A DNA stretch of 64,000 nt from positions 49,101-113,100 of the forward strand of contig NZ_GL397214.1 in NCBI RefSeq assembly GCF_000146675.1, in the 5' to 3' direction. Origin of the DNA: Hoylesella marshii DSM 16973 = JCM 13450 (GTDB taxonomy: Bacteria > Bacteroidota > Bacteroidia > Bacteroidales > Bacteroidaceae). The translations under genes were made by a program, and so were the position numbers. This document shows, piece by piece, positions 1-64,000 of the stretch. The notes beneath the pieces are model-generated. The model worked only from the letters and a program-made list of their open reading frames with translations, had not been told where the DNA came from and did not search any database. How positions within the stretch are numbered: position 1 is the stretch's first letter; each line of letters begins with the position of its first letter.

Positions 1-10
1 TCCCCTATAG

Positions 11-53
11 GCAAAGGGCTCCGAGGAGTTCCCTTTGTTTGCTTTTTCGTGCC
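11..53 (+). terminator. Hairpin plus T-run upstream of LRR gene (terminator or attenuator)
   Basis: AAAGGG-CTCC pairs with GGAG-TT-CCCTTT around a GA loop, followed by GCTTTTTCGTGCC at 41-53. It could end a gene lying left of the window, or attenuate the LRR gene starting at 127. The same 13-nt sequence follows a hairpin ahead of the second LRR gene (minus strand, 41315-41327), which favours a regulatory role. I found no clear TAnnTTTG box between here and 127. Confidence 0.5.
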
Positions 54-126
54 TATTTGCAAGGTGCAGAAAGGCAAAAAATTACTCCATTTTTAGTAAG
101 TATTCAGTAATAAAAAAATCAGTGAT

Positions 127-1572
127 ATGAAGAGAATTCTATTTTATTTATTTGCGCTTGTATATTCGTGTCAACTCATGGCGCAGAGTTTCATCCTCAA
201 CAATGCTGATGGCATTCCTTTGAAGTATGACATCATCAACACCAATCCGCGCCAAGTAAGACTGACCGGGCGTGGAGCAATTCCAGCCGGTTTCACCGGG
301 ACAGATTTAAATCTCCCTGGCTTCATTTCTTATGGAGGAAATTCCTATCAAGTTGTTGAAATCGGTGAACAAGCTTTCTTTACAGAGAATAAATTCACTA
401 ACCTCCATATTTCAGAAGGTGTTTTAAGGCTCAAAGCGCATGCCATAGCTCGAAGTCACTGTGTTTCCATTACGCTGCCCAGCAGTTTGGAAAAGATAGA
501 AGATACCGAAATGTTTTCGAGTGAAACCCTTAAATATGTTTATGGGCTTGAGAATACCAAAATCACCGAATTGCCAGGGAATACTTTTGCTTCTTGTTAC
601 GTCTTGGAGTATGTCAAATTGCCCTCTCAATTGCAAGTTATCGGCGATTATTGTTTTATCCAAACCAATCTTACGGCGTTGGAAATTCCTGCCACGGTAA
701 AGAAAATCGGTATATGGGCTTTTATGATGAGTAAAATTGCGGAGTTTGATATTCCCGCCTCGGTGGAAGAAATTGGATGGGGAGCATTTACTTCTAACAA
801 CGTGTCGAAAATAAGGATGCATCGCGCTATTCCTCCTACTGCAAGTGGTCAGCTATTTTATAATCTTACGAATCTGAGCGTCTTTGTTCCAACTGAGGCC
901 ACACTCACCTATGAAACGACAGCACATTGGGCAGACTTGAAAGGAGTCTATCGCGAAGAAGTGAAAATCGGCACTTCGGGCTATGCCACGCTCTATCTCG
1001 AGACCGAGAACTTCGAGGTACCCACGGGCTGCGAGGCATTCGTGATAGAAAGCATCGTTCCCAGTGCAACACCCGGCGAAAGGAAAAAAGCCAACGCCAA
1101 GAAGTTTGTCGCCGGCAGCATCATCCCCGCAGGACAGGCCGTGATATTGAAAGGCACAGCCGGACAGACCTATGAATACAAGGCCAACGTGTCGGGCACA
1201 CCGGTCACCATCGCCCAAAACCTGCTCGTGGGCACCGCCACCGAGCAAACCCTCAACGCCCCCGGTTATAAATATTTCCTCTTCGGCAGCGGCCCGAACG
1301 GACAAGGCTTTTACCGCCAGACAGGCCATGACATCAGCTCTATCCACCTCAAGGCGCATAAGGCCGGACTGCGCATCCCCGCCTCGGTAGCCGGCTCGGC
1401 CAAGGCATTCATCATCGATTTTGATGAAGCCGAAGACGGCAGCGTGACGGCAATTCGCGACATCGAAACCGACAACCATCGCCCCGACATCATCTACAAC
1501 CTGCAAGGGCAGCGCGTAACCCACCCCGAGAAAGGCATTTACATTGTAAACGGTAAAAAGAAAGTGTACTAA
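127..1572 (+). CDS. Secreted BspA-like leucine-rich repeat protein (LRR module 1)
   Basis: A 481-residue exported protein. Residues 1-20 form a signal peptide (basic MKR, hydrophobic core, AQ cleavage). Residues about 60-255 carry BspA/LRR_5 (Treponema-type) repeats with the L-P-x-S/A-h-x-x-I-x-x-x-A-F pattern, for example IPATVKKIGIWAF. A beta-rich domain of about 170 residues follows, then a tail with YNLQGQRV and IYIVNGKK, common at the end of Prevotella secreted proteins. This tail is not a typical T9SS sorting domain. The family usually acts in surface adhesion; the ligand is unknown. GC rises from about 40% to the high 50s near position 930, at the repeat/C-domain boundary, suggesting modular assembly. 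The stop lies 1 nt before the acidic peptide gene, so the two are probably co-translated. Confidence 0.85.
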   Translation: MKRILFYLFALVYSCQLMAQSFILNNADGIPLKYDIINTNPRQVRLTGRGAIPAGFTGTDLNLPGFISYGGNSYQVVEIGEQAFFTENKFTNLHISEGVLRLKAHAIARSHCVSITLPSSLEKIEDTEMFSSETLKYVYGLENTKITELPGNTFASCYVLEYVKLPSQLQVIGDYCFIQTNLTALEIPATVKKIGIWAFMMSKIAEFDIPASVEEIGWGAFTSNNVSKIRMHRAIPPTASGQLFYNLTNLSVFVPTEATLTYETTAHWADLKGVYREEVKIGTSGYATLYLETENFEVPTGCEAFVIESIVPSATPGERKKANAKKFVAGSIIPAGQAVILKGTAGQTYEYKANVSGTPVTIAQNLLVGTATEQTLNAPGYKYFLFGSGPNGQGFYRQTGHDISSIHLKAHKAGLRIPASVAGSAKAFIIDFDEAEDGSVTAIRDIETDNHRPDIIYNLQGQRVTHPEKGIYIVNGKKKVY

Positions 1573-1573
1573 A

Positions 1574-1786
1574 ATGGAAACAACAAAAATCACCAAGAGA
1601 CCCTACATCGCCCCCGTCAGCCGCGTTGTACGCTTAGCCGTGAGCGGCGATATCGCAGAACAATTTCCCGTTAATTCATGGCATAGCATCAATGAAGGCG
1701 ATGCCAAGCCCGGCGACTTCGACGAAGACGAGTGGGAAGACGACGAGCAGACCACCGGAACGGGATACAACCTGTGGACAGAATAA
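1574..1786 (+). CDS. Short acidic peptide paired with LRR protein (module 1)
   Basis: A 70-residue protein of unrecognised function, starting 1 nt after the LRR stop codon. The basic N-terminus has the KRPYIAPVSRVV segment, resembling the K/R-P-x-I start of many short Bacteroidales ORFs. The C-terminal half is very acidic (DFDEDEWEDDE) and ends LWTE. There is no signal peptide or membrane segment and no cysteine. A peptide of the same design (61 residues, RPEITILP start, FFDEDEENEQ, end PWQE) follows the second LRR gene at 38460-38645. The repeated pairing, tight spacing and shared architecture support a real gene. A role as partner, chaperone or processed peptide of the LRR protein is inference. 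Confidence 0.65.
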   Translation: METTKITKRPYIAPVSRVVRLAVSGDIAEQFPVNSWHSINEGDAKPGDFDEDEWEDDEQTTGTGYNLWTE

Positions 1787-1800
1787 GTCGCGCACTCCAC

Positions 1801-2050
1801 GTAACCGGATTTAGCCTCTGCCGGCATCGCTCGGCACTCTGCAAGCCGGATTTAGCCTCTGCCGACACCGTTCGGCACTCTGCAAGTCGGATTTAGCCTC
1901 TGCCGGCACCGTTCGGCACTCTGCAAGCCGGATTTAGCCTCTGCCGACACCGTTCGGCACTCTGCAAGCCGGATTTAGCCTCTGCCGACACCGCTCGGCA
2001 CTCCGCAAGCCGGATTTAGACTCTGCCGGCACCGTTCGGCACTCAAATGG
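1801..2050. repeat. Tandem array, 41-bp period, six units (family A)
   Basis: Six near-identical units; the CCGGATTTAG motif starts at 1805, 1846, 1887, 1928, 1969 and 2010, exactly 41 bp apart. Each unit holds TGCCGA-N6-TCGGCA, a short hairpin. The array starts 15 bp after the acidic peptide stop and lies between converging genes. The same family occurs in reverse complement at 60661-60870. No spacers are present, so this is not a CRISPR. Confidence 0.95.
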
Positions 2051-2059
2051 TTCCGGAAT

Positions 2060-2140
2060 CATTGATTTCCGAGCAAAAGAGTGCCGTGCGGCGCAAAAAT
2101 CATTGATTTCCGAGCGAAAGAGTGCCGAGCGGCGCAACTG
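2060..2140. repeat. Two-unit 41-bp repeat (family B)
   Basis: ATTGATTTCCGAGC starts at 2061 and again at 2102, again 41 bp apart, and each copy runs into GAGTGCCG-t/a-GCGGCGCAA. The GTGCCGAGCGG part is the reverse complement of a segment of family A, so this pair may be a diverged inverted relative joined to the end of that array. Confidence 0.85.
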
Positions 2141-2187
2141 ATGCGGGAAGCATAAAAGAAACACCTTTATATATGTACACACATAGG

Positions 2188-2228
2188 GTGGTACGCGTCG
2201 CGACGACGCGTACCACTCGCTTTTTTTG
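2188..2228. terminator. Strong hairpin terminator
   Basis: GTGGTACGCGTCG and CGACGCGTACCAC form a perfect 13-bp stem with a 3-nt loop, followed on the plus strand by TCGC and seven T. It ends LRR module 1 about 400 nt after the last codon, so the repeat arrays would be transcribed as a 3-prime UTR. Confidence 0.85.
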
Positions 2229-2264
2229 TTGATAAAGCCGACAATGCTTGTAAGAAAGAGCCTC

Positions 2265-2579
2265 GGAGAGGCGATGGAGCACAGGCAGGGGTGAAGCCCC
2301 TGTTAAGCATACGCAAAAAGAAAAAGCCCCAAAGGGGCGATGGAACGGCAGCATGTCCGTTATCGTTCCGTCACTCCTCCGGAGTTTTGATGGGGGATGC
2401 TTCATGCAGGGGTTACGCTATCGCTTCACCACCTGCCTGTATTCTGTCGCCCCTTTGGGGCTTACAATCCACACAACCTTATCCCAAACTCGCGTTCTGA
2501 TGGGGGCGGTACATTCATCTCAGGGCGGGCGTCCTGCGGGATTCACCATCTGCCTGCATTCCACCGCTCCTCGGGAGCT
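2265..2579. repeat. Intergenic repeat-like region with long inverted repeats
   Basis: Between the terminator and mutL. AAGCCCCAAAGGGGCGA near 2324 and its exact reverse complement near 2448 form a 17-nt inverted repeat about 110 bp apart; CTCCGGAG and CCCGAGG-type palindromes lie between. The GC-rich text reads through in several frames on both strands, which produces spurious overlapping ORFs. It resembles the dispersed intergenic repeats common in Prevotella and Bacteroides. I see no gene. Confidence 0.55.
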
Positions 2580-4394
2580 TTAAGTATTGAGCATTTGCTC
2601 GATATTCTTTTGTTCTAAGATACAGAGCACGGGTTTGCCGGTGGGGGTATAGTTCACGTTGGAACAGGCAAAGAGGGCATTGACGATGGCTTCCATCTCG
2701 TCGTTGTTCAGCACCTGCCCTTGCGGTATGGCAGCCTGACGGGCAAGGCTCATGGCCAACGAATGGTTGATGTCTTCGCGGATGTCTGTTCCTTGCTCAA
2801 TGGCTGTGCTCACCATCTCGTTGATAAGGCTCACGACGTTGAGTCCCTCTATGTCGGCCGGTATGCCATTGATGGCGTAAGTGCCTCCTCCGAGATCGGT
2901 TAAGTCGAAGCCCATGCCGGTCATTTCGGGCAGGATGCGGTCGAGCAATGCGGCTTCAGATGGCGGAAAGCTGACGGTCTCGGGGAAGAGCACCTGCTGG
3001 GCATGGCCTGAGTGGTGGGTCAGCTGCTGCATATATTTCTCGTATAAGATGCGGATATGCGCCCTGTGCTGGTCGATAATCATCAGTCCGGATTTGACGG
3101 CAGTCATGATATACTGCCCTTTATACTGATAATGAACGGGCGATTTTTCGGAGATAAGGTTCTCGTCGGTACGCTCTTCTGCTTGCGGAAACAAGGTGTG
3201 TTGCGCCTCCGTGCCGCCTTTCAATCCCTCGTAAATCTGTTCCCATTGTTCGGGAGCTTGTGTGCGTCTATGAGCGGCCTGCTCTTTGAACGGATTGTAG
3301 AACGGATTGTAGTTTACTTTCGGCGTGGTGGCGTGGTTGGGAAGCGGGTTGAACACGGGAATATCGGGTTTCCCTTGTGTGTCGAAGTCTATGGAGGGAA
3401 CATCGTTGAATTTACCGAACGTCTCTCTGACGGCGGCCGAAAGTATCTGCCAGATAGGCTGTTCGTTCTCGAATTTGATTTCTGTTTTCGTGGGATGGAT
3501 GTTCACATCGATGTCTTGAGGATTGACATCGAAATAAATAAAGTAGGGTATCTGTTCGCCGGCAGGTACCAAACGCTCGTAGGCCGACATGACCGCTTTT
3601 GCAAAATACGGGTGTTTCATGTAGCGGCCGTTTACGAAGAAGAACTGTCGGGCACCGCGCTTACGTGCCGACTCGGGCTTGCCGATGAAACCGGAGATGC
3701 GACAGAGCTGTGTATCGGCTTTGATGGGCAGCAGTTCCTGATTGAGTTTTCGCCCGAAGATATCGATGATTCGTTGCCGTGTTGTTCCCTGCGCGAGGTT
3801 GAAAAGCTCTGTGCCGTTGCTGTGAAGGGTGAATCGAATGTGGGGATTTACCAAGACGATGCGCTCGAAGACGGTGGTGATGTGGCTCAGTTCGGTGGCG
3901 TTCGACTTGAGGAACTTTCGTCTTGCCGGCACGTTGAAGAAAAGGTTTTCCACCGTGATGTTCGTTCCTTCGGCGCACGAAACAGGCTCTTGACCGGTGA
4001 ATTGGAAGCCGGAAACGGAAAGGCGGGTGCCCAATTGCGTGCCGCGAAGCCGTGTACGGAGTTCTATTTGGGCAACTGCGGCGATAGAAGCGAGGGCTTC
4101 TCCGCGGAAGCCCATGGTGTGGAGTGCGAACAAATCGTCGGCTTTACGAATCTTCGAGGTGGCATGGCGCTCGAAAGAAAGGCGGGCATCGGTGTCGGAC
4201 ATGCCGCACCCGTCATCAATCACCTGTATGGACGTGCGGCCGGCATCTGTCACCGAAACGTGTATGGTCTCTGCTCCGGCATCTACGGCGTTTTCCACCA
4301 ATTCTTTGATAACCGATGCCGGACGCTGGATAACCTCGCCTGCAGCAATCTGGTTGGCCACTGTATCGGGTAAAAGTTGTATGATGTCGCTCAT
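2580..4394 (-). CDS. mutL: DNA mismatch repair protein MutL
   Basis: 604 residues, a normal length. The N-terminal GHKL ATPase holds the [17 protein letters not shown] and RGEALASI motifs and the [14 protein letters not shown] segment; a linker of about 90 residues leads to the C-terminal dimerisation domain. In most organisms lacking MutH this domain carries the DQHAxxExxxxE nuclease motif. Here it reads [12 protein letters not shown]: the Ala is Arg and the metal-binding Glu is Ile, and the partner zinc-site motif is also altered (YTPTGKPV). The nicking activity is therefore doubtful; a similar variant is, from memory, seen in other Bacteroidetes. It is the last gene of the minus-strand operon from guaB, 13 nt after the small membrane protein gene. 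Confidence 0.95.
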
Positions 4395-4407
4395 CGTTGT
4401 CTGCTTT

Positions 4408-4698
4408 CTACATATTTATATAAACCCATATCAACGCCAAAAGGAAGAGCAGCAGCACGGGCAGACCGATACTTACGGGAAGTGCAAAGTGGTTTTCGCC
4501 ATGACGATGACGGCGTAGACGGGGTGTTGCCTCTGTGAAACGGTCTTTCCACCGGTCGGCATCCGGAGTGTTGCCGACTTTCTCTTGAACGGCACGTGCA
4601 GCCCTTTCTTCTATCTGCCGCAGGCGTTCTTTCCGTTCGTCTACGTAGATATATTCGTGGTGAAAGGGTCTCGGCCGACGTTGCTGGAAAAACATCAT
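4408..4698 (-). CDS. Small membrane protein between OstA-like gene and mutL
   Basis: A 96-residue protein of unrecognised family. The start at 4698 gives an ATGA overlap with the OstA-like stop (4695-4697), the usual coupling in this operon; the longer upstream reading frame lies inside the OstA-like gene and was not chosen. The N-terminus is basic ([14 protein letters not shown]), the middle is charged and probably helical (residues about 20-50), and one transmembrane helix ends the protein ([16 protein letters not shown]). A single-pass inner-membrane protein with its charged part in the cytoplasm is the simplest reading. Any link to LPS transport rests only on neighbourhood. Confidence 0.75.
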
Positions 4699-6374
4699 GG
4701 GGCAGTTCCTTTCGTTTGAGTGAGCATCGGCAGAGGAGCTTCGCGGCTTTCCTGCGGCTTCAACACCTTGTCGGCTTGTTTCCCGCGCCATTCGTAGATG
4801 TCGTCTTTGTTGAGCGGGCGCACATCATCGAACCATGCAAACGAGGGCAGGGCGTGTTTCTCGGCAGGAGCCTGCGTCATGGGATAGAGCGTACCCTCGG
4901 CCTTCGGCATCCAGATACGTTGTAATTGGCGGTCGGCGCCGATATACATCTTCATCGTATCAGTCTCAATATAGTTGAGTCCGATGAGCGTACTGTCTTT
5001 GTCGTCGATGGGATAGTACACCGATGCCACGTTTCCCTCTGCCCACGCCTCGCGCATGTTGCCGTCGATAAAGAAAGCTTTCATCTGCTTTGAAGCCACT
5101 TGGTTGTAGTGTTTCCCGTCTGCCATCTGCTCAACGGAGAGTGCTTGGCCGATGACATGGGCGAAGCGAACGGTGGAATCGTTGAAGTAAACCAATATTT
5201 TCTCTCCTAACAGTTGCCGGTTTGCATTCCACACAATAGGGTCTTTGTACATCGTCATGCAAGAGTCTTTGGAGTTGAAAACCAGCGAATCGCATACGGC
5301 CTGCACGTCCGTACGGTACGCCCGCACCTTATGGAAGGCGTGAACCTTGCGATACATCGAGTCGGTATTGATGTGAAACGTGTAGAGTTTCATGGTGTCG
5401 GCATGCAGATAGAGCGTGTCTTTCTGCGAGAAATCCATGGCAACAGGATTTTTTGTGGCAACGGCATAGCCCGTTTTCTCATTATAATAGCAGTAGCCGC
5501 CTGTGAGTTGGTTCTTTTGAATGTTGTCTGTATAGACCACATGGCCGTACCCTTGACTGATACCCCTTTTGCTGTCGTGATACAGACTGTCGGCCGTCAT
5601 GTTCTTCCCTTTGTTCGTTACGGTAGACCGCTCAAAGAGTTGCGCCTTGTCTCGCTGTGTGTCGAAAAGCCCCTTTGTGGTATGTATCACGCTCTTTCCG
5701 GAGGTAACAACCGACGGACCATCTACTCTGGCGGTCGATTTCCTTGTGTCGTAATACAGGGTATCTGTCTTCACAATGTATTTAGGGCTTTTCAGATGCA
5801 CGTCGTATTTAAACACTGCTTGCTTTGTGGCGGTGTGATATTCGCCCCAATCGGAAGTAAGCACGGTTTTCTTGTCTACTAACTTGCCGCCTTCAAAGAA
5901 GTAACCGATGCCATACATGCGGTCGAAATTCAGACTGTCGCAATACAATCGTGAGCCCCGATGCTGCAAAACAACGTGATGACGGGCTTCTGCCATCTGC
6001 TCATTGCCGTCATAATAGGCGTAATCGCTTGTCAGCGAAAGGGTGTCCCCTTGCTTCATGCGTACATGCCCGAAAGCTCTGAAAGAATTGGAAGCCTCAT
6101 AGAAATAGGCACTATCGCAGGTCATGTGGGCTCCTTGATGAAGAAAATGCACACGTCCCTTTACGATTTGTGCATCGGGACGCGAACCGTAGAGGTCGTA
6201 AAACAGTTCGTCGGCATGTACAAGATACACCTTTTGGTCGGTTTTCGCAGGCGTACGCTTGCGCGGACGGGTCTGTTTCGACTGTACCAAACTTAGTCCA
6301 AACAGGCATAGAACCCAGAGTAGGAGGATTCTATGCCCGCTGTTTTTCGTTCCGTATCTGTTATCGGATGTCAT
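4695..6374 (-). CDS. OstA/LptA-like protein (LPS transport fold)
   Basis: 559 residues. An N-terminal hydrophobic segment (ILLLWVLCLFGLSLV) acts as signal anchor or signal peptide. The rest is repeated beta-strand text of the OstA type, with recurring D-x-h-x-Y and G-x-V patterns such as VKGRVHFLHQGAHMTCDSAYF near residue 70, matching the OstA_2 family of Bacteroidetes. LptA/OstA proteins form a beta-jellyroll bridge carrying LPS across the periplasm; this one is longer than E. coli LptA. The start overlaps the SurA-like stop by 4 nt (ATGA). Co-transcription with two parvulin chaperones fits an outer-membrane biogenesis operon. Confidence 0.8.
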   Translation of the reverse strand: MTSDNRYGTKNSGHRILLLWVLCLFGLSLVQSKQTRPRKRTPAKTDQKVYLVHADELFYDLYGSRPDAQIVKGRVHFLHQGAHMTCDSAYFYEASNSFRAFGHVRMKQGDTLSLTSDYAYYDGNEQMAEARHHVVLQHRGSRLYCDSLNFDRMYGIGYFFEGGKLVDKKTVLTSDWGEYHTATKQAVFKYDVHLKSPKYIVKTDTLYYDTRKSTARVDGPSVVTSGKSVIHTTKGLFDTQRDKAQLFERSTVTNKGKNMTADSLYHDSKRGISQGYGHVVYTDNIQKNQLTGGYCYYNEKTGYAVATKNPVAMDFSQKDTLYLHADTMKLYTFHINTDSMYRKVHAFHKVRAYRTDVQAVCDSLVFNSKDSCMTMYKDPIVWNANRQLLGEKILVYFNDSTVRFAHVIGQALSVEQMADGKHYNQVASKQMKAFFIDGNMREAWAEGNVASVYYPIDDKDSTLIGLNYIETDTMKMYIGADRQLQRIWMPKAEGTLYPMTQAPAEKHALPSFAWFDDVRPLNKDDIYEWRGKQADKVLKPQESREAPLPMLTQTKGTAP

Positions 6375-7792
6375 TTAATCCAACCTTGATATTCAAAATT
6401 ACAATGCTTATAGCGGTCGTTCATTCGGACATAAGTATCCTTTATCTTTTGGGTTATCCATGCGTTGATGACCTCTTCGCGGCGTTTTGCCAAGACAACG
6501 TCTTTCATTGTCTGGAAGTCTTCGGTGATGGTAGCCTGATGTCCGTCTATCTTAGACCGTAGACGGATGATGGCGCACACTGTCTTTCCACGGCTGTTAA
6601 TCATTTTGAACGCCTGCGAAACTTGGCCGACACGGAGCGTATCCACCACTCGGGCTATTTCGGTGGGCAGGTCTTGCATGCGGAACTTCGAGGTACGGGA
6701 ATTTGAATTGGCATTGGCCATGAGCCCGTGGTTGTTTCTCGTGTCCTTGTCATCCGAGACATACATGGCTGCTTCGTCAAAAGTGAACTTACCGTTGCGT
6801 ATGTCCGAACCGATGGAGTCTAAGTGAAGGATGGCATCATCGATGCCTTTCTGCGATACGACGGGTTTCTTTAAGATATGACGCACTTTCACTTTGTCGC
6901 CTCGCTTGTCGATGAGCTGGATGATATGATAGCCAAATTCCGTCTCTACCACTTTGGAAATCTTTTTCGGATCGGTAAGGTTGAAAGCCACGGAAGCAAA
7001 TGCGGGGTCTAACATACCTCGTCCCGTGTAGTCCAGCTCTCCGCCTTGACGGGCTGACCCCGGGTCTTCGGAATACAGACGGGCAAGCGTTGCAAAGGAG
7101 GTTTCTCCCTTATTCACCCGCTCGGTGTATTGTCTCAACTCGTCTTTTACGCGGTTAATCTCCTCTTGGGGTATCTTCGGCGTGCGCGTGATGATTTGTA
7201 CTTCCACTTCGGTAGGCACAAACGGGATGCTGTCTTTTGGCATATCGCGGAAATAAGCCCGTACTTCCCCGGGCGTAACGCTGATGCCTTCTACTAATTT
7301 CTCACGCATCTTGTGAATCATCTGACGGTTTTTAAAGTCGTCATGCAGTTCCTGTCGTATCTGCGTAATGCTCTGTTTGCGGTATTCTTCTAACTTTTCA
7401 CGCGAGCCAATCATCTGTATCCAGTAGTTAATCTGCTGGTCAATGCTCTGGTTTATCTCGGTTTCGGTAACAGAGATACTGTCCAAGGCTGCTTGATGCA
7501 GAAAGAGTTTCTGTACAGCAAGTTGTTCGGGGATGCTGCAATCAGGGTCTCCGGGGAACTTCATCCCTTCGGCTTCACCCTGCTGCCTCATCATTTCAAC
7601 GTCTGATTTAAGTATCGGCTCGTCGCCAACCACCCAGATGACTTCGTCTATTACGCTGGCTGGGTTGTTGTCGATGCTCTCTGTCGAATCGTTGGCTGCT
7701 GCTGTAGTATGGGGCAAATGTCCCTTAGCCGACATTCCCGCCCATAGTGTCAGGGCTGCGAAACCTGCCAAAATTTTATATCCGGTCTTCAT
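6371..7792 (-). CDS. SurA-like periplasmic peptidyl-prolyl isomerase
   Basis: 473 residues with an N-terminal signal peptide. A SurA_N-like helical chaperone region (about 50-180) begins VIDEVIWVVGDEPILKSDV. A canonical parvulin (PpiC) domain follows at about 195-295, with YSEDPGSARQGGELDY and the FGYHIIQLID end. A second, more degenerate parvulin domain covers about 300-400. SurA-type proteins chaperone outer-membrane beta-barrels. Thirteen nt separate it from the upstream paralogue at 7806-9227, and it overlaps the OstA-like gene by 4 nt. Confidence 0.88.
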   Translation of the reverse strand: MKTGYKILAGFAALTLWAGMSAKGHLPHTTAAANDSTESIDNNPASVIDEVIWVVGDEPILKSDVEMMRQQGEAEGMKFPGDPDCSIPEQLAVQKLFLHQAALDSISVTETEINQSIDQQINYWIQMIGSREKLEEYRKQSITQIRQELHDDFKNRQMIHKMREKLVEGISVTPGEVRAYFRDMPKDSIPFVPTEVEVQIITRTPKIPQEEINRVKDELRQYTERVNKGETSFATLARLYSEDPGSARQGGELDYTGRGMLDPAFASVAFNLTDPKKISKVVETEFGYHIIQLIDKRGDKVKVRHILKKPVVSQKGIDDAILHLDSIGSDIRNGKFTFDEAAMYVSDDKDTRNNHGLMANANSNSRTSKFRMQDLPTEIARVVDTLRVGQVSQAFKMINSRGKTVCAIIRLRSKIDGHQATITEDFQTMKDVVLAKRREEVINAWITQKIKDTYVRMNDRYKHCNFEYQGWIK

Positions 7793-7805
7793 TTTCCTGT
7801 TGTTT

Positions 7806-9227
7806 TCAATGTTTATTCACGGTTGCCAATACATCTTGATGGATGACAACGGGATATTTCCTGCGGAGTGCCTGCACCCATTCGGCCTCCAGATAGTCTT
7901 GATAATCGGCTGTGACAAGGCCTCTTACATCGCTCATTTCTTTGGGTGCTTTGAGCAATTTGCCGTAAACACCGGCTACGGGACAGTCTTTCTGCTGTAC
8001 AACGGTCGTATCTTTATGAAACACTTCACGGTCTATCAGCGCATTATCGCCTTGCTTAAACAATCCTTTTTCTACGCGAATGCGTAGCGTATTGTCTGTA
8101 TTGAACGCCTTGCGCAGCACTTCCGGCCATTCTTCAAAGGCCTTTCCACGCAAGCATTGCTTTACTTTCTTCACGTCGGAGGCCTCTTTCACGTAGTAGG
8201 CAATGCCTTTATAACGGGGCGAATCCCATTGATACGTCTTCTTATGTTTTTTGAAATAGGCCGTCAATGCAGCTTCGTCCTGTGCTGCTTTCTCCCAAAT
8301 CATGCGATTGCTGATTTCATATAAGAGTAAGCCATCATGGTATTCAGCGATAAGATATTTGAGACTCTGCTCTTTTTCAGAGAGTTCTGCCGCTTTCTCA
8401 TCCATGATTTGTGCCTCAGTTTTTCCTGTTTTTGAGGTCTCGGCCATTTCTTTCAATCGTTCGTCGGCTATCTTTTCGCGTATATTCCGCGTTTTTAATG
8501 CCCTAATGATGTCGGCTTTCAATTCGTCGAAAGGTTCCATCTGCTTGCGGTCGAGCATTCTGATGATATGATAACCGGCAAATGACAACATCGGCGGTGC
8601 TGTCTCTCCTGTTTTCAAACGATAGGCTGTTTTCTCAAAATCTTCCAGCGTCTCACCCGGTGCAAACCACGGGAGAGCACCTCCTTGCCGTGCCGACATA
8701 GGGTCTTCGGAATATTTTTCAGCCAATGTGGCAAAGTCTGCACCGCCTCGTAGTGCAGCATAGATGGAGTCGATGCGCTGTTTGGCTCGGTCAAGTGCTT
8801 CTTTCGGGGCATTCTGCGGCACACGTATAAAGATATGGGCGGGATGTATCAATCCTTTGTCGCCTATCTGGGCACGGCGTTGCTCGTAAATTTTCCGCGC
8901 CTCTGCCTCCACATCAGCATCGGTTATCAGCAAGGGTTTCACCTGCTGATTGCGGTAAACGGTAAACTCGTTCTTAAACGATGAAAGCGTGTCTAAACGG
9001 GCATCGAGGGCTGCTCGCACCTTTAGTTTATAGTTGATGAACAGCTCTGCGTATTCCTCTACTGTCTTCGGGTCTATCGCCTCCTTACCGTTGTTCTTGT
9101 TATAGGAGTATTCAAACTCGGAACGGCTTACCGGTTGCCCCGCAATGGTCATGATAATGGGGTCTGTCTGCGCAGCGACAATCATGCTCCACAACAGTAA
9201 CGAAATCAGCAATGCCTTTCTTTTCAT
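7806..9227 (-). CDS. Parvulin-type peptidyl-prolyl isomerase (second copy)
   Basis: 473 residues with a signal peptide (LLISLLLWSMIVAAQ). One clear parvulin domain lies at about 125-235 with the conserved YSEDPMSARQGGALPWF and AGYHIIRMLD segments. The C-terminal part is charged and helical. It is about as long as the next gene, suggesting an old duplication with divergence of the second isomerase domain. It probably acts in the periplasm on outer-membrane proteins. It lies 86 nt after guaB on the same strand; no promoter box was seen in the gap, so read-through is likely. Confidence 0.85.
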   Translation of the reverse strand: MKRKALLISLLLWSMIVAAQTDPIIMTIAGQPVSRSEFEYSYNKNNGKEAIDPKTVEEYAELFINYKLKVRAALDARLDTLSSFKNEFTVYRNQQVKPLLITDADVEAEARKIYEQRRAQIGDKGLIHPAHIFIRVPQNAPKEALDRAKQRIDSIYAALRGGADFATLAEKYSEDPMSARQGGALPWFAPGETLEDFEKTAYRLKTGETAPPMLSFAGYHIIRMLDRKQMEPFDELKADIIRALKTRNIREKIADERLKEMAETSKTGKTEAQIMDEKAAELSEKEQSLKYLIAEYHDGLLLYEISNRMIWEKAAQDEAALTAYFKKHKKTYQWDSPRYKGIAYYVKEASDVKKVKQCLRGKAFEEWPEVLRKAFNTDNTLRIRVEKGLFKQGDNALIDREVFHKDTTVVQQKDCPVAGVYGKLLKAPKEMSDVRGLVTADYQDYLEAEWVQALRRKYPVVIHQDVLATVNKH

Positions 9228-9313
9228 TTCTTTTCCGATAGTTCTTGTTTTCCGAAAGCGCGGTTTTCAACCATGGAACGGTGATTTTTCACGCTTTGCA
9301 ATCTTCCTTTTTC

Positions 9314-10915
<1,602 letters not shown>

Positions 10916-11060
10916 TCAGCACGGAACAGGGGATTGAACAAAGGTGTTGTTGAACGATGAAAGCAATCCTCCTTAACTTGCACAAAGTGAAACGACAGTC
11001 TACAAATTCAGGATGGGCGATTGAGAAAAAGTCGGAGAGATGGAACGGATTTGTAAGAGC

Positions 11061-11148
11061 TATGCTTTAAGTGTGTAAAAACATAGCTTTGAGGCGATAA
11101 AAGGATAGCGATGAGCATGTAAAAGGATAGCTTTTACAGATAGAAGTG
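11061..11148. repeat. Tandem array, 22-bp period, four units (family C)
   Basis: The TATGC/ATAGC core recurs at 11061, 11083, 11105 and 11127, exactly 22 bp apart, in degenerate units of the form aaGGATAGCttt...gTAAA. It lies between guaB and the 3-prime end of the glycosyltransferase gene. The remainder of 10831-11224 holds no ORF or hairpin that I can support. Confidence 0.75.
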
Positions 11149-11224
11149 TATCTATTTGTGAGTCAGTTGTTTATGTATAATGCGAGAAAACGTGTCTTCC
11201 TGTTTCCCTGATATGTGGCAACGC

Positions 11225-12310
11225 TTATGCGAGGGGAGAGGGAGGATTGGATTCGAGTGCACGTCGGGTCAGCACATCGCTGACTTTTTCAACAATCATA
11301 GCCGGCTGAATCTCGTTCAAACAGGTGTAATCACCACGCAAACAAGGCTTGTTTCCGTAGATGGAACATGGCCGGCAGGGTAGTGGTATCTGCACGGCAT
11401 GGGTCTCCTGTTGCTGCCATCCCATGAATCCCGCATAGGGATGGGTGGCTCCCCATATACTGACTACGGGTGTGGCCACGAGCGATGCGAGGTGCATATT
11501 TGCGCTATCCATGCTAATCATGAGGTCTAATTGACTCATGAGTATGAGTTCCTGCGTCATTCCCTGCAACGTTTCCGAGGCATTTATGACTTGTTGAAAA
11601 CGACGGCACCATGTGTTGAAAACGGCTTTTTCTTTGTCGCCGCCTCCGAAAAGCATTATGCGGCAGTGGGGATACCTCTCGATAAGCATGGCGAGGGTTT
11701 GTTCCATGAGGGGTAACGGGTATATTTTTCCCTTGTGGGCGGCAAAGGGTGCAAGGCCTATCCATGGTCTTTGGTGGGTGGAGTCGGTAAAAATCTGCGG
11801 AAGAGAGGAAAGAGACACCTGCCCATCGGGAAAGATACTGTGGAAATCAAGTTTGACGGGATAGCCCAAACGTGCCAGCACGTCGGCGTAGTTTTGAAAG
11901 GAAGTGGGAAGTTGGTGAAGAACTTTGTGTTTGCGGGAAATGAGCTGTTGCCGCTCTCGACGATGCTTATCAATATGCCTTGTCTTTGTGCCGGCAAGCC
12001 AAAATCGAAGTCGCAGATAGCGGGAACGTAACACATCGTGGAAGTCGGCCACTGCGGTAAATCGCTTTGCGGTAAGCCTCCGGTAGAGAGCATTCAAGCC
12101 TTTGAGTCCCTGGTATTCGTTTTTTACGTCGGCACTCATAAAGCTGATATTCGGTGAAAGCCCCTCAAAAAACGTTCTGCTGAAAGGTTTGCTCAGCACG
12201 GTAATGTGCAACGAAGGGTATTGGCGTGCCAAAGAATAGACAACGGGCACGGTCATCGCCACATCGCCGATGGCCGAAAAGCGGATAATCAGAAGATGGT
12301 CGGTCTTCAT
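11225..12310 (-). CDS. Glycosyltransferase family 9 (heptosyltransferase-like)
   Basis: 361 residues from the ATG at 12310; the longer frame needs a TTG start. The N-terminal GT-B fold begins LIIRFSAIGDVAMTVPVVYSL, the hallmark of the WaaC/WaaF family. The C-terminal domain has ILMSQLDLMISMDSANMHLAS and VVSIWGATHP, the nucleotide-sugar binding half. Such enzymes add sugars to the lipid A core on the cytoplasmic face. It follows the DUF4254 gene by 145 nt, a pairing that also fits LPS or glycan assembly. The acceptor cannot be read from sequence. Confidence 0.88.
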   Translation of the reverse strand: MKTDHLLIIRFSAIGDVAMTVPVVYSLARQYPSLHITVLSKPFSRTFFEGLSPNISFMSADVKNEYQGLKGLNALYRRLTAKRFTAVADFHDVLRSRYLRLRFWLAGTKTRHIDKHRRERQQLISRKHKVLHQLPTSFQNYADVLARLGYPVKLDFHSIFPDGQVSLSSLPQIFTDSTHQRPWIGLAPFAAHKGKIYPLPLMEQTLAMLIERYPHCRIMLFGGGDKEKAVFNTWCRRFQQVINASETLQGMTQELILMSQLDLMISMDSANMHLASLVATPVVSIWGATHPYAGFMGWQQQETHAVQIPLPCRPCSIYGNKPCLRGDYTCLNEIQPAMIVEKVSDVLTRRALESNPPSPLA

Positions 12311-12455
12311 AGGGTTAGGTATCAAGGTACAGAATCGAGAGAAACACTCTCTTGCCCCACTTACTGTTCCCTATATATAATAAGGTGTAAGGGCAGACCG
12401 GCTTGTTGATTGTCTGATAGTCGGTAGGCTTGTTTCTCTTCGATGCTGCGGCATC

Positions 12456-13085
12456 TTATTCTTTCTTGCCGTATAATACGGGATTGGTAGCGGGGTCGTT
12501 ATACATTTTCATCTGCATATAGACTTTCATGTACTTACGGCCGGCAGCAATATCGGCAAGCAGTTGGTCGATAGCTGTGCTGAGGTCTGCTTGTTGTTCC
12601 TGTAGAACGGCGAGTTTGGCACCGCATTTTTCAATGTGTTCCGGTGAGGCATCGGTGCGTTCTGTCTGCTCCTTCATGTGATAAATCTTCAGGGCGAGGA
12701 TGGAGAGACGGTCGATAGCCCATGCCGGACTCTCGGTATTTATCTGTGCATCGGGCAACGCTTGTACGTCGGAATACCGCTGTCGGAAGTACGCATCAAT
12801 CTGTTCTACAAGGTCTGTGCGGTCTTGGTTGGATTTATCAATGCGTCTTTTCAGGCTCAAAGCCTCAACGGGGTCGATGTGCGGGTTGCGTATGATGTCC
12901 TCGAGATGCCACTGAACGGTATCTATCCAGCATTTGAGATACAGCCGGTTTTCTATGGAGTCGCGGTTGTAAGGATTGTTGATAGGCGTATCAATGTCGT
13001 CTTTGAGGTGATAGTCGCGTATCACCTGACGGAAAATCTCATTGCAATGTTCTGCAAATGATGGGTTTGTGCATTCTTGATTCAT
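12456..13085 (-). CDS. DUF4254 family protein
   Basis: 209 residues starting at MNQECTN (ATG 13085). It is helical and charged, with no signal peptide or membrane segment and conserved-looking HLEDIIRNP and LSLKRRIDKSNQDRTDLVEQID segments, which I recognise as DUF4254 of Bacteroidetes. Its function is unknown. The gene precedes a GT9 glycosyltransferase on the same strand, so a role in glycan metabolism is a guess from context. The minus-7 box sits only about 5 nt before the ATG, so the message may be nearly leaderless, or the start may lie further downstream. Confidence 0.75.
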   Translation of the reverse strand: MNQECTNPSFAEHCNEIFRQVIRDYHLKDDIDTPINNPYNRDSIENRLYLKCWIDTVQWHLEDIIRNPHIDPVEALSLKRRIDKSNQDRTDLVEQIDAYFRQRYSDVQALPDAQINTESPAWAIDRLSILALKIYHMKEQTERTDASPEHIEKCGAKLAVLQEQQADLSTAIDQLLADIAAGRKYMKVYMQMKMYNDPATNPVLYGKKE

Positions 13086-13089
13086 GTGT

Positions 13090-13098
13090 GCAAATATA
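13090..13098 (-). promoter_or_regulatory. Minus-7 box next to DUF4254 start
   Basis: TATATTTGC on the minus strand, a perfect TAnnTTTG match, ends 4 nt before the ATG at 13085. If used, the transcript begins at or almost at the start codon. Confidence 0.5.
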
Positions 13099-13323
13099 CG
13101 TATTAATTTCCAAACGGCAAGCAAAAGCATAGCTTTTTAGTTGTCGTATATCATTTTTCTTTACACGCGCGAGGATTATCCCCTGTTGGATTGCCTGACT
13201 TTGAAATGAAGAAAAAAGGAACCGAAAAAGCGGTTTTTATGTAAAAACATGTTGAAAAGCAGGTTATTTTATGCACAATTGACCCATATGTGTGCAAGAA
13301 AGGTCGTTTTTTTCTTAAAAAGA

Positions 13324-13356
13324 TTTGCGAGTTTGAATTTTAATTCGTTCCTTTGC
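13324..13356 (+). promoter_or_regulatory. acpP promoter
   Basis: TTTG at 13324-13327, 20 nt, then TTCCTTTGC at 13348-13356 (one mismatch to TAnnTTTG). Spacing fits the Bacteroidetes minus-33/minus-7 arrangement. The leader would be about 45 nt. Confidence 0.6.
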
Positions 13357-13408
13357 AGCCGTAATTTCAGAAAAGAAATCATTATAAACATTTAAAAACA
13401 TTACAATT

Positions 13409-13645
13409 ATGTCAGAAATCGAATCTAAAGTAAAAGCAATTATCGTTGATAAGTTGGGTGTAGACGAGGCAGAAGTAAAGCCTGAAGCAAGCTTCACAAA
13501 CGACCTTGGTGCAGATTCACTCGACACCGTTGAGCTGATTATGGAGTTTGAGAAAGAGTTCGGAATCTCTATTCCCGACGACAAAGCGGAGAAAATCGGT
13601 ACCGTAGGCGATGCTATTGCTTACATCGAGGAGAACGCTAAGTAA
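13409..13645 (+). CDS. acpP: Acyl carrier protein
   Basis: 78 residues, the usual ACP length, acidic and helical. The phosphopantetheine site is the Ser of [16 protein letters not shown]. It carries growing acyl chains in fatty acid synthesis. It is followed by a perfect 18-bp hairpin and then fabF, the classic order acpP-fabF-rnc. The hairpin likely gives acpP more transcript than fabF. Confidence 0.98.
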
Positions 13646-13655
13646 TATTAAACAA

Positions 13656-13709
13656 ATGGTTTAGAGTCTATTGTTTATGGTTTCAATAGACTCTAAACCA
13701 TATTTTTTT
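13656..13709 (+). terminator. Perfect hairpin between acpP and fabF
   Basis: ATGGTTTAGAGTCTATTG pairs perfectly (18 bp) with CAATAGACTCTAAACCAT over a 10-nt loop, followed by A and seven T. It should terminate most acpP transcripts, leaving partial read-through to fabF and rnc; the long stem may also protect the acpP 3-prime end. Confidence 0.85.
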
Positions 13710-13728
13710 CACGACAAACCATTACATC

Positions 13729-14991
13729 ATGGAATTAAAAAGAGTTGTGGTAACAGGCTTGGGAGCCGTTACTCCGTTGGGAAATACTCCCGAAGAAACT
13801 TGGGAGAACATGCTGAACGGCGTGAGCGGAGCAGGCCCCATCACTCAATTCGATTGCTCTCTATTCAAGACAAAATTTGCTTGCGAGGTGAAAAACCTGA
13901 AAGTGGAAGACTATATCGACCGTAAGGAAGCCCGCAAGATGGACCGTTACACCCAGTTGGCACTCATTTCCGCCATGCAGGGCGTAAAGGATTCAGGCAT
14001 TGATTTGGAAGCAGAAGACAAAACGAAGATTGGCGTTATCTACGGCGTAGGTATCGGCGGTATTCGTACTTTTGAAGATGAAGTGGTCTATTATGGCCAG
14101 CATCTCAGCGACGGACCTAAGTTCAATCCGTTCTTTATACCGAAGATGATTTCCGATATTGCAGCCGGTCAAATCTCCATTCAGTTCGGTTTTCACGGGC
14201 CTAATTATGCCACTACTTCGGCATGTGCCTCATCTACCAATGCGTTGGCCGATGCTTTCAACCTCATCCGTTTAGGAAAAGCCAACATCATCGTTAGCGG
14301 TGGTGCCGAAGCAGCTATCTGCGGATGTGGCGTAGGCGGTTTCAATGCCATGCACGCGCTCTCTACCCGCAATGACGACCCGCAGCATGCGTCGCGTCCT
14401 TTCAGTGCGAGCCGAGACGGATTCGTGATGGGTGAAGGTGCAGGATGTATCGTATTGGAAGAGTTGGAACATGCTAAGGCACGCGGAGCGAAGATTTATG
14501 CCGAGATGGTAGGCGAGGGTGCAAGTGCCGATGCCCATCATATCACGGCAAGCCATCCCGAAGGTTTAGGCGCAAAACTTGTGATGCAGAATGCACTCAG
14601 CGATGCAAACATGAAACCGGAGGATATCGACTATATCAATGTACACGGTACTTCAACGCCCGTAGGTGACATTTCAGAGGTGAAAGCCATCAAAGAGCTA
14701 TTCGGAGAGGCCGCTTATCAGCTGAATATCAGCTCTACGAAGTCGATGACAGGTCACCTCTTAGGAGCTGCCGGTGCAGTGGAAGCCATGGCCAGCATAT
14801 TGGCTGTGAAGAATGACATTGTGCCTCCGACCATCAACCACGAAGAGAATGATAAAGACGAGAATATAGATTATCATCTGAACTTTACGTTCAACAAGGC
14901 CGAGAAGCGTACCGTAAGGGCTGCTTTGAGCAACACTTTCGGCTTTGGAGGTCACAATGCATGCGTTATTTTCAAAAAGTATGCTGAGTAA
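13729..14991 (+). CDS. fabF: 3-oxoacyl-ACP synthase II
   Basis: 420 residues. This condensing enzyme elongates acyl-ACP with malonyl-ACP. The catalytic Cys is in TTSACASSTNAL, and the two His are in NVHGTSTPVGD and SMTGHLLGAAG, giving the C-H-H triad of KAS II. The C-terminus has NTFGFGGHNA. It lies 83 nt after acpP across the hairpin and overlaps rnc by 11 nt. Confidence 0.98.
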   Translation: MELKRVVVTGLGAVTPLGNTPEETWENMLNGVSGAGPITQFDCSLFKTKFACEVKNLKVEDYIDRKEARKMDRYTQLALISAMQGVKDSGIDLEAEDKTKIGVIYGVGIGGIRTFEDEVVYYGQHLSDGPKFNPFFIPKMISDIAAGQISIQFGFHGPNYATTSACASSTNALADAFNLIRLGKANIIVSGGAEAAICGCGVGGFNAMHALSTRNDDPQHASRPFSASRDGFVMGEGAGCIVLEELEHAKARGAKIYAEMVGEGASADAHHITASHPEGLGAKLVMQNALSDANMKPEDIDYINVHGTSTPVGDISEVKAIKELFGEAAYQLNISSTKSMTGHLLGAAGAVEAMASILAVKNDIVPPTINHEENDKDENIDYHLNFTFNKAEKRTVRAALSNTFGFGGHNACVIFKKYAE

Positions 14992-16060
14992 TCTCATTGA
15001 CAGAATAAGGCTCCCTTTCCGCAAGGAAAAGGAGCTTTTTTTGGCTTTACGCCGTATTATCGGCTTCTATCCCCACGAAATAAGCTACTATCAGCAGGCA
15101 CTTATGCACAAGAGTGTGGCTCGTCGCAATGCAAAGGGCAAGCCGGTAAACAACGAACGGCTCGAATTCCTTGGCGATGCGATACTTGATGCCATTGTAG
15201 GCGACATCGTGTACCAACACTTCCCCGGCAAGAGAGAGGGCTTTCTTACCAATACACGCAGCAAGCTTGTGCAACGGGAGACGCTCAACCGATTGGCTAA
15301 AGAGATGGGTATCAACAATCTTATCTTGTCTTCCGGACGCACTTCCTCTCACAATAGTTATATGGGAGGTAATGCTTTCGAGGCATTGGTCGGTGCCATT
15401 TATCTCGATAAGGGCTATAACGCGTGCATGAAGTTTATGAATCATCGCATCTTAGGGCAGATCATCAATCTCGATAAGATGGCTTATAAGGAGGTGAATT
15501 TCAAAAGCAAGCTGATAGAATGGAGTCAGAAAAACCGAATCAGGCTTGATTTTGAACTCGTGGAGCAGAAAAAAGACGAAAGTGGAAACCCCGTTTTTAC
15601 GTGTAAAGTCGTATTGGAAGACGTAGAAGGGTGTTGCGGTACGGGCTTCAGTAAGAAAGAAAGTCAGCAAACGGCCTCAGAGAAAACCCTGAAAAAGCTA
15701 CGTCGTGAGCCTCAATTGATTGAGGAGATATTTGCTGCGAAGACCCGTCGTACACAGATGGAGGAGGAACCTGTACAGACGATTCCTGATACAGAATGTG
15801 ACGAAGACTTTGTGGTGATGCACCCCGAGGTTATACAAAGAGAGACAGTTGTTGCCGATAAACCTTGTAACATGTCTTCTGCCAGCAGGAATACGCCAGA
15901 TTATCGTGCTCCTCTTCCACAGCTTGCAACCGATAATGATGCGGAGACCAACGATTTTGACCTGTCTGATGTGGCCATCAATGCGAAGCCTCAATCCGAG
16001 GAAGACATTATTGCCGCTGCCGAAGCTGCCGCTTTTTCCGCTTTTTCCGATGAGGCATAA
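14981..16060 (+). CDS. rnc: Ribonuclease III
   Basis: 359 residues from the ATG at 14981, which overlaps the fabF stop by 11 nt; the earlier in-frame starts lie deeper in fabF. The signature NNERLEFLGDAILDAIVGD holds the metal-binding acidic residues, and AFEALVGAIYLDKGY is the second active-site segment. The double-stranded RNA-binding domain is at about 185-250. A low-complexity acidic/Ala tail of about 100 residues (ending EEDIIAAAEAAAFSAF) makes it longer than E. coli RNase III (226 residues). It processes rRNA and degrades duplex RNA. Confidence 0.95.
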   Translation: MLSNLIDRIRLPFRKEKELFLALRRIIGFYPHEISYYQQALMHKSVARRNAKGKPVNNERLEFLGDAILDAIVGDIVYQHFPGKREGFLTNTRSKLVQRETLNRLAKEMGINNLILSSGRTSSHNSYMGGNAFEALVGAIYLDKGYNACMKFMNHRILGQIINLDKMAYKEVNFKSKLIEWSQKNRIRLDFELVEQKKDESGNPVFTCKVVLEDVEGCCGTGFSKKESQQTASEKTLKKLRREPQLIEEIFAAKTRRTQMEEEPVQTIPDTECDEDFVVMHPEVIQRETVVADKPCNMSSASRNTPDYRAPLPQLATDNDAETNDFDLSDVAINAKPQSEEDIIAAAEAAAFSAFSDEA

Positions 16061-16155
16061 GAGTATGTTGGCTGCAAGTCCTAATGGGTAACGATGGAAT
16101 AGCGCTTTGAAATCTTTTCTCTTTTCTTTATAGAAAAGGTAACTATCATATAACG

Positions 16156-16194
16156 AAAACGATGCTTGCAGAAGTTTGCAGCATCGTTTTTTTT
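16156..16194. terminator. Bidirectional terminator between rnc and porZ
   Basis: AAACGATGCTTGCA and TTTGCAGCATCGTTT form a long stem around GAAG, with eight T on the plus side and TTTTCG on the minus side. It serves convergent rnc and the leuS-yitT-rdgB-porZ operon. Confidence 0.85.
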
Positions 16195-16207
16195 CATGGA
16201 TATTTAC

Positions 16208-18493
16208 TCAATTGACGACCGCAATCTTGCAAACCACACCTTTGTTTCCATCGGAGGTGGCCGTCAGTACCATGTAAACGCCCGATGCCACGCGTCGTCC
16301 GTTGCGGTCTTTCCCGTCCCATGTAAAAGTGCCTCCATTGCTTGTGCCTTCCGCCACTAATGTCCCTGCGGCTGTAACAATCTTTACATCGGTCTCAAAC
16401 GTCAGTCCGGTAACGGTAATAAGCCCTGTATAATCGGGACGAACAGGGTTGGGATAGGCATAAACGGTAGCATCGGACATGGTTTCTGCTGGTGTTGTGG
16501 CATCGCTCATATAAGAACAAAGCCCTTTGCCTGTACCAAAAAACACTTCACCCGTGGTGCCGTTGATAGCAATGGCTTCTATTTCATCTGACAGGAGCTT
16601 GCTGTTGGAGGTTGTGAAATGGTGTAATTGCTTCATGTTGTCTGCACTGATGAGGTAAACGCCGTTGGCTCTTGTGCCGAACCACTTGCGGCCAGCTCCA
16701 TCGATGGCCATGCAATTGATGTCTACTCCGTCGAGGAGGTAGTCGGCATAGTTGGTGCCGTCGTTGCGCGGAATCTTGATCTGTGTGAATATTTCGTCGT
16801 TGGCATTGGCGATTTGGTTTTGTCGTAGCAAGAGTGGCCCTGCGTCCGTACCGAACCAAAGATTGCCTTCCTTGTCTTCGGCCATGCACCTTGCATACTT
16901 AACGGCAATGGCTGTACCGTCTTGGTTGACAAAAGTCTTATATTGTTTCAGCACGTCGGTATCGCGCCGATAGTAGTAAAACGAGGGTGCTTCCCAATGG
17001 TTGTTGTAAAACCAAAGGAGGTTGCGACTGTCGATCATCAACCCTTGCAATGCTCCATGGCTTCTGCCGGTAGGCATCTCAAGTAGTTCGCGATGAAAAG
17101 AACTCCACTCACCTGCAGGTGAAAGATAGAGAAGAGAAGTGGAAGGTGCCTGACTGTTGAGCACCCAAAGGCCGCCTTTCTTATCGAAAAGTACGCTTTC
17201 TGTCAGTACATAGTCCTTGCTGTTGGAAGCGAGTGCCGACTTCAGCGGACTGTTGTCTAACGTATAGTGATGCACGAACTTTCCGTTGAAGAACTCGTAA
17301 AGCCCCGTTTTCCCGCCCGCAAACACATGGGCAGGGTTATTGGGGTCGGCATCCATCGTGACAAGGTCTTCGTATTTGTGTCCCGTGAGTGGTGCAAGGT
17401 TGTCTTGAAACACAGTCCATGAACCGTCGCGAAGTACTTGCACGGTACCCGGGCGTTGCATTTCTACATTGGATCCATAGCCTCCGCTGCACGAATAGAG
17501 CGCACCGTTCGTGAACTTTAAGAAGCCGAATGTGTTGTGTTGAGGGCCATCGGGTTTGATACCGTCGGTTTTTAGTACGGGGAGATTGTCTTTTATGGTA
17601 AACGAACACAGACTTCCATCGCTTCGGTTGCCCCAATAGAGATGCGTAGCAGGGTCGTAGGAAAGGGTGGAAAGCGAGTTGTCAATCCATGAAAAATGCG
17701 GATGATGGTTGGCATTGCTCACCGCATAGAAGCCATCGGTACGTGTTAAGAGAATTCTGTCTGCACTCGCAAAGGCACGGTTATAAGAGAGATTGGCGAA
17801 ACGGTTCCATATCGTGCCATTCCATACATAGCTTTCTCCATCGTTAAAGGCATAGAGCGTGCCGTTGAGGCTGAACACCTGCGAGAACTTATGGGAGGTA
17901 TCTTGTGTCCATCGGTTTCTGTCTAAAAGGTTGTCGGTCAGTCGTGCGGAGAAAAGGCCATGGTATCGGGTCGTAGCGTAGATGTGTCGAGCAGTCAGTG
18001 CCACGCTTGTGGCAGACACGCCAAGATAATAAGTGTCGCTGATTTCTGCCCTTTCCACATTGATTTTCACAATTCCGAAACCCGTGGAAAGGTAAGCCGA
18101 AGAACCGACCACTGTGATGGCATTCACCGTTTTGTCTTCAGTCATCAGTTTGGTGTACAGACTTGAAATGTTGATGACAGAGCCATCGGGAGAAAGAAGA
18201 TCGATGTTCTGATTCTGATAGACAATGATGAGACGTCGTGCGCTTTGACACCATGCGATATGAGCAATGTCAGAATCGCTCAACGACCGGATTTTATCAT
18301 ATAATTGTATACTGTTGTCGCTTTGTCGGTATGCAAAGAGGCTGCCGGAGCTAAGCACAAATACGGTATTACCGGCCGGTTCTATCTCCGTGATGTCGGC
18401 ATAAGCCCTGTAAATATTCCATGAGGTAATACCTGCTGCTTGTATATGAAGCGGCAAGAGCAGGGAAAACAGGAGGTAGGCGAATCGGTTCAT
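16208..18493 (-). CDS. porZ: PorZ-like type IX secretion system protein
   Basis: 761 residues, close to the P. gingivalis PorZ length as I recall it. A signal peptide (LLFSLLLPLHIQAAG) is followed by beta-propeller repeats of the two-component-regulator type (GSLFAY, GGLWVLNS, GNLWFGTD, RKWFGTRANGVY). The C-terminal domain from about 680 has YPNPVRPDYTG and RRVASGVYMVL, the type A T9SS sorting-domain pattern. PorZ is a surface component needed for the sortase step that attaches cargo to A-LPS. It is the last gene of a housekeeping operon, 12 nt after rdgB. A paralogous propeller protein is possible, but length and domain order favour PorZ. Confidence 0.8.
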   Translation of the reverse strand: MNRFAYLLFSLLLPLHIQAAGITSWNIYRAYADITEIEPAGNTVFVLSSGSLFAYRQSDNSIQLYDKIRSLSDSDIAHIAWCQSARRLIIVYQNQNIDLLSPDGSVINISSLYTKLMTEDKTVNAITVVGSSAYLSTGFGIVKINVERAEISDTYYLGVSATSVALTARHIYATTRYHGLFSARLTDNLLDRNRWTQDTSHKFSQVFSLNGTLYAFNDGESYVWNGTIWNRFANLSYNRAFASADRILLTRTDGFYAVSNANHHPHFSWIDNSLSTLSYDPATHLYWGNRSDGSLCSFTIKDNLPVLKTDGIKPDGPQHNTFGFLKFTNGALYSCSGGYGSNVEMQRPGTVQVLRDGSWTVFQDNLAPLTGHKYEDLVTMDADPNNPAHVFAGGKTGLYEFFNGKFVHHYTLDNSPLKSALASNSKDYVLTESVLFDKKGGLWVLNSQAPSTSLLYLSPAGEWSSFHRELLEMPTGRSHGALQGLMIDSRNLLWFYNNHWEAPSFYYYRRDTDVLKQYKTFVNQDGTAIAVKYARCMAEDKEGNLWFGTDAGPLLLRQNQIANANDEIFTQIKIPRNDGTNYADYLLDGVDINCMAIDGAGRKWFGTRANGVYLISADNMKQLHHFTTSNSKLLSDEIEAIAINGTTGEVFFGTGKGLCSYMSDATTPAETMSDATVYAYPNPVRPDYTGLITVTGLTFETDVKIVTAAGTLVAEGTSNGGTFTWDGKDRNGRRVASGVYMVLTATSDGNKGVVCKIAVVN

Positions 18494-18505
18494 AGGATAG
18501 GCGTT

Positions 18506-19111
18506 TCAATGAAAGTGATGCAGAAGATGGTCGGCTAATTTTCTAACGGCCAGCGCACGGTGGGAGATACGGTTTTTAATATCGGTTCCCAACTCGGCAA
18601 AGGTCTTGTCGTAGCCGTTGGGGATAAAAATCGGGTCATAGCCGAATCCGCCGATTCCGTGCTTTTCACGAGCTATAAGACCGTTTATCATACCTTCAAA
18701 GAGTAGGGGCGATGAGTCGGAATCCGTGTCATGGGATGCCGGAATAAATGCAATGACAGTGCGGAAGCGTGCTCTGCGATTGTCTTTTCCATTGAGCTCG
18801 TGCAGCAACTTACGCATATTTGCTTCGCTATCGTGGTCGGTTGTGTCGTCAAATCTTGCCGAATGCACCCCCGGGGCACCATTTAAGGCCTCTACTTCTA
18901 ATCCCGTATCATCGGCAAAGCAAGCCAAATGGTATTGATCGGCAATGTAGCGTGCTTTCAGGAGCGCATTCCCCTCAAGCGTATCAGCTGTTTCTGGAAT
19001 GTCGGCTTCACATCCGATGTCGCTTAAAGACACAATTTCGAGCTGTGGTTCGAGTATCTTCCGAATCTCAGTAAGTTTGTTCTTGTTGTTTGTAGCGAAA
19101 ACAATTTTCAT
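18506..19111 (-). CDS. rdgB: Non-canonical purine NTP pyrophosphatase (RdgB/HAM1)
   Basis: 201 residues. It hydrolyses dITP, dXTP and ITP to monophosphates, keeping deaminated purines out of DNA and RNA. Family motifs: [13 protein letters not shown] at the start, [30 protein letters not shown] and [10 protein letters not shown] at the end. Its ATG overlaps the YitT stop by 4 nt. Confidence 0.96.
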
Positions 19112-20046
19112 TTTTTCTCTTTGGGTATTTTTACTCGCATCTCGTCAAAACCCTCTCCATAAACGCCAATCACGGAGCTTTGACTGACAAAAGCGCGGGG
19201 ATCTATCATTTTAATGATGCGGAAGATGGTCTGGCTTCTGCGCTTTTTTGCTAAGACGCAAAGTACTTTCCGCTCATCTCCTGTGTACCAACCGTGACCA
19301 TCCAGAATGGTAACTCCGCTATCCATCTGGGTGCCTATGGCATCGGCAATTTCCTGATACTTTGTAGAGAAAATAAGGAACTGTACCGATTCGCGGCGTG
19401 CATTCATTACATAGTCGAGTACAAAGTTTTCTATCACCATCGTACAAAGGCCGAAAACGACTTTTCGCCATACCATAATCGTGTCGTAGCCCTTATCGTA
19501 GAATACGGGGACACTGCTGCAAATGATGAGAATATCCACGATAATAAGTACCCGACCCAAAGAGAGGTTATAGTATTTGTTGACTACTGCGGCTACAATG
19601 TCTGTACCGCCCGTACTTCCGTTGTTAAGGAAAACGAGGGCAAGAGACGAACCCGTAAGACTGCAACCGATAACAACGGACATAAAATCTTGCCCGGGGC
19701 CGAGCAGTTGGATAAGTGTACCGTCGTCGTTGGTCATCATCTTCTGTGCTACGGCTAAGAAACCGGCTAACACGACGATAGCCCAAATGGTCTTCATCAT
19801 GAATCTGAATCCTAAGACCTTTAAGGCTACGATGAGTAAGAGTACGTTGATAATCGTATAACTGATGTAGATGGGTATGTTCGTTCCATAGAAAATGATA
19901 GCTGCTATACCCGTTACTCCGCCCGTCACCATCTCGTATGGAAGCAGAAAACAAGCCCATCCGAAAGTATAAAGCAACAGTCCGAGCACGATAAAGGCGT
20001 AATCCTTTACCTCGTTCAGTATCATTGTACGTTGTCTTGGGGTCAT
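19108..20046 (-). CDS. YitT family membrane protein
   Basis: 312 residues with five or six transmembrane helices in the first 200 ([18 protein letters not shown] and others), including the [20 protein letters not shown] segment typical of YitT/DUF161. A soluble C-terminal DUF2179 domain ends with [19 protein letters not shown]. Substrate and function are unknown; a transporter-like role is only inferred. It overlaps leuS upstream and rdgB downstream by 4 nt each. Confidence 0.9.
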
Positions 20047-22919
20047 TTCAATACAATATTAACAATTCTCTTAGGTACTATTATTACTTTTACTACATTC
20101 TTTCCATCGAGATATTTTGCCGTTCTTTCATCTTTAAGAACTTCTGTTTCGATGGTTTGATTGTCTGCATCGGCAGCAAATTGCATCTGGAAGCGTGCCT
20201 TTCCGTTGAATGAAACGGTGAGCTGCATGGTGCTTTCTGTTAAGTATTGTTCGTCCCAAACAGGCCATACGGCATCGCAGACACTGCCTTTCTGTCCAAG
20301 TGCAGCCCAGAGTTCTTCGGCAATATGGGGAGCGAAGGGTGCTATGAGCACCACTAATGGTGTGAGCAAAGCACGGCTATGGCATTTTTGCTGCCCTAAT
20401 TCGTTGACACAAATCATGAAAGCCGAGATAGCCGTATTATAGGAGAAATGTTCGATGTCTTGAGAAACTTTCTTGATGAGCTTGTGTACGGACTTCAACG
20501 ACTCTGCTGACGGTTCGGTATCATCAATAGTCATTGCACCTTCATTACTGTTTTCTCCGCGTGCCGGACCATAGAAAAGAGCCCAAAACTTTTTAAGAAA
20601 CCTATGACAACCGTCTATACCGTTGGTATCCCAAGGTTTGCTTTGTTCGACCGGTCCTAAAAACATCTCATATAAGCGGAGTGTGTCTGCACCGTAGTTC
20701 TCTACGATTTTGTCGGGATTTACCACATTGAACATACTCTTAGACATTTTCTCTACAGCCCATCCGCAGATGTATTTACCGTCTTCGAGTATAAATTCGG
20801 CGTTTCGGTATTCAGGTCTCCACGCCTTGAAAGCCTCGCAATCGAGCACATCGTTATCAACGATGTTCACATCAACGTGTAACGGGGTCACGTCTGTATA
20901 TTGGCTTTTCAACCCGAAAGACACGAATACGGGGTACTCTTTGTTGCTGTTGTTTACTCGATAGACAAAGTTGGAACGGCCTTGTATCATGCCTTGATTG
21001 ACAAGTTTCCTAAACGGCTCTTCCACGCAGGAGTAGCCATAGTCGTGAAGGAATTTGTTCCAGAAACGGGAATAGATGAGGTGTCCTGTGGCATGTTCTG
21101 TGCCTCCCACGTAGAGGTCTACATCTTTCCAATACTCATCCTTTTCTTTTGCTACCAAAACTTCAGGGTTGTGAGGATCCATATAGCGCAGGTAATAGGC
21201 CGAACTGCCTGCAAACCCGGGCATGGTGTGGAGGTCTAATGGGAAAATGGTTGTGCCGTTGATATCGCTCTTATCGGTTATTTTGTTGTGTTCGGTATCC
21301 CATGCCCACTTTGTCGCTCTGCCCAAAGGTGGCTCTCCTGTTTCCGTAGGCTCGTATTTATCAATCTCCGGCAATTCCAATGGCAGACATTCTTCGGGCA
21401 GTATATAAGGCATGTCGTCCTTATAATATACGGGGAAAGGTTCGCCCCAATATCTTTGACGCGAGAAAATGGCATCCCTAAGCCTGTAATTCACCTTCAC
21501 ACGTCCGAGCCCATTTGCCGAAACGTATGCTTTGGTCTTGGCTATGGCCTCTTTTACAGTGAGACCGTTAAGATTGAGTCCTTCGTTTTCAGAGATTGAG
21601 TCCTGTTGTGGCGAATTGCAGACAATTCCTTCTTTAGCGTCGAAACTTTCAGTGCTGACATCGCATCCCTTAATAAGAGGGATAACGGGGAGTTGGAAAT
21701 GGCGGGCGAAAGCATAGTCACGGCTGTCGTGAGCAGGAACTGCCATAATAGCCCCTGTGCCATATCCTGCTAAAACATAGTCGGAAACATAGATAGGTAT
21801 TTCGTCGCCTGTGAGTGGATTGAGGGCATATGCCCCCGTAAATGCTCCTGTTACACGACGGTCGGAGATACGTTCTAATTCGGTACGTTTCTTCGTTTCT
21901 TCCACGTAAGCCTTCACTTCGGACTGCTGTTGCGGGGTTGTGACAAGGCTTACATATTCGCTTTCGGGTGCCAGCACCATGAATGTGACACCGAACATCG
22001 TGTCAGCACGGGTCGTAAAGACGGTGAGTTGCACGTTACTGTCTTTTACGCAGAATGCTATTTCAGCACCTTCGGAGCGACCAATCCAGTTTCGTTGCGT
22101 TTCTTTTAGCGAGTCTGTCCACTCCACTTGGTCAAGTCCGTCAAGCAATCTCTGTGCGTATGCCGAGACGCGGAGACACCATTGGCGCATTCGCTTCTGG
22201 ACAACGGGATGGCCGCCACGTTCGCTTACGCCATTTACCACTTCATCGTTAGCCAATACTGTGCCAAGTGCAGGGCACCAATTCACCATTGTCTCACCCA
22301 AATAAGCAATGCGATAGTTCATCAACACCTGTTGCTGCTCTTTCTCGTTCATGGTGTTCCATGCTTCGGCCGTCAGGTTCAGTTCTTCCGAACAGGCAGC
22401 ATCAAGTCCTCGTGTACCTTCTTTGGCAAGATGGTCAATGAGCATTGAAATAGGCATCGCCTTGGCCTGACGATTGTCGTAGTAAGAGTTAAACATTTTC
22501 AGGAAAGCCCATTGCGTCCATTTATAATAAGAAGGGGCACACGTTTGCACCTCTCTGTCCCAATCGAAACAGAAGCCTATACGGTCTAACTGTTGTCGAT
22601 AGCGCTGTATGTTCTGTGCTGTTGTTACGGCTGGATGCTGTCCTGTCTGTATGGCATATTGCTCGGCAGGCAGTCCGTAGGCATCATATCCCATGGGATT
22701 GAGCACATTAAAACCTTTCAGACGTTTGTAACGGGCGTAAATGTCAGAAGCGATGTAACCCAAAGGGTGTCCCACATGCAACCCAGCCCCCGAGGGGTAA
22801 GGGAACATATTGAGTACATAAAATTTCTTGCGGTCGGTGTTTTCAGTTACCTGATACGTCTTGTTTTCCACCCATTTCTGCTGCCATTTCTTTTCAATAT
22901 TCTTGAAATCGTATTCCAT
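20043..22919 (-). CDS. leuS: Leucyl-tRNA synthetase
   Basis: 958 residues from the ATG at 22919 ([12 protein letters not shown]); a longer in-frame extension runs into the promoter region. Class I synthetase: HIGH motif in [18 protein letters not shown] motif in [17 protein letters not shown]1 editing domain between ([25 protein letters not shown]), and anticodon-binding helical domain at the end. It is longer than E. coli LeuRS (860 residues), mainly through insertions after the editing domain. First gene of the operon ending at porZ. Confidence 0.97.
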
Positions 22920-22990
22920 TTCTTTGTATAATCGTATTAACGGTTTAGTCACAACCGGTGCAGACTTTTCCTGTGCGGTTGTAATGAGTT

Positions 22991-22999
22991 GCAAATATA
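22991..22999 (-). promoter_or_regulatory. Minus-7 box of leuS operon
   Basis: TATATTTGC on the minus strand. The start would be near 22984, giving a leader of about 65 nt. I saw no T-box-like antiterminator. Confidence 0.65.
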
Positions 23000-23180
23000 C
23001 GCTTATTTTTTCGGAACCGCAATATTATCAAGCAGAAAGTGAAAGGCTTAAGTGCCGGTGTTTTTTCAACGTGTGATATGAAATACCGGCCGATTCTCAA
23101 TCAAAAAAGAGGAATCACTGATAGTTAGTACTTCAGGATGAGTGGTGAATAGTAGAAAAGCAGTCGCAAGATAAGCTGTA

Positions 23181-23390
23181 TTATTGCTGTATTTCTTCCG
23201 GTTCCGGCATGATAAGCCACAGAACGGGATAAAGAAGAATGCCACAAAAGGCTGTGGAAAAGGTGAGTAGTGCATAGATAATACGTACTAACGTAGGGTC
23301 AGCATCGAAATATTCGGCCAATCCGCCACATACACCGGCTAATTTCTTGTTTTTCGATAAAGTAAGTTTCTTTTCCATTTTTCGATTCAT
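23181..23390 (-). CDS. PspC domain protein
   Basis: 69 residues. The PspC domain is nearly the whole protein: LAGVCGGLAEYFDADPTLVR followed by a hydrophobic helix pair (IIYALLTFSTAFCGILLYPVLWLIMP). In proteobacteria PspC acts in the phage-shock envelope stress response; in Bacteroidetes such stand-alone copies are of unknown role. The start may be 23390 or the Met at 23378. It lies 99 nt downstream of argR on the same strand. Confidence 0.85.
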   Translation of the reverse strand: MNRKMEKKLTLSKNKKLAGVCGGLAEYFDADPTLVRIIYALLTFSTAFCGILLYPVLWLIMPEPEEIQQ

Positions 23391-23489
23391 TTATTGTATT
23401 TCTTATCCATTAGACGAAGGGACAAGGTGGAAAGTTGCAAGAACACAGCTTTTCTTGTTTTCATTGTCACGTATGACAATAGCTTTTGT

Positions 23490-23978
23490 CTATGTCTCTT
23501 TGTTTATCAAATCGGGTAAGACAGACGAGAGACTTCTCAACACGTCACCTCTCTTTATGCCGTCTTTTATAGCAATGAAGATGGTATCGTCTCCGGCGAT
23601 AGTTCCTAAAATTTCGGGTAATTTGGCATTATCAATATTGTAAGCGATACTGCTGGCATAACCCGGACGTGTGCGTATAACCCCCAAATGACCTGTAAAC
23701 CTGATAGAAAGGAACCCCGAAACCTGTAGCATCTCTCGTATCGATGTCTTCGTATGTATGCGTTTATACATGGTTTCGTTGGGTAATACATATACATATT
23801 TGCCATTCATGCTTGCAGCCTTGGCTACTTTCAGCAGTTTGAGGTCGCGACTTAGTGTGGCTTGCGTAAGGTGATAACCTTCCTTAGCCAAGGCTCTCAA
23901 AACCTCTTCCTGGCTACCAAGTTCTTGACTGGATATAAGCATTTTTAATGTTGCTATTCTATCGTTTCTTTTTTTCAT
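23490..23978 (-). CDS. argR: Arginine repressor
   Basis: 162 residues from MKKRNDRIATLK (ATG 23978). The N-terminal winged helix has SQEEVLRALAKEGYHLTQATLSRDLK, including the S-R-D-L recognition helix. The C-terminal hexamerisation and arginine-binding domain ends AGDDTIFIAIKDG. It senses arginine and controls arginine genes. No arginine genes lie in the window. A longer reading frame upstream lacks homology. Confidence 0.95.
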   Translation of the reverse strand: MKKRNDRIATLKMLISSQELGSQEEVLRALAKEGYHLTQATLSRDLKLLKVAKAASMNGKYVYVLPNETMYKRIHTKTSIREMLQVSGFLSIRFTGHLGVIRTRPGYASSIAYNIDNAKLPEILGTIAGDDTIFIAIKDGIKRGDVLRSLSSVLPDLINKET

Positions 23979-24084
23979 AGTTTGATGTATTAAATGGTTC
24001 TTTTTTAGCGTGCAAAAAATGCGTTTTCTCACTATAATACCACTCAAGCAAGTTTAGCAGTGTTCGTTTGTTTCAACGAATGCG

Positions 24085-24116
24085 TTTGTTTGTTGCGAAG
24101 ATATAAATAAATTTGC
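24085..24116 (+). promoter_or_regulatory. Consensus promoter for plus-strand micro-ORF
   Basis: TTTG at 24085-24088, 19 nt, then TAAATTTGC at 24108-24116, an essentially perfect minus-33/minus-7 pair. Transcription would start near 24123, about 15 nt before the ATG at 24138. No other plus-strand gene is close enough to use it (the next starts at 24773, beyond a terminator). Confidence 0.6.
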
Positions 24117-24137
24117 AAATTCACAAATTCTTATTGC

Positions 24138-24236
24138 ATGAATATAGAAAATAAGATGAGAACTATTGATGTCTTTACATTTCGGCATAAAAGCAAGATA
24201 CTGTATGATAGTATCGCTTATGAAAGCGAGGGATGA
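24138..24236 (+). CDS. Candidate micro-ORF (32 residues)
   Basis: ATG to TGA, 32 codons, beginning MNIENKMRTIDVFTF and ending YDSIAYESEG. No family recognised. Support is contextual: a consensus promoter about 15 nt upstream, and a hairpin terminator starting 22 nt after the stop. It points toward the minus-strand 38-residue ORF across that terminator. The product may instead be a small RNA. Confidence 0.35.
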   Translation: MNIENKMRTIDVFTFRHKSKILYDSIAYESEG

Positions 24237-24255
24237 GCAGGACGGTTTGCACATA

Positions 24256-24294
24256 AAAATCCCACGAGTTGAAGTATCGACCCGTGGGATTAAA
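24256..24294. terminator. Shared hairpin terminator between convergent micro-ORFs
   Basis: AATCCCACG (24258-24266) pairs with CGTGGGATT (24283-24291) over a 16-nt loop. On the minus strand it runs into TTTTTATG, a good terminator; on the plus strand the T-run is weak. Confidence 0.7.
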
Positions 24295-24311
24295 TCTGTA
24301 AAAATATCGTA

Positions 24312-24428
24312 CTAATTATACCAGTACTCACCTCCGAGAACTCTGTTCTCCAAATTCTTGATCTCGTCACTTGTGCGTACATCTGTTTCAGTGTACCTGA
24401 TAGTGAATTTACGTGTTTTCTCATCCAT
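24312..24428 (-). CDS. Micro-ORF with GG-aromatic C-terminus (38 residues)
   Basis: ATG 24428 to TAG, 38 codons. It begins MDEKTRKFTIRYTET, is charged and helix-prone in the middle (TSDEIKNLENRVL), and ends GGEYWYN. A perfect minus-7 box (TATCTTTGC) lies about 39 nt upstream of the leader start, and a hairpin terminator begins about 20 nt after the stop, so a discrete transcript is well supported. The Leu-Gly-Gly followed by a short aromatic tail resembles a double-glycine leader with a pentapeptide core, but no maturation enzyme or exporter is adjacent. Function unknown. Confidence 0.55.
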   Translation of the reverse strand: MDEKTRKFTIRYTETDVRTSDEIKNLENRVLGGEYWYN

Positions 24429-24474
24429 TGCTATATTAGTTTTGTTATTGGTTGTAAGAGGTGTTTCCTCTGTT

Positions 24475-24483
24475 GCAAAGATA
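24475..24483 (-). promoter_or_regulatory. Minus-7 box of minus-strand micro-ORF
   Basis: TATCTTTGC on the minus strand, with CTTG about 20 nt further upstream as a plausible minus-33 element. The start would be near 24468. Confidence 0.6.
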
Positions 24484-24677
24484 GAAATTTATTTTTAAAT
24501 GCGCAAGTTTTTTCATTGGTAAAAACAGTTAAAAAAGTTACAGTATATACGATTTTATCCTTAAATACTTACAGTTTATAATTTTTTCGTACCAAAGTAA
24601 GCGAGAAAGTAACAAATAGGAAGTTTTTGTATGAAGATGTTTTGCAGACAAAATGTTATCTCTTAGCGGAAATTTAT

Positions 24678-24686
24678 TACCTTTGC
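24678..24686 (+). promoter_or_regulatory. Minus-7 box of acid phosphatase operon
   Basis: TACCTTTGC, a perfect TAnnTTTG match; start near 24693, leader about 80 nt. Confidence 0.6.
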
Positions 24687-24772
24687 ATCAGATAGTCTGT
24701 ACTTGGCAAATAGAAAACAAGTATTCTTTTGCGCTTATTGGTATTATTACTCATTCCTAAATACATAAGAAG

Positions 24773-25510
24773 ATGAAACAAAAAACATTTTTTCTTTCGC
24801 TGTTGTTCGTATTTTTCGTACAAGTTGTTGTTGCTCAACCACAGCAGAAACACAAAGAATATCCATCCTTTTTAAAGACTTCAGATCTGCCCGACGGTGT
24901 GAAATATCTGCCTGCTCCGCCCGATACTGCGAGCATCGCCTTTCTTAATGACTTTGCAAGATATCAGTGGGGAAAGTCTATGCGAACAACAGAAAGAGGA
25001 GAAATGGCAGCCGATGATGCCGACCAATCCCCGCAGGCATTGGCTTCGCAGTTTTCAGTGGCTTTCGGATTGACCATCTCACAAGAGAAGACACCTGAAA
25101 TCTACCGCCTGATAGAATTGTTGGATTCCGATTGCGGAAATGCAACCCGCACGGTAAAGAAGCACTATATGCGCAAGCGACCTTATGTGCAGTTTCATGA
25201 GTCTACATCTGTACCTGCCGATGAAGCGGGGCATTATCGTACAGGTTCTTACCCTTCGGGACATTCGGCCACAGGATGGGGTATTGCGCTGGTGCTTTCC
25301 GAAATTAATCCTGCTCGGCAAAATGAGATACTGAAACGAGGGTTTGAGATAGGGGAAAGTCGGGTTATTGCGGGTTACCATTATCAGAGTGATGTGGATA
25401 TAGCACGTTTGGCAGGTAGTGCAGCCATTGCCCGTCTGCACGCCGACGAGGCCTTTATCAAACAGCTTGCTAAGGCGAAGAAAGAATTTGCCAAACTTCA
25501 AAAACCATGA
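24773..25510 (+). CDS. Class A acid phosphatase (PAP2 superfamily)
   Basis: 245 residues with a signal peptide (LSLLFVFFVQVVVAQ). The three phosphatase motifs are visible: K-x6-RP in KHYMRKRPY, PSGHS in SYPSGHSATGWG, and SR-x5-H-x3-D in ESRVIAGYHYQSD, where the second His is the nucleophile. This is the PhoN/class A non-specific acid phosphatase type, a periplasmic enzyme releasing phosphate from organic monoesters. It overlaps the dipeptidase gene by 4 nt. Confidence 0.92.
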   Translation: MKQKTFFLSLLFVFFVQVVVAQPQQKHKEYPSFLKTSDLPDGVKYLPAPPDTASIAFLNDFARYQWGKSMRTTERGEMAADDADQSPQALASQFSVAFGLTISQEKTPEIYRLIELLDSDCGNATRTVKKHYMRKRPYVQFHESTSVPADEAGHYRTGSYPSGHSATGWGIALVLSEINPARQNEILKRGFEIGESRVIAGYHYQSDVDIARLAGSAAIARLHADEAFIKQLAKAKKEFAKLQKP

Positions 25511-26181
25511 CCAAAACGCTTGTTGTTTTTATTGCGTTCTATTGGAGTACAGCGGTTTATGCACAGTCTCATTTAAGTAAAACGGAAAAAGCTCTGGAGA
25601 AGAAAGGCTACGTGAACGTTCGTTCGCTCGACCCATCTATCTTTGTGTCGTTGATGTATGCAAGGGCGGATAATTTTACCGGAACGATTCTCTACAGCGA
25701 CCTCCATGAAGCTTATTTGCATAAGGAAGCGGCCAATGCTTTAGTAAAAGCGCAGAAGCGATTGAAGGAACTAAGACCCGATTTGAGCCTAAAGATATAC
25801 GATGCAGCGCGGCCGATGTCTATTCAACAAAAGATGTGGAACGCAGTAAAAGATACGCCGAAATACTTTTATGTGAGCAATCCTGCACATGGAGGAGGTC
25901 TCCACAACTATGGGCTGGCTGTAGATATTACGCTTTGCAATCTCAAAGGAGATTCAGTGGAAATGGGTACAAAGATAGACTACATGGGTACGGCGGCGCA
26001 TATCAACAATGAGGAAGGACTTGTGAAGCATCGCAGAATCTCACGCGAGGCGATGATAAACCGCCGGCTTCTCCGTGCCGTCATGCGTTATGCAGGCTTT
26101 AAACCCTTGCGTACGGAATGGTGGCATTTCAACTTTCGCACACGTGCAGAGGCTCGGAAGCAGTATCAAGTTATCCGATAA
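25507..26181 (+). CDS. D-Ala-D-Ala dipeptidase (VanX/DdpX family, M15D)
   Basis: 224 residues with a signal peptide (LVVFIAFYWSTAVYAQ), so probably periplasmic. Zinc ligands: His and Asp of GGLHNYGLAVDI and the His of EWWHFNF, whose Glu is the catalytic base; YDAARPMSIQ carries the conserved Arg. These enzymes cleave D-Ala-D-Ala dipeptide. Being exported and with no vanH/vanA or vanRS nearby, it is better read as a peptidoglycan turnover enzyme than as vancomycin resistance. Nine nt separate it from the methyltransferase gene. Confidence 0.9.
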   Translation: MTKTLVVFIAFYWSTAVYAQSHLSKTEKALEKKGYVNVRSLDPSIFVSLMYARADNFTGTILYSDLHEAYLHKEAANALVKAQKRLKELRPDLSLKIYDAARPMSIQQKMWNAVKDTPKYFYVSNPAHGGGLHNYGLAVDITLCNLKGDSVEMGTKIDYMGTAAHINNEEGLVKHRRISREAMINRRLLRAVMRYAGFKPLRTEWWHFNFRTRAEARKQYQVIR

Positions 26182-26190
26182 AAACACACC

Positions 26191-27411
26191 ATGGAAGAGC
26201 ATACCACCCGGTCTTTTATCCTCCGTCATCGCCTTGATGATGTGAGGACGTTGGCTTTGCAAGCAGCGAGGTATCCCGACGTGGATTTCCGTTTTGCTTT
26301 GCAGCAGATAGACGGATGGCAACGGGCACGCGTCAAGTTGCCGACATGGGCGGAATGCAATGGCATTATCTATCCGCCGCATCTCGCCATAGAGCAATGT
26401 TCGTCGGAAGCAACAGCCCGCTATAAAAAGGAGTTGGTAGAGCGACTCATGGGCGATACTCCACAGCCCCGAAAGCTGGTAGACTTAACTGGCGGAATGG
26501 GAGTGGATTTCTCTTTCCTCGCCCGTCTTTTCACCGAAGCTACTTATGTGGAAAGAGAGCGAGAGCTGTGCGAGGCGGCAGAAAACAACTTCCGATTGTT
26601 AGGCTTGGGGCAGGCGAAAGTGATATGTGGCGACAGCACCCGTTATTTGGATGTACTGCCTCATGTGCAGCTGATTTATCTCGACCCTGCACGCCGGAAT
26701 ATCCATGGCAGCCGCACTTTTGCCATTTCCGATTGTACACCCGACGCGGTGGCGTTGGCGAAGACGTTGACAGAGAAAGCCGATGCCGTGTTATTGAAAC
26801 TTTCGCCCATGTTGGATTGGCATAAGGCGGTGGACGACCTCACCGTTGCAATAGGTCTCCCACACGTGGTGAGCGAAGTGCACATCGTGTCTGTAAACAA
26901 CGAGTGCAAGGAACTTTTGCTCCTTTTGCAGCTTAGAAATCAGAATCCTCTGCGTGTGTTTTGCGCGAACGACCAACAAGTATTCGTCTTTTCACCTCAC
27001 AAGACCTCTCCATCCCCACCTCCGCCTTTAGCCATCGAAGAGATAAGATATGTTTACGAGCCCAATGCCTCTGTCATGAAGGCCGGTTGTTTCGAAGAGT
27101 TTGCCGTGAAATATGGCGTGTCATACATCGGTGAAAACAGCCATCTGCTTGTCTCTTCACATATTTTGTCGCAATTCCATGGCCGTTCGTTCGTTGTAGA
27201 TGCGGTGGTGCCGATGAGTAAGAAAAATCTCCGTGCTCATCTTGCCCACTTGTCCAAGGCCAATATTGCTGTGAGAAATTACCCGACATCGGTTGCTTCG
27301 CTTCGCAAACGATTGAAACTCTCAGAGGGAGGCGAAGCATATATCTTTGCCACTACGCGAGGTCACAACGAACATGTATTGCTGTTATGTCGCAGAGTTA
27401 CTACTCACTGA
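26191..27411 (+). CDS. Class I SAM-dependent methyltransferase, THUMP-like (PG_1098 type)
   Basis: 406 residues. A short N-terminal helical region precedes a Rossmann methyltransferase domain at about 85-260: VDLTGGMGVDFSFLA (SAM-binding motif I), YVERERELCE and LIYLDPARR (catalytic-side motif IV). A THUMP-like/ferredoxin-like domain ends the protein (RGHNEHVLLLCRR). It matches the Bacteroidetes family represented by P. gingivalis PG_1098. An RNA substrate is likely from the THUMP-like part, but unproven. Third gene of the operon. Confidence 0.85.
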   Translation: MEEHTTRSFILRHRLDDVRTLALQAARYPDVDFRFALQQIDGWQRARVKLPTWAECNGIIYPPHLAIEQCSSEATARYKKELVERLMGDTPQPRKLVDLTGGMGVDFSFLARLFTEATYVERERELCEAAENNFRLLGLGQAKVICGDSTRYLDVLPHVQLIYLDPARRNIHGSRTFAISDCTPDAVALAKTLTEKADAVLLKLSPMLDWHKAVDDLTVAIGLPHVVSEVHIVSVNNECKELLLLLQLRNQNPLRVFCANDQQVFVFSPHKTSPSPPPPLAIEEIRYVYEPNASVMKAGCFEEFAVKYGVSYIGENSHLLVSSHILSQFHGRSFVVDAVVPMSKKNLRAHLAHLSKANIAVRNYPTSVASLRKRLKLSEGGEAYIFATTRGHNEHVLLLCRRVTTH

Positions 27412-27833
27412 GTGCTTTTTATACTTCCCGCATCATCGCGGCAATCCGGTAACTGAAAATATTCTGTCATCTGCGCTGGACGATGACAGTTTTACTCATT
27501 GCCAACCTGCTCTGTACTGTTATCTATAGAATGATAAAGAAAAGACGCGTATCTTTCTCGCAGTTGGTAACCATGCTAAAGCTTACACTGATAAAAGAAT
27601 GAGGGATTACCTATATAAAAGCAATCCCGCAAGGGAATCTATGTTAGAGATGTTTTGCGGACAAGCAATATTTTACTATATTTGCACCGCATACAATGAA
27701 AAACAGATGGAGGGAAAGTTCCCGAACTCCGTTGCCATACCGCCCTACTACGGAGCACCGCTATCACACGATGGCAAACATGCACAATAAATGTTTCACT
27801 TTTTTATCTATTCAACTCTAAACCATTTTATCT
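27412..27833 (+). promoter_or_regulatory. Intergenic region with promoter (27677-27685) and leader of the large secreted gene
   Basis: TATATTTGC at 27677-27685 is a perfect minus-7 box; start near 27692, giving a leader of about 140 nt. A 41-codon frame at 27696-27821 (MKNRWRESSRTPL at its start, ending FLSIQL) begins almost at the predicted start site and could be a leader peptide, but has no other support. CTCCGT and ACGGAG could form a small stem within the leader. Nothing gene-like is seen in 27412-27670. Confidence 0.5.
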
Positions 27834-30800
27834 ATGAATTTCAAGATGAGGACGACAGTTTTTCTCATGCTTCTGTTGCTTCTGCCGACAGTCTGCTTGC
27901 AGGTGGATGCACAAGAGGCTTATGGATGGAATCGCTACAACTCGCAGCAGCCGGAGCAAATCGGCCCATGCAAGTTTGACGTGACCAAGCCGTCGGGGTT
28001 TCAAGTTCTGCGAACCCACGACTATAGTATTCGCGCCGGCGCATTTGCGGGCAAGAAGTATTATGTGCAGACGTGTACGAAGACGGGCGATGATCCCGCT
28101 CCCTTGGCCTTTGGAGTGTACGACTTCGCTACGGGTACGTTTACGAAAGTTGCCGATGCTACCGGCGAAAAGCCCTTCTATGATATGGCGTATGACTACA
28201 AGAATGGTATTATGTATGCCTTGGGTAAGGCCGGCCGCGTGAGCACGCTGCTCAAAGTAGATCTCGGCAGTGGCACTGTGATGGAAGTGACAGAACTTGC
28301 TCAGGAGTTTGTTGCGCTCGCCGTTGACCTGCAAGGGCAAATCTATGCGGAAAATCCCTACAGCGAACTTGTGAAGCTTGCACTTGACGGCAACGAGGAG
28401 ACGCTGAACAGTTGCGACTATTCGGCCAAAAGCGATTTGCAATCTATGGGAATTGACCACAAAAGAGGTAAGCTATGGTGGGCGATCCCAACGACTCGTG
28501 AGGGCACACAGTTCCTTGATATTAACGTGAACAATGGCTACAACGACAGTAACGTTGAACTTGTCGGCGAAAAACAAATTGTCGGTCTTGATTTTCCATA
28601 CTCCACGCTCAAGGATGGTGCGCCGAGTATGGTGGAAAATTTCTCAGTAGAACCTACGAGTGCCCGAGCAATGACGGTGAACATCCGACTGAATGCTCCG
28701 CGACAGACTGTGGCAGGCGGCGCGCTCGGCGCTTGTTCGATTCATCTGCTACGCGGAGGTCGAGAGGTCTTTTCCAAAGACAATGTCGCGGCAGGTGAAC
28801 TTATTACCTTTAGCGAGACACTTACGGCTGATGATCTTTACACCTATAAAGTCTATGCTTCCAACAGTGAGGGTAATGGCGAGGAGGCGGTAAAAATGCT
28901 TTACGTGGGCGAAGATATTCCCGATGCCGTCAGCGATATTCAGCTTGAGAAGCAGCTCGATGGTAAGAGTTGCAAAATTTCTTGGACAGCACCCACCAAG
29001 GGTATCAACGGCGGCTATGTCCCCGCTCGGCTTCGCTATAAAGTTGTGCGCTTACCTGACAATGTCGTTGCGGGCGAAGACGTCGACGCAACTACGATAA
29101 TGGACAATACGATTCCTCGTCTCGCCAATTATCAATATCGCATTACTTCCATCGGGCGTCAAGAAGGCAAGTCTGCGCTGTCGTCAACTATCGTGCTCGG
29201 CACTGCGCATACTACGCCCTATTCTTGTCGTTTCACAACTGACGACCTGCCTCTCTGGACATTCATCGATCGCAATCACGATGGTATTACGTGGAAGCAA
29301 CGTATGGCGAAAGAAGGCATTTATTGCAGTTATAGTGAAAAACAAGCCGGCGACGATTGGGCTGTGTCTCGCCCCATTGCCTTAAAGGCGGGCACAAAGT
29401 ATAAGATTGTGGTTACTGCCGCAGCCGCCAATCTTGAGCTTGTTGAGAAAATGAGTATCCTCTTCGGTCAGGGCGATAGGGAAGAAGATCTTGCACAATA
29501 TAGAGAAGTCGCTGCGTTTGAGGTGTCTAATGAAGAAGGTGCGCGCGCCGACTACGTGGCTTACTATACACCTACGACTGACGGTAACGAGAACTTTGCC
29601 ATCCGAATGAACTCCGATGCTAATAAATTCCAGCTTGAGGTTTTCAGTATCCTTATCAAAGAAGCCTCGGAAGGTTCGCTTCATGGCGTGGTGAAGCACG
29701 AAGGTGCACCGCTTGCTGACGTCAAACTTTCCCTCAAAGGGACAGACTTTACCGCTACGACTAATATGCTGGGCGAATGGAATATATCCCATGTTCCTGA
29801 AGCTGATTATACACTTGAAGCTCGTAAGGAAGGCTATGCGCTGCATAGGCAGACTGTGCGCGTGTCGGCTGATGAAACCGTCGCGATAGAAATTGTCTTG
29901 AAGAAGTTGGAGAAACTTACTGTGGGTGGTCAAGTCACTTACGCCGGCGGAACGGCATTGAGTGACGCTCGCATTGTCATGACTGCCGAGAACTCCGATG
30001 CCCACTACGTGGCTTACACGAACGGTGAAGGTAAATATACGATAGAGGACGTCTATGAGGGCGATTATCAGTTTGAAACCTCTCATCTTGGTTTGCTGCC
30101 CGACCGGCAACGTGTGAAGATTAAAGCCGGTGCAACCACGCTGCCCACCATCGCGCTCAAAGACAAAGTCGTTGCCCCGCGTCTCGTCAGTGCATCGGAG
30201 CAGAGCGATGCGGCCGTCGTGGCTTGGGAAGCGCCCATCGATACCGATTCTATCTCCTATTATAAAGGAAAAGGTGTTGCCCATATTGGTGTCTTTGCTT
30301 ACACGCCTTACAGCATCGTCGGCACAGTGTTCCGTAAGGATATGGCTATCACGGCCGTCAAATGGCAGACCGACGAGTTTCGCGGGCCTCACAAGAAAGT
30401 GGACTTGGTGATATTTGCGCTCGATAGCGAGGGGAAACCTACCAACAATATTCTTTACGAGCAGGCTAATCTACTCAATACCGATAATCAGTGGTGTCGC
30501 TACGAACTGCCCGAACCGCTCGTTGTTAAAGGTGGTGCACTCGTGGCTTTCCGTTATGACGGTTATCTCAGTATGCTGGCTGATGCAGGCGAGCCCGAAG
30601 GTATCGACTTTGAGCCTAACGTTCACGTGATAAATACCGACTATCGCACCGCTGCTTTTGAGTATCTCGATCAGCACGATATGAAGAAGAATCTACTCAT
30701 CGGTATCGATTATGCGATGCTTGCTCCCGATGGCTCTAAGATTGCTACCACTGTGCAGCGGCAGACGAAATATAATGTCTATCGCAAGCTTGAACAAGGC

Positions 30801-32312
30801 GGTGAAGATTGGGAATTCCTTGCATCAACAACTACCGATGTGCGCACTTACCGTGATTCTGAATTCGCTACGCTCCCGATGGGTTATTACCGTTATGCCG
30901 TTGCCAGCGTACTCCCTACTGATAGTGAGTCTGCTAAGGCTGCGTCTGCCTGTGTAGGTAGGAATCTGATAGCCAACCTCACGTTTAAGGTGAAGGCCAA
31001 CGCCTCGTTGCCTGCCACAGTTCCGACAATCCGCTTACAAGCCGATGACGATAAAACAGAAGTCTATACCGCTACGCAAATAGACGAGACGACTTGGAAT
31101 ATTCCGCATCTGACAAAGAAAAAATACCACTTATATGCCGAGCTTGACGGCTTTGATGATCTCAGTGCCGCACTGACAATTGATGGTGAGGAAACAGAAT
31201 TTCGTCATGAGCTATATTTCAAAGAGCGACTGTTGGCTCCCTATAATCTCAAAGTGGCGCAGCAAGGTGCCGATGTCGCATTATCGTGGAACGAAGACAA
31301 CTTTATTTTCGACGACTTCGAGTCCTATGAGCCATTTACCCTTGAACCGGCTACGCCTGATAAGAACTGGATATATTGGGATATGGACAAGGCTCCGACC
31401 GTGGAGTTTGACAATATCTCTTTCAAATATATGGGTTCTCCGATGAGTTATATGGTATTTAATCCTTACGCCACTACGCCGGCGTTGGTTTACTTCGATG
31501 CCGGATCCTTACCTTATTCCGGACGGCAGTGTCTGGCCTCTTTCGGCAATCGCGGCAAGAGTAACAACGATTTCGTATTCTCGCCCGTTCTTCATTTCAC
31601 GGGAAAGGCCACCTTCCGATGTGTCGTGAAAAGTTTCACCAACGTACTTGGAGCAGCTTCCATCCGCGTCGGTTATACAAAAACGGATTATCCAAAGACA
31701 ACGGCTGATATCGTTTGGCTCAGTGAGCCCTTGACCGTTTCCGACAAGACTTGGCAAGAACTGGCCGTAGAAGTGCCCGTCGATGCTCGGCGTATGGTGT
31801 TGGTAAATGAAACGCCGCGCGGCTTCTTCCTGATGGTAGACAATCTGTTTGTGGGAGAAGAATGCCCCTATGCTGATGGGAAGATCAAAAAGCCCTTGGT
31901 TGATCGTGCGACGTATGAGGTGATGATAGATGGCCGGTTGGCTGCTAACATTGACCAATCGGCAAAGCGGGTTCTGCTAACGGAGCTTTCTGCCGGGGAA
32001 CACACGGCAGAAGTCGCGGCGGTTTATCAATCCGGGCGGTCAGAAGTGAAACGTATCACGTTTGACGTGCAAGGCGGTACGAGCATTGACAAAGCAATTG
32101 CCGCTCCCGACTTCTCGGCACATTTCTCTGCCGATGGCCGTTTGCTTACCGGTTCTGCGGTGGATCGTTGGGAAATCTATGATACCGGTGGTCGTTTTGT
32201 TTTGAAGGGCATGGCCCACAATACTGATGTTTCAATGCTTTCTGCCGCTTACTATGTGGTGCGGCTGCATAATATGACCCGCACAAAGAGTCTGAAGTTA
32301 ATCAAGAGATAA
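27834..32312 (+). CDS. Large multidomain secreted protein with T9SS sorting domain
   Basis: 1492 residues with a signal peptide (FLMLLLLLPTVCLQVDAQ). Domains in order: a propeller-like region to about 260; fibronectin-III-like segments at about 265-450; a choice-of-anchor-J-like domain at about 465-615; two carboxypeptidase-regulatory-like beta-sandwiches at about 620-695 and 697-785 (LHGVVKHEGAPLADVKLSLK, GGQVTYAGGTALSDARIVM); further FN3-like text; a second anchor-J-like domain at about 1155-1340 (FDDFESYEPF, VDNLFVGEE). The end (WEIYDTGGRFVLKG, YYVVRLHN, SLKLIKR) fits a type A T9SS sorting domain. It is probably exported and surface-attached or released by the T9SS to which PorZ belongs. 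No catalytic motif seen. Own promoter and terminator, so monocistronic. Confidence 0.82.
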   Translation: MNFKMRTTVFLMLLLLLPTVCLQVDAQEAYGWNRYNSQQPEQIGPCKFDVTKPSGFQVLRTHDYSIRAGAFAGKKYYVQTCTKTGDDPAPLAFGVYDFATGTFTKVADATGEKPFYDMAYDYKNGIMYALGKAGRVSTLLKVDLGSGTVMEVTELAQEFVALAVDLQGQIYAENPYSELVKLALDGNEETLNSCDYSAKSDLQSMGIDHKRGKLWWAIPTTREGTQFLDINVNNGYNDSNVELVGEKQIVGLDFPYSTLKDGAPSMVENFSVEPTSARAMTVNIRLNAPRQTVAGGALGACSIHLLRGGREVFSKDNVAAGELITFSETLTADDLYTYKVYASNSEGNGEEAVKMLYVGEDIPDAVSDIQLEKQLDGKSCKISWTAPTKGINGGYVPARLRYKVVRLPDNVVAGEDVDATTIMDNTIPRLANYQYRITSIGRQEGKSALSSTIVLGTAHTTPYSCRFTTDDLPLWTFIDRNHDGITWKQRMAKEGIYCSYSEKQAGDDWAVSRPIALKAGTKYKIVVTAAAANLELVEKMSILFGQGDREEDLAQYREVAAFEVSNEEGARADYVAYYTPTTDGNENFAIRMNSDANKFQLEVFSILIKEASEGSLHGVVKHEGAPLADVKLSLKGTDFTATTNMLGEWNISHVPEADYTLEARKEGYALHRQTVRVSADETVAIEIVLKKLEKLTVGGQVTYAGGTALSDARIVMTAENSDAHYVAYTNGEGKYTIEDVYEGDYQFETSHLGLLPDRQRVKIKAGATTLPTIALKDKVVAPRLVSASEQSDAAVVAWEAPIDTDSISYYKGKGVAHIGVFAYTPYSIVGTVFRKDMAITAVKWQTDEFRGPHKKVDLVIFALDSEGKPTNNILYEQANLLNTDNQWCRYELPEPLVVKGGALVAFRYDGYLSMLADAGEPEGIDFEPNVHVINTDYRTAAFEYLDQHDMKKNLLIGIDYAMLAPDGSKIATTVQRQTKYNVYRKLEQGGEDWEFLASTTTDVRTYRDSEFATLPMGYYRYAVASVLPTDSESAKAASACVGRNLIANLTFKVKANASLPATVPTIRLQADDDKTEVYTATQIDETTWNIPHLTKKKYHLYAELDGFDDLSAALTIDGEETEFRHELYFKERLLAPYNLKVAQQGADVALSWNEDNFIFDDFESYEPFTLEPATPDKNWIYWDMDKAPTVEFDNISFKYMGSPMSYMVFNPYATTPALVYFDAGSLPYSGRQCLASFGNRGKSNNDFVFSPVLHFTGKATFRCVVKSFTNVLGAASIRVGYTKTDYPKTTADIVWLSEPLTVSDKTWQELAVEVPVDARRMVLVNETPRGFFLMVDNLFVGEECPYADGKIKKPLVDRATYEVMIDGRLAANIDQSAKRVLLTELSAGEHTAEVAAVYQSGRSEVKRITFDVQGGTSIDKAIAAPDFSAHFSADGRLLTGSAVDRWEIYDTGGRFVLKGMAHNTDVSMLSAAYYVVRLHNMTRTKSLKLIKR

Positions 32313-32341
32313 CCGAAGCAGAGTTACCTCTGAATTCATGT

Positions 32342-32385
32342 AATACGGGGTAGGAGTCCGGCAGGATTCCTACCCCGTATTCATC
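32342..32385 (+). terminator. Terminator of large secreted gene
   Basis: AATACGGGGTAGGA and TCCTACCCCGTATT form a perfect 14-bp stem over a 12-nt loop, 30 nt after the stop codon. The T-run is short. Confidence 0.75.
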
Positions 32386-32443
32386 CGTATTGCAGTATTG
32401 CGCAAAGCATTAAAAGTTGTTGAAGAATAGGCGTTCTGTCCAA

Positions 32444-32690
32444 TCCCAACTTGGGATTCGATTTTTCACGCGTGTTTTGTGCCGTCCCAACTTGGGATTT
32501 GATTTTTCACGGGTGTTTTGCGCCGTCCCAACTTGGGATTTGATTTTTCACGCGTGTTTTGCGCCATCCCAACTTGGGATTCGATTTTTCACGGGTGTTT
32601 TACGCCGTCCCAACTTGGGATTCGATTTTTCACGCGTGTTTTGCCCAGTCCCAACTTGGGATTTGATTTTCATACACGAGTTTGGAATAG
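32444..32690. repeat. Tandem array, 41-bp period, six units (family D)
   Basis: TCCCAACTTGGGA, a 13-nt palindrome of 6-bp arms around one base, starts at 32444, 32485, 32526, 32567, 32608 and 32649, exactly 41 bp each. Units also hold CACGCGTG or CACGGGTG. The array reads through as an ORF in two frames because 41 bp units shift frame; these ORFs are artefacts. No similarity to family A beyond the period. Confidence 0.95.
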
Positions 32691-32821
32691 GTTATCGGAC
32701 TGTAAGCCTCTTTGGGGCGATTGGATAAGAATCTCTTATCCCGAATTCGCATATTCTTATACAAAGGGTGGTTTTCTTTGTCAAAATGCGAACATTATTT
32801 CCGTATCTCTCGATTTTTTAT

Positions 32822-32830
32822 TTCCTTTGC
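32822..32830 (+). promoter_or_regulatory. Minus-7-like box at start of the ThiD-like/AraC gene
   Basis: TTCCTTTGC (one mismatch to TAnnTTTG) ends 8 nt before the ATG at 32839, so the transcript would have a leader of only a few nucleotides. The acpP promoter has the same variant box. Confidence 0.5.
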
Positions 32831-32838
32831 ATCCGTAA

Positions 32839-33963
32839 ATGAAAGCCATTGCAGTGAACGATACGAGCATACGACCTATATTAACCATTACCGGTTCCGA
32901 TGGAACAGGAGGTGCGGGCGTGCAAGCCGATATCCGCATGATAGCATCATTGGGTGGGTATGCCGTGTCGGCCATCACATCGGTCACGGTGCAGAACACA
33001 TTGGGCATCCAGCAGTTCTTCGACTTGCCTGCCGACATCGTGGAGGGGCAGATAGAGGCCATCGTGAACGACGTGCAACCGTGTATGGTAAAAATCGGCA
33101 TGGTCAGACAGGCCGATGTATTGCGCACTGTGACCGATGCCATGAAACGGTATGCAATAGGAAGCGTGATATGCGACCCCGTCATCCGTTCGAGCAACGG
33201 CGAAGTACTGATGACCGATGAGGTGGTGGAGGAGATGAAAATGCTGCTGCTGCCGTTATGCTCACTCGTCGTCATGAAGCGCGAAGATGCCGAATACATG
33301 TTGCACTGCACTATCGAAACGAACGACGACCTGCTCTGTGCCGCCCGAGAGATTTTAGCCTGCGGATGCGGTGCGGTGTTGCTGCAAGGCGGGCAGGGAT
33401 TGTCGGGTTTGCAAACAGACGTTCTCATAACGGCGGACGACAGTCAACCCCACTATTTCTCATCGGCCGACAGCACCGCAGAACCTTGGCAAGCGCACGG
33501 ACAAAGCGGTCATCTATCATCGGCCGTCGCCACCTTTATGAGTCAGGGACAGAGCGTGACGGAAGCTGTAACGCATGCCCGCACATACATCAACCAGCTG
33601 CCTGTGTTCTCGTCGGGGTTGGTGGGACGTAGCAGCGAACTTTATAACGACTTCATCAACGAGGTAGCAACACACCACAAGACCAACAGCGACGTGCGCT
33701 ACTATGCCGACCGGCTCAACGTGAGCAGCCGCTATCTGGCGCAGGTGTCGAAGCGTATTGCAGGGAAGTCGCCCAAGAGCATCATCGATGAATACCTGAT
33801 GCAGGAAATAGAGCTGCTGCTGACTTCTACCGACAAGACCGTGCAGGAGATTGCCTATGAGTGCGGATTCCGTTCGCAGGCACATTTCTCTAAATTCTTC
33901 CGCAAAATGAAGGACTGCACGCCCAGTGAATATAGAAAAAATGTCAAACCAAAACAATCATAA
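32839..33963 (+). CDS. ThiD/PdxK-like kinase-fold domain fused to AraC-type regulator
   Basis: 374 residues. Residues about 12-255 have the ribokinase-fold HMP/pyridoxine kinase pattern ([37 protein letters not shown]). Residues about 283-366 are two AraC helix-turn-helix motifs ([41 protein letters not shown]). The kinase active-site loop, HGTGCxLSSA in ThiD, reads [10 protein letters not shown] at 220-229: the catalytic Cys and the anion-hole Gly are replaced. The usual TPN segment is VMKRED. So the domain is more likely a ligand sensor than an enzyme. pdxS follows 4 nt after its stop, so it probably senses a B6 vitamer or pyrimidine and controls pdxST. Databases would probably label it a bifunctional kinase. 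Weak kinase activity cannot be excluded. Confidence 0.85.
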
Positions 33964-33967
33964 AAAA

Positions 33968-34843
33968 ATGAAAGAGAACAGACAAACATTGAACAGAAAT
34001 CTCGCCCAGATGTTGAAGGGCGGAGTTATCATGGACGTAACCACGCCCGAACAGGCACGTGTGGCCGAGGCTGCCGGCGCTTGCGCAGTCATGGCTTTGG
34101 AGCGTATTCCCGCAGACATCAGAGCCGCCGGCGGCGTGTCTCGCATGAGCGACCCCAAGATGATTAAAGGCATTCAGGCGGCTGTGAGCATCCCCGTGAT
34201 GGCGAAGTGCCGCATCGGTCATTTTGCCGAGGCACAGATTCTGCAAGCCATCGAAATCGACTATATCGACGAGAGCGAGGTGCTTTCTCCGGCCGACGAC
34301 GTGTACCACATCGATAAAAACAAGTTCGACGTGCCTTTCGTATGCGGTGCGAAGAACCTGAGCGAAGCGCTCCGCCGCATTGCCGAGGGTGCCACGATGA
34401 TTCGCACGAAGGGCGAGCCCGGAACGGGCGACGTGGTGCAGGCCGTGCGCCACATGCGCATGATGCAGAGCGAGATGAGACGGCTCGTGTCGATGTCGGA
34501 AGATGAACTCTACGACGCAGCCAAATTGATGCAGGCTCCGCTCGACCTCGTGATGTACGTGCATAAGCATGGCAAGTTGCCCGTAGTGAACTTCGCTGCA
34601 GGTGGCGTGGCCACTCCCGCCGATGCCGCGCTGATGATGCAGCTTGGTGCAGAAGGTGTGTTCGTGGGGTCGGGCATTTTCAAATCGGGCGACCCCGAGA
34701 AGCGCGCACAGGCCATCGTACAGGCTGTAACCAATTTCAACGATGCCAAGAAGCTGGCCGAACTCTCCGAAGATCTCGGCGAAGCCATGGTAGGCATCAA
34801 CGAGCAGGAGATATCGCTGCTTATGGCAGAGAGAGGAAAATAG
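33968..34843 (+). CDS. pdxS: Pyridoxal 5-phosphate synthase subunit PdxS
   Basis: 291 residues from the ATG at 33968, 4 nt after the regulator stop; an earlier in-frame Met at 33941 lies inside that gene. TIM-barrel synthase making PLP from ribose-5-phosphate, glyceraldehyde-3-phosphate and ammonia. Active-site lysines are in [11 protein letters not shown] and [40 protein letters not shown] binds phosphate. Ammonia comes from PdxT, encoded 4 nt downstream. Confidence 0.97.
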
Positions 34844-34847
34844 GCCG

Positions 34848-35417
34848 ATGAAGATTGCAGTATTAGCTCTGCAAGGAGCTTTTCTGGAGCATGAGCGCAT
34901 GCTCGAACGATTGGGTGCCGAATGGTTTGAGATACGTCAGAAGGCCGATTGGGAACAGCCCAAAGACGGACTGATTATCCCGGGCGGCGAAAGCACCACG
35001 ATGCTGAAACTGTTGCACGACCTCGACCTCTTCGACGACATACGCGCGGCCATCGCCGGCGGTCTTCCCGTGTTCGGCACTTGTGCCGGTCTCATCCTGC
35101 TCGCTAAGAGCGTGGCGGGCGATGACATCGAACGTCTCGGAACGATGGACATGGAGGTGTGTCGCAATGCCTATGGACGTCAGCTCGGCAGTTTCTACAC
35201 CGAGGCTCCGATGAAGGGAGTGGGCGAGCAAGTGCCGATGACGTTTATCCGTGCCCCCTATATCAATAGGGTAGGCGAGGGCGTGGAGGTGCTCGCCGAG
35301 GTAGACGGGCACATCGTTGCCGCGCGGCAAGATCATCAGTTTGTCACCTCATTTCATCCCGAACTCAACAACGATACAGCCGTTCACGCTTATTTCCTGC
35401 GGATGATTAGAGAATAA
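34848..35417 (+). CDS. pdxT: Pyridoxal 5-phosphate synthase glutaminase subunit PdxT
   Basis: 189 residues. Class I glutaminase supplying ammonia to PdxS. The triad is Cys in [12 protein letters not shown] plus His and Glu in [19 protein letters not shown] is the PdxT-specific glutamine-binding motif. Last gene of the regulator-pdxS-pdxT operon. Confidence 0.97.
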
Positions 35418-35440
35418 TCTCTCCGCAGAGACACAATAGA

Positions 35441-35480
35441 AGAAGTCGCTTTCACTCGTTTGAAGGCGGCTTCTTTCGTT
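35441..35480 (+). terminator. Terminator of pdxST operon
   Basis: AGAAGTCGCTTTC pairs with GAAGGCGGCTTCT (13 bp with two G-U pairs) over an 8-nt loop, followed by TTCGTTTTCG. Confidence 0.7.
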
Positions 35481-35485
35481 TTCGT

Positions 35486-35600
35486 AGTCCAAGAATAATT
35501 TATTCCGACGTTGCGGCAGGTGCTTTAGTCCAAGAATAATTTATTCCGGCATTGCGGCAGGTGCTTTAGTCCAAGAATAATTTATTCCGGCATTACGCTC
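35486..35600. repeat. Tandem array, 41-bp period, three units (family E)
   Basis: AGTCCAAGAATAATTTATTC starts at 35486, 35527 and 35568, exactly 41 bp apart. Each unit holds GAATAATTTATTC, 6-bp arms around one base, the same geometry as the palindrome of family D but unrelated in sequence. It lies between the converging ends of pdxT and rng. Confidence 0.93.
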
Positions 35601-35607
35601 AATCAAA

Positions 35608-35640
35608 TAAAAAGAGGGAACCGCACTGGCTCCCTCCTTT
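35608..35640 (-). terminator. Terminator of rng
   Basis: On the minus strand GAGGGAGCC pairs with GGTTCCCTC over a 5-nt loop, followed by TTTTTATTTG, just after the rng stop codon. Confidence 0.85.
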
Positions 35641-37214
35641 TATTTGGTTTCTATCTCCTCTTTCATGTCGATAAACTCTTTCTTGCTGTCGTAGAATTCG
35701 TATTGCAAGAATGCAAGTTTCTGCGAGGGGATGATGTGCACGCCCCATCCGTACCGCAGTTGCCACTTCCGTTTCAGGCTTACAATGCCCTGATTGATGT
35801 AAGCGGCCACGTAGGGATGTACGTGCAGATAGAATTTCGTGATTCCAATCTTGTTTACAAGGTGGTCAATTTTTCCTTCCAGCTGGTCGGTGAAGAGGAA
35901 GCTGGATTTGATTTTTCCCTTGCCGAAGCAAGTGGGGCAGGTTTCGTCCACGTTTACATCCATGGCCGGACGCACGCGCTGACGGGTGATTTGCATGAGA
36001 CCGAATTTACTCAACGGGAGAATGTTGTGCCGGGCTCGGTCTTTCTGCATGTTCTTACACATGCGCTCGTAGAGCAATTGACGGTCTTCGGCCACATTCA
36101 TGTCGATGAAGTCTACCACGATGATGCCGCCCATGTCGCGCAAGCGGAGTTGGCGGGCTAATTCGTCGGCAGCTCCGAGGTTTACCTCAAGTGCGTTGGC
36201 CTCTTGTCCGTTTTCCGAGCGCGTTCTGTTGCCGCTGTTCACATCTACCACATGCAGTGCTTCGGTGTGCTCAATAATCAGGTAAGCTCCGTGCTTGTAG
36301 TTGACGGCCTTACCGAACCCCGATTTAATTTGCTTGGTGATGTTGAAGTTGTCGAAAATGGGTACGTTTCCCGTGTATTGCTTTACGATGGCGGCTTTTT
36401 CAGGTGCAATGAGCGTGACGTACTGTTTCACTTCGTTGAACACCTCTTCGTTGTTGATGTAGATGTTCTCGTAGGTAGGGTCGAAGAGGTCTCTTAACAT
36501 GGCGACGGCGCGACCTGTCTCCTCGAAGATGAGTTGCGGTCTCTTTTGCGTCTTCTGCACTTTGGCAATGGCATCGTCCCAACGTTTGAGGAGCACCTTA
36601 AGTTCGGTGTCGAGTTCGGCTACTCGTCTGCCCTCTGCTACGGTGCGCACGATGATGCCGAAGTTTTTGGGCTTGATGCTGTGGATGAGTTGCTTAAGGC
36701 GCGCACGCTCTTCACCGCTCTTGATTTTCGAGGATACCGAAACTTTATCATTGAAAGGGATGAGCACCAAATATCGCCCGGCAAAGGAAAGCTCGCACGT
36801 CAGTCGAGGGCCTTTTGTTGAGATAGGCTCTTTCACGACTTGCACCAGCACTTCCTGCCCTATGGTGAGTGTCTGTGTCACGCTACCGTCTTTCTTTAAA
36901 TCAGGCAGACGTGTAGCTTTGGAAAATGGATAAAGTTTCTTGCGGTCAGCCTCAACCTGTTTGAGATACTTGCCGTAAGAATTGAATTGACCACCTAAGT
37001 CAAGATAATGTAGAAAGGCATCACGTTCATAACCTACATCTACGAACGAGGCATTCAGCCCGGGCATCAGTTTTTTTACCTTTGCCACGTAGATGTTTCC
37101 TACAGAGAATGACGCAGAACGAGGTTCATTCTGATACTCTACCAGTCGTTTGTCTTCCAGCAGGGCGATAGAAATCTCCTTGTCTCTGACATCAATTACT
37201 ACTTCGCTGGTCAT
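35640..37214 (-). CDS. rng: Ribonuclease E/G family endoribonuclease
   Basis: 524 residues, the length of RNase G rather than RNase E. It has an N-terminal S1-type RNA-binding domain (residues about 38-130, SVGNIYVAKVKKLMPGLNASFVDVG). The catalytic metal-binding Asp residues are in VVDVNSGNRT and IIVVDFIDM, and the zinc-link motif is CPTCFGKGK. It processes rRNA and mRNA. It lies downstream of HU and the mS38-like gene on the same strand. Confidence 0.95.
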   Translation of the reverse strand: MTSEVVIDVRDKEISIALLEDKRLVEYQNEPRSASFSVGNIYVAKVKKLMPGLNASFVDVGYERDAFLHYLDLGGQFNSYGKYLKQVEADRKKLYPFSKATRLPDLKKDGSVTQTLTIGQEVLVQVVKEPISTKGPRLTCELSFAGRYLVLIPFNDKVSVSSKIKSGEERARLKQLIHSIKPKNFGIIVRTVAEGRRVAELDTELKVLLKRWDDAIAKVQKTQKRPQLIFEETGRAVAMLRDLFDPTYENIYINNEEVFNEVKQYVTLIAPEKAAIVKQYTGNVPIFDNFNITKQIKSGFGKAVNYKHGAYLIIEHTEALHVVDVNSGNRTRSENGQEANALEVNLGAADELARQLRLRDMGGIIVVDFIDMNVAEDRQLLYERMCKNMQKDRARHNILPLSKFGLMQITRQRVRPAMDVNVDETCPTCFGKGKIKSSFLFTDQLEGKIDHLVNKIGITKFYLHVHPYVAAYINQGIVSLKRKWQLRYGWGVHIIPSQKLAFLQYEFYDSKKEFIDMKEEIETK

Positions 37215-37325
37215 TTCTCACATTATTGTTACTTAGTGTTTAATAAAAAAGGGCATGCCAATGATGTCTTTATAAACCATTTTGGCAAACCCCGCAGTCC
37301 GAATAGACTGGTAAGCAAGCAGCCT

Positions 37326-37415
37326 TTACTTGCTCTTATGTCTATTCTTTCTCAGTCTTTTTTTACGCTTGTGCGTAGCCATCTTGTGGCCTTTTTTCTT
37401 TTTCCCGCTTGGCAT
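37326..37415 (-). CDS. Small basic ribosome-associated protein, mS38 (AURKAIP1/COX24)-like
   Basis: 29 residues, ATG 37415 to TAA, too short for most gene finders. It begins MPSGKKKKGHKMATHKRKK and continues as almost only Lys, Arg, His and Asn. The KMxxHKRKKRxRKNRHK pattern is that of the AURKAIP1/COX24 domain of mitochondrial mS38 and of actinobacterial bS22; nearly identical tiny proteins are known across Bacteroidetes. It probably binds the small ribosomal subunit. It sits between HU and rng on the same strand, 126 nt after HU. Confidence 0.8.
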   Translation of the reverse strand: MPSGKKKKGHKMATHKRKKRLRKNRHKSK

Positions 37416-37541
37416 AGCTTAAATTTTAATAGTGTTTATGATAATGTTTGTATTCTTTTATATTCTGTTTTGATGGATTTCCTGCTTTCACGCATCGGGG
37501 CTGTGCATGACTGCTCCGCACAGAAAAAGTATTGAAACGTG

Positions 37542-37841
37542 TCAATCGTTTTCAGTAATCTCTTCTCCCTTCATCTTTTGGATGAAGCTCTTGGCGGGTT
37601 TGAAACCGGGGAAATCGTGTGCGGCAATGGTAATCGTGGTGTTTTTGGAAATATTGCGTGCCGTCTTTTCTGCCCTGTGCTTTACGATGAAGCTGCCGAA
37701 GCCGCGCAGATATACGTTTTCTCTCTTGTCTAAAAGGCTCTGCTTAATGGTCTCCATGAATGCCTCTACCGTCGTCGATACGTCTTTTTTAGGCAACCCT
37801 GTCGTTGCGGCAATCTCATTGATAATGTCTGCTTTCGTCAT
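37542..37841 (-). CDS. HU/IHF family DNA-binding protein
   Basis: 99 residues, typical for the family. N-terminal helices (MTKADIINEIAATTGLPKKD) are followed by the beta-arm region (RGFGSFIVKHRAEKTARNI) and an acidic tail. It bends and compacts DNA as a dimer. It has its own promoter at 37897 and is the first gene of the HU-mS38-rng group. Confidence 0.95.
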   Translation of the reverse strand: MTKADIINEIAATTGLPKKDVSTTVEAFMETIKQSLLDKRENVYLRGFGSFIVKHRAEKTARNISKNTTITIAAHDFPGFKPAKSFIQKMKGEEITEND

Positions 37842-37896
37842 TTTTATGTAAAATTAAAATGATTATGATTTATATACTCCTTTTTTGAATGTGCTT

Positions 37897-37905
37897 GCAA
37901 AGATA
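37897..37905 (-). promoter_or_regulatory. Minus-7 box of HU gene
   Basis: TATCTTTGC on the minus strand, perfect match; start near 37890, leader about 50 nt. Confidence 0.7.
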
Positions 37906-38167
37906 CAAGTTTTTACCGTGATATGGAAATTTATTTGTTTTTTTTTGCATAACGATAGTAGCGCATAAATCAGAAGTACATATACCTCTGTATCAGTCGG
38001 GTATTGAAAGACATCTGTAGATATAGAAATAAGTGAGACGCAGCAAGAATGGATTGTCAGTGCAGCTGTCTATCAAGTCGAAAACCTCTTTCTATAAGGT
38101 GGCTTCCTCATCTTATTTTTCTTCTATTCTATATTCATCTCTAAAAAATCAGACAATCTCAAATTAC

Positions 38168-38210
38168 AAATCTGACAGTGTGAAAATCACAATTTCACAC
38201 TGTCAGATTT
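38168..38210. terminator. Perfect 18-bp inverted repeat
   Basis: AAATCTGACAGTGTGAAA (38168-38185) and TTTCACACTGTCAGATTT (38193-38210) pair perfectly over a 7-nt loop; TTG follows on the plus strand, and TGTAATTTG on the minus strand. On the minus strand it would end LRR module 2 past the 22-bp array. The surrounding 37906-38226 has no gene-like ORF. Confidence 0.7.
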
Positions 38211-38226
38211 TTGATAATAGATAGGC

Positions 38227-38380
38227 ACTTGTCCGACTGTCTGTTCACATTTGCCCGACTTGCTGAAAATAGTTGGCCGACTCTGCATGAAAAGTTGGCC
38301 AACTTTGCGCAAATAGTTGGCCAACTTTTTCCAACGAGTTGCCCAACTTTTCACAATGAGTTGCCCAACTTTTTTCCCCT
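38227..38380. repeat. Tandem array, 22-bp period, about seven units (family F)
   Basis: AGTTG-g/c-CCAAC starts at 38271, 38293, 38315, 38337 and 38359, each 22 bp apart; degenerate units continue the register back to 38249 and 38227 (TTGCCCGACTTG, TTGTCCGACTG). The core AGTTGGCCAACT is a perfect 12-nt palindrome. It begins about 80 bp after the stop of the acidic peptide gene. Confidence 0.92.
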
Positions 38381-38459
38381 CTCTGAAATGCCTGTAAATA
38401 AAGGCTTTCCGGAGGTTGCATCACAGAGGTACAAACCTTCTGCATACTGTTCTGGGGCT

Positions 38460-38645
38460 CTATTCCTGCCACGGCTGATAATCCGACAGGGTTTGCTCGT
38501 TCTCCTCGTCCTCATCGAAGAAGCCGTCTTTGCCCAGTCCGCCACCCGGCGAGGGACCGGGGCCTACTTTTGTCGTAAAGGTTTGCATCATTTCTTCTTC
38601 CATGGGGAGAATTGTTATTTCGGGTCGTTGATATTGCTGTTTCAT
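38460..38645 (-). CDS. Short acidic peptide paired with LRR protein (module 2)
   Basis: 61 residues, starting 7 nt after the stop of the LRR gene at 38653. It begins MKQQYQRPEITILPMEEE, has a Gly/Pro-rich middle (GPGPSPGGGLGKDG), an acidic run (FFDEDEENEQ) and ends PWQE. Architecture matches the 70-residue peptide at 1574-1786 (RP-x-I start, acidic run, W-x-E end), though sequence identity is low. No signal peptide or cysteines. Function unknown; the conserved operon position suggests it works with the LRR protein. Confidence 0.65.
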   Translation of the reverse strand: MKQQYQRPEITILPMEEEMMQTFTTKVGPGPSPGGGLGKDGFFDEDEENEQTLSDYQPWQE

Positions 38646-38652
38646 AGCGTGC

Positions 38653-41256
38653 TTAGTTTTTATAGAATTTCTTTCCGTTCACTATGTAGATGTTGCCCGA
38701 GGGTAGACGGTTATAGTCGCGACCGAGATTCTTACCGTCGAGCGAGTAGAATGGGTAGCGGCCGTTCCTGACGTCGGCTTCACCCTTGCGAACGCTGTTG
38801 ATGTCGGTCACTACAGGTCCCTCTTCAAGCACCATGATGAAACTCTTGGCAGCTGCCTTTCCTGTGGGACTTGTGAGGAATGCACGGAACGAATGGATAT
38901 ACCCGTTAGGGTTGGCCGTGGTGACGGGTAGCCATGTGTTGCCTACGTTTAGGTTATAGGCTTTCATTCCTGCCGCCGTGGTGTTGGGGATGAATTGTGT
39001 GGTGCCGTTGATCATCCAATCTGTGTCGAGCGGACTTATCACGCCGGTTGCAGACAATGCGGGAGTAACGGGTACCACGACGTTGTGCATCTCGGGCAGG
39101 TTGTGGCTCCCGCCGTCGGTTACACGCACCACATAGGGCTTGTTAGCATCGAGTGTTGCCGATGTTGGTAGGGGAGCAAAGACGAAATAAGATTCTCCGT
39201 TTGCCCGCTTCATCCGTTTCAGTTCGTAGGCCACCATGCCTGTGGGCAACGTGGTGGGATAAGGCAGGAAGAGTGTTGCGGCATCCGCGCCTGAGAATGT
39301 GCGGGTATAGTTGGCTTTAGTTGCTGTGAACTGATGCTTGATTTCGTAGTCACAGCCACGGTTTCCTTTGTATTTCTCATGGGTGTCATAAACCACAAAG
39401 TTGTCGCATTGCCCATCTACAACGAAGTTTACATCACCCTGTCTAATCTTTGACTTATTCGTTCCGTTGGGCAGATAAACAAGGGTATAAGGATAAGCCA
39501 ATGTAAAGGGTGACCCCGTCACATTACGCGAGATGACCGAAGCCGTTAAGGGTTGGCAACCGAGCATATCGATATATTTCAAACTGTAACAATTTGCCCA
39601 AGCTCCCTCGCCAATGGTAGTAAGCTGTGAACCTGAATCAAAGGTAAAACTCTCTAAATCCATACACTGCCAAAATGTGTGATAGCCTATTTCTCTGACA
39701 GCAGCAGGTATTCTGACGTTACCTGTGAGATGATAACAATTTACAAATGCTTCTTGGCCTATCTTTTGTAAGCTGGCAGGGAACACAAGGTCACCGCTCA
39801 GATTATTACATTCCCAAAAGGCGGCATAGCGGATGTCAGTTAAATTGTTGGGAAGATAAAGACGTCCGTTAAATCCTCTACAGTCTCTGAACGCTCTGTC
39901 ACCAATCCATACTGAAGCGGGTATGTGCAAATCGCCACGCATATTAAAACAGCCATGGAAAGCATCATTATCAATGTGTTGCAATGTATTGGGAAGAGAA
40001 AGGGCTGTAAAGCCGGAACAATTCTGAAAAGCATTAGCTCCTATAAAATCTGCACGGGGAATATTGAGTGTGCCCGATAGGTGATAGCAATTATTGAAAC
40101 AGAAGGTGGGGACGTTCTCCAGCGAGCCTGATAAAATGAGCTGCCCATTGAAACCGGGACAATCGTTAAATGAATATTCTGATAATCGTGTTACCGTGTG
40201 GAGGTCAAGATTACCATTCAGGCGATGACAATGCTCAAAAGCATGCGCGCCAATGAACCACACATTACCTTGTAGGTAGAGTTGTCCATCGAAATTATAA
40301 TCACTTTGAAAAGCATAATGCCCAACGGTTGCCACTTTGGGTGGAAGAACAATACTGCCATGCAGATTATTGCAATTATGGAAAGTGTAATCGGGAACTG
40401 TAGTCATATTATCAGCATAGTCGAGCCATCCGTTTAAATTCGTACAGTTCTCAAATACGGCAATCCCCATACTGTTCACCGAATTGGGCACGTAAAGATT
40501 ACCCGTGAGCTTGCGGCAACTATTAAATGCTTTTGCTCCAATAGACTGTAGATTATTGGAGAGATGAAGCCAACCCGCCATATTCTCATTTCGTGCGAAA
40601 GCTTCTCCACCAATCGCCGTAACGACATCCTGAACATGACAGTTGCCTGTTATACCCGTGCAGTCTTGATAGGTTCCATCATGAATAACAGTGACATTCT
40701 GTGGGGTCACCAAGTTACCACTGAGACTACGGCATTGAGCAAAAGCATAAGAACGGATATCGTTTACAGAGGGTGGCGTGTAGTTAAGCACTTCACCTTG
40801 TATAGCCGAGTTCTGAAAACACCTCTCACCAATAAATTGAATATTGAAAGGCTGCCATGTCTGACCGGTAACAGGATTGGTGTAGGTATAATTCATGCCG
40901 GTTATTCCTGTAATACCCGTGTCTTTAAAAAGGCCTCCTCCTAAATGCGTATAGGGATACCCACGCCAAGCATACTGGGATCTCCCCAATGCGTCTACCA
41001 CAACTATATCCCATAAGTCCATTGGTAAATCAACGTTCCCATAAAGGCTACGACCACCGCCCGCATCATAAACATAATGGATTTGACTTGCACCCCACGG
41101 AGGAGACCCTCCCCAATTCGGCGTATAGATACGCCACTTCCAATTGCTCTGCTTTCCTTTGTTCTCTCGGTTTGCACCGCTGTCCCATGCCTGCACATGA
41201 AAGCAGAAAGCAATCAACAATGTTGATAAAAATAAAAGTCGTTTCATCATATTCAT
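38653..41256 (-). CDS. Secreted BspA-like leucine-rich repeat protein (LRR module 2)
   Basis: About 867 residues; start taken at ATG 41256, with ATGs at 41250 and 41247 equally possible. Signal peptide LLFLSTLLIAFCFHVQA. Residues about 130-590 hold roughly 18 LRR_5 repeats with the pattern I-G-x-x-A-F-x-x-C-x-x-h-x-G-x-L (for example FIGAHAFEHCHRLNGNLDL); Cys recurs in most repeats. A beta-rich C-terminal domain of about 240 residues follows, ending FYSLDGKNLG and IYIVNGKKFYKN, as in LRR module 1. Likely a surface adhesin. GC is lower in the repeats than in the C-domain, the same mosaic as module 1. A promoter lies about 340 nt upstream, with a terminator-like hairpin in the leader. Confidence 0.85.
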   Translation of the reverse strand: MNMMKRLLFLSTLLIAFCFHVQAWDSGANRENKGKQSNWKWRIYTPNWGGSPPWGASQIHYVYDAGGGRSLYGNVDLPMDLWDIVVVDALGRSQYAWRGYPYTHLGGGLFKDTGITGITGMNYTYTNPVTGQTWQPFNIQFIGERCFQNSAIQGEVLNYTPPSVNDIRSYAFAQCRSLSGNLVTPQNVTVIHDGTYQDCTGITGNCHVQDVVTAIGGEAFARNENMAGWLHLSNNLQSIGAKAFNSCRKLTGNLYVPNSVNSMGIAVFENCTNLNGWLDYADNMTTVPDYTFHNCNNLHGSIVLPPKVATVGHYAFQSDYNFDGQLYLQGNVWFIGAHAFEHCHRLNGNLDLHTVTRLSEYSFNDCPGFNGQLILSGSLENVPTFCFNNCYHLSGTLNIPRADFIGANAFQNCSGFTALSLPNTLQHIDNDAFHGCFNMRGDLHIPASVWIGDRAFRDCRGFNGRLYLPNNLTDIRYAAFWECNNLSGDLVFPASLQKIGQEAFVNCYHLTGNVRIPAAVREIGYHTFWQCMDLESFTFDSGSQLTTIGEGAWANCYSLKYIDMLGCQPLTASVISRNVTGSPFTLAYPYTLVYLPNGTNKSKIRQGDVNFVVDGQCDNFVVYDTHEKYKGNRGCDYEIKHQFTATKANYTRTFSGADAATLFLPYPTTLPTGMVAYELKRMKRANGESYFVFAPLPTSATLDANKPYVVRVTDGGSHNLPEMHNVVVPVTPALSATGVISPLDTDWMINGTTQFIPNTTAAGMKAYNLNVGNTWLPVTTANPNGYIHSFRAFLTSPTGKAAAKSFIMVLEEGPVVTDINSVRKGEADVRNGRYPFYSLDGKNLGRDYNRLPSGNIYIVNGKKFYKN

Positions 41257-41314
41257 TTGTTTAAAATGTTTCAATCATTTGTTCTCATTTCTCCTCTTGC
41301 TGAAGTTGATAAAG

Positions 41315-41362
41315 GGCACGAAAAAGCCTGCAAGAATATTCCGTAGAATACCTTTGCAGGCT
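41315..41362 (-). promoter_or_regulatory. Hairpin with T-run in the LRR module 2 leader (attenuator candidate)
   Basis: On the minus strand AGCCTGCAA pairs with TTGCAGGCT, with further pairing of GTATTC/GAATAT inside, then TTTTTCGTGCC. It lies about 60 nt upstream of the start codon. GCTTTTTCGTGCC is identical to positions 41-53 ahead of LRR module 1. With the promoter at 41600 and no clear gene between, it should terminate most transcripts unless relieved. Confidence 0.55.
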
Positions 41363-41599
41363 GTTGTTTTCGTTATATATGCTGTATATTACGCGTGTGC
41401 GTGCGCGTCCCTTATATAATATACGTCTGCATTGTGTGTGTGTGTGTGTGTGTTAGCAAAATATTCGGGCTGACCAAATATAAAGTGTTAAAAGATAAGG
41501 AGAAACACACATTTCTCTTTACCTCGCCAATACTTTTATAAATTAGGGTTAGTCTGCTCACGAATACTTGATTTAATACCTTGACTTCTTTTTACCGCG
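41363..41599 (-). ncRNA. Long leader or candidate small RNA upstream of LRR module 2
   Basis: From the minus-7 box at 41600-41608 to the terminator-like hairpin is about 270 nt without a supported ORF (longest frames are under 20 codons). It holds a (TG)10 microsatellite at 41433-41453. It could be a leader controlling the LRR gene or an independent small RNA; no known RNA family recognised. Confidence 0.35.
41433..41453. repeat. (TG)n microsatellite in LRR module 2 leader
   Basis: About ten TG dinucleotides in a row, flanked by alternating GTGCGTGCGCG at 41395-41407. Such tracts are slippage-prone and sit here between the promoter and the attenuator-like hairpin. Confidence 0.9.
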
Positions 41600-41608
41600 G
41601 CAAAGATA
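41600..41608 (-). promoter_or_regulatory. Minus-7 box of LRR module 2
   Basis: TATCTTTGC on the minus strand, perfect match. The start would be near 41593, far from the LRR start codon. The rest of the gap (41609-41835) holds only repeated AAACGGCATCTGT text and no ORF I can support. Confidence 0.6.
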
Positions 41609-41835
41609 CATAAAGATTCTTAAGCGAACAAGAAAAAACTAAAAAACTTTGCCCGAGATGTCTCTAATGATGACATTCCTACTGTAGTCCATCGCTCCCC
41701 CTTATACAGTGGGGGTTGTGAAAGATTGCCGACTTTGCCCTGTATAAACGGCATCTGTGGCACGGACAAACGGCATCTGTACGGGGTACGAATGCCGACC
41801 TTGATGTTGTGGCCTTTGCAGAGGGTGGGAAGTGA

Positions 41836-42750
41836 TTATACGTCGAAGATGGCACCTTCGTAAGAGAGAAACGATGGGGGAAAGACGGAACGGGCTTCGA
41901 GGAGCAGAGTTTGCTCATCATCGTATCGTGCACTGTAGTGTCCTAAAAGGAGTTTAGAGACATGGGCATCGCGTGCCACGGTGGCAGCTTGTCGTGCCGT
42001 GCTGTGGTAGTAGAGACGGGCACGGGAAAGGAGGTCGTGTGTGTAGGTCGCCTCGTGGTAGAGACAGTCTGCACCCTCGACGAGTCGGTGGAGTGTAGGG
42101 ATATAGCGTGTGTCGGAGCAATAGGCATAGCTGCGGGGGCGGTCGGGTGGAGAAACGAGCCGGACGTTGGGGATGAATTCACCCTCATCGGTTGTCCAAT
42201 CGGCACCGGACTTGATATTGTTGATTTGGCTCACAGGTATGCGATAGAAGTCTATCATGTCGCTCCGTATGTGGGGTAGGGTGGGCTTTTCTCGGAAAAG
42301 ATATCCGCAGCGGGGTATGCGGTGTTGCAGGGGAATGGTTTCTACGGTGAGGCTTCGGTCTTCGTAGACGACGGCGGTGCGTGTGGTGTCTACGGCGTGG
42401 AAGACGACCTCGAATTCGAGGCCGTGGCAAAACAATTCTATCTGCGCATGAAGCATTCCTTCGAGTTCTTTCGGGGCGTAGACATGGAGGGCGGCAGTGC
42501 GTCCGAGCAAGCCGAAGGTACTGATGAGACCGATAAGACCGAAGCAATGGTCGCCATGGAGATGGGAGATGAAGATGGCACCGAGTTTGGTGAAACGTAT
42601 TTTTGAGCGACGAAGCTGAATCTGCGTACCCTCGCCGCAGTCTATCATGAAGAGCTTTTCGCGTAGCTCCACTATCTGCGAAGTGGCATAGTGTTTCAGT
42701 GTGGGCAGGGCGCTACCGCATCCGAGGATGTGTATTCTGAACGGCTCCAT
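41836..42750 (-). CDS. rnz: Ribonuclease Z
   Basis: 304 residues, typical of short-form tRNase Z. Metallo-beta-lactamase motif FISHLHGDHCFGL binds zinc; further His/Asp are in YCSDTRY and LLLGHYSARYDD. The MIDCGEGTQIQL segment is characteristic. It cleaves the 3-prime trailer of tRNA precursors. Last of the mazG-lipoprotein-rnz group, 12 nt after the lipoprotein gene. Confidence 0.95.
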   Translation of the reverse strand: MEPFRIHILGCGSALPTLKHYATSQIVELREKLFMIDCGEGTQIQLRRSKIRFTKLGAIFISHLHGDHCFGLIGLISTFGLLGRTAALHVYAPKELEGMLHAQIELFCHGLEFEVVFHAVDTTRTAVVYEDRSLTVETIPLQHRIPRCGYLFREKPTLPHIRSDMIDFYRIPVSQINNIKSGADWTTDEGEFIPNVRLVSPPDRPRSYAYCSDTRYIPTLHRLVEGADCLYHEATYTHDLLSRARLYYHSTARQAATVARDAHVSKLLLGHYSARYDDEQTLLLEARSVFPPSFLSYEGAIFDV

Positions 42751-42762
42751 CGGGGAAGCAGG

Positions 42763-43323
42763 TTATTTCTGTCGCTTGTAGACGAAGATGCCGCGTCTGT
42801 TTTCCAGCATGAGGGAATCGGCACCAAGGGTGTTGATGGTAAAAGTGTCGCGGTTGAGCAGCAGTTGTCCGTTGAATATTTTCCAGCTTGTATAGGGATT
42901 GCTCTCAGCTTGGACATGGGATTCCACCAATCCACCCTCTTTTAGCTCGAAGTTCTTGTCCAGACTCGTCCATTTTCCCATGAGGGTAGTGAGATTGATA
43001 ACGGTGGTGGCCATACGTTCATCGCCTATTTGGTTACCTACAACTGCCATCCTGTCGCCGGCCAGTAGTCCGCCTTTCACGACAGGGGTGGCATCTTCGT
43101 CGTCGATGAGATAAGTAAAAGTGTTACCTTCGTCGGTCACAAGTTCAAGGCTATGCATGGACGTTCCGTCACCGCAAATGCCGTAGACGGTGGTGTCTGC
43201 CGAGGATGTTTGCGAAAGGGAGTCGTTGGAGGACGGTTGTCCTGCATTCTTGTTAGATAGATGGCAGCCCGAAGCGCATATCATTAGTGCGATGAGGCAG
43301 GGAATAAGTTTGATTGCTTTCAT
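42763..43323 (-). CDS. Lipoprotein of unknown function (lipocalin-like)
   Basis: 186 residues from MKAIKLIPCLIALMICASGC, a type II signal peptide with a lipid-modified Cys, followed by a Ser/Asn-rich linker. The rest is beta-strand text with GKWTSLDKNFELKEGG and the end SLMLENRRGIFVYKR, like lipocalin-like lipoproteins of Bacteroidetes. Probably anchored in the outer membrane. It sits between mazG (28 nt) and rnz (12 nt). Function unknown. Confidence 0.75.
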   Translation of the reverse strand: MKAIKLIPCLIALMICASGCHLSNKNAGQPSSNDSLSQTSSADTTVYGICGDGTSMHSLELVTDEGNTFTYLIDDEDATPVVKGGLLAGDRMAVVGNQIGDERMATTVINLTTLMGKWTSLDKNFELKEGGLVESHVQAESNPYTSWKIFNGQLLLNRDTFTINTLGADSLMLENRRGIFVYKRQK

Positions 43324-43351
43324 AAGTCGTATGATGATAGAGTGAAAATGT

Positions 43352-44143
43352 TTACGATAGTTTTTCCTGTGCTTTGGCCTCATTCCAAAGGGCGTCCATC
43401 TCTTCCAAGGTCATGTCGGTGAGCGGTCTTCCCGCTTTGATGGAATGTTGCTCAATGTAGTTGAAGCGGTTGATAAACTTGCGATTGGTACGCTCTAAGG
43501 CATTGTCGGGGTTGAGATGATAGAGACGGGCGGCATTGATGACACTGAAAAGGAAGTCGCCCAACTCGTCGGTGGAGGCATCTTTGTCTTCCCGTTCCAG
43601 CTCTGTGCGCAACTCGTTCAGCTCTTCGCTTACCTTATCCCATACATCTTCACGTTTCTGCCAGTCGAAGCCTACGTTGCGGGCTTTGTCTTGTATGCGG
43701 TAGGCCTTGATGACCGAGGGGAGCGCATCGGGAACGCCGGCAAGTACGGTCTTGTTTCCGTCTTTTTCTTTTAGCTTGATTTGCTCCCACGTCTGCAATA
43801 CGGCTTCTTCCGTGTCAGCTTTTGTGTCACCGTAAATATGCGGATGGCGGAATATCAGTTTGTCAGCCTCTTGGTTGCAGACATCGGCAATATCGAAGTT
43901 GTTGGCTTCACTACCGATGATGGCATAGAAGAGCACGTGTTCGAGAACGTCTCCTAATTCCTTGCAAATGTCTTTGCGATCATTCTTCATCAACGCATCG
44001 CATAACTCGAAAACCTCTTCGATGGTATTGGGACGTAGGCTTTCGTTGGTCTGCTTCCTGTCCCAAGGACATTTTTCCCGTAGATTGTCCAATACATCAA
44101 GTAGCCTTCCGAAGGCTTCCAATTTCTCTTCACGTGTGTGCAT
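43352..44143 (-). CDS. mazG: Nucleoside triphosphate pyrophosphohydrolase
   Basis: 263 residues, the full two-domain MazG length. The first MazG domain has LREKCPWDRKQTNESLRPN and metal-binding EEVFELCDAL and KELGDVLEHVLF; the second repeats ELNELRTEL and DELGDFLFSVIN. It hydrolyses NTPs to NMP and pyrophosphate, a house-cleaning function. Its promoter box (TAGCTTTGC at 44162) lies about 20 nt upstream. Confidence 0.95.
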   Translation of the reverse strand: MHTREEKLEAFGRLLDVLDNLREKCPWDRKQTNESLRPNTIEEVFELCDALMKNDRKDICKELGDVLEHVLFYAIIGSEANNFDIADVCNQEADKLIFRHPHIYGDTKADTEEAVLQTWEQIKLKEKDGNKTVLAGVPDALPSVIKAYRIQDKARNVGFDWQKREDVWDKVSEELNELRTELEREDKDASTDELGDFLFSVINAARLYHLNPDNALERTNRKFINRFNYIEQHSIKAGRPLTDMTLEEMDALWNEAKAQEKLS

Positions 44144-44161
44144 AATCCAGCTTTTAATGGT

Positions 44162-44201
44162 GCAAAGCTACATATTTTCCATTGAAATTGTGTAAATTTG
44201 C
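44162..44201. promoter_or_regulatory. Divergent promoters of mazG and valS
   Basis: Minus strand TAGCTTTGC at 44162-44170 serves mazG (leader about 12 nt). Plus strand TAAATTTGC at 44193-44201 serves valS (leader about 25 nt). Both are perfect TAnnTTTG matches within 40 bp. Confidence 0.7.
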
Positions 44202-44232
44202 AGCGTTTTATTCAACCAATTGACGTATTAAG

Positions 44233-46872
44233 ATGGAATTAGCAAGTAAGTATGACCCGAAAGAAGTGGAGTCGAAATGGTATCAATATTGGCTTGACAA
44301 TAAGCTTTTTGCCAGCAAACCGGATAACACGAGAGAACCTTATACGATTGTGATGCCTCCACCCAACGTAACCGGTGTGTTGCACATGGGGCACATGTTG
44401 AACAATACGATACAGGACATACTGGTGCGTCGCGCTCGTATGGAGGGGAAAAACGCGTGCTGGGTTCCGGGAACCGACCATGCCTCGATTGCTACGGAGG
44501 CGAAGGTTGTAGCTAAACTGGCCGAGCAGGGAATAAAGAAAACCGATATGACTCGTGATGAGTTCCTGAAACATGCGTGGGATTGGACGAATGAGCATGG
44601 TGGCATCATCCTGAAGCAATTGCGCCGGTTAGGAGCTTCGTGCGATTGGAATCGTACAGCGTTCACAATGGATGAGGAACGGTCGAATAGTGTCATCAAG
44701 GTGTTCTGCGATTTATACGATAAAGGTTTCATCTATCGTGGTGTGCGTATGGTGAATTGGGACCCGCAGGCACAAACAGCGTTGAGCGATGAAGAGGTAA
44801 TATATAAGGAGGAACATTCAAAGCTCTACTATCTCAAATATATGGTGGTTGAGGAGCCCGGTCGATATGCTATCGTGGCTACCACACGTCCGGAGACGAT
44901 TATGGGCGACACGGCCATGTGTATCAACCCCAACGACCCGAAGAATACGTGGCTCAAAGGCAAGCACGTTGTTGTTCCGTTGGTGGGCAGGGAGATTCCT
45001 GTCATCGAAGATGAGTATGTGGATGTAGAGTTCGGTACCGGATGCCTGAAGGTGACACCCGCGCACGATATCAATGATCATCAGCTCGGATTGAAGCACG
45101 GTCTTGCAACCATCGACATTTTCAACGACAACGGAACAATCTCCGAAGCTGCCGGACTTTACGTCGGCATGGATCGTATGGACGTGCGCAAGCAGATAGC
45201 CATAGATCTCGAAGACGCGGGATTAATGGAAAAGGTGGAAGATTATGATAACAAGGTTGGATATTCTGAGCGTACGCACGTGCCCATCGAACCGAAACTG
45301 TCTACACAATGGTTCCTTAAGATGCAGCATTTTGCCGATCTTGCACTGCAGCCGGTGATGGACGATGACATTCGTTTCTATCCGCAGAAATACAAGAACA
45401 CCTATCACCATTGGCTCGAAAATATCAAAGACTGGTGCATCTCACGACAGCTGTGGTGGGGGCATCGCATTCCGGCTTATTATTTCACTGTCGATGGCAA
45501 GCGCGAATATGTGGTTGCACCTTCTGCCGAAGAGGCTTTGACAAAGGCAAAACAGAAATGCAATGCATTGACTGCTACCGATCTTCAGCAGGATGAAGAT
45601 TGTCTTGACACGTGGTTTTCGTCGTGGCTCTGGCCTATTTCCGTCTTTGACGGAATCAACCATCCGGACAACGAGGATATAAAATATTATTATCCCACGA
45701 GCGACCTCGTAACCGGCCCCGATATTATTTTTTTCTGGGTGGCACGAATGATTATGGCAGGCTACGAATACAAGTGTAAGATGCCTTTCAAGAATGTGTA
45801 TTTCACGGGTATTGTGCGCGACAAGCTCGGCCGCAAGATGTCGAAATCACTTGGCAATTCTCCTGATCCAATAGAATTGATTGATAAATATGGTGCCGAT
45901 GGTGTACGAATGGGAATGATGCTCTCTGCACCGGCCGGCAACGATATTCTCTTCGATGAAACGTTGTGCGAACAAGGACGCAATTTCAACAACAAGATTT
46001 GGAATGCCTTCCGACTCGTGAAGGGATGGGAAGTTGCCGATACTGAACAGTCCGACGCTAGCCGAATCGCTAGCCGATGGTTCGAAGCCAAACTTCGCGA
46101 GACCAACGAGGAGTTGAACGACTTATTCTCGAAGTATCGCATCTCGGAGGCCTTGATGGTCGTCTATCGTCTCTTTTGGGACGAGTTCTCCGGCTGGTAT
46201 CTCGAAATGATTAAGCCTGCTTACGGTACGGCTATCGACCGCGTAAGTTACAACATTACGCTTAGATTCTTCGAGACCTTGCTCAACATGCTTCACCCAT
46301 TTATGCCTTTTATCACCGAAGAATTGTGGCAACATCTTTTCGATCGTAAGGCTGGTGAATCCATCATGTGCGAAAGATTGCAGATCGCTGTTCCTACGGA
46401 GGATGACAAGCGGCTAAGCTCCGATATTGAACTCGTGAAGCAGATTGTTAGCGGCGTTCGCACCGTTCGCAATCAAAAGAATATCGCCCCCAAAGAACAA
46501 CTCGTTCTCCACGCAATCGGACAGAACCGATTCGCAGCTTACGACGGCATCGTTATAAAGATGGCTAACCTCGCCAGCATAGAAACCGTGAGTGAAAAGG
46601 CTGCCGATACTGCGCAATTCATGGTCGGAACCGACGAATATGCCGTACCCGTTGGCAGCCTCATAGACATTGAGGCCGAAATCAAAAAGCAGGAAGCCCT
46701 GCTGGCTCATCTTGAGGGATTCCTCGCGGGCATCAAAAAGAAACTCGCCAACGAACGTTTCGTAGCCAATGCTCCTGAGGCTGTCGTAGCCCTCGAACGC
46801 AAAAAACAAAGCGATTCCGAGGAGAAGATAACTGCCTTGAAACAATCGCTGTCTGAACTCAAAAAGCAATGA
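44233..46872 (+). CDS. valS: Valyl-tRNA synthetase
   Basis: 879 residues. HIGH motif in [20 protein letters not shown] motif in [13 protein letters not shown], editing domain with [16 protein letters not shown], and a C-terminal coiled-coil arm ([19 protein letters not shown]). It charges tRNA-Val in the cytoplasm. It overlaps the clostripain gene by 4 nt. Confidence 0.97.
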
Positions 46873-48050
46873 AGAAACTCCTGCAATTCCTCCTCGGTAC
46901 GCTATTGTTCGTTATCGCGTCATGCGATAGCGACGTACTTGCACCATACCCCATCCCGCAAGCACAGGCCGACAAGACAGTGTTTGTCTACATGCCTTGG
47001 AGCGCGAGTAGAAGTGGCCACTCCGGCAGCCTTTACGATGCGTTTCAACAGAATCTTAGGGATATGAAAACAGCCATACAGGCCGATGGCGGATTGGGGA
47101 AGAACCGCGTGATAGTGTTTATTTCCACATCGGGTACAACGGCCGTGATGATGGAGATTACCTATGCCGGCGGCATCTGCAAGCAAGATACACTGGAAAC
47201 ATACAATGCCGCAAACATCCCCGCTTTCACGACCTCCAGCGGCATTTCCCGCATTTTGAATCGAGTGAAGCGGCAAGCACCGGCCAATCAATATGCAATG
47301 ATAATAGGATGCCACGGCACCGGATGGCTTTTCTCCAATGGCGGAAGAAGTCGCGTGCAGACCCGTTATTTCGGTGGTACCGAACCTTACACTCAGACAA
47401 ACATCCCCGTATTGGCCGACGGAATAAAAGATGCGGGAATGAAGATGCAGTTCGTTATGTTCGACGACTGTTACATGTCGAACGTCGAGGTGGCCTACGA
47501 GTTGCGCCACGTTGCCGACCATCTTATTGGCTGTTGCAGCGAGATTATGGCCTATGGCATGCCCTATCACCAGATGTGGAAGTATCTCGTGCAGCCCTTG
47601 CCCGACTATCGGAAAGTGGTTGAGACGTTCCACCATTTTTATTCCACCTATTCATACCCTTACGGAAACATTGGCGTGACAGATTGCCGCTATGCAGAGG
47701 AGATGGCCGGTGTGATGCGCATCATCAACAGTCGTTTCACGTTGAGTAATGCTACGTCGGTGCAGCGATTAGACGGCTATCACGACGTGATTTTCTATGA
47801 TATGGGTGACTACGTGAGCAAGTTGTGCACCGACCCCATTCTTTACGTCGATTTTCAAACAACATTGGATAAGTTGGTGCCTTTCAAAGCGCATACTCCG
47901 ATGGCATACACCGCGCTGGGGCAGTTGCCGTCGCCCAAGATACCCGTTTCCACTTTCAGCGGTCTCACCATCAGCGACCCCACCGTATCCACTTTTGAGC
48001 GGGCGGCAGTGAATAAGAAATTGACATCGTGGTGGGCTGCCACACATTGA
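46869..48050 (+). CDS. Clostripain-family (C11) cysteine peptidase lipoprotein
   Basis: 393 residues. N-terminal lipoprotein signal ([12 protein letters not shown], Cys about residue 18). The C11 His-Cys dyad is visible: His in [10 protein letters not shown] and Cys in [16 protein letters not shown], as in clostripain and PmC11. These enzymes cleave after Arg or Lys and are often self-processed. Likely attached to the cell envelope. Coupled to valS by an ATGA overlap, an unusual partner probably reflecting transcription only. Confidence 0.88.
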
Positions 48051-48080
48051 TGAGTCCTGTTTTCATCAGTCTATAAAACT

Positions 48081-48124
48081 TCCGAGATACAATTGCCAAT
48101 GGTGGAATTGTATCTCGGATTTTG
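48081..48124. terminator. Terminator between clostripain and crp genes
   Basis: TCCGAGATACAATT and AATTGTATCTCGGA form a perfect 14-bp stem over an 11-nt loop, followed by TTTTG on the plus strand. Confidence 0.8.
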
Positions 48125-48194
48125 TTCTGTCCCTTTGTAAGTTTACAACAGCATTGCGACAAGTCGTTTACTCGCGGCATCTGAAGCACCGGTG

Positions 48195-48791
48195 TTAATC
48201 CAATAGGGTGGATGCACGCACGCGGCTCAGTGTTTCGGGCGTCATTTGCAAGTAGCTGGCAATGTAGATGAGTGGTGCGCGTTGTACCATTTTGGGGATG
48301 AGTTTGCAGAGACGACGGTAACGGTCTTGTGCCGTTTCAAAGCGCACGAGGTCGGCGTGTACCTGCGAGAGTATGAGCGACTCCTCCAGAATCTTGCGGT
48401 AGAGTATCTGAATGTTCACGTTGTGCAGTGCCACATTCTCAAGTTCCTGTTTGGGCAGCAGGTAAACGATAGTGGGCTCAAGTGCCTCCATCTGCAATCG
48501 AGTTGGCTCTTCGCGGAACAGGCTCTCGATACACATGACCACGGAATTGTCTACGCCCATGTGTTCGGTTACTTCTTTTTCGCCTTTGAAATAAAACTGT
48601 CTTATCAGTCCTGTGTCGATGTAGTAGAAGCCTCGGCAGATGTCTCCTTCTTTGAGAATCATCTGCCCCTTGGCAAACTTCATCGGAACGAGAATACTTT
48701 CCAATACATCCAGTTCCTCGTGTGTCATGGTGCTGTATTTGCGTGCCAATTCTCTTGCAATGTCGCGTGTGGTATTAGACGAACCTCTCAT
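48195..48791 (-). CDS. Crp/Fnr family transcriptional regulator
   Basis: 198 residues. N-terminal cyclic-nucleotide-binding fold (VPMKFAKGQMILKEGDICRGFYYIDTGLIRQF), dimer helix, and a short C-terminal helix-turn-helix (IASYLQMTPETLSRVRA). The phosphate-binding loop residues for cAMP are not clear, so the ligand is unknown, as in most Bacteroidetes members. No iron-sulfur Cys cluster as in Fnr. It follows lepA by 27 nt on the same strand, so it may be expressed by read-through. Confidence 0.88.
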   Translation of the reverse strand: MRGSSNTTRDIARELARKYSTMTHEELDVLESILVPMKFAKGQMILKEGDICRGFYYIDTGLIRQFYFKGEKEVTEHMGVDNSVVMCIESLFREEPTRLQMEALEPTIVYLLPKQELENVALHNVNIQILYRKILEESLILSQVHADLVRFETAQDRYRRLCKLIPKMVQRAPLIYIASYLQMTPETLSRVRASTLLD

Positions 48792-48818
48792 GATTGTTCT
48801 CCTTCTTTCATTTGTTGA

Positions 48819-50600
48819 TTAGTCAAGTTTCAGTACGGCAAGGAAAGCTTTCTGCGGCACCTCTACGTTACCTATCTGCTTCATGCGTTTCTTGCCTTTT
48901 TTCTGTTTCTCCAGTAGTTTCCGTTTCCGACTCACGTCGCCGCCATAGCATTTTGCCGTAACGTCTTTGCGTACGCATTTCACTGTTTCGCGTGCTACGA
49001 TTTTGGCTCCGATAGCTGCTTGGATGGCGATGTCGAACTGTTGGCGAGGGATGAGTTCCTTTAGTTTCTCGCACATCTGCCGGCCGAGTGTCACGGCATT
49101 GTCCTGATGTGTCAGCGTAGAGAGTGCATCCACAGGTTCGCCGTTGAGCAAGATGTCGAGCTTCGCCAATTTGGAGGGGCGGAATGAGTCAATATGATAA
49201 TCGAATGACGCATAGCCTTTGGAGATGCTCTTCAGCTTGTCGTAAAAGTCTATCACAATCTCTCCGAGGGGCAGCATGAAGTGGAGCTCGACGCGGTTTC
49301 CACTCACATATTCTTGTTTGATGAGTTCGCCGCGCTTATCGAGGCAGAGCGTCATGATGGGGCCGATGAAATTCGTTGTTGTGATGATGCTGGCGCGAAT
49401 GTAGGGTTCTTCGATGTGGTCGATGGCTGTCGGCTCCGGCAGACCGGAGGGGTTGTGCACCTCGTGCTCATTTCCTAACTTGTCGTACACCATGTACGAT
49501 ACGTTGGGCACGGTGGTAATCACGTCCATATTGAACTCTCTGTCGAGTCGCTCCTGAATGATTTCCATGTGGAGCAGACCGAGAAAGCCGCACCGGAAGC
49601 CGAACCCTAAGGCGACAGACGATTCGGGAGAGAACGTGAGCGAGGCATCGTTGAGTTGTAGCTTTTCCAGCGAGGCACGCAGGTTTTCATAGTCGGAAGG
49701 GTCGATGGGATAAACACCCGCAAAGACCATCGGCTTCACCTCTTGGAAACCGGCGATGGCCGATTGGCAGGGTTTTGCTACGTGGGTGATGGTGTCGCCC
49801 ACTTTCACCTCTTTGGCATCTTTGATTCCGCTAATGATGTAGCCCACTTCGCCTGTGCTGAGCTTCTCGCGTGGCACCATGTCCATCTTTAGTACGCCTA
49901 TCTCGTCGGCGTCGTATTCCATGCCTGTGTTGAAGAACTTCACCTTGTCGCCTTTCCGAATTTCTCCGTTTTCAATTTTGAAATAGGCGATGATGCCGCG
50001 GAAAGAGTTGAATACTGAGTCGAAAATGAGCGCTTGCAGCGGAGCGGTCTTGTCGCCTTTAGGGTGGGGGATGCGCTCCACCACGGCTCTTAGGATTTCC
50101 TCTACACCTTCACCCGTTTTTCCTGATGCTCGGATGATGTCTTTGCGGTCGCATCCGAGCAACTCGACGATTTCGTCTTCCACTTCGTCGGGCATTGCGC
50201 TCGGCATATCGATTTTGTTGATGATGGGCACGATTTCCAAATCGTGTTCTATGGCCATGTAGAGATTTGAGATGGTTTGTGCCTGCACGCCCTGCGTAGC
50301 ATCGACGATGAGCAATGCACCCTCGCAAGCGGCAATGCTGCGCGACACTTCGTAGGAGAAGTCCACATGCCCCGGGGTGTCTATCAAGTTCAGCGTATAT
50401 TTCTGTCCATCCTGCACATACTCCATCTGTATGGCGTGGCTCTTGATGGTGATGCCGCGCTCGCGTTCCAGATCCATATCGTCGAGCATTTGTCCCGTAG
50501 TGACCTGAATGGTGTTCGTGTATTCCAATAAGCGGTCTGCAAGGGTAGACTTGCCATGGTCGATATGGGCGATGATGCAGAAATTTCGTATAAGATTCAT
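48819..50600 (-). CDS. lepA: Elongation factor 4
   Basis: 593 residues from the ATG at 50600 ([19 protein letters not shown]); an upstream non-ATG extension was rejected because it overlaps the promoter box. GTPase motifs [14 protein letters not shown] and NKIDMPSA; the EF4-specific C-terminal domain contains [19 protein letters not shown]. It back-translocates or remodels ribosomes under stress. Confidence 0.97.
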
Positions 50601-50624
50601 CTGTGTTGTGTATGTTTGCGTTGA

Positions 50625-50632
50625 CAAATATA
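50625..50632 (-). promoter_or_regulatory. Minus-7 box of lepA
   Basis: TATATTTG on the minus strand; start near 50618, leader about 18 nt. Confidence 0.65.
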
Positions 50633-50730
50633 CGAAAATATGATAACATGGCGGGAAATCGCCTATAAGGGACGTTTACTTTTAATGTATTTTAAAATAG
50701 GAGCAAGGCGACAAAATAAGGGATTCTTCG

Positions 50731-50739
50731 TAATTTTGC
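50731..50739 (+). promoter_or_regulatory. Minus-7 box of lipoprotein gene
   Basis: TAATTTTGC, perfect TAnnTTTG match; start near 50746, about 11 nt before the ATG at 50757. This supports the 50757 start over longer in-frame extensions. Confidence 0.65.
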
Positions 50740-50756
50740 AACAAAACATCAAACGT

Positions 50757-51182
50757 ATGAACAAAGTTACTTTATTCTGCATTTTTTCCGCAATGATGCT
50801 CTCTTCGTGTCAGGAAAGCATCGAAGACCGCGCTGCCAAGGAGGCACGCGAATACACGGAAAAATACTGTCCTACGCCTACCGTGAATTATACGCGCACG
50901 GACAGTGTGACTTTCGACCGCACCACTCGCACTTATCATTATTATTGCACGTTGTCGGACAGGATGGACAACCGCGACATCATTGATAAGAACCGGAAAA
51001 TGCTCCACGACTCACTGTTGCAGGCCATTGTGGAATCGACCCATCTGCAAGCCTACAAGGAAGCCGGATTCAATTTTACTTATACCTGCAGGTCGGCTGC
51101 GCATCCCCGCATGGTTCTCTATGAAGACACATTTACTCCGAAAGAATACAATGTCATCGCCGGCAGCGGAAAAGCGGGATAG
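50757..51182 (+). CDS. Small lipoprotein of unknown function
   Basis: 141 residues from MNKVTLFCIFSAMMLSSC, a lipoprotein signal with the lipidated Cys at residue 18. The mature part has charged helical and beta segments (TVNYTRTDSVTFDRTTRTYHYYC; Cys residues near 40, 69 and 113) and no family I recognise. Probably envelope-anchored. It stands alone between divergent lepA and convergent fadL. Confidence 0.75.
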   Translation: MNKVTLFCIFSAMMLSSCQESIEDRAAKEAREYTEKYCPTPTVNYTRTDSVTFDRTTRTYHYYCTLSDRMDNRDIIDKNRKMLHDSLLQAIVESTHLQAYKEAGFNFTYTCRSAAHPRMVLYEDTFTPKEYNVIAGSGKAG

Positions 51183-51251
51183 GCATAGATTCACGCACGG
51201 CGTATCTCACAACGAGCGCTGATACGCTCTGCGCAAAGGGTAGAGAAAGGT

Positions 51252-51361
51252 CTCAACGAGCGAGCCGTTTTCCGCTCACCAGCAAACTTTTTTCCGCTCA
51301 CCAGCAGAATTTCTTTTGCTCACCAGCAGAATATGGGATGCTCACAACCGCAGAAATTTGT
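51252..51361. repeat. Tandem array, 22-bp period, about five units (family G)
   Basis: GCTCACCAGCA or close variants start at 51274, 51296, 51318 and 51340, each 22 bp apart, with a degenerate unit in register at 51252. It lies between the converging ends of the lipoprotein and FadL genes. The rest of 51183-51533 holds only the terminator hairpin. Confidence 0.9.
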
Positions 51362-51459
51362 GTGTTATTTAAGTTTTACCGGATAGCAATATTTTATTCT
51401 CTTCCAACTACTTGGAAAGCTGTTTTGAGGAAGATTTAATTTTTTGATGATACAACAAA

Positions 51460-51500
51460 CGCCCCACATACAGGCTTGTCGGCTCATTGTATGTGGGGCG
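51460..51500. terminator. Hairpin downstream of FadL gene
   Basis: CGCCCCACATACA and TGTATGTGGGGCG form a perfect 13-bp stem over a 15-nt loop between convergent genes. On the minus strand GTTTGTTGT follows, a weak T-run. Confidence 0.7.
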
Positions 51501-51533
51501 AACAGTCACTGGAGCTTCTGCGAAGGTGAGGTT

Positions 51534-53063
51534 TTAGATATCGATATCCAATCCCACGCCGAAGACTTTGTTTGTGCGGGTAAAGCTATCGGTATTCTTT
51601 ACTGCTATCTCGCTTACTCCCGATTTGATGACGCTGTCGTAGGCTTTGTCAAAGGTCTCGTAATTTGTCCAGAAGTATGCCACGTTGAGTTTCACTTTTT
51701 CCGAGATTTGAAAGCCGGCACCAAAGCCAATGGAATAGCTGCTCGTCACGAAACTCATGTCGTTGAGGTAGTCGCCGTTGCCTAAGCCATACTTTGTGCG
51801 CTGTACGCCGGCACTCACCTGTACTACTTTCGAGATGTCCCACTCCGCTCCGGCAAGAAACTCTTGGGTATTTCCCGCAAGCAGCTTCTGCTTGTCGTTG
51901 GCCATATCGGCATTCTTATCGAAGAAAAGGTGGTAGCCGGCCATGACGCGCACAGTGGGTGATACCTCGTATTGTGCGCCGAGAGTGAAGAGTCCGGGGA
52001 TGTCGTTTGGCGTGTTCACTCCATGCTTGAAGAGCCCCGTGTCATCTCTTTTCGTGTTGTTCTCGATGTTCAGATTGGTATTCATCTCATACCTTACACC
52101 CACATTCAGCTTCTTATACTTATAGTCGAGACCGATGATGGGTGTCACGCCCCATCCTGTCTGGGTGCAATCAAGATACTTGTCGGCAAACTGTCTTTTG
52201 GTCTTGTCCATTTGATCGGCTGCTGCGGCATATTGTGCTGCTGCCGTTTGCAATGCAGCTTTTTTTGCAGGGTCGGTGGTTTGGGTGGCTTGCAGTTCGT
52301 AGAGTGCAGATTTTTCTTTGAGCGAGACGGCTTTGTCTCCGAAATACTGAAAGAGATTGTAGTCGGTACCGCCAATGTTGGCTGTGATGTCGGTAATGCT
52401 TCCCTCGTATCGGTTGGAGACATAGTTGAAACGTGCACCTACATAGCCGGCCAGATGGTCGTTGAATTTGTAGGTAGCACCCAGTTGCAGACCGAAGATG
52501 TATTGTTGTCCGTTGATATAACTGTTTACCCGATACCCGGGTGTAGTGGTTGTCAGACCCTGTGCATGAAGCAATGCGGGAATCATGGCAATTTGACGTT
52601 CAAATGACCCGAGACCGTCGTTGAAAGTTGCCTTACCGCCTCCGCCCCCAATGGCAAATCCGGCTTGAAATCCCCACTTGTCATAATTCAGTGCAGCTTG
52701 TATTGACGGAATGATCGGCACAGAGGCTGTACCCTTGAATCTTTTCACGCCGTCCTCATTACCACCATTCAACCGGAATGGCTGATAGTAGGGCGTACTC
52801 GCTAACGAGGGTACGGTGATGCCGCTGCGGATGGTTCGCGTTTGATAGGCATTCTGTACATTGAACGACAGGTGTAGTCCCTTTCCGAGGAAAGCAACGC
52901 CTGCAGGATTGCTATACACACCATCGATGCCTATGGCTCCATCGCGGGCAGGATTGCGCAGGAAGATAATGTTTTGGTTGGTGTTCGTAAGGAGACCTCC
53001 GGCGAAGGCGGCCTCGCTCATTAGCGTCATTAGCGCAAGAGAAACTAATTTTACTTGATTCAT
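51534..53063 (-). CDS. OmpP1/FadL/TodX family outer-membrane transporter
   Basis: 509 residues, signal peptide ending EAAFA. The mature N-terminus GGLLTNTNQNIIFLRNPARDG and the following YSNPAGVAFL match the FadL hatch region (NPA-type motif). The rest is alternating beta-strand text for a 14-stranded barrel, ending VFGVGLDIDI. A helical Ala/Gln/Lys-rich insertion lies at about 265-295. It likely takes up hydrophobic compounds. Own promoter (53090). Confidence 0.9.
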   Translation of the reverse strand: MNQVKLVSLALMTLMSEAAFAGGLLTNTNQNIIFLRNPARDGAIGIDGVYSNPAGVAFLGKGLHLSFNVQNAYQTRTIRSGITVPSLASTPYYQPFRLNGGNEDGVKRFKGTASVPIIPSIQAALNYDKWGFQAGFAIGGGGGKATFNDGLGSFERQIAMIPALLHAQGLTTTTPGYRVNSYINGQQYIFGLQLGATYKFNDHLAGYVGARFNYVSNRYEGSITDITANIGGTDYNLFQYFGDKAVSLKEKSALYELQATQTTDPAKKAALQTAAAQYAAAADQMDKTKRQFADKYLDCTQTGWGVTPIIGLDYKYKKLNVGVRYEMNTNLNIENNTKRDDTGLFKHGVNTPNDIPGLFTLGAQYEVSPTVRVMAGYHLFFDKNADMANDKQKLLAGNTQEFLAGAEWDISKVVQVSAGVQRTKYGLGNGDYLNDMSFVTSSYSIGFGAGFQISEKVKLNVAYFWTNYETFDKAYDSVIKSGVSEIAVKNTDSFTRTNKVFGVGLDIDI

Positions 53064-53089
53064 CTTAAATATTTATCGTTATTTTCGCG

Positions 53090-53098
53090 GCAAAGTTA
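53090..53098 (-). promoter_or_regulatory. Minus-7 box of FadL gene
   Basis: TAACTTTGC on the minus strand, perfect match; leader about 20 nt. Confidence 0.65.
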
Positions 53099-53346
53099 CT
53101 TGAATTGTTTTGTTTACTTTGCTTTCAACGTGTACATTTAAGAGATGATAACAAATTTCTTCGGGTATGTCCATGTGATACGTCAGTTCGGGATAAGAAT
53201 ATTTAAGTTGTGAGAGAGGAGGCGGCAGTGGAGTACAGCGGAATGATAAAAGTGACCCTCACTATTGGGAAAAAGACACCCCATTTCTCTAACTTCGCAG
53301 CAGAACTTAGACAGATGCTTAAACCGAACTCGCGTATACATGGTAT

Positions 53347-55902
53347 TCAGAACGTCATTTCAAACTTAAACCGAATACCCTCTCTTTTCCCCGTCATATG
53401 AGAAGTATAACTGAGGCGGCGTACATAGTCGATGGAAAAGAATTTGAAGACATTATGTACGCCTATAGTCATTTCCCAATAAGGCTCTTTAGAGTTGATA
53501 ATGCGAGTTCCGGAGGGGAACAGGAACAACGTCTTGTCCGCAGTGTTTTGCGGCAGGAAAGGATTATTCTTGTCGGTAAGCGTGCCCCACAATCCTTTGA
53601 TACCTATAAATTCGCGCCATTTGAGCTTTTTCACGAGAGGAATCCGATTGAGGAGTTTCCCACTTAAATCCCATCCTATATCAAGCGTTACAAAACGGTC
53701 GGTAAGAAATTCCATATTTCCCATGACGGAGAAAGTACCATCGTGAATGAAATAAGAGAGATTAGAGGCTGGCATGATAAGCAATGGGAAAGGTACCTTA
53801 TTCCATTGTACACCTCCTTTTACGTATGTATCAATCTTGCCCCAGCTATTCATCCAAAAACGTTTATAGAAACTTGCTTCGGTATAGTTGTAGCGGTATT
53901 GTCCGCCAAAGACGCCTTTGAATCCCATCGTATGGCTAAGGTTGAACTCGGGCGCATCAAGATTTACGGGAAAGCGGTGCTGTTTGGTGTTGATATATGT
54001 TTTGCCCGGAGCATAGAACAGCCCGATAGATGCCTCGGCAGTGCGTATCTTTTGTATGGAGAGACCATCGGAAAGGCGATTGAACACGAGTTCGCCTGTG
54101 GGGCGATTACTTTCCAACTTCAGGGCAGCTGTTGTACGAAAGCCTCCATCCGTTTCCCAATCGAATTTTAGTTTTTGTCGGTTATAGAAGTACATTTGTT
54201 CTACTTTCTGCCACCGTATGGCAGTAAACACGTTGTCTTTATCGGTCATGAGAAATTTATCCGATGGCGACATTACGTCGTAAGCCGTTTCTATGGAGAG
54301 TGTACGAATGGGAAATTCGGTGGGCTGATATTCTTTCTTATTGAATGAATAGGTAACGAGCGAGCTGTAATAGTGGTCGCGGGTCTTTGTGCCATATGCA
54401 TAATATCCTTTCCAGAACCAATGAGAATTGAGTGAAGCTGTGGTTTGTCCGCTGGCGCGAAGACGTATTCCGTCTACAAAATTCTTGGAAATGAGTGTAT
54501 TGATAGGACCTATGTCGAACTTGCTCTTTGTGCGTTCAGTGCCCGTCTCTACAAAGTTTTCAATCAATGCTTTCAGTCCGAAAAGCAGATATTTAAAGCC
54601 TTTTGTCTGTTCCATACGATGAATGAAAGCATCCATGGATGATTCGCTTTTTGTGAGTTCTACGGTTCGGTATCGTTGCCAGAAGTTTTCGTCGCGTAGT
54701 TTTGCATCTGCTTCATAGCGTTCTTTGGCCTTCCCGCGAAACAATTTCTTGGGCAGTTCGTCAAAAGCGTAGTCTGTGAGTCGGGTCGTTCGCAAAACGA
54801 TTGCTTTGGAGAGCAAATTATTGATTTTCAACTCTACCATCAAATCATCGGAAGAAAGCACCCATTCGCCGTTGGGAAGTTGCGTATAGTCTTGCTGTAT
54901 TTGCATGTTTTCCACGAAATTTACGTCGGATCGCGTGGGAATGGTCAGCAAGCAACGCTTCACATGCAAGGTAGAGTCTGCAAGGATGTAAAGTTCTCCG
55001 CGGAAGCCAAAGTCCTGCAAGTTATTGGGAGCAAACTGAAGATGGTAGCATTTATCTTTATCTACATACACAGTGTCTTCTATAAAGAATTTGTAAAATG
55101 CAACGGCATCTTTTCCGATGGGGCTGGTAAAGGGATATTGCAGCAGTCTCACTTGATCGTCGTATATGTCTACGTCGGTGAAAATATCTTTCATCATAGT
55201 GTTGAGGATACTTCCCGTTTCAATGATTTGATTGACTCCTGTGGTACTTTGGCCTTTGATAATATCTTTTTCACTGCGTGGATTCTTTCTGTACACGTGT
55301 TGTATCACGGTTTCATCTATGGAAATGGGCAGTATGAGTTTATTGTTGTAAGGACAGGTCTCTACCTGCTCGATTAGCCAAGGCGACTTTTTGAAGCGTG
55401 TGCTTTCGAGTTCCTCGGGTTTGATGTCGTTGACCGCCAGCGTCAGCTTTTGATATTTGTTGTATTGATAATAGTCGTGGTTGTTGAGATGGGTACGTTT
55501 TTTTGCTGCTATAACCCGCTGCATAAGTTCCACAGCGGGATTGTTTTTGCGGCTATATTTCTTCTTTCGCTTCGATTTCACGACGACCTCGTCGAGCTGA
55601 TGCGTATCTGTCTTAAGACGAAATGTGAGCGAGTGGGGGGTGGAAGATTTGATGAGTATGCGCTGTGATACATAACCTACGGCACTGATGGTAAGATACC
55701 AGCCGTTGTGCCTTTCCACTGAAAAGACACCGGCTGAGTTTCCGGAAACAGCTATGCTGCTTCCTTTGTAAGAGGCACTTGGATAGGCGATGGTATCGCC
55801 TGTTTGAGCATCAAGTACGATACCCGTTATCTGGGCATTGGCAAAGAGTGTTGATGCCCAGAGTAGGATAATCGTGAGGAATCTTCTAATCGATTTCTTC
55901 AT
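53347..55902 (-). CDS. DUF5686 / carboxypeptidase-regulatory-like outer-membrane protein
   Basis: 851 residues from MKKSIRRFLTIILL (ATG 55902), which overlaps the end of the inositol-phosphate synthase gene by 17 nt. Signal peptide, then a carboxypeptidase-regulatory-like plug-type domain at about 24-110 (ITGIVLDAQTGDTIAYPSAS), a KSKRKKKYSRKNNPA basic stretch, and a long beta-strand-rich region ending GIRFKFEMTF, which looks like a TonB-receptor-like beta-barrel end. This matches the DUF5686 family of Bacteroidetes outer-membrane proteins; function unknown. Placement after the inositol lipid genes suggests, but does not show, a link. Confidence 0.82.
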   Translation of the reverse strand: MKKSIRRFLTIILLWASTLFANAQITGIVLDAQTGDTIAYPSASYKGSSIAVSGNSAGVFSVERHNGWYLTISAVGYVSQRILIKSSTPHSLTFRLKTDTHQLDEVVVKSKRKKKYSRKNNPAVELMQRVIAAKKRTHLNNHDYYQYNKYQKLTLAVNDIKPEELESTRFKKSPWLIEQVETCPYNNKLILPISIDETVIQHVYRKNPRSEKDIIKGQSTTGVNQIIETGSILNTMMKDIFTDVDIYDDQVRLLQYPFTSPIGKDAVAFYKFFIEDTVYVDKDKCYHLQFAPNNLQDFGFRGELYILADSTLHVKRCLLTIPTRSDVNFVENMQIQQDYTQLPNGEWVLSSDDLMVELKINNLLSKAIVLRTTRLTDYAFDELPKKLFRGKAKERYEADAKLRDENFWQRYRTVELTKSESSMDAFIHRMEQTKGFKYLLFGLKALIENFVETGTERTKSKFDIGPINTLISKNFVDGIRLRASGQTTASLNSHWFWKGYYAYGTKTRDHYYSSLVTYSFNKKEYQPTEFPIRTLSIETAYDVMSPSDKFLMTDKDNVFTAIRWQKVEQMYFYNRQKLKFDWETDGGFRTTAALKLESNRPTGELVFNRLSDGLSIQKIRTAEASIGLFYAPGKTYINTKQHRFPVNLDAPEFNLSHTMGFKGVFGGQYRYNYTEASFYKRFWMNSWGKIDTYVKGGVQWNKVPFPLLIMPASNLSYFIHDGTFSVMGNMEFLTDRFVTLDIGWDLSGKLLNRIPLVKKLKWREFIGIKGLWGTLTDKNNPFLPQNTADKTLFLFPSGTRIINSKEPYWEMTIGVHNVFKFFSIDYVRRLSYTSHMTGKREGIRFKFEMTF

Positions 55903-57193
55903 CTGCTTCGTAACCGCCCATCTCGCGTAGGGCATTTTTCAGCATTGTGTACTGCTGGTAAAGGTTGTTGATGGGTTCTTCTCCTTGCGTATAGTCGTGC
56001 ATCGGACTTTTGAGATAGAAGCTCAAGAAACGTTGTATGCCATAACGTCCGGCACGTTCGGCAAGGTCTGTCAAGAGCACGAGGTCTAACAACAGTGGCG
56101 CAGCCAGAATGGAATCACGACACAGAAAGTTGATTTTAATCTGCATGGGATAGCCCATCCAGCCGAAGATGTCGATGTTGTCCCATCCTTCTTTGTCGTC
56201 GTTGCGTGGCGGATAGTAATTGATTCTCACTTTGTGGTAGTAGTCTTTGTAGAGGTCGGGGTGTGTTTCGGCTTTCAAGATGGTTTCGAGTGTGGAGAGC
56301 TTGCTCACTTCTTTGGTGCGGAAGTTATCGGGTTCGTCGAGCACAAGGCCGTCGCGGTTGCCGAGAATGTTGGTGGAGAACCATCCGTTCAATCCCAGAC
56401 AGCGTGTGCCGATGATGGGAGCAAAGCCGCTCTTTACCAATGTTTGTCCGGTCTTGAAGTCTTTTCCTGCGATGGGCATTCGCGTCTGTTCGGCCAGTTG
56501 CCACATGGCCGGAATGTCTACCGTCGTATTTGGTGCGCCCATGATGAATGGTGCGCCTTCCGAAAGGGCCGCGTATGCGTAGCACATGGAGGGGGCGATG
56601 TGTGCGCGGTCATCGGCTTTCATGGCCTCTTCGAGTGCTTTCAGTGTACCGTGTACGGGTATATACACGGGTACATATATTTCTGTGGAGGCTGCCCATA
56701 CGACCACGATGCGTGCACAACCGTTGTGTTGTTTGAAAGAGCGTATATCTTCGCGTAACGATTCTACCATCTTCCAGCGTGTGGCGCAGGCTTTCACATT
56801 GTCGCCATCCAACCTTTTGGCATAGTTGCGGTCAAATGCTGCCTGCATGGGTACGATTTGCTCGAGTTCGTCGCGCACCGGTTCGATGTCTTTCTCTTTG
56901 AGCACTTCCGCATATATGGCGGCTTGATAAGCGTTCTGCGGGTAAACGTCCCATGTGCCGAATACGATGTCGTCGAGACTGGCCAGCGGCACGATGTCGC
57001 CATACGAGCGATACTGCTTGTCGGCACCTCGACCCACACGGATTTTGTCATACTGCGTTAAAGAGCCGACAGGTTTGCTCAACCCTTTGCGAATGCTCAA
57101 TACACCTGTCATGAAAGTAGTTGCGACGGCACCGCAACCCACGACCATGATGCCTAATTTGCCGTTTGCCGGCTTCACATTTCCTTGTTTCAT
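55886..57193 (-). CDS. ino1: Inositol-3-phosphate synthase (MIPS)
   Basis: 435 residues. NAD-dependent isomerisation of glucose-6-phosphate to inositol-3-phosphate. Rossmann start LGIMVVGCGAVATTFMTGVL; the family segments PFIMGAPNTTVDIPAMW, GKDFKTGQTLVKSG and LGLNGWFSTNILGNRDG hold NAD-binding and catalytic lysines. It supplies head-group precursor for the cluster upstream; homologous clusters in Bacteroides make inositol phospholipids and sphingolipids. A 156-nt gap separates it from the HAD gene; no promoter box seen there. Confidence 0.95.
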   Translation of the reverse strand: MKQGNVKPANGKLGIMVVGCGAVATTFMTGVLSIRKGLSKPVGSLTQYDKIRVGRGADKQYRSYGDIVPLASLDDIVFGTWDVYPQNAYQAAIYAEVLKEKDIEPVRDELEQIVPMQAAFDRNYAKRLDGDNVKACATRWKMVESLREDIRSFKQHNGCARIVVVWAASTEIYVPVYIPVHGTLKALEEAMKADDRAHIAPSMCYAYAALSEGAPFIMGAPNTTVDIPAMWQLAEQTRMPIAGKDFKTGQTLVKSGFAPIIGTRCLGLNGWFSTNILGNRDGLVLDEPDNFRTKEVSKLSTLETILKAETHPDLYKDYYHKVRINYYPPRNDDKEGWDNIDIFGWMGYPMQIKINFLCRDSILAAPLLLDLVLLTDLAERAGRYGIQRFLSFYLKSPMHDYTQGEEPINNLYQQYTMLKNALREMGGYEADEEID

Positions 57194-57349
57194 ATATTCA
57201 GATATTAAAACGTTATCATCTTGTTTCCTGCTATTGATATTATTTAGTGTGGGATGAGAAACCGGTGCAGGCCTGCCCTTATCCGCTTGTACAGCCTCTT
57301 TTTCGCGATTTTTTCTTCTTCTGACTACTCGAATGGAACTTTAACGGCA

Positions 57350-58066
57350 TTATTCGGATGGAAGTAATTGGTCTAAGCAGGTTATTACTCGGTCGGGCAC
57401 GCGCTCGTCGTAGCTTTCTTTATTCCAACCTTCGCCTTTCAGCCAAACTGTTTGGCATCCTACTCTCTGCGCGGGCAGAATGTCTTTGTAGAAACTGTCG
57501 CCTACCATCACCACCTCTTCGGGCTTCAACCCCAAGGTTTCCACACCGAGCGAGAAGAGGCGCAGGTCGGGTTTCCGATAGCCGACCACAGCTGATTCTA
57601 TTACGCCCATAAAGAGTTCGTCGAGCCCGAATTCCTTTAACACTGCGTTGATATTGCCGTAGAAATTGCTGACCAGCACCATGGGATACCGCGCATGTAG
57701 CGTCGTCAATACTTGTTTGCTGTGCGCCACCGTGGTTTCTACTTTCTGATACAGGTCATTCCATACGGCGAGATGTTTGGCGCGAAACTCTGCCTCGTCT
57801 GCGTCCCACGCACCGGAGGTCATAAGGTGTTCCATTTCTATGCGTATCTTCACCTCCAAGGTCTTGCGAAACGTATCGCTTGGACGTATGAGGGGGGATT
57901 GGCTTAATGTCTTTTCAGCAAACACGTATGCTGCTCTGAACTGCGCTTCGCTCACATTTACGCCCTGTCTCTGGTAAGCATGCCAGAGCATTTTCCCCCA
58001 ATGACAGCCTGCGGTATCAATCGTGCCGCCGTAGTCGAAGATGTATCCTTTGATTGTTTTTCCCAT
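57350..58066 (-). CDS. HAD-family phosphatase of inositol-lipid cluster
   Basis: 238 residues. HAD motif I is FDYGGTID, so the first Asp nucleophile is present but the second, general-acid Asp of D-x-D is Gly. Motif II is LVSN, motif III the Lys of YRKPD, motif IV VGDSFYKD. From synteny with Bacteroides this would be the phosphatidylinositol-phosphate phosphatase that removes the phosphate to give phosphatidylinositol. It lies 22 nt after the CDP-alcohol transferase gene. Confidence 0.82.
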   Translation of the reverse strand: MGKTIKGYIFDYGGTIDTAGCHWGKMLWHAYQRQGVNVSEAQFRAAYVFAEKTLSQSPLIRPSDTFRKTLEVKIRIEMEHLMTSGAWDADEAEFRAKHLAVWNDLYQKVETTVAHSKQVLTTLHARYPMVLVSNFYGNINAVLKEFGLDELFMGVIESAVVGYRKPDLRLFSLGVETLGLKPEEVVMVGDSFYKDILPAQRVGCQTVWLKGEGWNKESYDERVPDRVITCLDQLLPSE

Positions 58067-58088
58067 TTTATGTTTTGATTGTTATAGG

Positions 58089-59021
58089 TCAGAGTGTTTT
58101 CGCAATATCGACACACAAATCCTCATGGCACTTGTGCATGTAGATGTATAGACAACTCATTACCGTTATTTCGATGAAGAGATATACCCACGGACAGTTG
58201 AGTAGGCAGGTGACATAGATGCATACTGCTCTGGTATTGAATGTAAGGATGTTGGTATATTTCATCAGGGGTCTGCTGCCGTTTAAGAATTGTTCTCTCA
58301 CGTGCGGAGGTATGGCGGCAGACGTCCCGAATTGTTCTTTCAATAGCGCAAATAAGCGTTGGAATGCGGGGGTGCGCCGCTCTTGACTTTTACAATAACA
58401 GGCATAGTTATAATGAAAGGCTTTCGCCCAAAAGTTTCCTTTTCCGGATAACGACTTGTAGATAGAATGTTGCTCTGCGTAACTGTCTAATTCACTGCCG
58501 GCCTCTCCTTTTAAGAAGAACAGATGTATCTGCCGGTAGTAATCGCTCAGTGAACTCTGGGGTGAATGACAGAGAAAACCGGCGATGGCAGCGAGCATCC
58601 ATATCCATATTCCCCAATTCGTGTGTGTATAAGGCATTGGTTGATGTTGCAACCGCAAACAGATGGCTAAATAGATGCAGAAGAACCATACGTCGCCTGC
58701 AAAACCATCGAGAATGCGTCCCCAAAGGGTTTTCTTTCCCGTCATGCGCGCTAATTGTCCGTCCGTAGAGTCACAGAAGTTGGCCAGCATGAGAAGCACT
58801 ATGCCACCGAGATTGTGGCAAAGGTCGGTGAAGTAAAACATATAGCCTGCTCCCATGCCAAAAAACATTGATAAGATGGTAACGGCATTAGGGTGTACAC
58901 CGAGCTTCTTCCACATGAATGCGAAAACAAGTCCGATGGGACGCGTGAAGTACACGTCGAGCCATTCTTCCGTATCATTCGATTTAAAAGAGGTCTGTAA
59001 TAGCTCTTTGAATTGATTCAT
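58089..59021 (-). CDS. CDP-alcohol phosphatidyltransferase (probable PI-phosphate synthase)
   Basis: 310 residues from ATG 59021 (MNQFKELLQTSF), overlapping the upstream gene by 38 nt; the much longer frame is a shadow of that gene. Several transmembrane helices. The family motif reads DSTDGQLARMTG then G-RIL-D-GFAG-D: the D-x2-D-G-x2-A-R-x8-G-x3-D part is intact, but the last Asp comes after four residues instead of three. It should join CDP-diacylglycerol (or a ceramide-type CDP-lipid) to inositol phosphate in the inner membrane. Confidence 0.88.
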   Translation of the reverse strand: MNQFKELLQTSFKSNDTEEWLDVYFTRPIGLVFAFMWKKLGVHPNAVTILSMFFGMGAGYMFYFTDLCHNLGGIVLLMLANFCDSTDGQLARMTGKKTLWGRILDGFAGDVWFFCIYLAICLRLQHQPMPYTHTNWGIWIWMLAAIAGFLCHSPQSSLSDYYRQIHLFFLKGEAGSELDSYAEQHSIYKSLSGKGNFWAKAFHYNYACYCKSQERRTPAFQRLFALLKEQFGTSAAIPPHVREQFLNGSRPLMKYTNILTFNTRAVCIYVTCLLNCPWVYLFIEITVMSCLYIYMHKCHEDLCVDIAKTL

Positions 59022-59829
59022 TGTCTTGTTTCTTTCGTCTTTCCCAATCGGCCTGCACTTTATTTGCAATGGCCTCGGCCGCCTCTTCCCTGCATCGTGA
59101 AAAACTTGGCCAGTCGTTAAAATCAATGATGCTGTATGTACCGTCTGACGCAACAATACAGTCGCCGCCGTAAACCTCGGTGTGCAGCAGGCCGGCCAGC
59201 CTTTCGGCGTCGCACTGCAAACGTTCGACGGAGAAAGCGTAGTGCAGGGGAACACCGTTGCGTGCTTCATTGCCGAATTTAGAGATACCATCGTCGCCCG
59301 GATAGAAGCAACGAAAGAATGCTGTTTTCCGCACACCGTAGAATTTCACCACATCTCCTTGTATATTCGCACTGACCACCATATCTGTTATGCCGCGGTT
59401 CCGAAAAGCCGATTTTGCCTGAGCAAGTTCTTTGTCGTTACGGCAGTACACCACATCGTCTCGGGTCTGCGCCGAGGTATCTCCCCGCTTCAACCAATAG
59501 CCATGCGTTCCTGTCGTAGGTGGCATCGGAACACCATGGCTCCGCATTATTTTATCGACATGGCTACGCTGACAGGCCTCCACACCATAACCGCTGTTTA
59601 CAACCAACACACCCTCGGTTTCTTTGTCTTTCAACCATTTCACCGTGAGCGGCTGCCTGCCCATCGACAAGATGATGTTCGCAGCGAAGTCATCGTCCAC
59701 TTCGGTCTCGTTCACCATTCGTTTCTCCCCCTCCATGCGTTCCATAACGGCTTTCAGGATGGCCATGTCTTGCGCTTCCGACTGAGGGGAGTATTGCGGT
59801 GCGCGTGTGATACCGAGAATACGTGTCAT
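58984..59829 (-). CDS. ATP-grasp-like protein of inositol-lipid cluster
   Basis: 281 residues from ATG 59829 (MTRILGITRAPQYSPQSE), overlapping the upstream stop by 4 nt. No signal peptide. The C-terminal YGGDCIVASDGTYSIIDFNDWPSF has the D-x-N metal-binding end of ATP-grasp enzymes, and VDKIMRSHGVPMPPT resembles their nucleotide-binding lid region. ATP-grasp proteins form acid-amine or acid-thiol bonds. The substrate here is unknown. From memory, an uncharacterised protein sits at the same place in the Bacteroides inositol-lipid cluster. Confidence 0.7.
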   Translation of the reverse strand: MTRILGITRAPQYSPQSEAQDMAILKAVMERMEGEKRMVNETEVDDDFAANIILSMGRQPLTVKWLKDKETEGVLVVNSGYGVEACQRSHVDKIMRSHGVPMPPTTGTHGYWLKRGDTSAQTRDDVVYCRNDKELAQAKSAFRNRGITDMVVSANIQGDVVKFYGVRKTAFFRCFYPGDDGISKFGNEARNGVPLHYAFSVERLQCDAERLAGLLHTEVYGGDCIVASDGTYSIIDFNDWPSFSRCREEAAEAIANKVQADWERRKKQDNESIQRAITDLF

Positions 59830-60548
59830 GTGGTCAAAAACGTTTTGGCCTTGGGTATGTCGGCCGCATGGTCTATATCTAATATCTTCGAAAAAGGGTA
59901 TGCTTTCAGCTTCCGTCCGTCGGCCACAAGGGCACGTTGGAAATTTCGCATACGATTCTCGCCCCTTTCCACACACGCACGCAACGTTTGCAGCACACCG
60001 GGGGTAAACCCGTAGATACCACCCGAGATAAAACGGCAGTCGTGAGGTTCGTCATAGAATCCCGTGATATTCATGTCGGCATCCGTACCTACATAGAGTG
60101 GACTTTCGTCGTCGATGTAATCGGTTACGCCCATCACGCCTTCTGCATTGCCATTGTTCGCAAGGCCGGAGAAATATTCCACGTAACGGGCGAACTCATT
60201 TTCGTGAAATACCGTGTCTACGGTAGTCAGGCAAAAGGGTTCATTATCAAGATACTTACTTAACTCAAACAAGCTATGCATGGAGCTTTGCGTACTCTTA
60301 ACGATAAATCTTAAGGGAATGGGGCGTCCCTGTAAGCCATTGTTTTGTATATCCGTAAGATGCTGCCCTGTGAGGGCTGTCCGGTCATTACAAATGACAA
60401 TCATTTCATGAGCGTCATTATCGGCGAAGATGCGCAGAAGTCTGTCTATCAACATTTCGCCATTTACATTTACCAAAGGCTTGGGTACCGTAATGCCCTC
60501 TTGAGAGAGGCGCGAACCCTCGCCGGCAGCTATCACGGCATATTTCAT
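59826..60548 (-). CDS. Sugar-phosphate-type nucleotidyltransferase of inositol-lipid cluster
   Basis: 240 residues. N-terminal AAGEGSRLSQEGITVPKPLV is the nucleotide-binding signature of NTP transferases; the metal-binding Asp is in LTTVDTVF. In inositol pathways such enzymes can activate inositol-1-phosphate with CTP; whether this one uses inositol phosphate, glycerol phosphate or a sugar phosphate is open. First gene of the cluster, promoter at 60570. Confidence 0.82.
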   Translation of the reverse strand: MKYAVIAAGEGSRLSQEGITVPKPLVNVNGEMLIDRLLRIFADNDAHEMIVICNDRTALTGQHLTDIQNNGLQGRPIPLRFIVKSTQSSMHSLFELSKYLDNEPFCLTTVDTVFHENEFARYVEYFSGLANNGNAEGVMGVTDYIDDESPLYVGTDADMNITGFYDEPHDCRFISGGIYGFTPGVLQTLRACVERGENRMRNFQRALVADGRKLKAYPFSKILDIDHAADIPKAKTFLTT

Positions 60549-60569
60549 TTGCGTTCGATTATATACTTC

Positions 60570-60578
60570 GCAAAGGTA
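60570..60578 (-). promoter_or_regulatory. Minus-7 box of inositol-lipid cluster
   Basis: TACCTTTGC on the minus strand, perfect match; start near 60563, leader about 15 nt. It probably drives at least the four genes down to the HAD phosphatase. Confidence 0.7.
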
Positions 60579-60660
60579 CGAATTTATATTTGAATGCGCG
60601 AAAACTTCTATTTTATTTTAATTCTACCATCATCAGCGAAATGACTACAAAGCGACTGAT

Positions 60661-60870
60661 TAAATCAGGCTCCCAGAGTGTCGAACGGTGCCGGCAGAGA
60701 CTAAATCCGGACTCCCGGAGCGCCGAGCAGTGCCGGCAGAGACTAAATCGGGCTTCCGGAGTGCCGAACGGTGTCGGCAGAGACTAAATCGGGCTCCTGG
60801 AGCGCCGAACAGTGTCGGCAGAGACTAAATCCGGACTCCCGGAGTGCCGAACAGTGCCGGCAGAGGCTCT
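60661..60870. repeat. Tandem array, 41-42-bp period, five units (family A, inverted)
   Basis: TAAATC starts at 60661, 60702, 60744, 60785 and 60826. Units are the reverse complement of the 1801-2050 array (GCCGAACGGTG-t-CGGCAGAG core), so the same family occurs at two places about 59 kb apart. It lies past the 3-prime end of glyA. A frame running through it (RCRQRLN repeated) is an artefact. Confidence 0.93.
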
Positions 60871-60926
60871 GCCAAGTCCTTTAAGAAGTATGGAGTGCTC
60901 TTTTATGCCATATTCCCATAATGAAT

Positions 60927-60960
60927 GAACCCCAAAAGTTTGGTTTAACTTTCGGGGTTC
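60927..60960. terminator. Terminator hairpin after glyA
   Basis: GAACCCC-a-AAAGTT and AACTTT-c-GGGGTTC form a stem of 13 pairs with one mismatch over a 6-nt loop, 27 nt past the glyA stop on the minus strand. Confidence 0.7.
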
Positions 60961-60986
60961 ACTACAAACGGTATGGAGACCGAAGA

Positions 60987-62267
60987 TTAATAAGCGAAGA
61001 GAGGATAGTTCTTCATCTTCTCATTTACGCGTGTGCGAACGCTGGCAATCACTTTCTCATCTTCAGGATTGTTGAGTACCTCTTCAATCAGTTCTGCAAT
61101 AAGAATCATGAGGTCTTCCTTTGCACCGCGGGTGGTAATGGCGGCTGTACCGAGACGGATGCCCGAGGTCTGGAAAGCACTGCGGGTATCAAACGGCACC
61201 ATGTTCTTATTGACGGTGATGTCGGCAGCTACGAGGGCGTTTTCGGCTACCTTACCTGTCAGTTCGGGATATTTAGAGCGCAGGTCTACGAGCATAGAGT
61301 GGTTGTCGGTTCCACCGCTGACGATGCCAAAGCCGCGTTTCACCAGCTCGTCTGCCAATACGGCAGCATTCTTCTTTACCTGCTTAGCCCACTCTTTGAA
61401 CTCCGGTTGTAATGCCTCCTCAAAGGCTACTGCCTTGGCTGCGATGACATGCTCCAATGGACCGCCTTGAATACCGGGGAACACGGCACTGTCGAGCAAT
61501 TGGCTCATCATCTTTACTACGCCTTTGGGTGTCTTCTTGCCCCATGGATTCTCAAAGTCCTGTCCCATGAGGATGATACCGCCGCGCGGACCGCGTAGCG
61601 TCTTGTGGGTTGTAGAGGTAACCACGTGGGCATATTTCACGGGGTTTTCGAGCAATCCGGCTGCAATCAGGCCGGCGGGGTGTGCCATATCTACCATGAA
61701 GATAGCACCCACTTCGTCAGCTATCTTGCGAATACGTGCATAATCCCACTCGCGACTGTAAGCCGAACCACCGGCAACAATGAGTTTAGGCTTGTGCTCG
61801 CGGGCCAATTGTTCCATCTCATCATAGTCTACACGACCTGTTTCTTTTTTCAAATTATAGCCTACCGGCTTGTAAAGAATGCCGGATGTATTGACTGCGG
61901 AACCATGAGAGAGGTGGCCGCCGTGGTCGAGGTTAAGTCCCATAAACGTGTCTCCGGGATTGAGACAAGCCAAAAATACGGCGGCATTGGCTTGTGCTCC
62001 GGAGTGAGGTTGCACATTGGCATACACAGCACCAAAGAGTTTCTTCACGCGTTCACGCGCCAAATCCTCTACTTGGTCTACCACTTGGCAGCCGCCATAG
62101 TAACGTTTTCCGGGCAGTCCTTCTGCATACTTGTTGGTGAGATAGGAGCCCATGGCTGCCATTACCTCGTCACTTACGAAGTTCTCTGATGCGATGAGCT
62201 CAATTCCTTTGAGCTGTCTCTGATGTTCTTTTTCGATAAGATCGAAAATAACCTGATCTTTTTTCAT
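60987..62267 (-). CDS. glyA: Serine hydroxymethyltransferase
   Basis: 426 residues. PLP enzyme converting serine and tetrahydrofolate to glycine and methylene-THF. The PLP lysine is in [16 protein letters not shown]; other family segments are [20 protein letters not shown] and [11 protein letters not shown]. It follows pyrI by 17 nt, so it is probably co-transcribed with pyrBI. Confidence 0.98.
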
Positions 62268-62284
62268 GTTGTAGATGTTAGAAG

Positions 62285-62740
62285 TTATATTAATTGTACA
62301 TTGTTAATGTCTTGCTCTTTGTCGCAATAATGGCATTTCAGTGTGGTTTGCGTCTTGTTTATGACGTGGAATACGGTCTGCATGGGCTCGTTGTTCGTGA
62401 TGCACTTTGGATTGTTGCACTTCACGATACCTCTTATTTCATCAGGTGTTTCTACCGTCTTCTTTTCAATCACTTCGTAGTCCTTGATGATATTGAGAAC
62501 GATTTTGGGCGCAACAACGGAAAGTTGCGATATTTCGACCGTCGTGAAATATTTGTTTTCCACTTTGATAATACCTTTCTTGCCTAATTTTTTAGAGGTG
62601 TAATTATTGCCAATGGTAATAGGAGTTTCTAAATTCTGTAATCCTAACAATGTGGCCACTTGATAAGTTTTCTCCGCTGGTATATGGTCTATGACCGTTC
62701 CGTTCTCTATAGCGGCAACGATTCTCTCTTTTTTACTCAT
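62285..62740 (-). CDS. pyrI: Aspartate carbamoyltransferase regulatory subunit
   Basis: 151 residues, normal length. The C-terminal zinc domain has four Cys, in [10 protein letters not shown] and KCHYCDKEQ, which contact the catalytic subunit. The N-terminal allosteric domain binds nucleotides in E. coli. Gene order pyrB-pyrI with a 14-nt gap supports a regulated ATCase holoenzyme. Confidence 0.97.
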
Positions 62741-62754
62741 CGCGTTTCTTTCGT

Positions 62755-63702
62755 TTAATCTATGATTGTCTTATCGTTTACCACCTCGTCATATCCGATA
62801 CCTAATACATAGCAGAAAATAGCTTCGCGAGCATACAATCCGTTTTGCGCCTGCTGTATGTAGTAAGCATGCGGATTCTCGTCTACGTCGTAGGCAATTT
62901 CATTGACGCGGGGTAGCGGATGCAAAATTTTCATATTCTCTTTCACATGGCCGAGCATGTCGTTTTTCAGGATATAGACGTTCTTCACGCGTTCGTATTC
63001 CATGAGATCCGAAAAGCGTTCTTTTTGAACACGCGTCATATAGATAATGTCAGCATCGGCAATCACTTTCTCATTGAATGCTGTATGCTCCTGAAATTTG
63101 ATACCATGTTCCTTGCAATACATCTTATATTCATTCGGCATTGCCAATTCTTTGGGAGCGATGAAGTGGAAAGTGGGTGAAAAATGGCGCATGGCGGTAA
63201 TCAACGAGTGTACGGTTCTTCCGTATTTAAGGTCTCCAACAAGGTAGATGTTGAGATTGTCGAGCGTTCCTTGCGTCTTGTAAATAGAGTATAAATCGAG
63301 TAAACACTGAGAGGGATGCATATGGGCACCGTCTCCTGCATTGATAATAGGCACGGGCGAGGTCTCAGCTGCATAGAGAGCTGCTCCTTCTATATAATGT
63401 CGCATGACAATGATATCGGCATAGTTGGATACCATTAAGATGGTGTCTTTCAGCGTTTCCCCTTTACTTACGCTGGAGACAGTGGCATCGGAGAAGCCGA
63501 TGACCCGTGCTCCGAGCCGATTGGCAGCTGTTTCAAAGCTGAGACGTGTGCGGGTAGAAGGTTCGAAAAATAAGGTAGCAACCACTTTACCTTTCAATAA
63601 TTCTCTGTTAGGATGTTTTTCAAACTCCTTTGCCAGCCTGAGAAGATAGAGTAAATTGTCTTTCGAAAGGTCTTCGATGGTAACAAAGTTATGTCTTTTC
63701 AT
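62755..63702 (-). CDS. pyrB: Aspartate carbamoyltransferase catalytic subunit
   Basis: 315 residues. Forms carbamoyl-aspartate in pyrimidine synthesis. The phosphate-binding [12 protein letters not shown] motif, [19 protein letters not shown] and HPLPRVNEI are present. A leader of about 85 nt precedes it if the 63794 box is used; I did not find a convincing attenuator in it. Confidence 0.98.
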
Positions 63703-63786
63703 GCACCCCTTTTGTGTTAATTTAGATTCAGGGTGCTAAGGTAAGCATATTTTTTAATCTATTGGTCATAATTCCGAGAATTATTG

Positions 63787-63802
63787 TATTTTTGCAAAGA
63801 TA
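63787..63802. promoter_or_regulatory. Overlapping divergent minus-7 boxes of pyrB and penicillin-binding protein gene
   Basis: TATTTTTGCAAAGATA contains TATTTTTGC (plus, 63787-63795) and TATCTTTGC (minus, 63794-63802). Both match TAnnTTTG and share the central GC, so the two promoters physically overlap and should exclude each other. Confidence 0.65.
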
Positions 63803-63824
63803 ATTTACGATTTATCTCAGAATC

Positions 63825-64000
63825 ATGAGAAAGGTTTTTGTTCATTTCCTCTGGGGAACGCTTGTCACTGCTGTTTTAGTTGTACTTTTGGCATTTACAG
63901 CCATTTGGTTTGGTTGGATAGGTTACATGCCGCCTATCGAAGATTTACAAAACCCCATTGACCGCTACGCTACTCAAATCTATTCGGCTGACGGAAAGGT
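63825..64000 (+). CDS. Class A penicillin-binding protein, N-terminal fragment
   Basis: 58 codons to the window edge; the gene continues beyond. A single N-terminal transmembrane anchor (FLWGTLVTAVLVVLLAFTAIWFG) is followed by the M-P-P-I-E-D-L-Q-N-P and YSADGK segment typical of PBP1A-type glycosyltransferase/transpeptidases. It would polymerise and crosslink peptidoglycan on the periplasmic side of the inner membrane. Start ATG at 63825, about 23 nt after the predicted transcription start. Confidence 0.85.
   Translation, partial: MRKVFVHFLWGTLVTAVLVVLLAFTAIWFGWIGYMPPIEDLQNPIDRYATQIYSADGK

What the first reader, a model, noticed from the sequence alone, without database searches (positions are those of the whole stretch)
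127..1786. Repeated module: surface LRR protein, coupled acidic peptide, tandem array
Two loci (127-2050 and 38227-41362) share the same order. A hairpin ending in GCTTTTTCGTGCC lies about 60-75 nt upstream of a BspA-like LRR protein with an IYIVNGKK tail. A 61-70 residue peptide (RP-x-I start, acidic run, W-x-E end) starts 1 or 7 nt after the LRR stop, and a tandem array follows within 80 bp. The peptides are barely similar in sequence but alike in design. The unit looks like a mobile or duplicated cassette, with the peptide possibly a chaperone, inhibitor or secreted partner of the LRR protein.
Basis: partly seen in the sequence, partly recalled or inferred. Interest (0 to 1): 0.75.

Follow-up and report, generated by a model that had tools for sequence, protein, structure and literature searches.

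The report
Adhesin operons with repeat leader and peptide
Prevotella-type bacteria carry many copies of a surface-protein operon that begins with a stretchable repeat and an RNA hairpin and includes a small unexplained protein, an arrangement that could let cells vary what they show on their surface.

Summary
The two-locus module is real but a minority form of something larger. In this genome 26 peptides of one family lie beside exported proteins: 5 just after LRR_5 proteins, 21 just before lipoproteins; the one lipoprotein modelled has a fimbrillin fold. A DNA pattern for the leader hairpin found 95 stretches; of the 80 held as loci (14 taxa), 79 have the peptide downstream, and the 80th has only 123 nt of DNA left. 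A CA or CT microsatellite precedes the hairpin in 62 of 63 loci against 16 of 3561 control windows. The peptides are under purifying selection (median dN/dS 0.21; 102), predicted disordered, lack an evident signal peptide and share Y-x-x-P. Both gene orders recur in another Bacteroidales family. Rfam, Pfam and NCBIfam do not name leader or peptide, and ten paper searches found no description. Most likely: contingency-type adhesin operons with a shared leader and an accessory peptide; switching and peptide function are inferred. The tandem arrays are not module parts. Boldest open reading: a PqqD/RRE-guided precursor peptide.

The parts
10..53 (+). leader hairpin 1 and T-run, ending GCTTTTTCGTGCC (the rest of the leader lies in a run of N before the window)
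   Evidence: sequence; 13-mer 7x in genome, reversed control 0; weak when folded alone, z -0.99
127..1572 (+). BspA-type LRR_5 surface protein, 481 aa, IYIVNGKK tail
   Evidence: PF13306 E 1.1e-30
1574..1786 (+). YxxP acidic peptide 1, 70 aa
   Evidence: family profile hit; AF2 model disordered, pLDDT 67
1805..2137 (.). 41-bp tandem arrays; neighbours, not module parts
   Evidence: arrays of the same period elsewhere in the window without the module
38251..38372 (.). 22-bp tandem array, unrelated to the 41-bp arrays
38460..38645 (-). YxxP acidic peptide 2, 61 aa
   Evidence: family profile hit
38653..41256 (-). BspA-type LRR_5 surface protein, IYIVNGKK tail (ORF opens at TTG 41274; an ATG at 41256 or 41247 is likelier)
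   Evidence: PF13306 E 6.5e-66
41315..41375 (-). leader hairpin 2 with T-run and GTGCC
   Evidence: -25.8 kcal/mol, z -6.3, 0 of 200 shuffles as good
41433..41453 (-). (CA)n microsatellite of leader 2, about 10 units
   Evidence: 62 of 63 named leaders have one
41475..41482 (-). TATATTTG, matching the Bacteroidetes -7 box TAnnTTTG (consensus recalled)
   Evidence: sequence; TAnnTTTG within 50 nt before the repeat in 39 of 62 named leaders vs 55 of 2845 control windows

Best explanation
The two loci belong to a dispersed multigene family of surface-adhesin operons. Each typical unit has its own promoter, a leader with a dinucleotide microsatellite and then a hairpin, usually with a T-run, and a two-gene operon: one exported protein (an LRR_5 protein, or far more often a lipoprotein, fimbrillin-like where modelled) plus one small YxxP peptide. 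An HU-HIG gene often follows. Most likely working, inferred: repeat slippage and read-through past the terminator-like hairpin set which adhesins a cell makes; conserved 5' leaders and 3' HU-HIG blocks let cassettes recombine; the peptide is a cytoplasmic, disordered accessory of each adhesin that docks through its conserved N-terminus to a common partner. Shown: anatomy, copy number, association, selection on the peptide. Inferred: switching, attenuation, exchange, peptide role.
For: 79 of 80 leader loci found by DNA pattern alone have the peptide downstream; the exception has 123 nt of DNA left. At E<=1e-3, 81 peptide hits among 5956 six-frame ORFs: 75 within 600 nt behind the leader, 5 further behind it, 1 on the other strand. 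Own genome: 26 of 26 peptides beside an exported protein, 5 after LRR_5 and 21 before a lipoprotein. Microsatellite 62 of 63 vs 16 of 3561. Hairpin: the pair whose two sides the pattern let vary as R and Y is G-C 34, A-U 17, U-A 2, broken 0 of 53; divergent stems keep the shape (L096 z -7.1, L131 -6.3, window 2 -6.3, L045 -6.1). Lipoprotein fold: Foldseek 3ufi E 1.9e-8; VIA Z 13.4, rmsd 3.3, 215 aligned to 4k4k. HU-HIG within 3 kb downstream in 36 of 46 loci, upstream on the same strand 0 of 43. Peptide dN/dS below 1 in 73 of 73 pairs, median 0.21; 18 disjoint pairs median 0.21.
Against: No expression data and no second resolved strain, so switching is unproven. 10 of 80 named leaders lack a run of 4 T after the hairpin, so intrinsic termination is not universal. 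Window hairpin 1 is no better than shuffles. Two own leaders (L091, L096) have no repeat of 4 or more units. Some peptide operons lack the leader (578004 in the own genome, L128, L129, L138), so leader and peptide are separable. Two of the seven tail-bearing proteins before a peptide in genus mates have no LRR_5 match (L141, L146). Cassette exchange rests on two assemblies that both break at leaders. One lipoprotein only was modelled.
Confidence: 0.55

Rival explanations
1. The peptide is a RiPP-like precursor: the conserved YxxP N-terminus is a leader read by the cell's PqqD-type recognition protein (RRE), and the variable C-terminus is a core that is modified or clipped and then acts with the adhesin.
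For: YxxP is the characterised recognition motif of lasso leaders (passage of PMC12710340). 78 of 79 peptides have [YF]xxP in the first 40 residues, with a variable C-half. The own genome has one PqqD gene, next to an S24/S26-like and an HprK/ScmC-like gene (both weak matches). Of the 42 genus genomes at least 90% complete and at most 5% contaminated: peptide+ PqqD+ 27, peptide+ PqqD- 0, peptide- PqqD+ 9, peptide- PqqD- 6, Fisher p 0.00095. Order draw: 7 of 7 peptide+ genomes have PqqD, 146 of 236 overall.
Against: Over all 80 genus genomes the split is 42/8/22/8, p 0.26, perhaps through incompleteness. Genomes are not independent of phylogeny. No peptide lies beside the own PqqD gene. In one genome of another family (G315) PqqD has no match to the kinase- and peptidase-like neighbours within 1.5 kb. 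Most PqqD+ genomes of the order have no peptide hit.
Confidence: 0.2
2. The peptide is a general cytosolic export or folding helper, or a translational coupler, for long surface proteins.
For: Adjacent in every own case, 1-13 nt after LRR_5 genes or mostly 20-150 nt before lipoprotein genes; both orders recur in genus mates and another family; no evident signal peptide; acidic, disordered C-half.
Against: 8 of 14 own LRR_5 genes have no peptide downstream. Members in the other family lack the acidic tail. Order reversal argues against simple coupling.
Confidence: 0.25
3. The leader is only a conserved promoter region kept alike by gene conversion; microsatellite and hairpin have no switching role.
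For: Leaders are very alike within the own genome and many contain N runs; no functional data; 10 of 80 lack the T-run.
Against: Position kept while the repeat unit changes from CA (50 loci) to CT (12); hairpin shape kept with divergent stems; present in 14 named taxa.
Confidence: 0.2

Closest known systems
Type V pilus fimbrillins of Bacteroidales (FimA, Mfa1-4 and the structural-genomics 'cell adhesion proteins')
   Same: predicted fimbrillin fold at residues 38-305 and lipobox N-terminus
   Different: no fimbrillin match in Pfam or NCBIfam, a C-terminal region without an assigned fold, and a preceding YxxP peptide gene and leader
BspA-type LRR_5 surface proteins
   Same: LRR_5 repeats, signal-peptide-like start, C-terminal tail
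   Different: of 14 own LRR_5 genes only 5 are seen with the peptide
Microsatellite-driven phase-variable (contingency) loci of other bacteria (search listing)
   Same: simple-sequence repeat of 4-40 units close to the promoter of surface genes, many loci per genome
   Different: repeat appears to lie in the transcribed leader before a conserved hairpin; length variation between cells is not shown
Lasso-type RiPP precursors
   Same: YxxP near the N-terminus, conserved N-part, variable C-part
   Different: 26 copies in one genome, each beside a surface-protein gene; no biosynthetic genes noticed alongside

Membership tests
Lasso-type RiPP precursor | YxxP in the leader | tested here: met
   [YF]xxP in the first 40 residues of 78 of 79 peptides; meaning of the motif from PMC12710340, passage
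Lasso-type RiPP precursor | PqqD-type RRE in the genome | tested here: met
   one gene in G000; 27 of 27 peptide+ genus genomes of good quality, 42 of 50 over all qualities
Lasso-type RiPP precursor | cyclase and leader-peptidase genes beside the precursor | tested here: inconclusive
   neighbours read as translations show adhesins, HU-HIG or other genes; most were not scanned by Pfam and no genome-wide search for these enzymes was made
Type V fimbrillin | fimbrillin fold | tested here: met
   one protein (L202):
Type V fimbrillin | lipobox signal | tested here: met
   own genome 21 of 21 by eye; named loci 64 of 76 by pattern, one of them (L187) spurious, plus 6 by eye
Type V fimbrillin | match to a curated fimbrillin family model | tested here: not met
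   0 of 32 members in Pfam or NCBIfam
Type V fimbrillin | assembly into a pilus | not testable with these tools
   needs an experiment
BspA-type LRR protein | LRR_5 repeats above the Pfam cut-off | tested here: met
   both window proteins
T9SS type A substrate | curated C-terminal sorting domain | tested here: not met
   no such NCBIfam match for P0001 or P0003 at E up to 1
Phase-variable contingency locus | simple-sequence repeat at the promoter or 5' end | tested here: met
   62 of 63 vs 16 of 3561 control windows
Phase-variable contingency locus | repeat length differs between cells or strains and changes expression | not testable with these tools
   no second strain with the same leaders resolved; needs an experiment
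Known RNA leader family | Rfam match | tested here: not met
   whole window, gathering scores: none; leader 2 at E up to 1: one snoRNA hit far below its gathering score

The most novel reading that the evidence does not exclude
Prevotella-type bacteria run an undescribed system in which more than twenty leader-bearing precursor peptides per genome, each wired to its own switchable adhesin operon, are recognised through YxxP by a PqqD-type protein and processed to label, license or assemble the matching adhesin.
Probability: 0.15. Interest if true: 0.92.

Novelty: new variant of a known kind. Interest (0 to 1): 0.7.

Why it matters
It gives Prevotella-type bacteria a repertoire of adhesin operons (26 in this genome) with a shared leader that a DNA pattern alone can find. 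That makes surface variation in these human-associated bacteria directly testable: count repeat lengths, read out expression. It also exposes a conserved small-protein family that Pfam and NCBIfam miss, tied to unrelated kinds of surface protein in more than one Bacteroidales family. If the peptide proves to be RRE-guided, peptide maturation and surface display would be linked in a new way.

Tried and rejected
LRR-specific partner: rejected, most own peptides precede lipoproteins. Tandem array as module part: rejected (different units, arrays elsewhere). Phage or plasmid carriage: no sign; the leader pattern gave 0 viral contigs, peptide 1 no plasmid match, one P. veroralis peptide no phage match. 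Known RNA family: none. Protein families for the peptide: Pfam 1 weak match among 54 members (CDV3, E 0.005, taken as chance), NCBIfam 0 of 54; PHROGs and PADLOC not searched. Solved relatives by sequence: none at E up to 1 for the lipoprotein or the peptide profile. The exact motif with one mismatch is near background in relatives, so it is a poor marker across species; the stem pattern is better. Leader as a universal intrinsic terminator: weakened, 10 of 80 lack the T-run. Peptide as an attenuation leader peptide: rejected, in LRR units it is the second gene. Peptide fold: disordered model. Literature: the ten full-text searches that ran listed no description of leader, peptide or module; the library lacks most subscription papers. 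Papers seen: search listings with abstract starts, and passages of PMC10352776 and PMC12710340.

Full report
OBSERVATION. Both loci exist as described. LRR_5 proteins carry IYIVNGKK tails and are followed after 1 and 7 nt by peptides of 70 and 61 aa. GCTTTTTCGTGCC precedes both; it occurs 7 times in the 2.56 Mb genome, 0 times reversed. Each of the 7 lies before an LRR_5 or peptide gene; at one (178358) the 3' part of the operon falls in an N run. The arrays differ in unit and are not module parts.

THE PEPTIDE FAMILY. Single-sequence searches linked the peptides to paralogues. A profile of 11 found 29 places in the genome. Three are truncated remnants; in two of these the leader hairpin runs straight into the peptide near codon 12, the LRR gene being absent. 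Of the other 26, three touch N runs (796788, 1029085, 1071620). Five follow LRR_5 genes by 1-13 nt; 21 precede a lipoprotein gene (in L091 and L098 the lipoprotein has a frameshift or an N run). Of 14 own LRR_5 genes, 5 have a peptide, 8 have none downstream and 1 is unresolved. In the genus, 50 of 80 genomes have a hit at E<=0.001, 30 do not. I read 20 genus loci: 7 peptides follow a protein with a GKK-type tail, of which 5 have LRR_5 and 2 (L141, L146) do not; 12 precede a lipoprotein (for L134, L135 and L145 read from the same places in L242, L229 and L254); 1 (L129) precedes an exported protein without a lipobox. G003 and G042 share contig lengths with the P. vespertina and P. veroralis records, so these sets overlap. 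In the order draw 6 of 235 other genomes hit, all six in other families. Of 18 such loci read, 3 follow a tail-bearing protein by 7-12 nt, 13 precede a lipoprotein and 2 neither; most are from one family, and the peptides there have YxxP without the acidic tail.

THE LEADER. Of the 26 own operons, 19 have the common stem upstream, 4 a divergent stem (window 2, L045, L095, L096), 2 lie in N runs there (L088, L089) and 1 (578004) has no leader; 20 show a CA repeat of 4 or more units, 2 resolved leaders (L091, L096) do not, and for the rest it is not held or masked. I scanned species genomes for the stem alone: 95 stretches, 80 held as loci, in 14 taxa (Hoylesella enoeca, pleuritidis, saccharolytica; Segatella maculosa; Prevotella vespertina, veroralis, jejuni, micans, pallens, oulorum, denticola, oral taxon 376, BV3P1; Alloprevotella tannerae). 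That most of these are oral is recalled. 79 of 80 have the peptide downstream. Repeat: 62 of 63 loci with enough upstream DNA, 50 AC and 12 CT, 4-40 units, against 16 of 3561 control windows; T-run of 4 or more in 70 of 80. TAnnTTTG lies within 50 nt before the repeat in 39 of 62 (34 of them at the same distance) against 55 of 2845 control windows, so the repeat is probably transcribed. The RNA alignment held 38 of 69 distinct named leaders plus 15 of 16 found through peptides; it supports one hairpin of 12 pairs, 4 of them with changes on both sides. Divergent stems fold far better than shuffles (z -6.1 to -7.1), the common stem less so (L202 -2.3, L245 -2.2, window 1 -0.99).

THE PARTNERS. 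The lipoproteins match no relevant curated family. A model of one (pLDDT 81, 32 sequences) gives as its 20 best Foldseek rows Bacteroidales chains described as cell-adhesion, fimbrial or adhesin proteins, one as a surface antigen; VIA Z 13.4, rmsd 3.3, 215 aligned, to 4k4k at residues 38-304. HU-HIG genes (Pfam for three own ones; own iterated profile elsewhere) follow within 3 kb in 36 of 46 loci, 0 of 43 upstream. In P. micans DSM 21469 three units lie before HU-HIG blocks 97% identical to ones that follow lipoproteins here, starting right behind the lipoprotein stop in two of them. Their first genes are a 98% copy of an own LRR_5 gene (L197), an LRR_5 protein (L206) and a sub-cut-off LRR_5 protein (L190, 24.4 bits against 27.7). 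This suggests cassette exchange, but both assemblies break at leaders. The 98.3% match also suggests that the window comes from P. micans or a close sibling (inference).

IS THE PEPTIDE REAL AND WHAT IS IT? dN/dS is below 1 in 73 of 73 pairs, median 0.21, and 0.21 in 18 disjoint pairs. The 79 named-locus peptides average 67 aa and net charge about -7, carried by the C-half (a few are cut short by locus ends). No hydrophobic signal stretch is evident and the model is disordered. The YxxP segment recalls lasso leaders. The genome has one PqqD gene. Good-quality genus genomes split 27/0/9/6 (p 0.00095), all 80 split 42/8/22/8 (p 0.26); in the order draw 7 of 7 peptide+ genomes have PqqD against 146 of 236 overall. 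This is a lead, not proof.

VERDICT. Real, found across many species, and larger than the finding: leader-bearing adhesin operons with an accompanying small protein. The parts are known kinds (fimbrillin, BspA LRR, microsatellite); the combination and the peptide family are not described in what I could search. Mechanism is inferred.

Noticed in passing
window 32444-32670, 35485-35594, 60661-60865: Further tandem arrays of 41-bp period, none beside a peptide gene; 60661-60865 is related in sequence to the array at 1805, the other two have different units.
   Followed up: partly
window 51268-51345: 22-bp-period tandem array, the same period as the one after peptide 2.
   Followed up: no
L041 940203+, L042 2501071-, L043 2376530- (G000:C1 coordinates): Truncated copies of peptide 1 DNA; the first two have the leader fused to the peptide and carry 41-bp arrays like window 1805-2137.
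   Followed up: partly
L046, L023, L044 and 36 of 46 named leader loci: HU-HIG (PF18291) genes follow the operons; the three own ones have lysine-rich C-terminal ends, beside acidic peptides.
   Followed up: partly
L273 8401-10202 (G000:C1 1375400-1377201): Single PqqD gene next to an S24/S26-like peptidase and an HprK/ScmC-like protein.
   Followed up: partly
G002: A genus mate has GGCTTTTTCGGGCC at 9 places, 6 of them within about 50 nt of a contig start, as if its own repeated leader broke the assembly; no peptide hit at E 0.001.
   Followed up: no
L136, L139 upstream of the peptide; 12 named loci: The (CA)n repeat is replaced by (CT)n at the same position.
   Followed up: yes
P. veroralis lipoprotein L202, residues 306-526: C-terminal region with a YWSSS-like motif and no assigned fold; possibly a lectin-like tip domain (recalled resemblance).
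   Followed up: no
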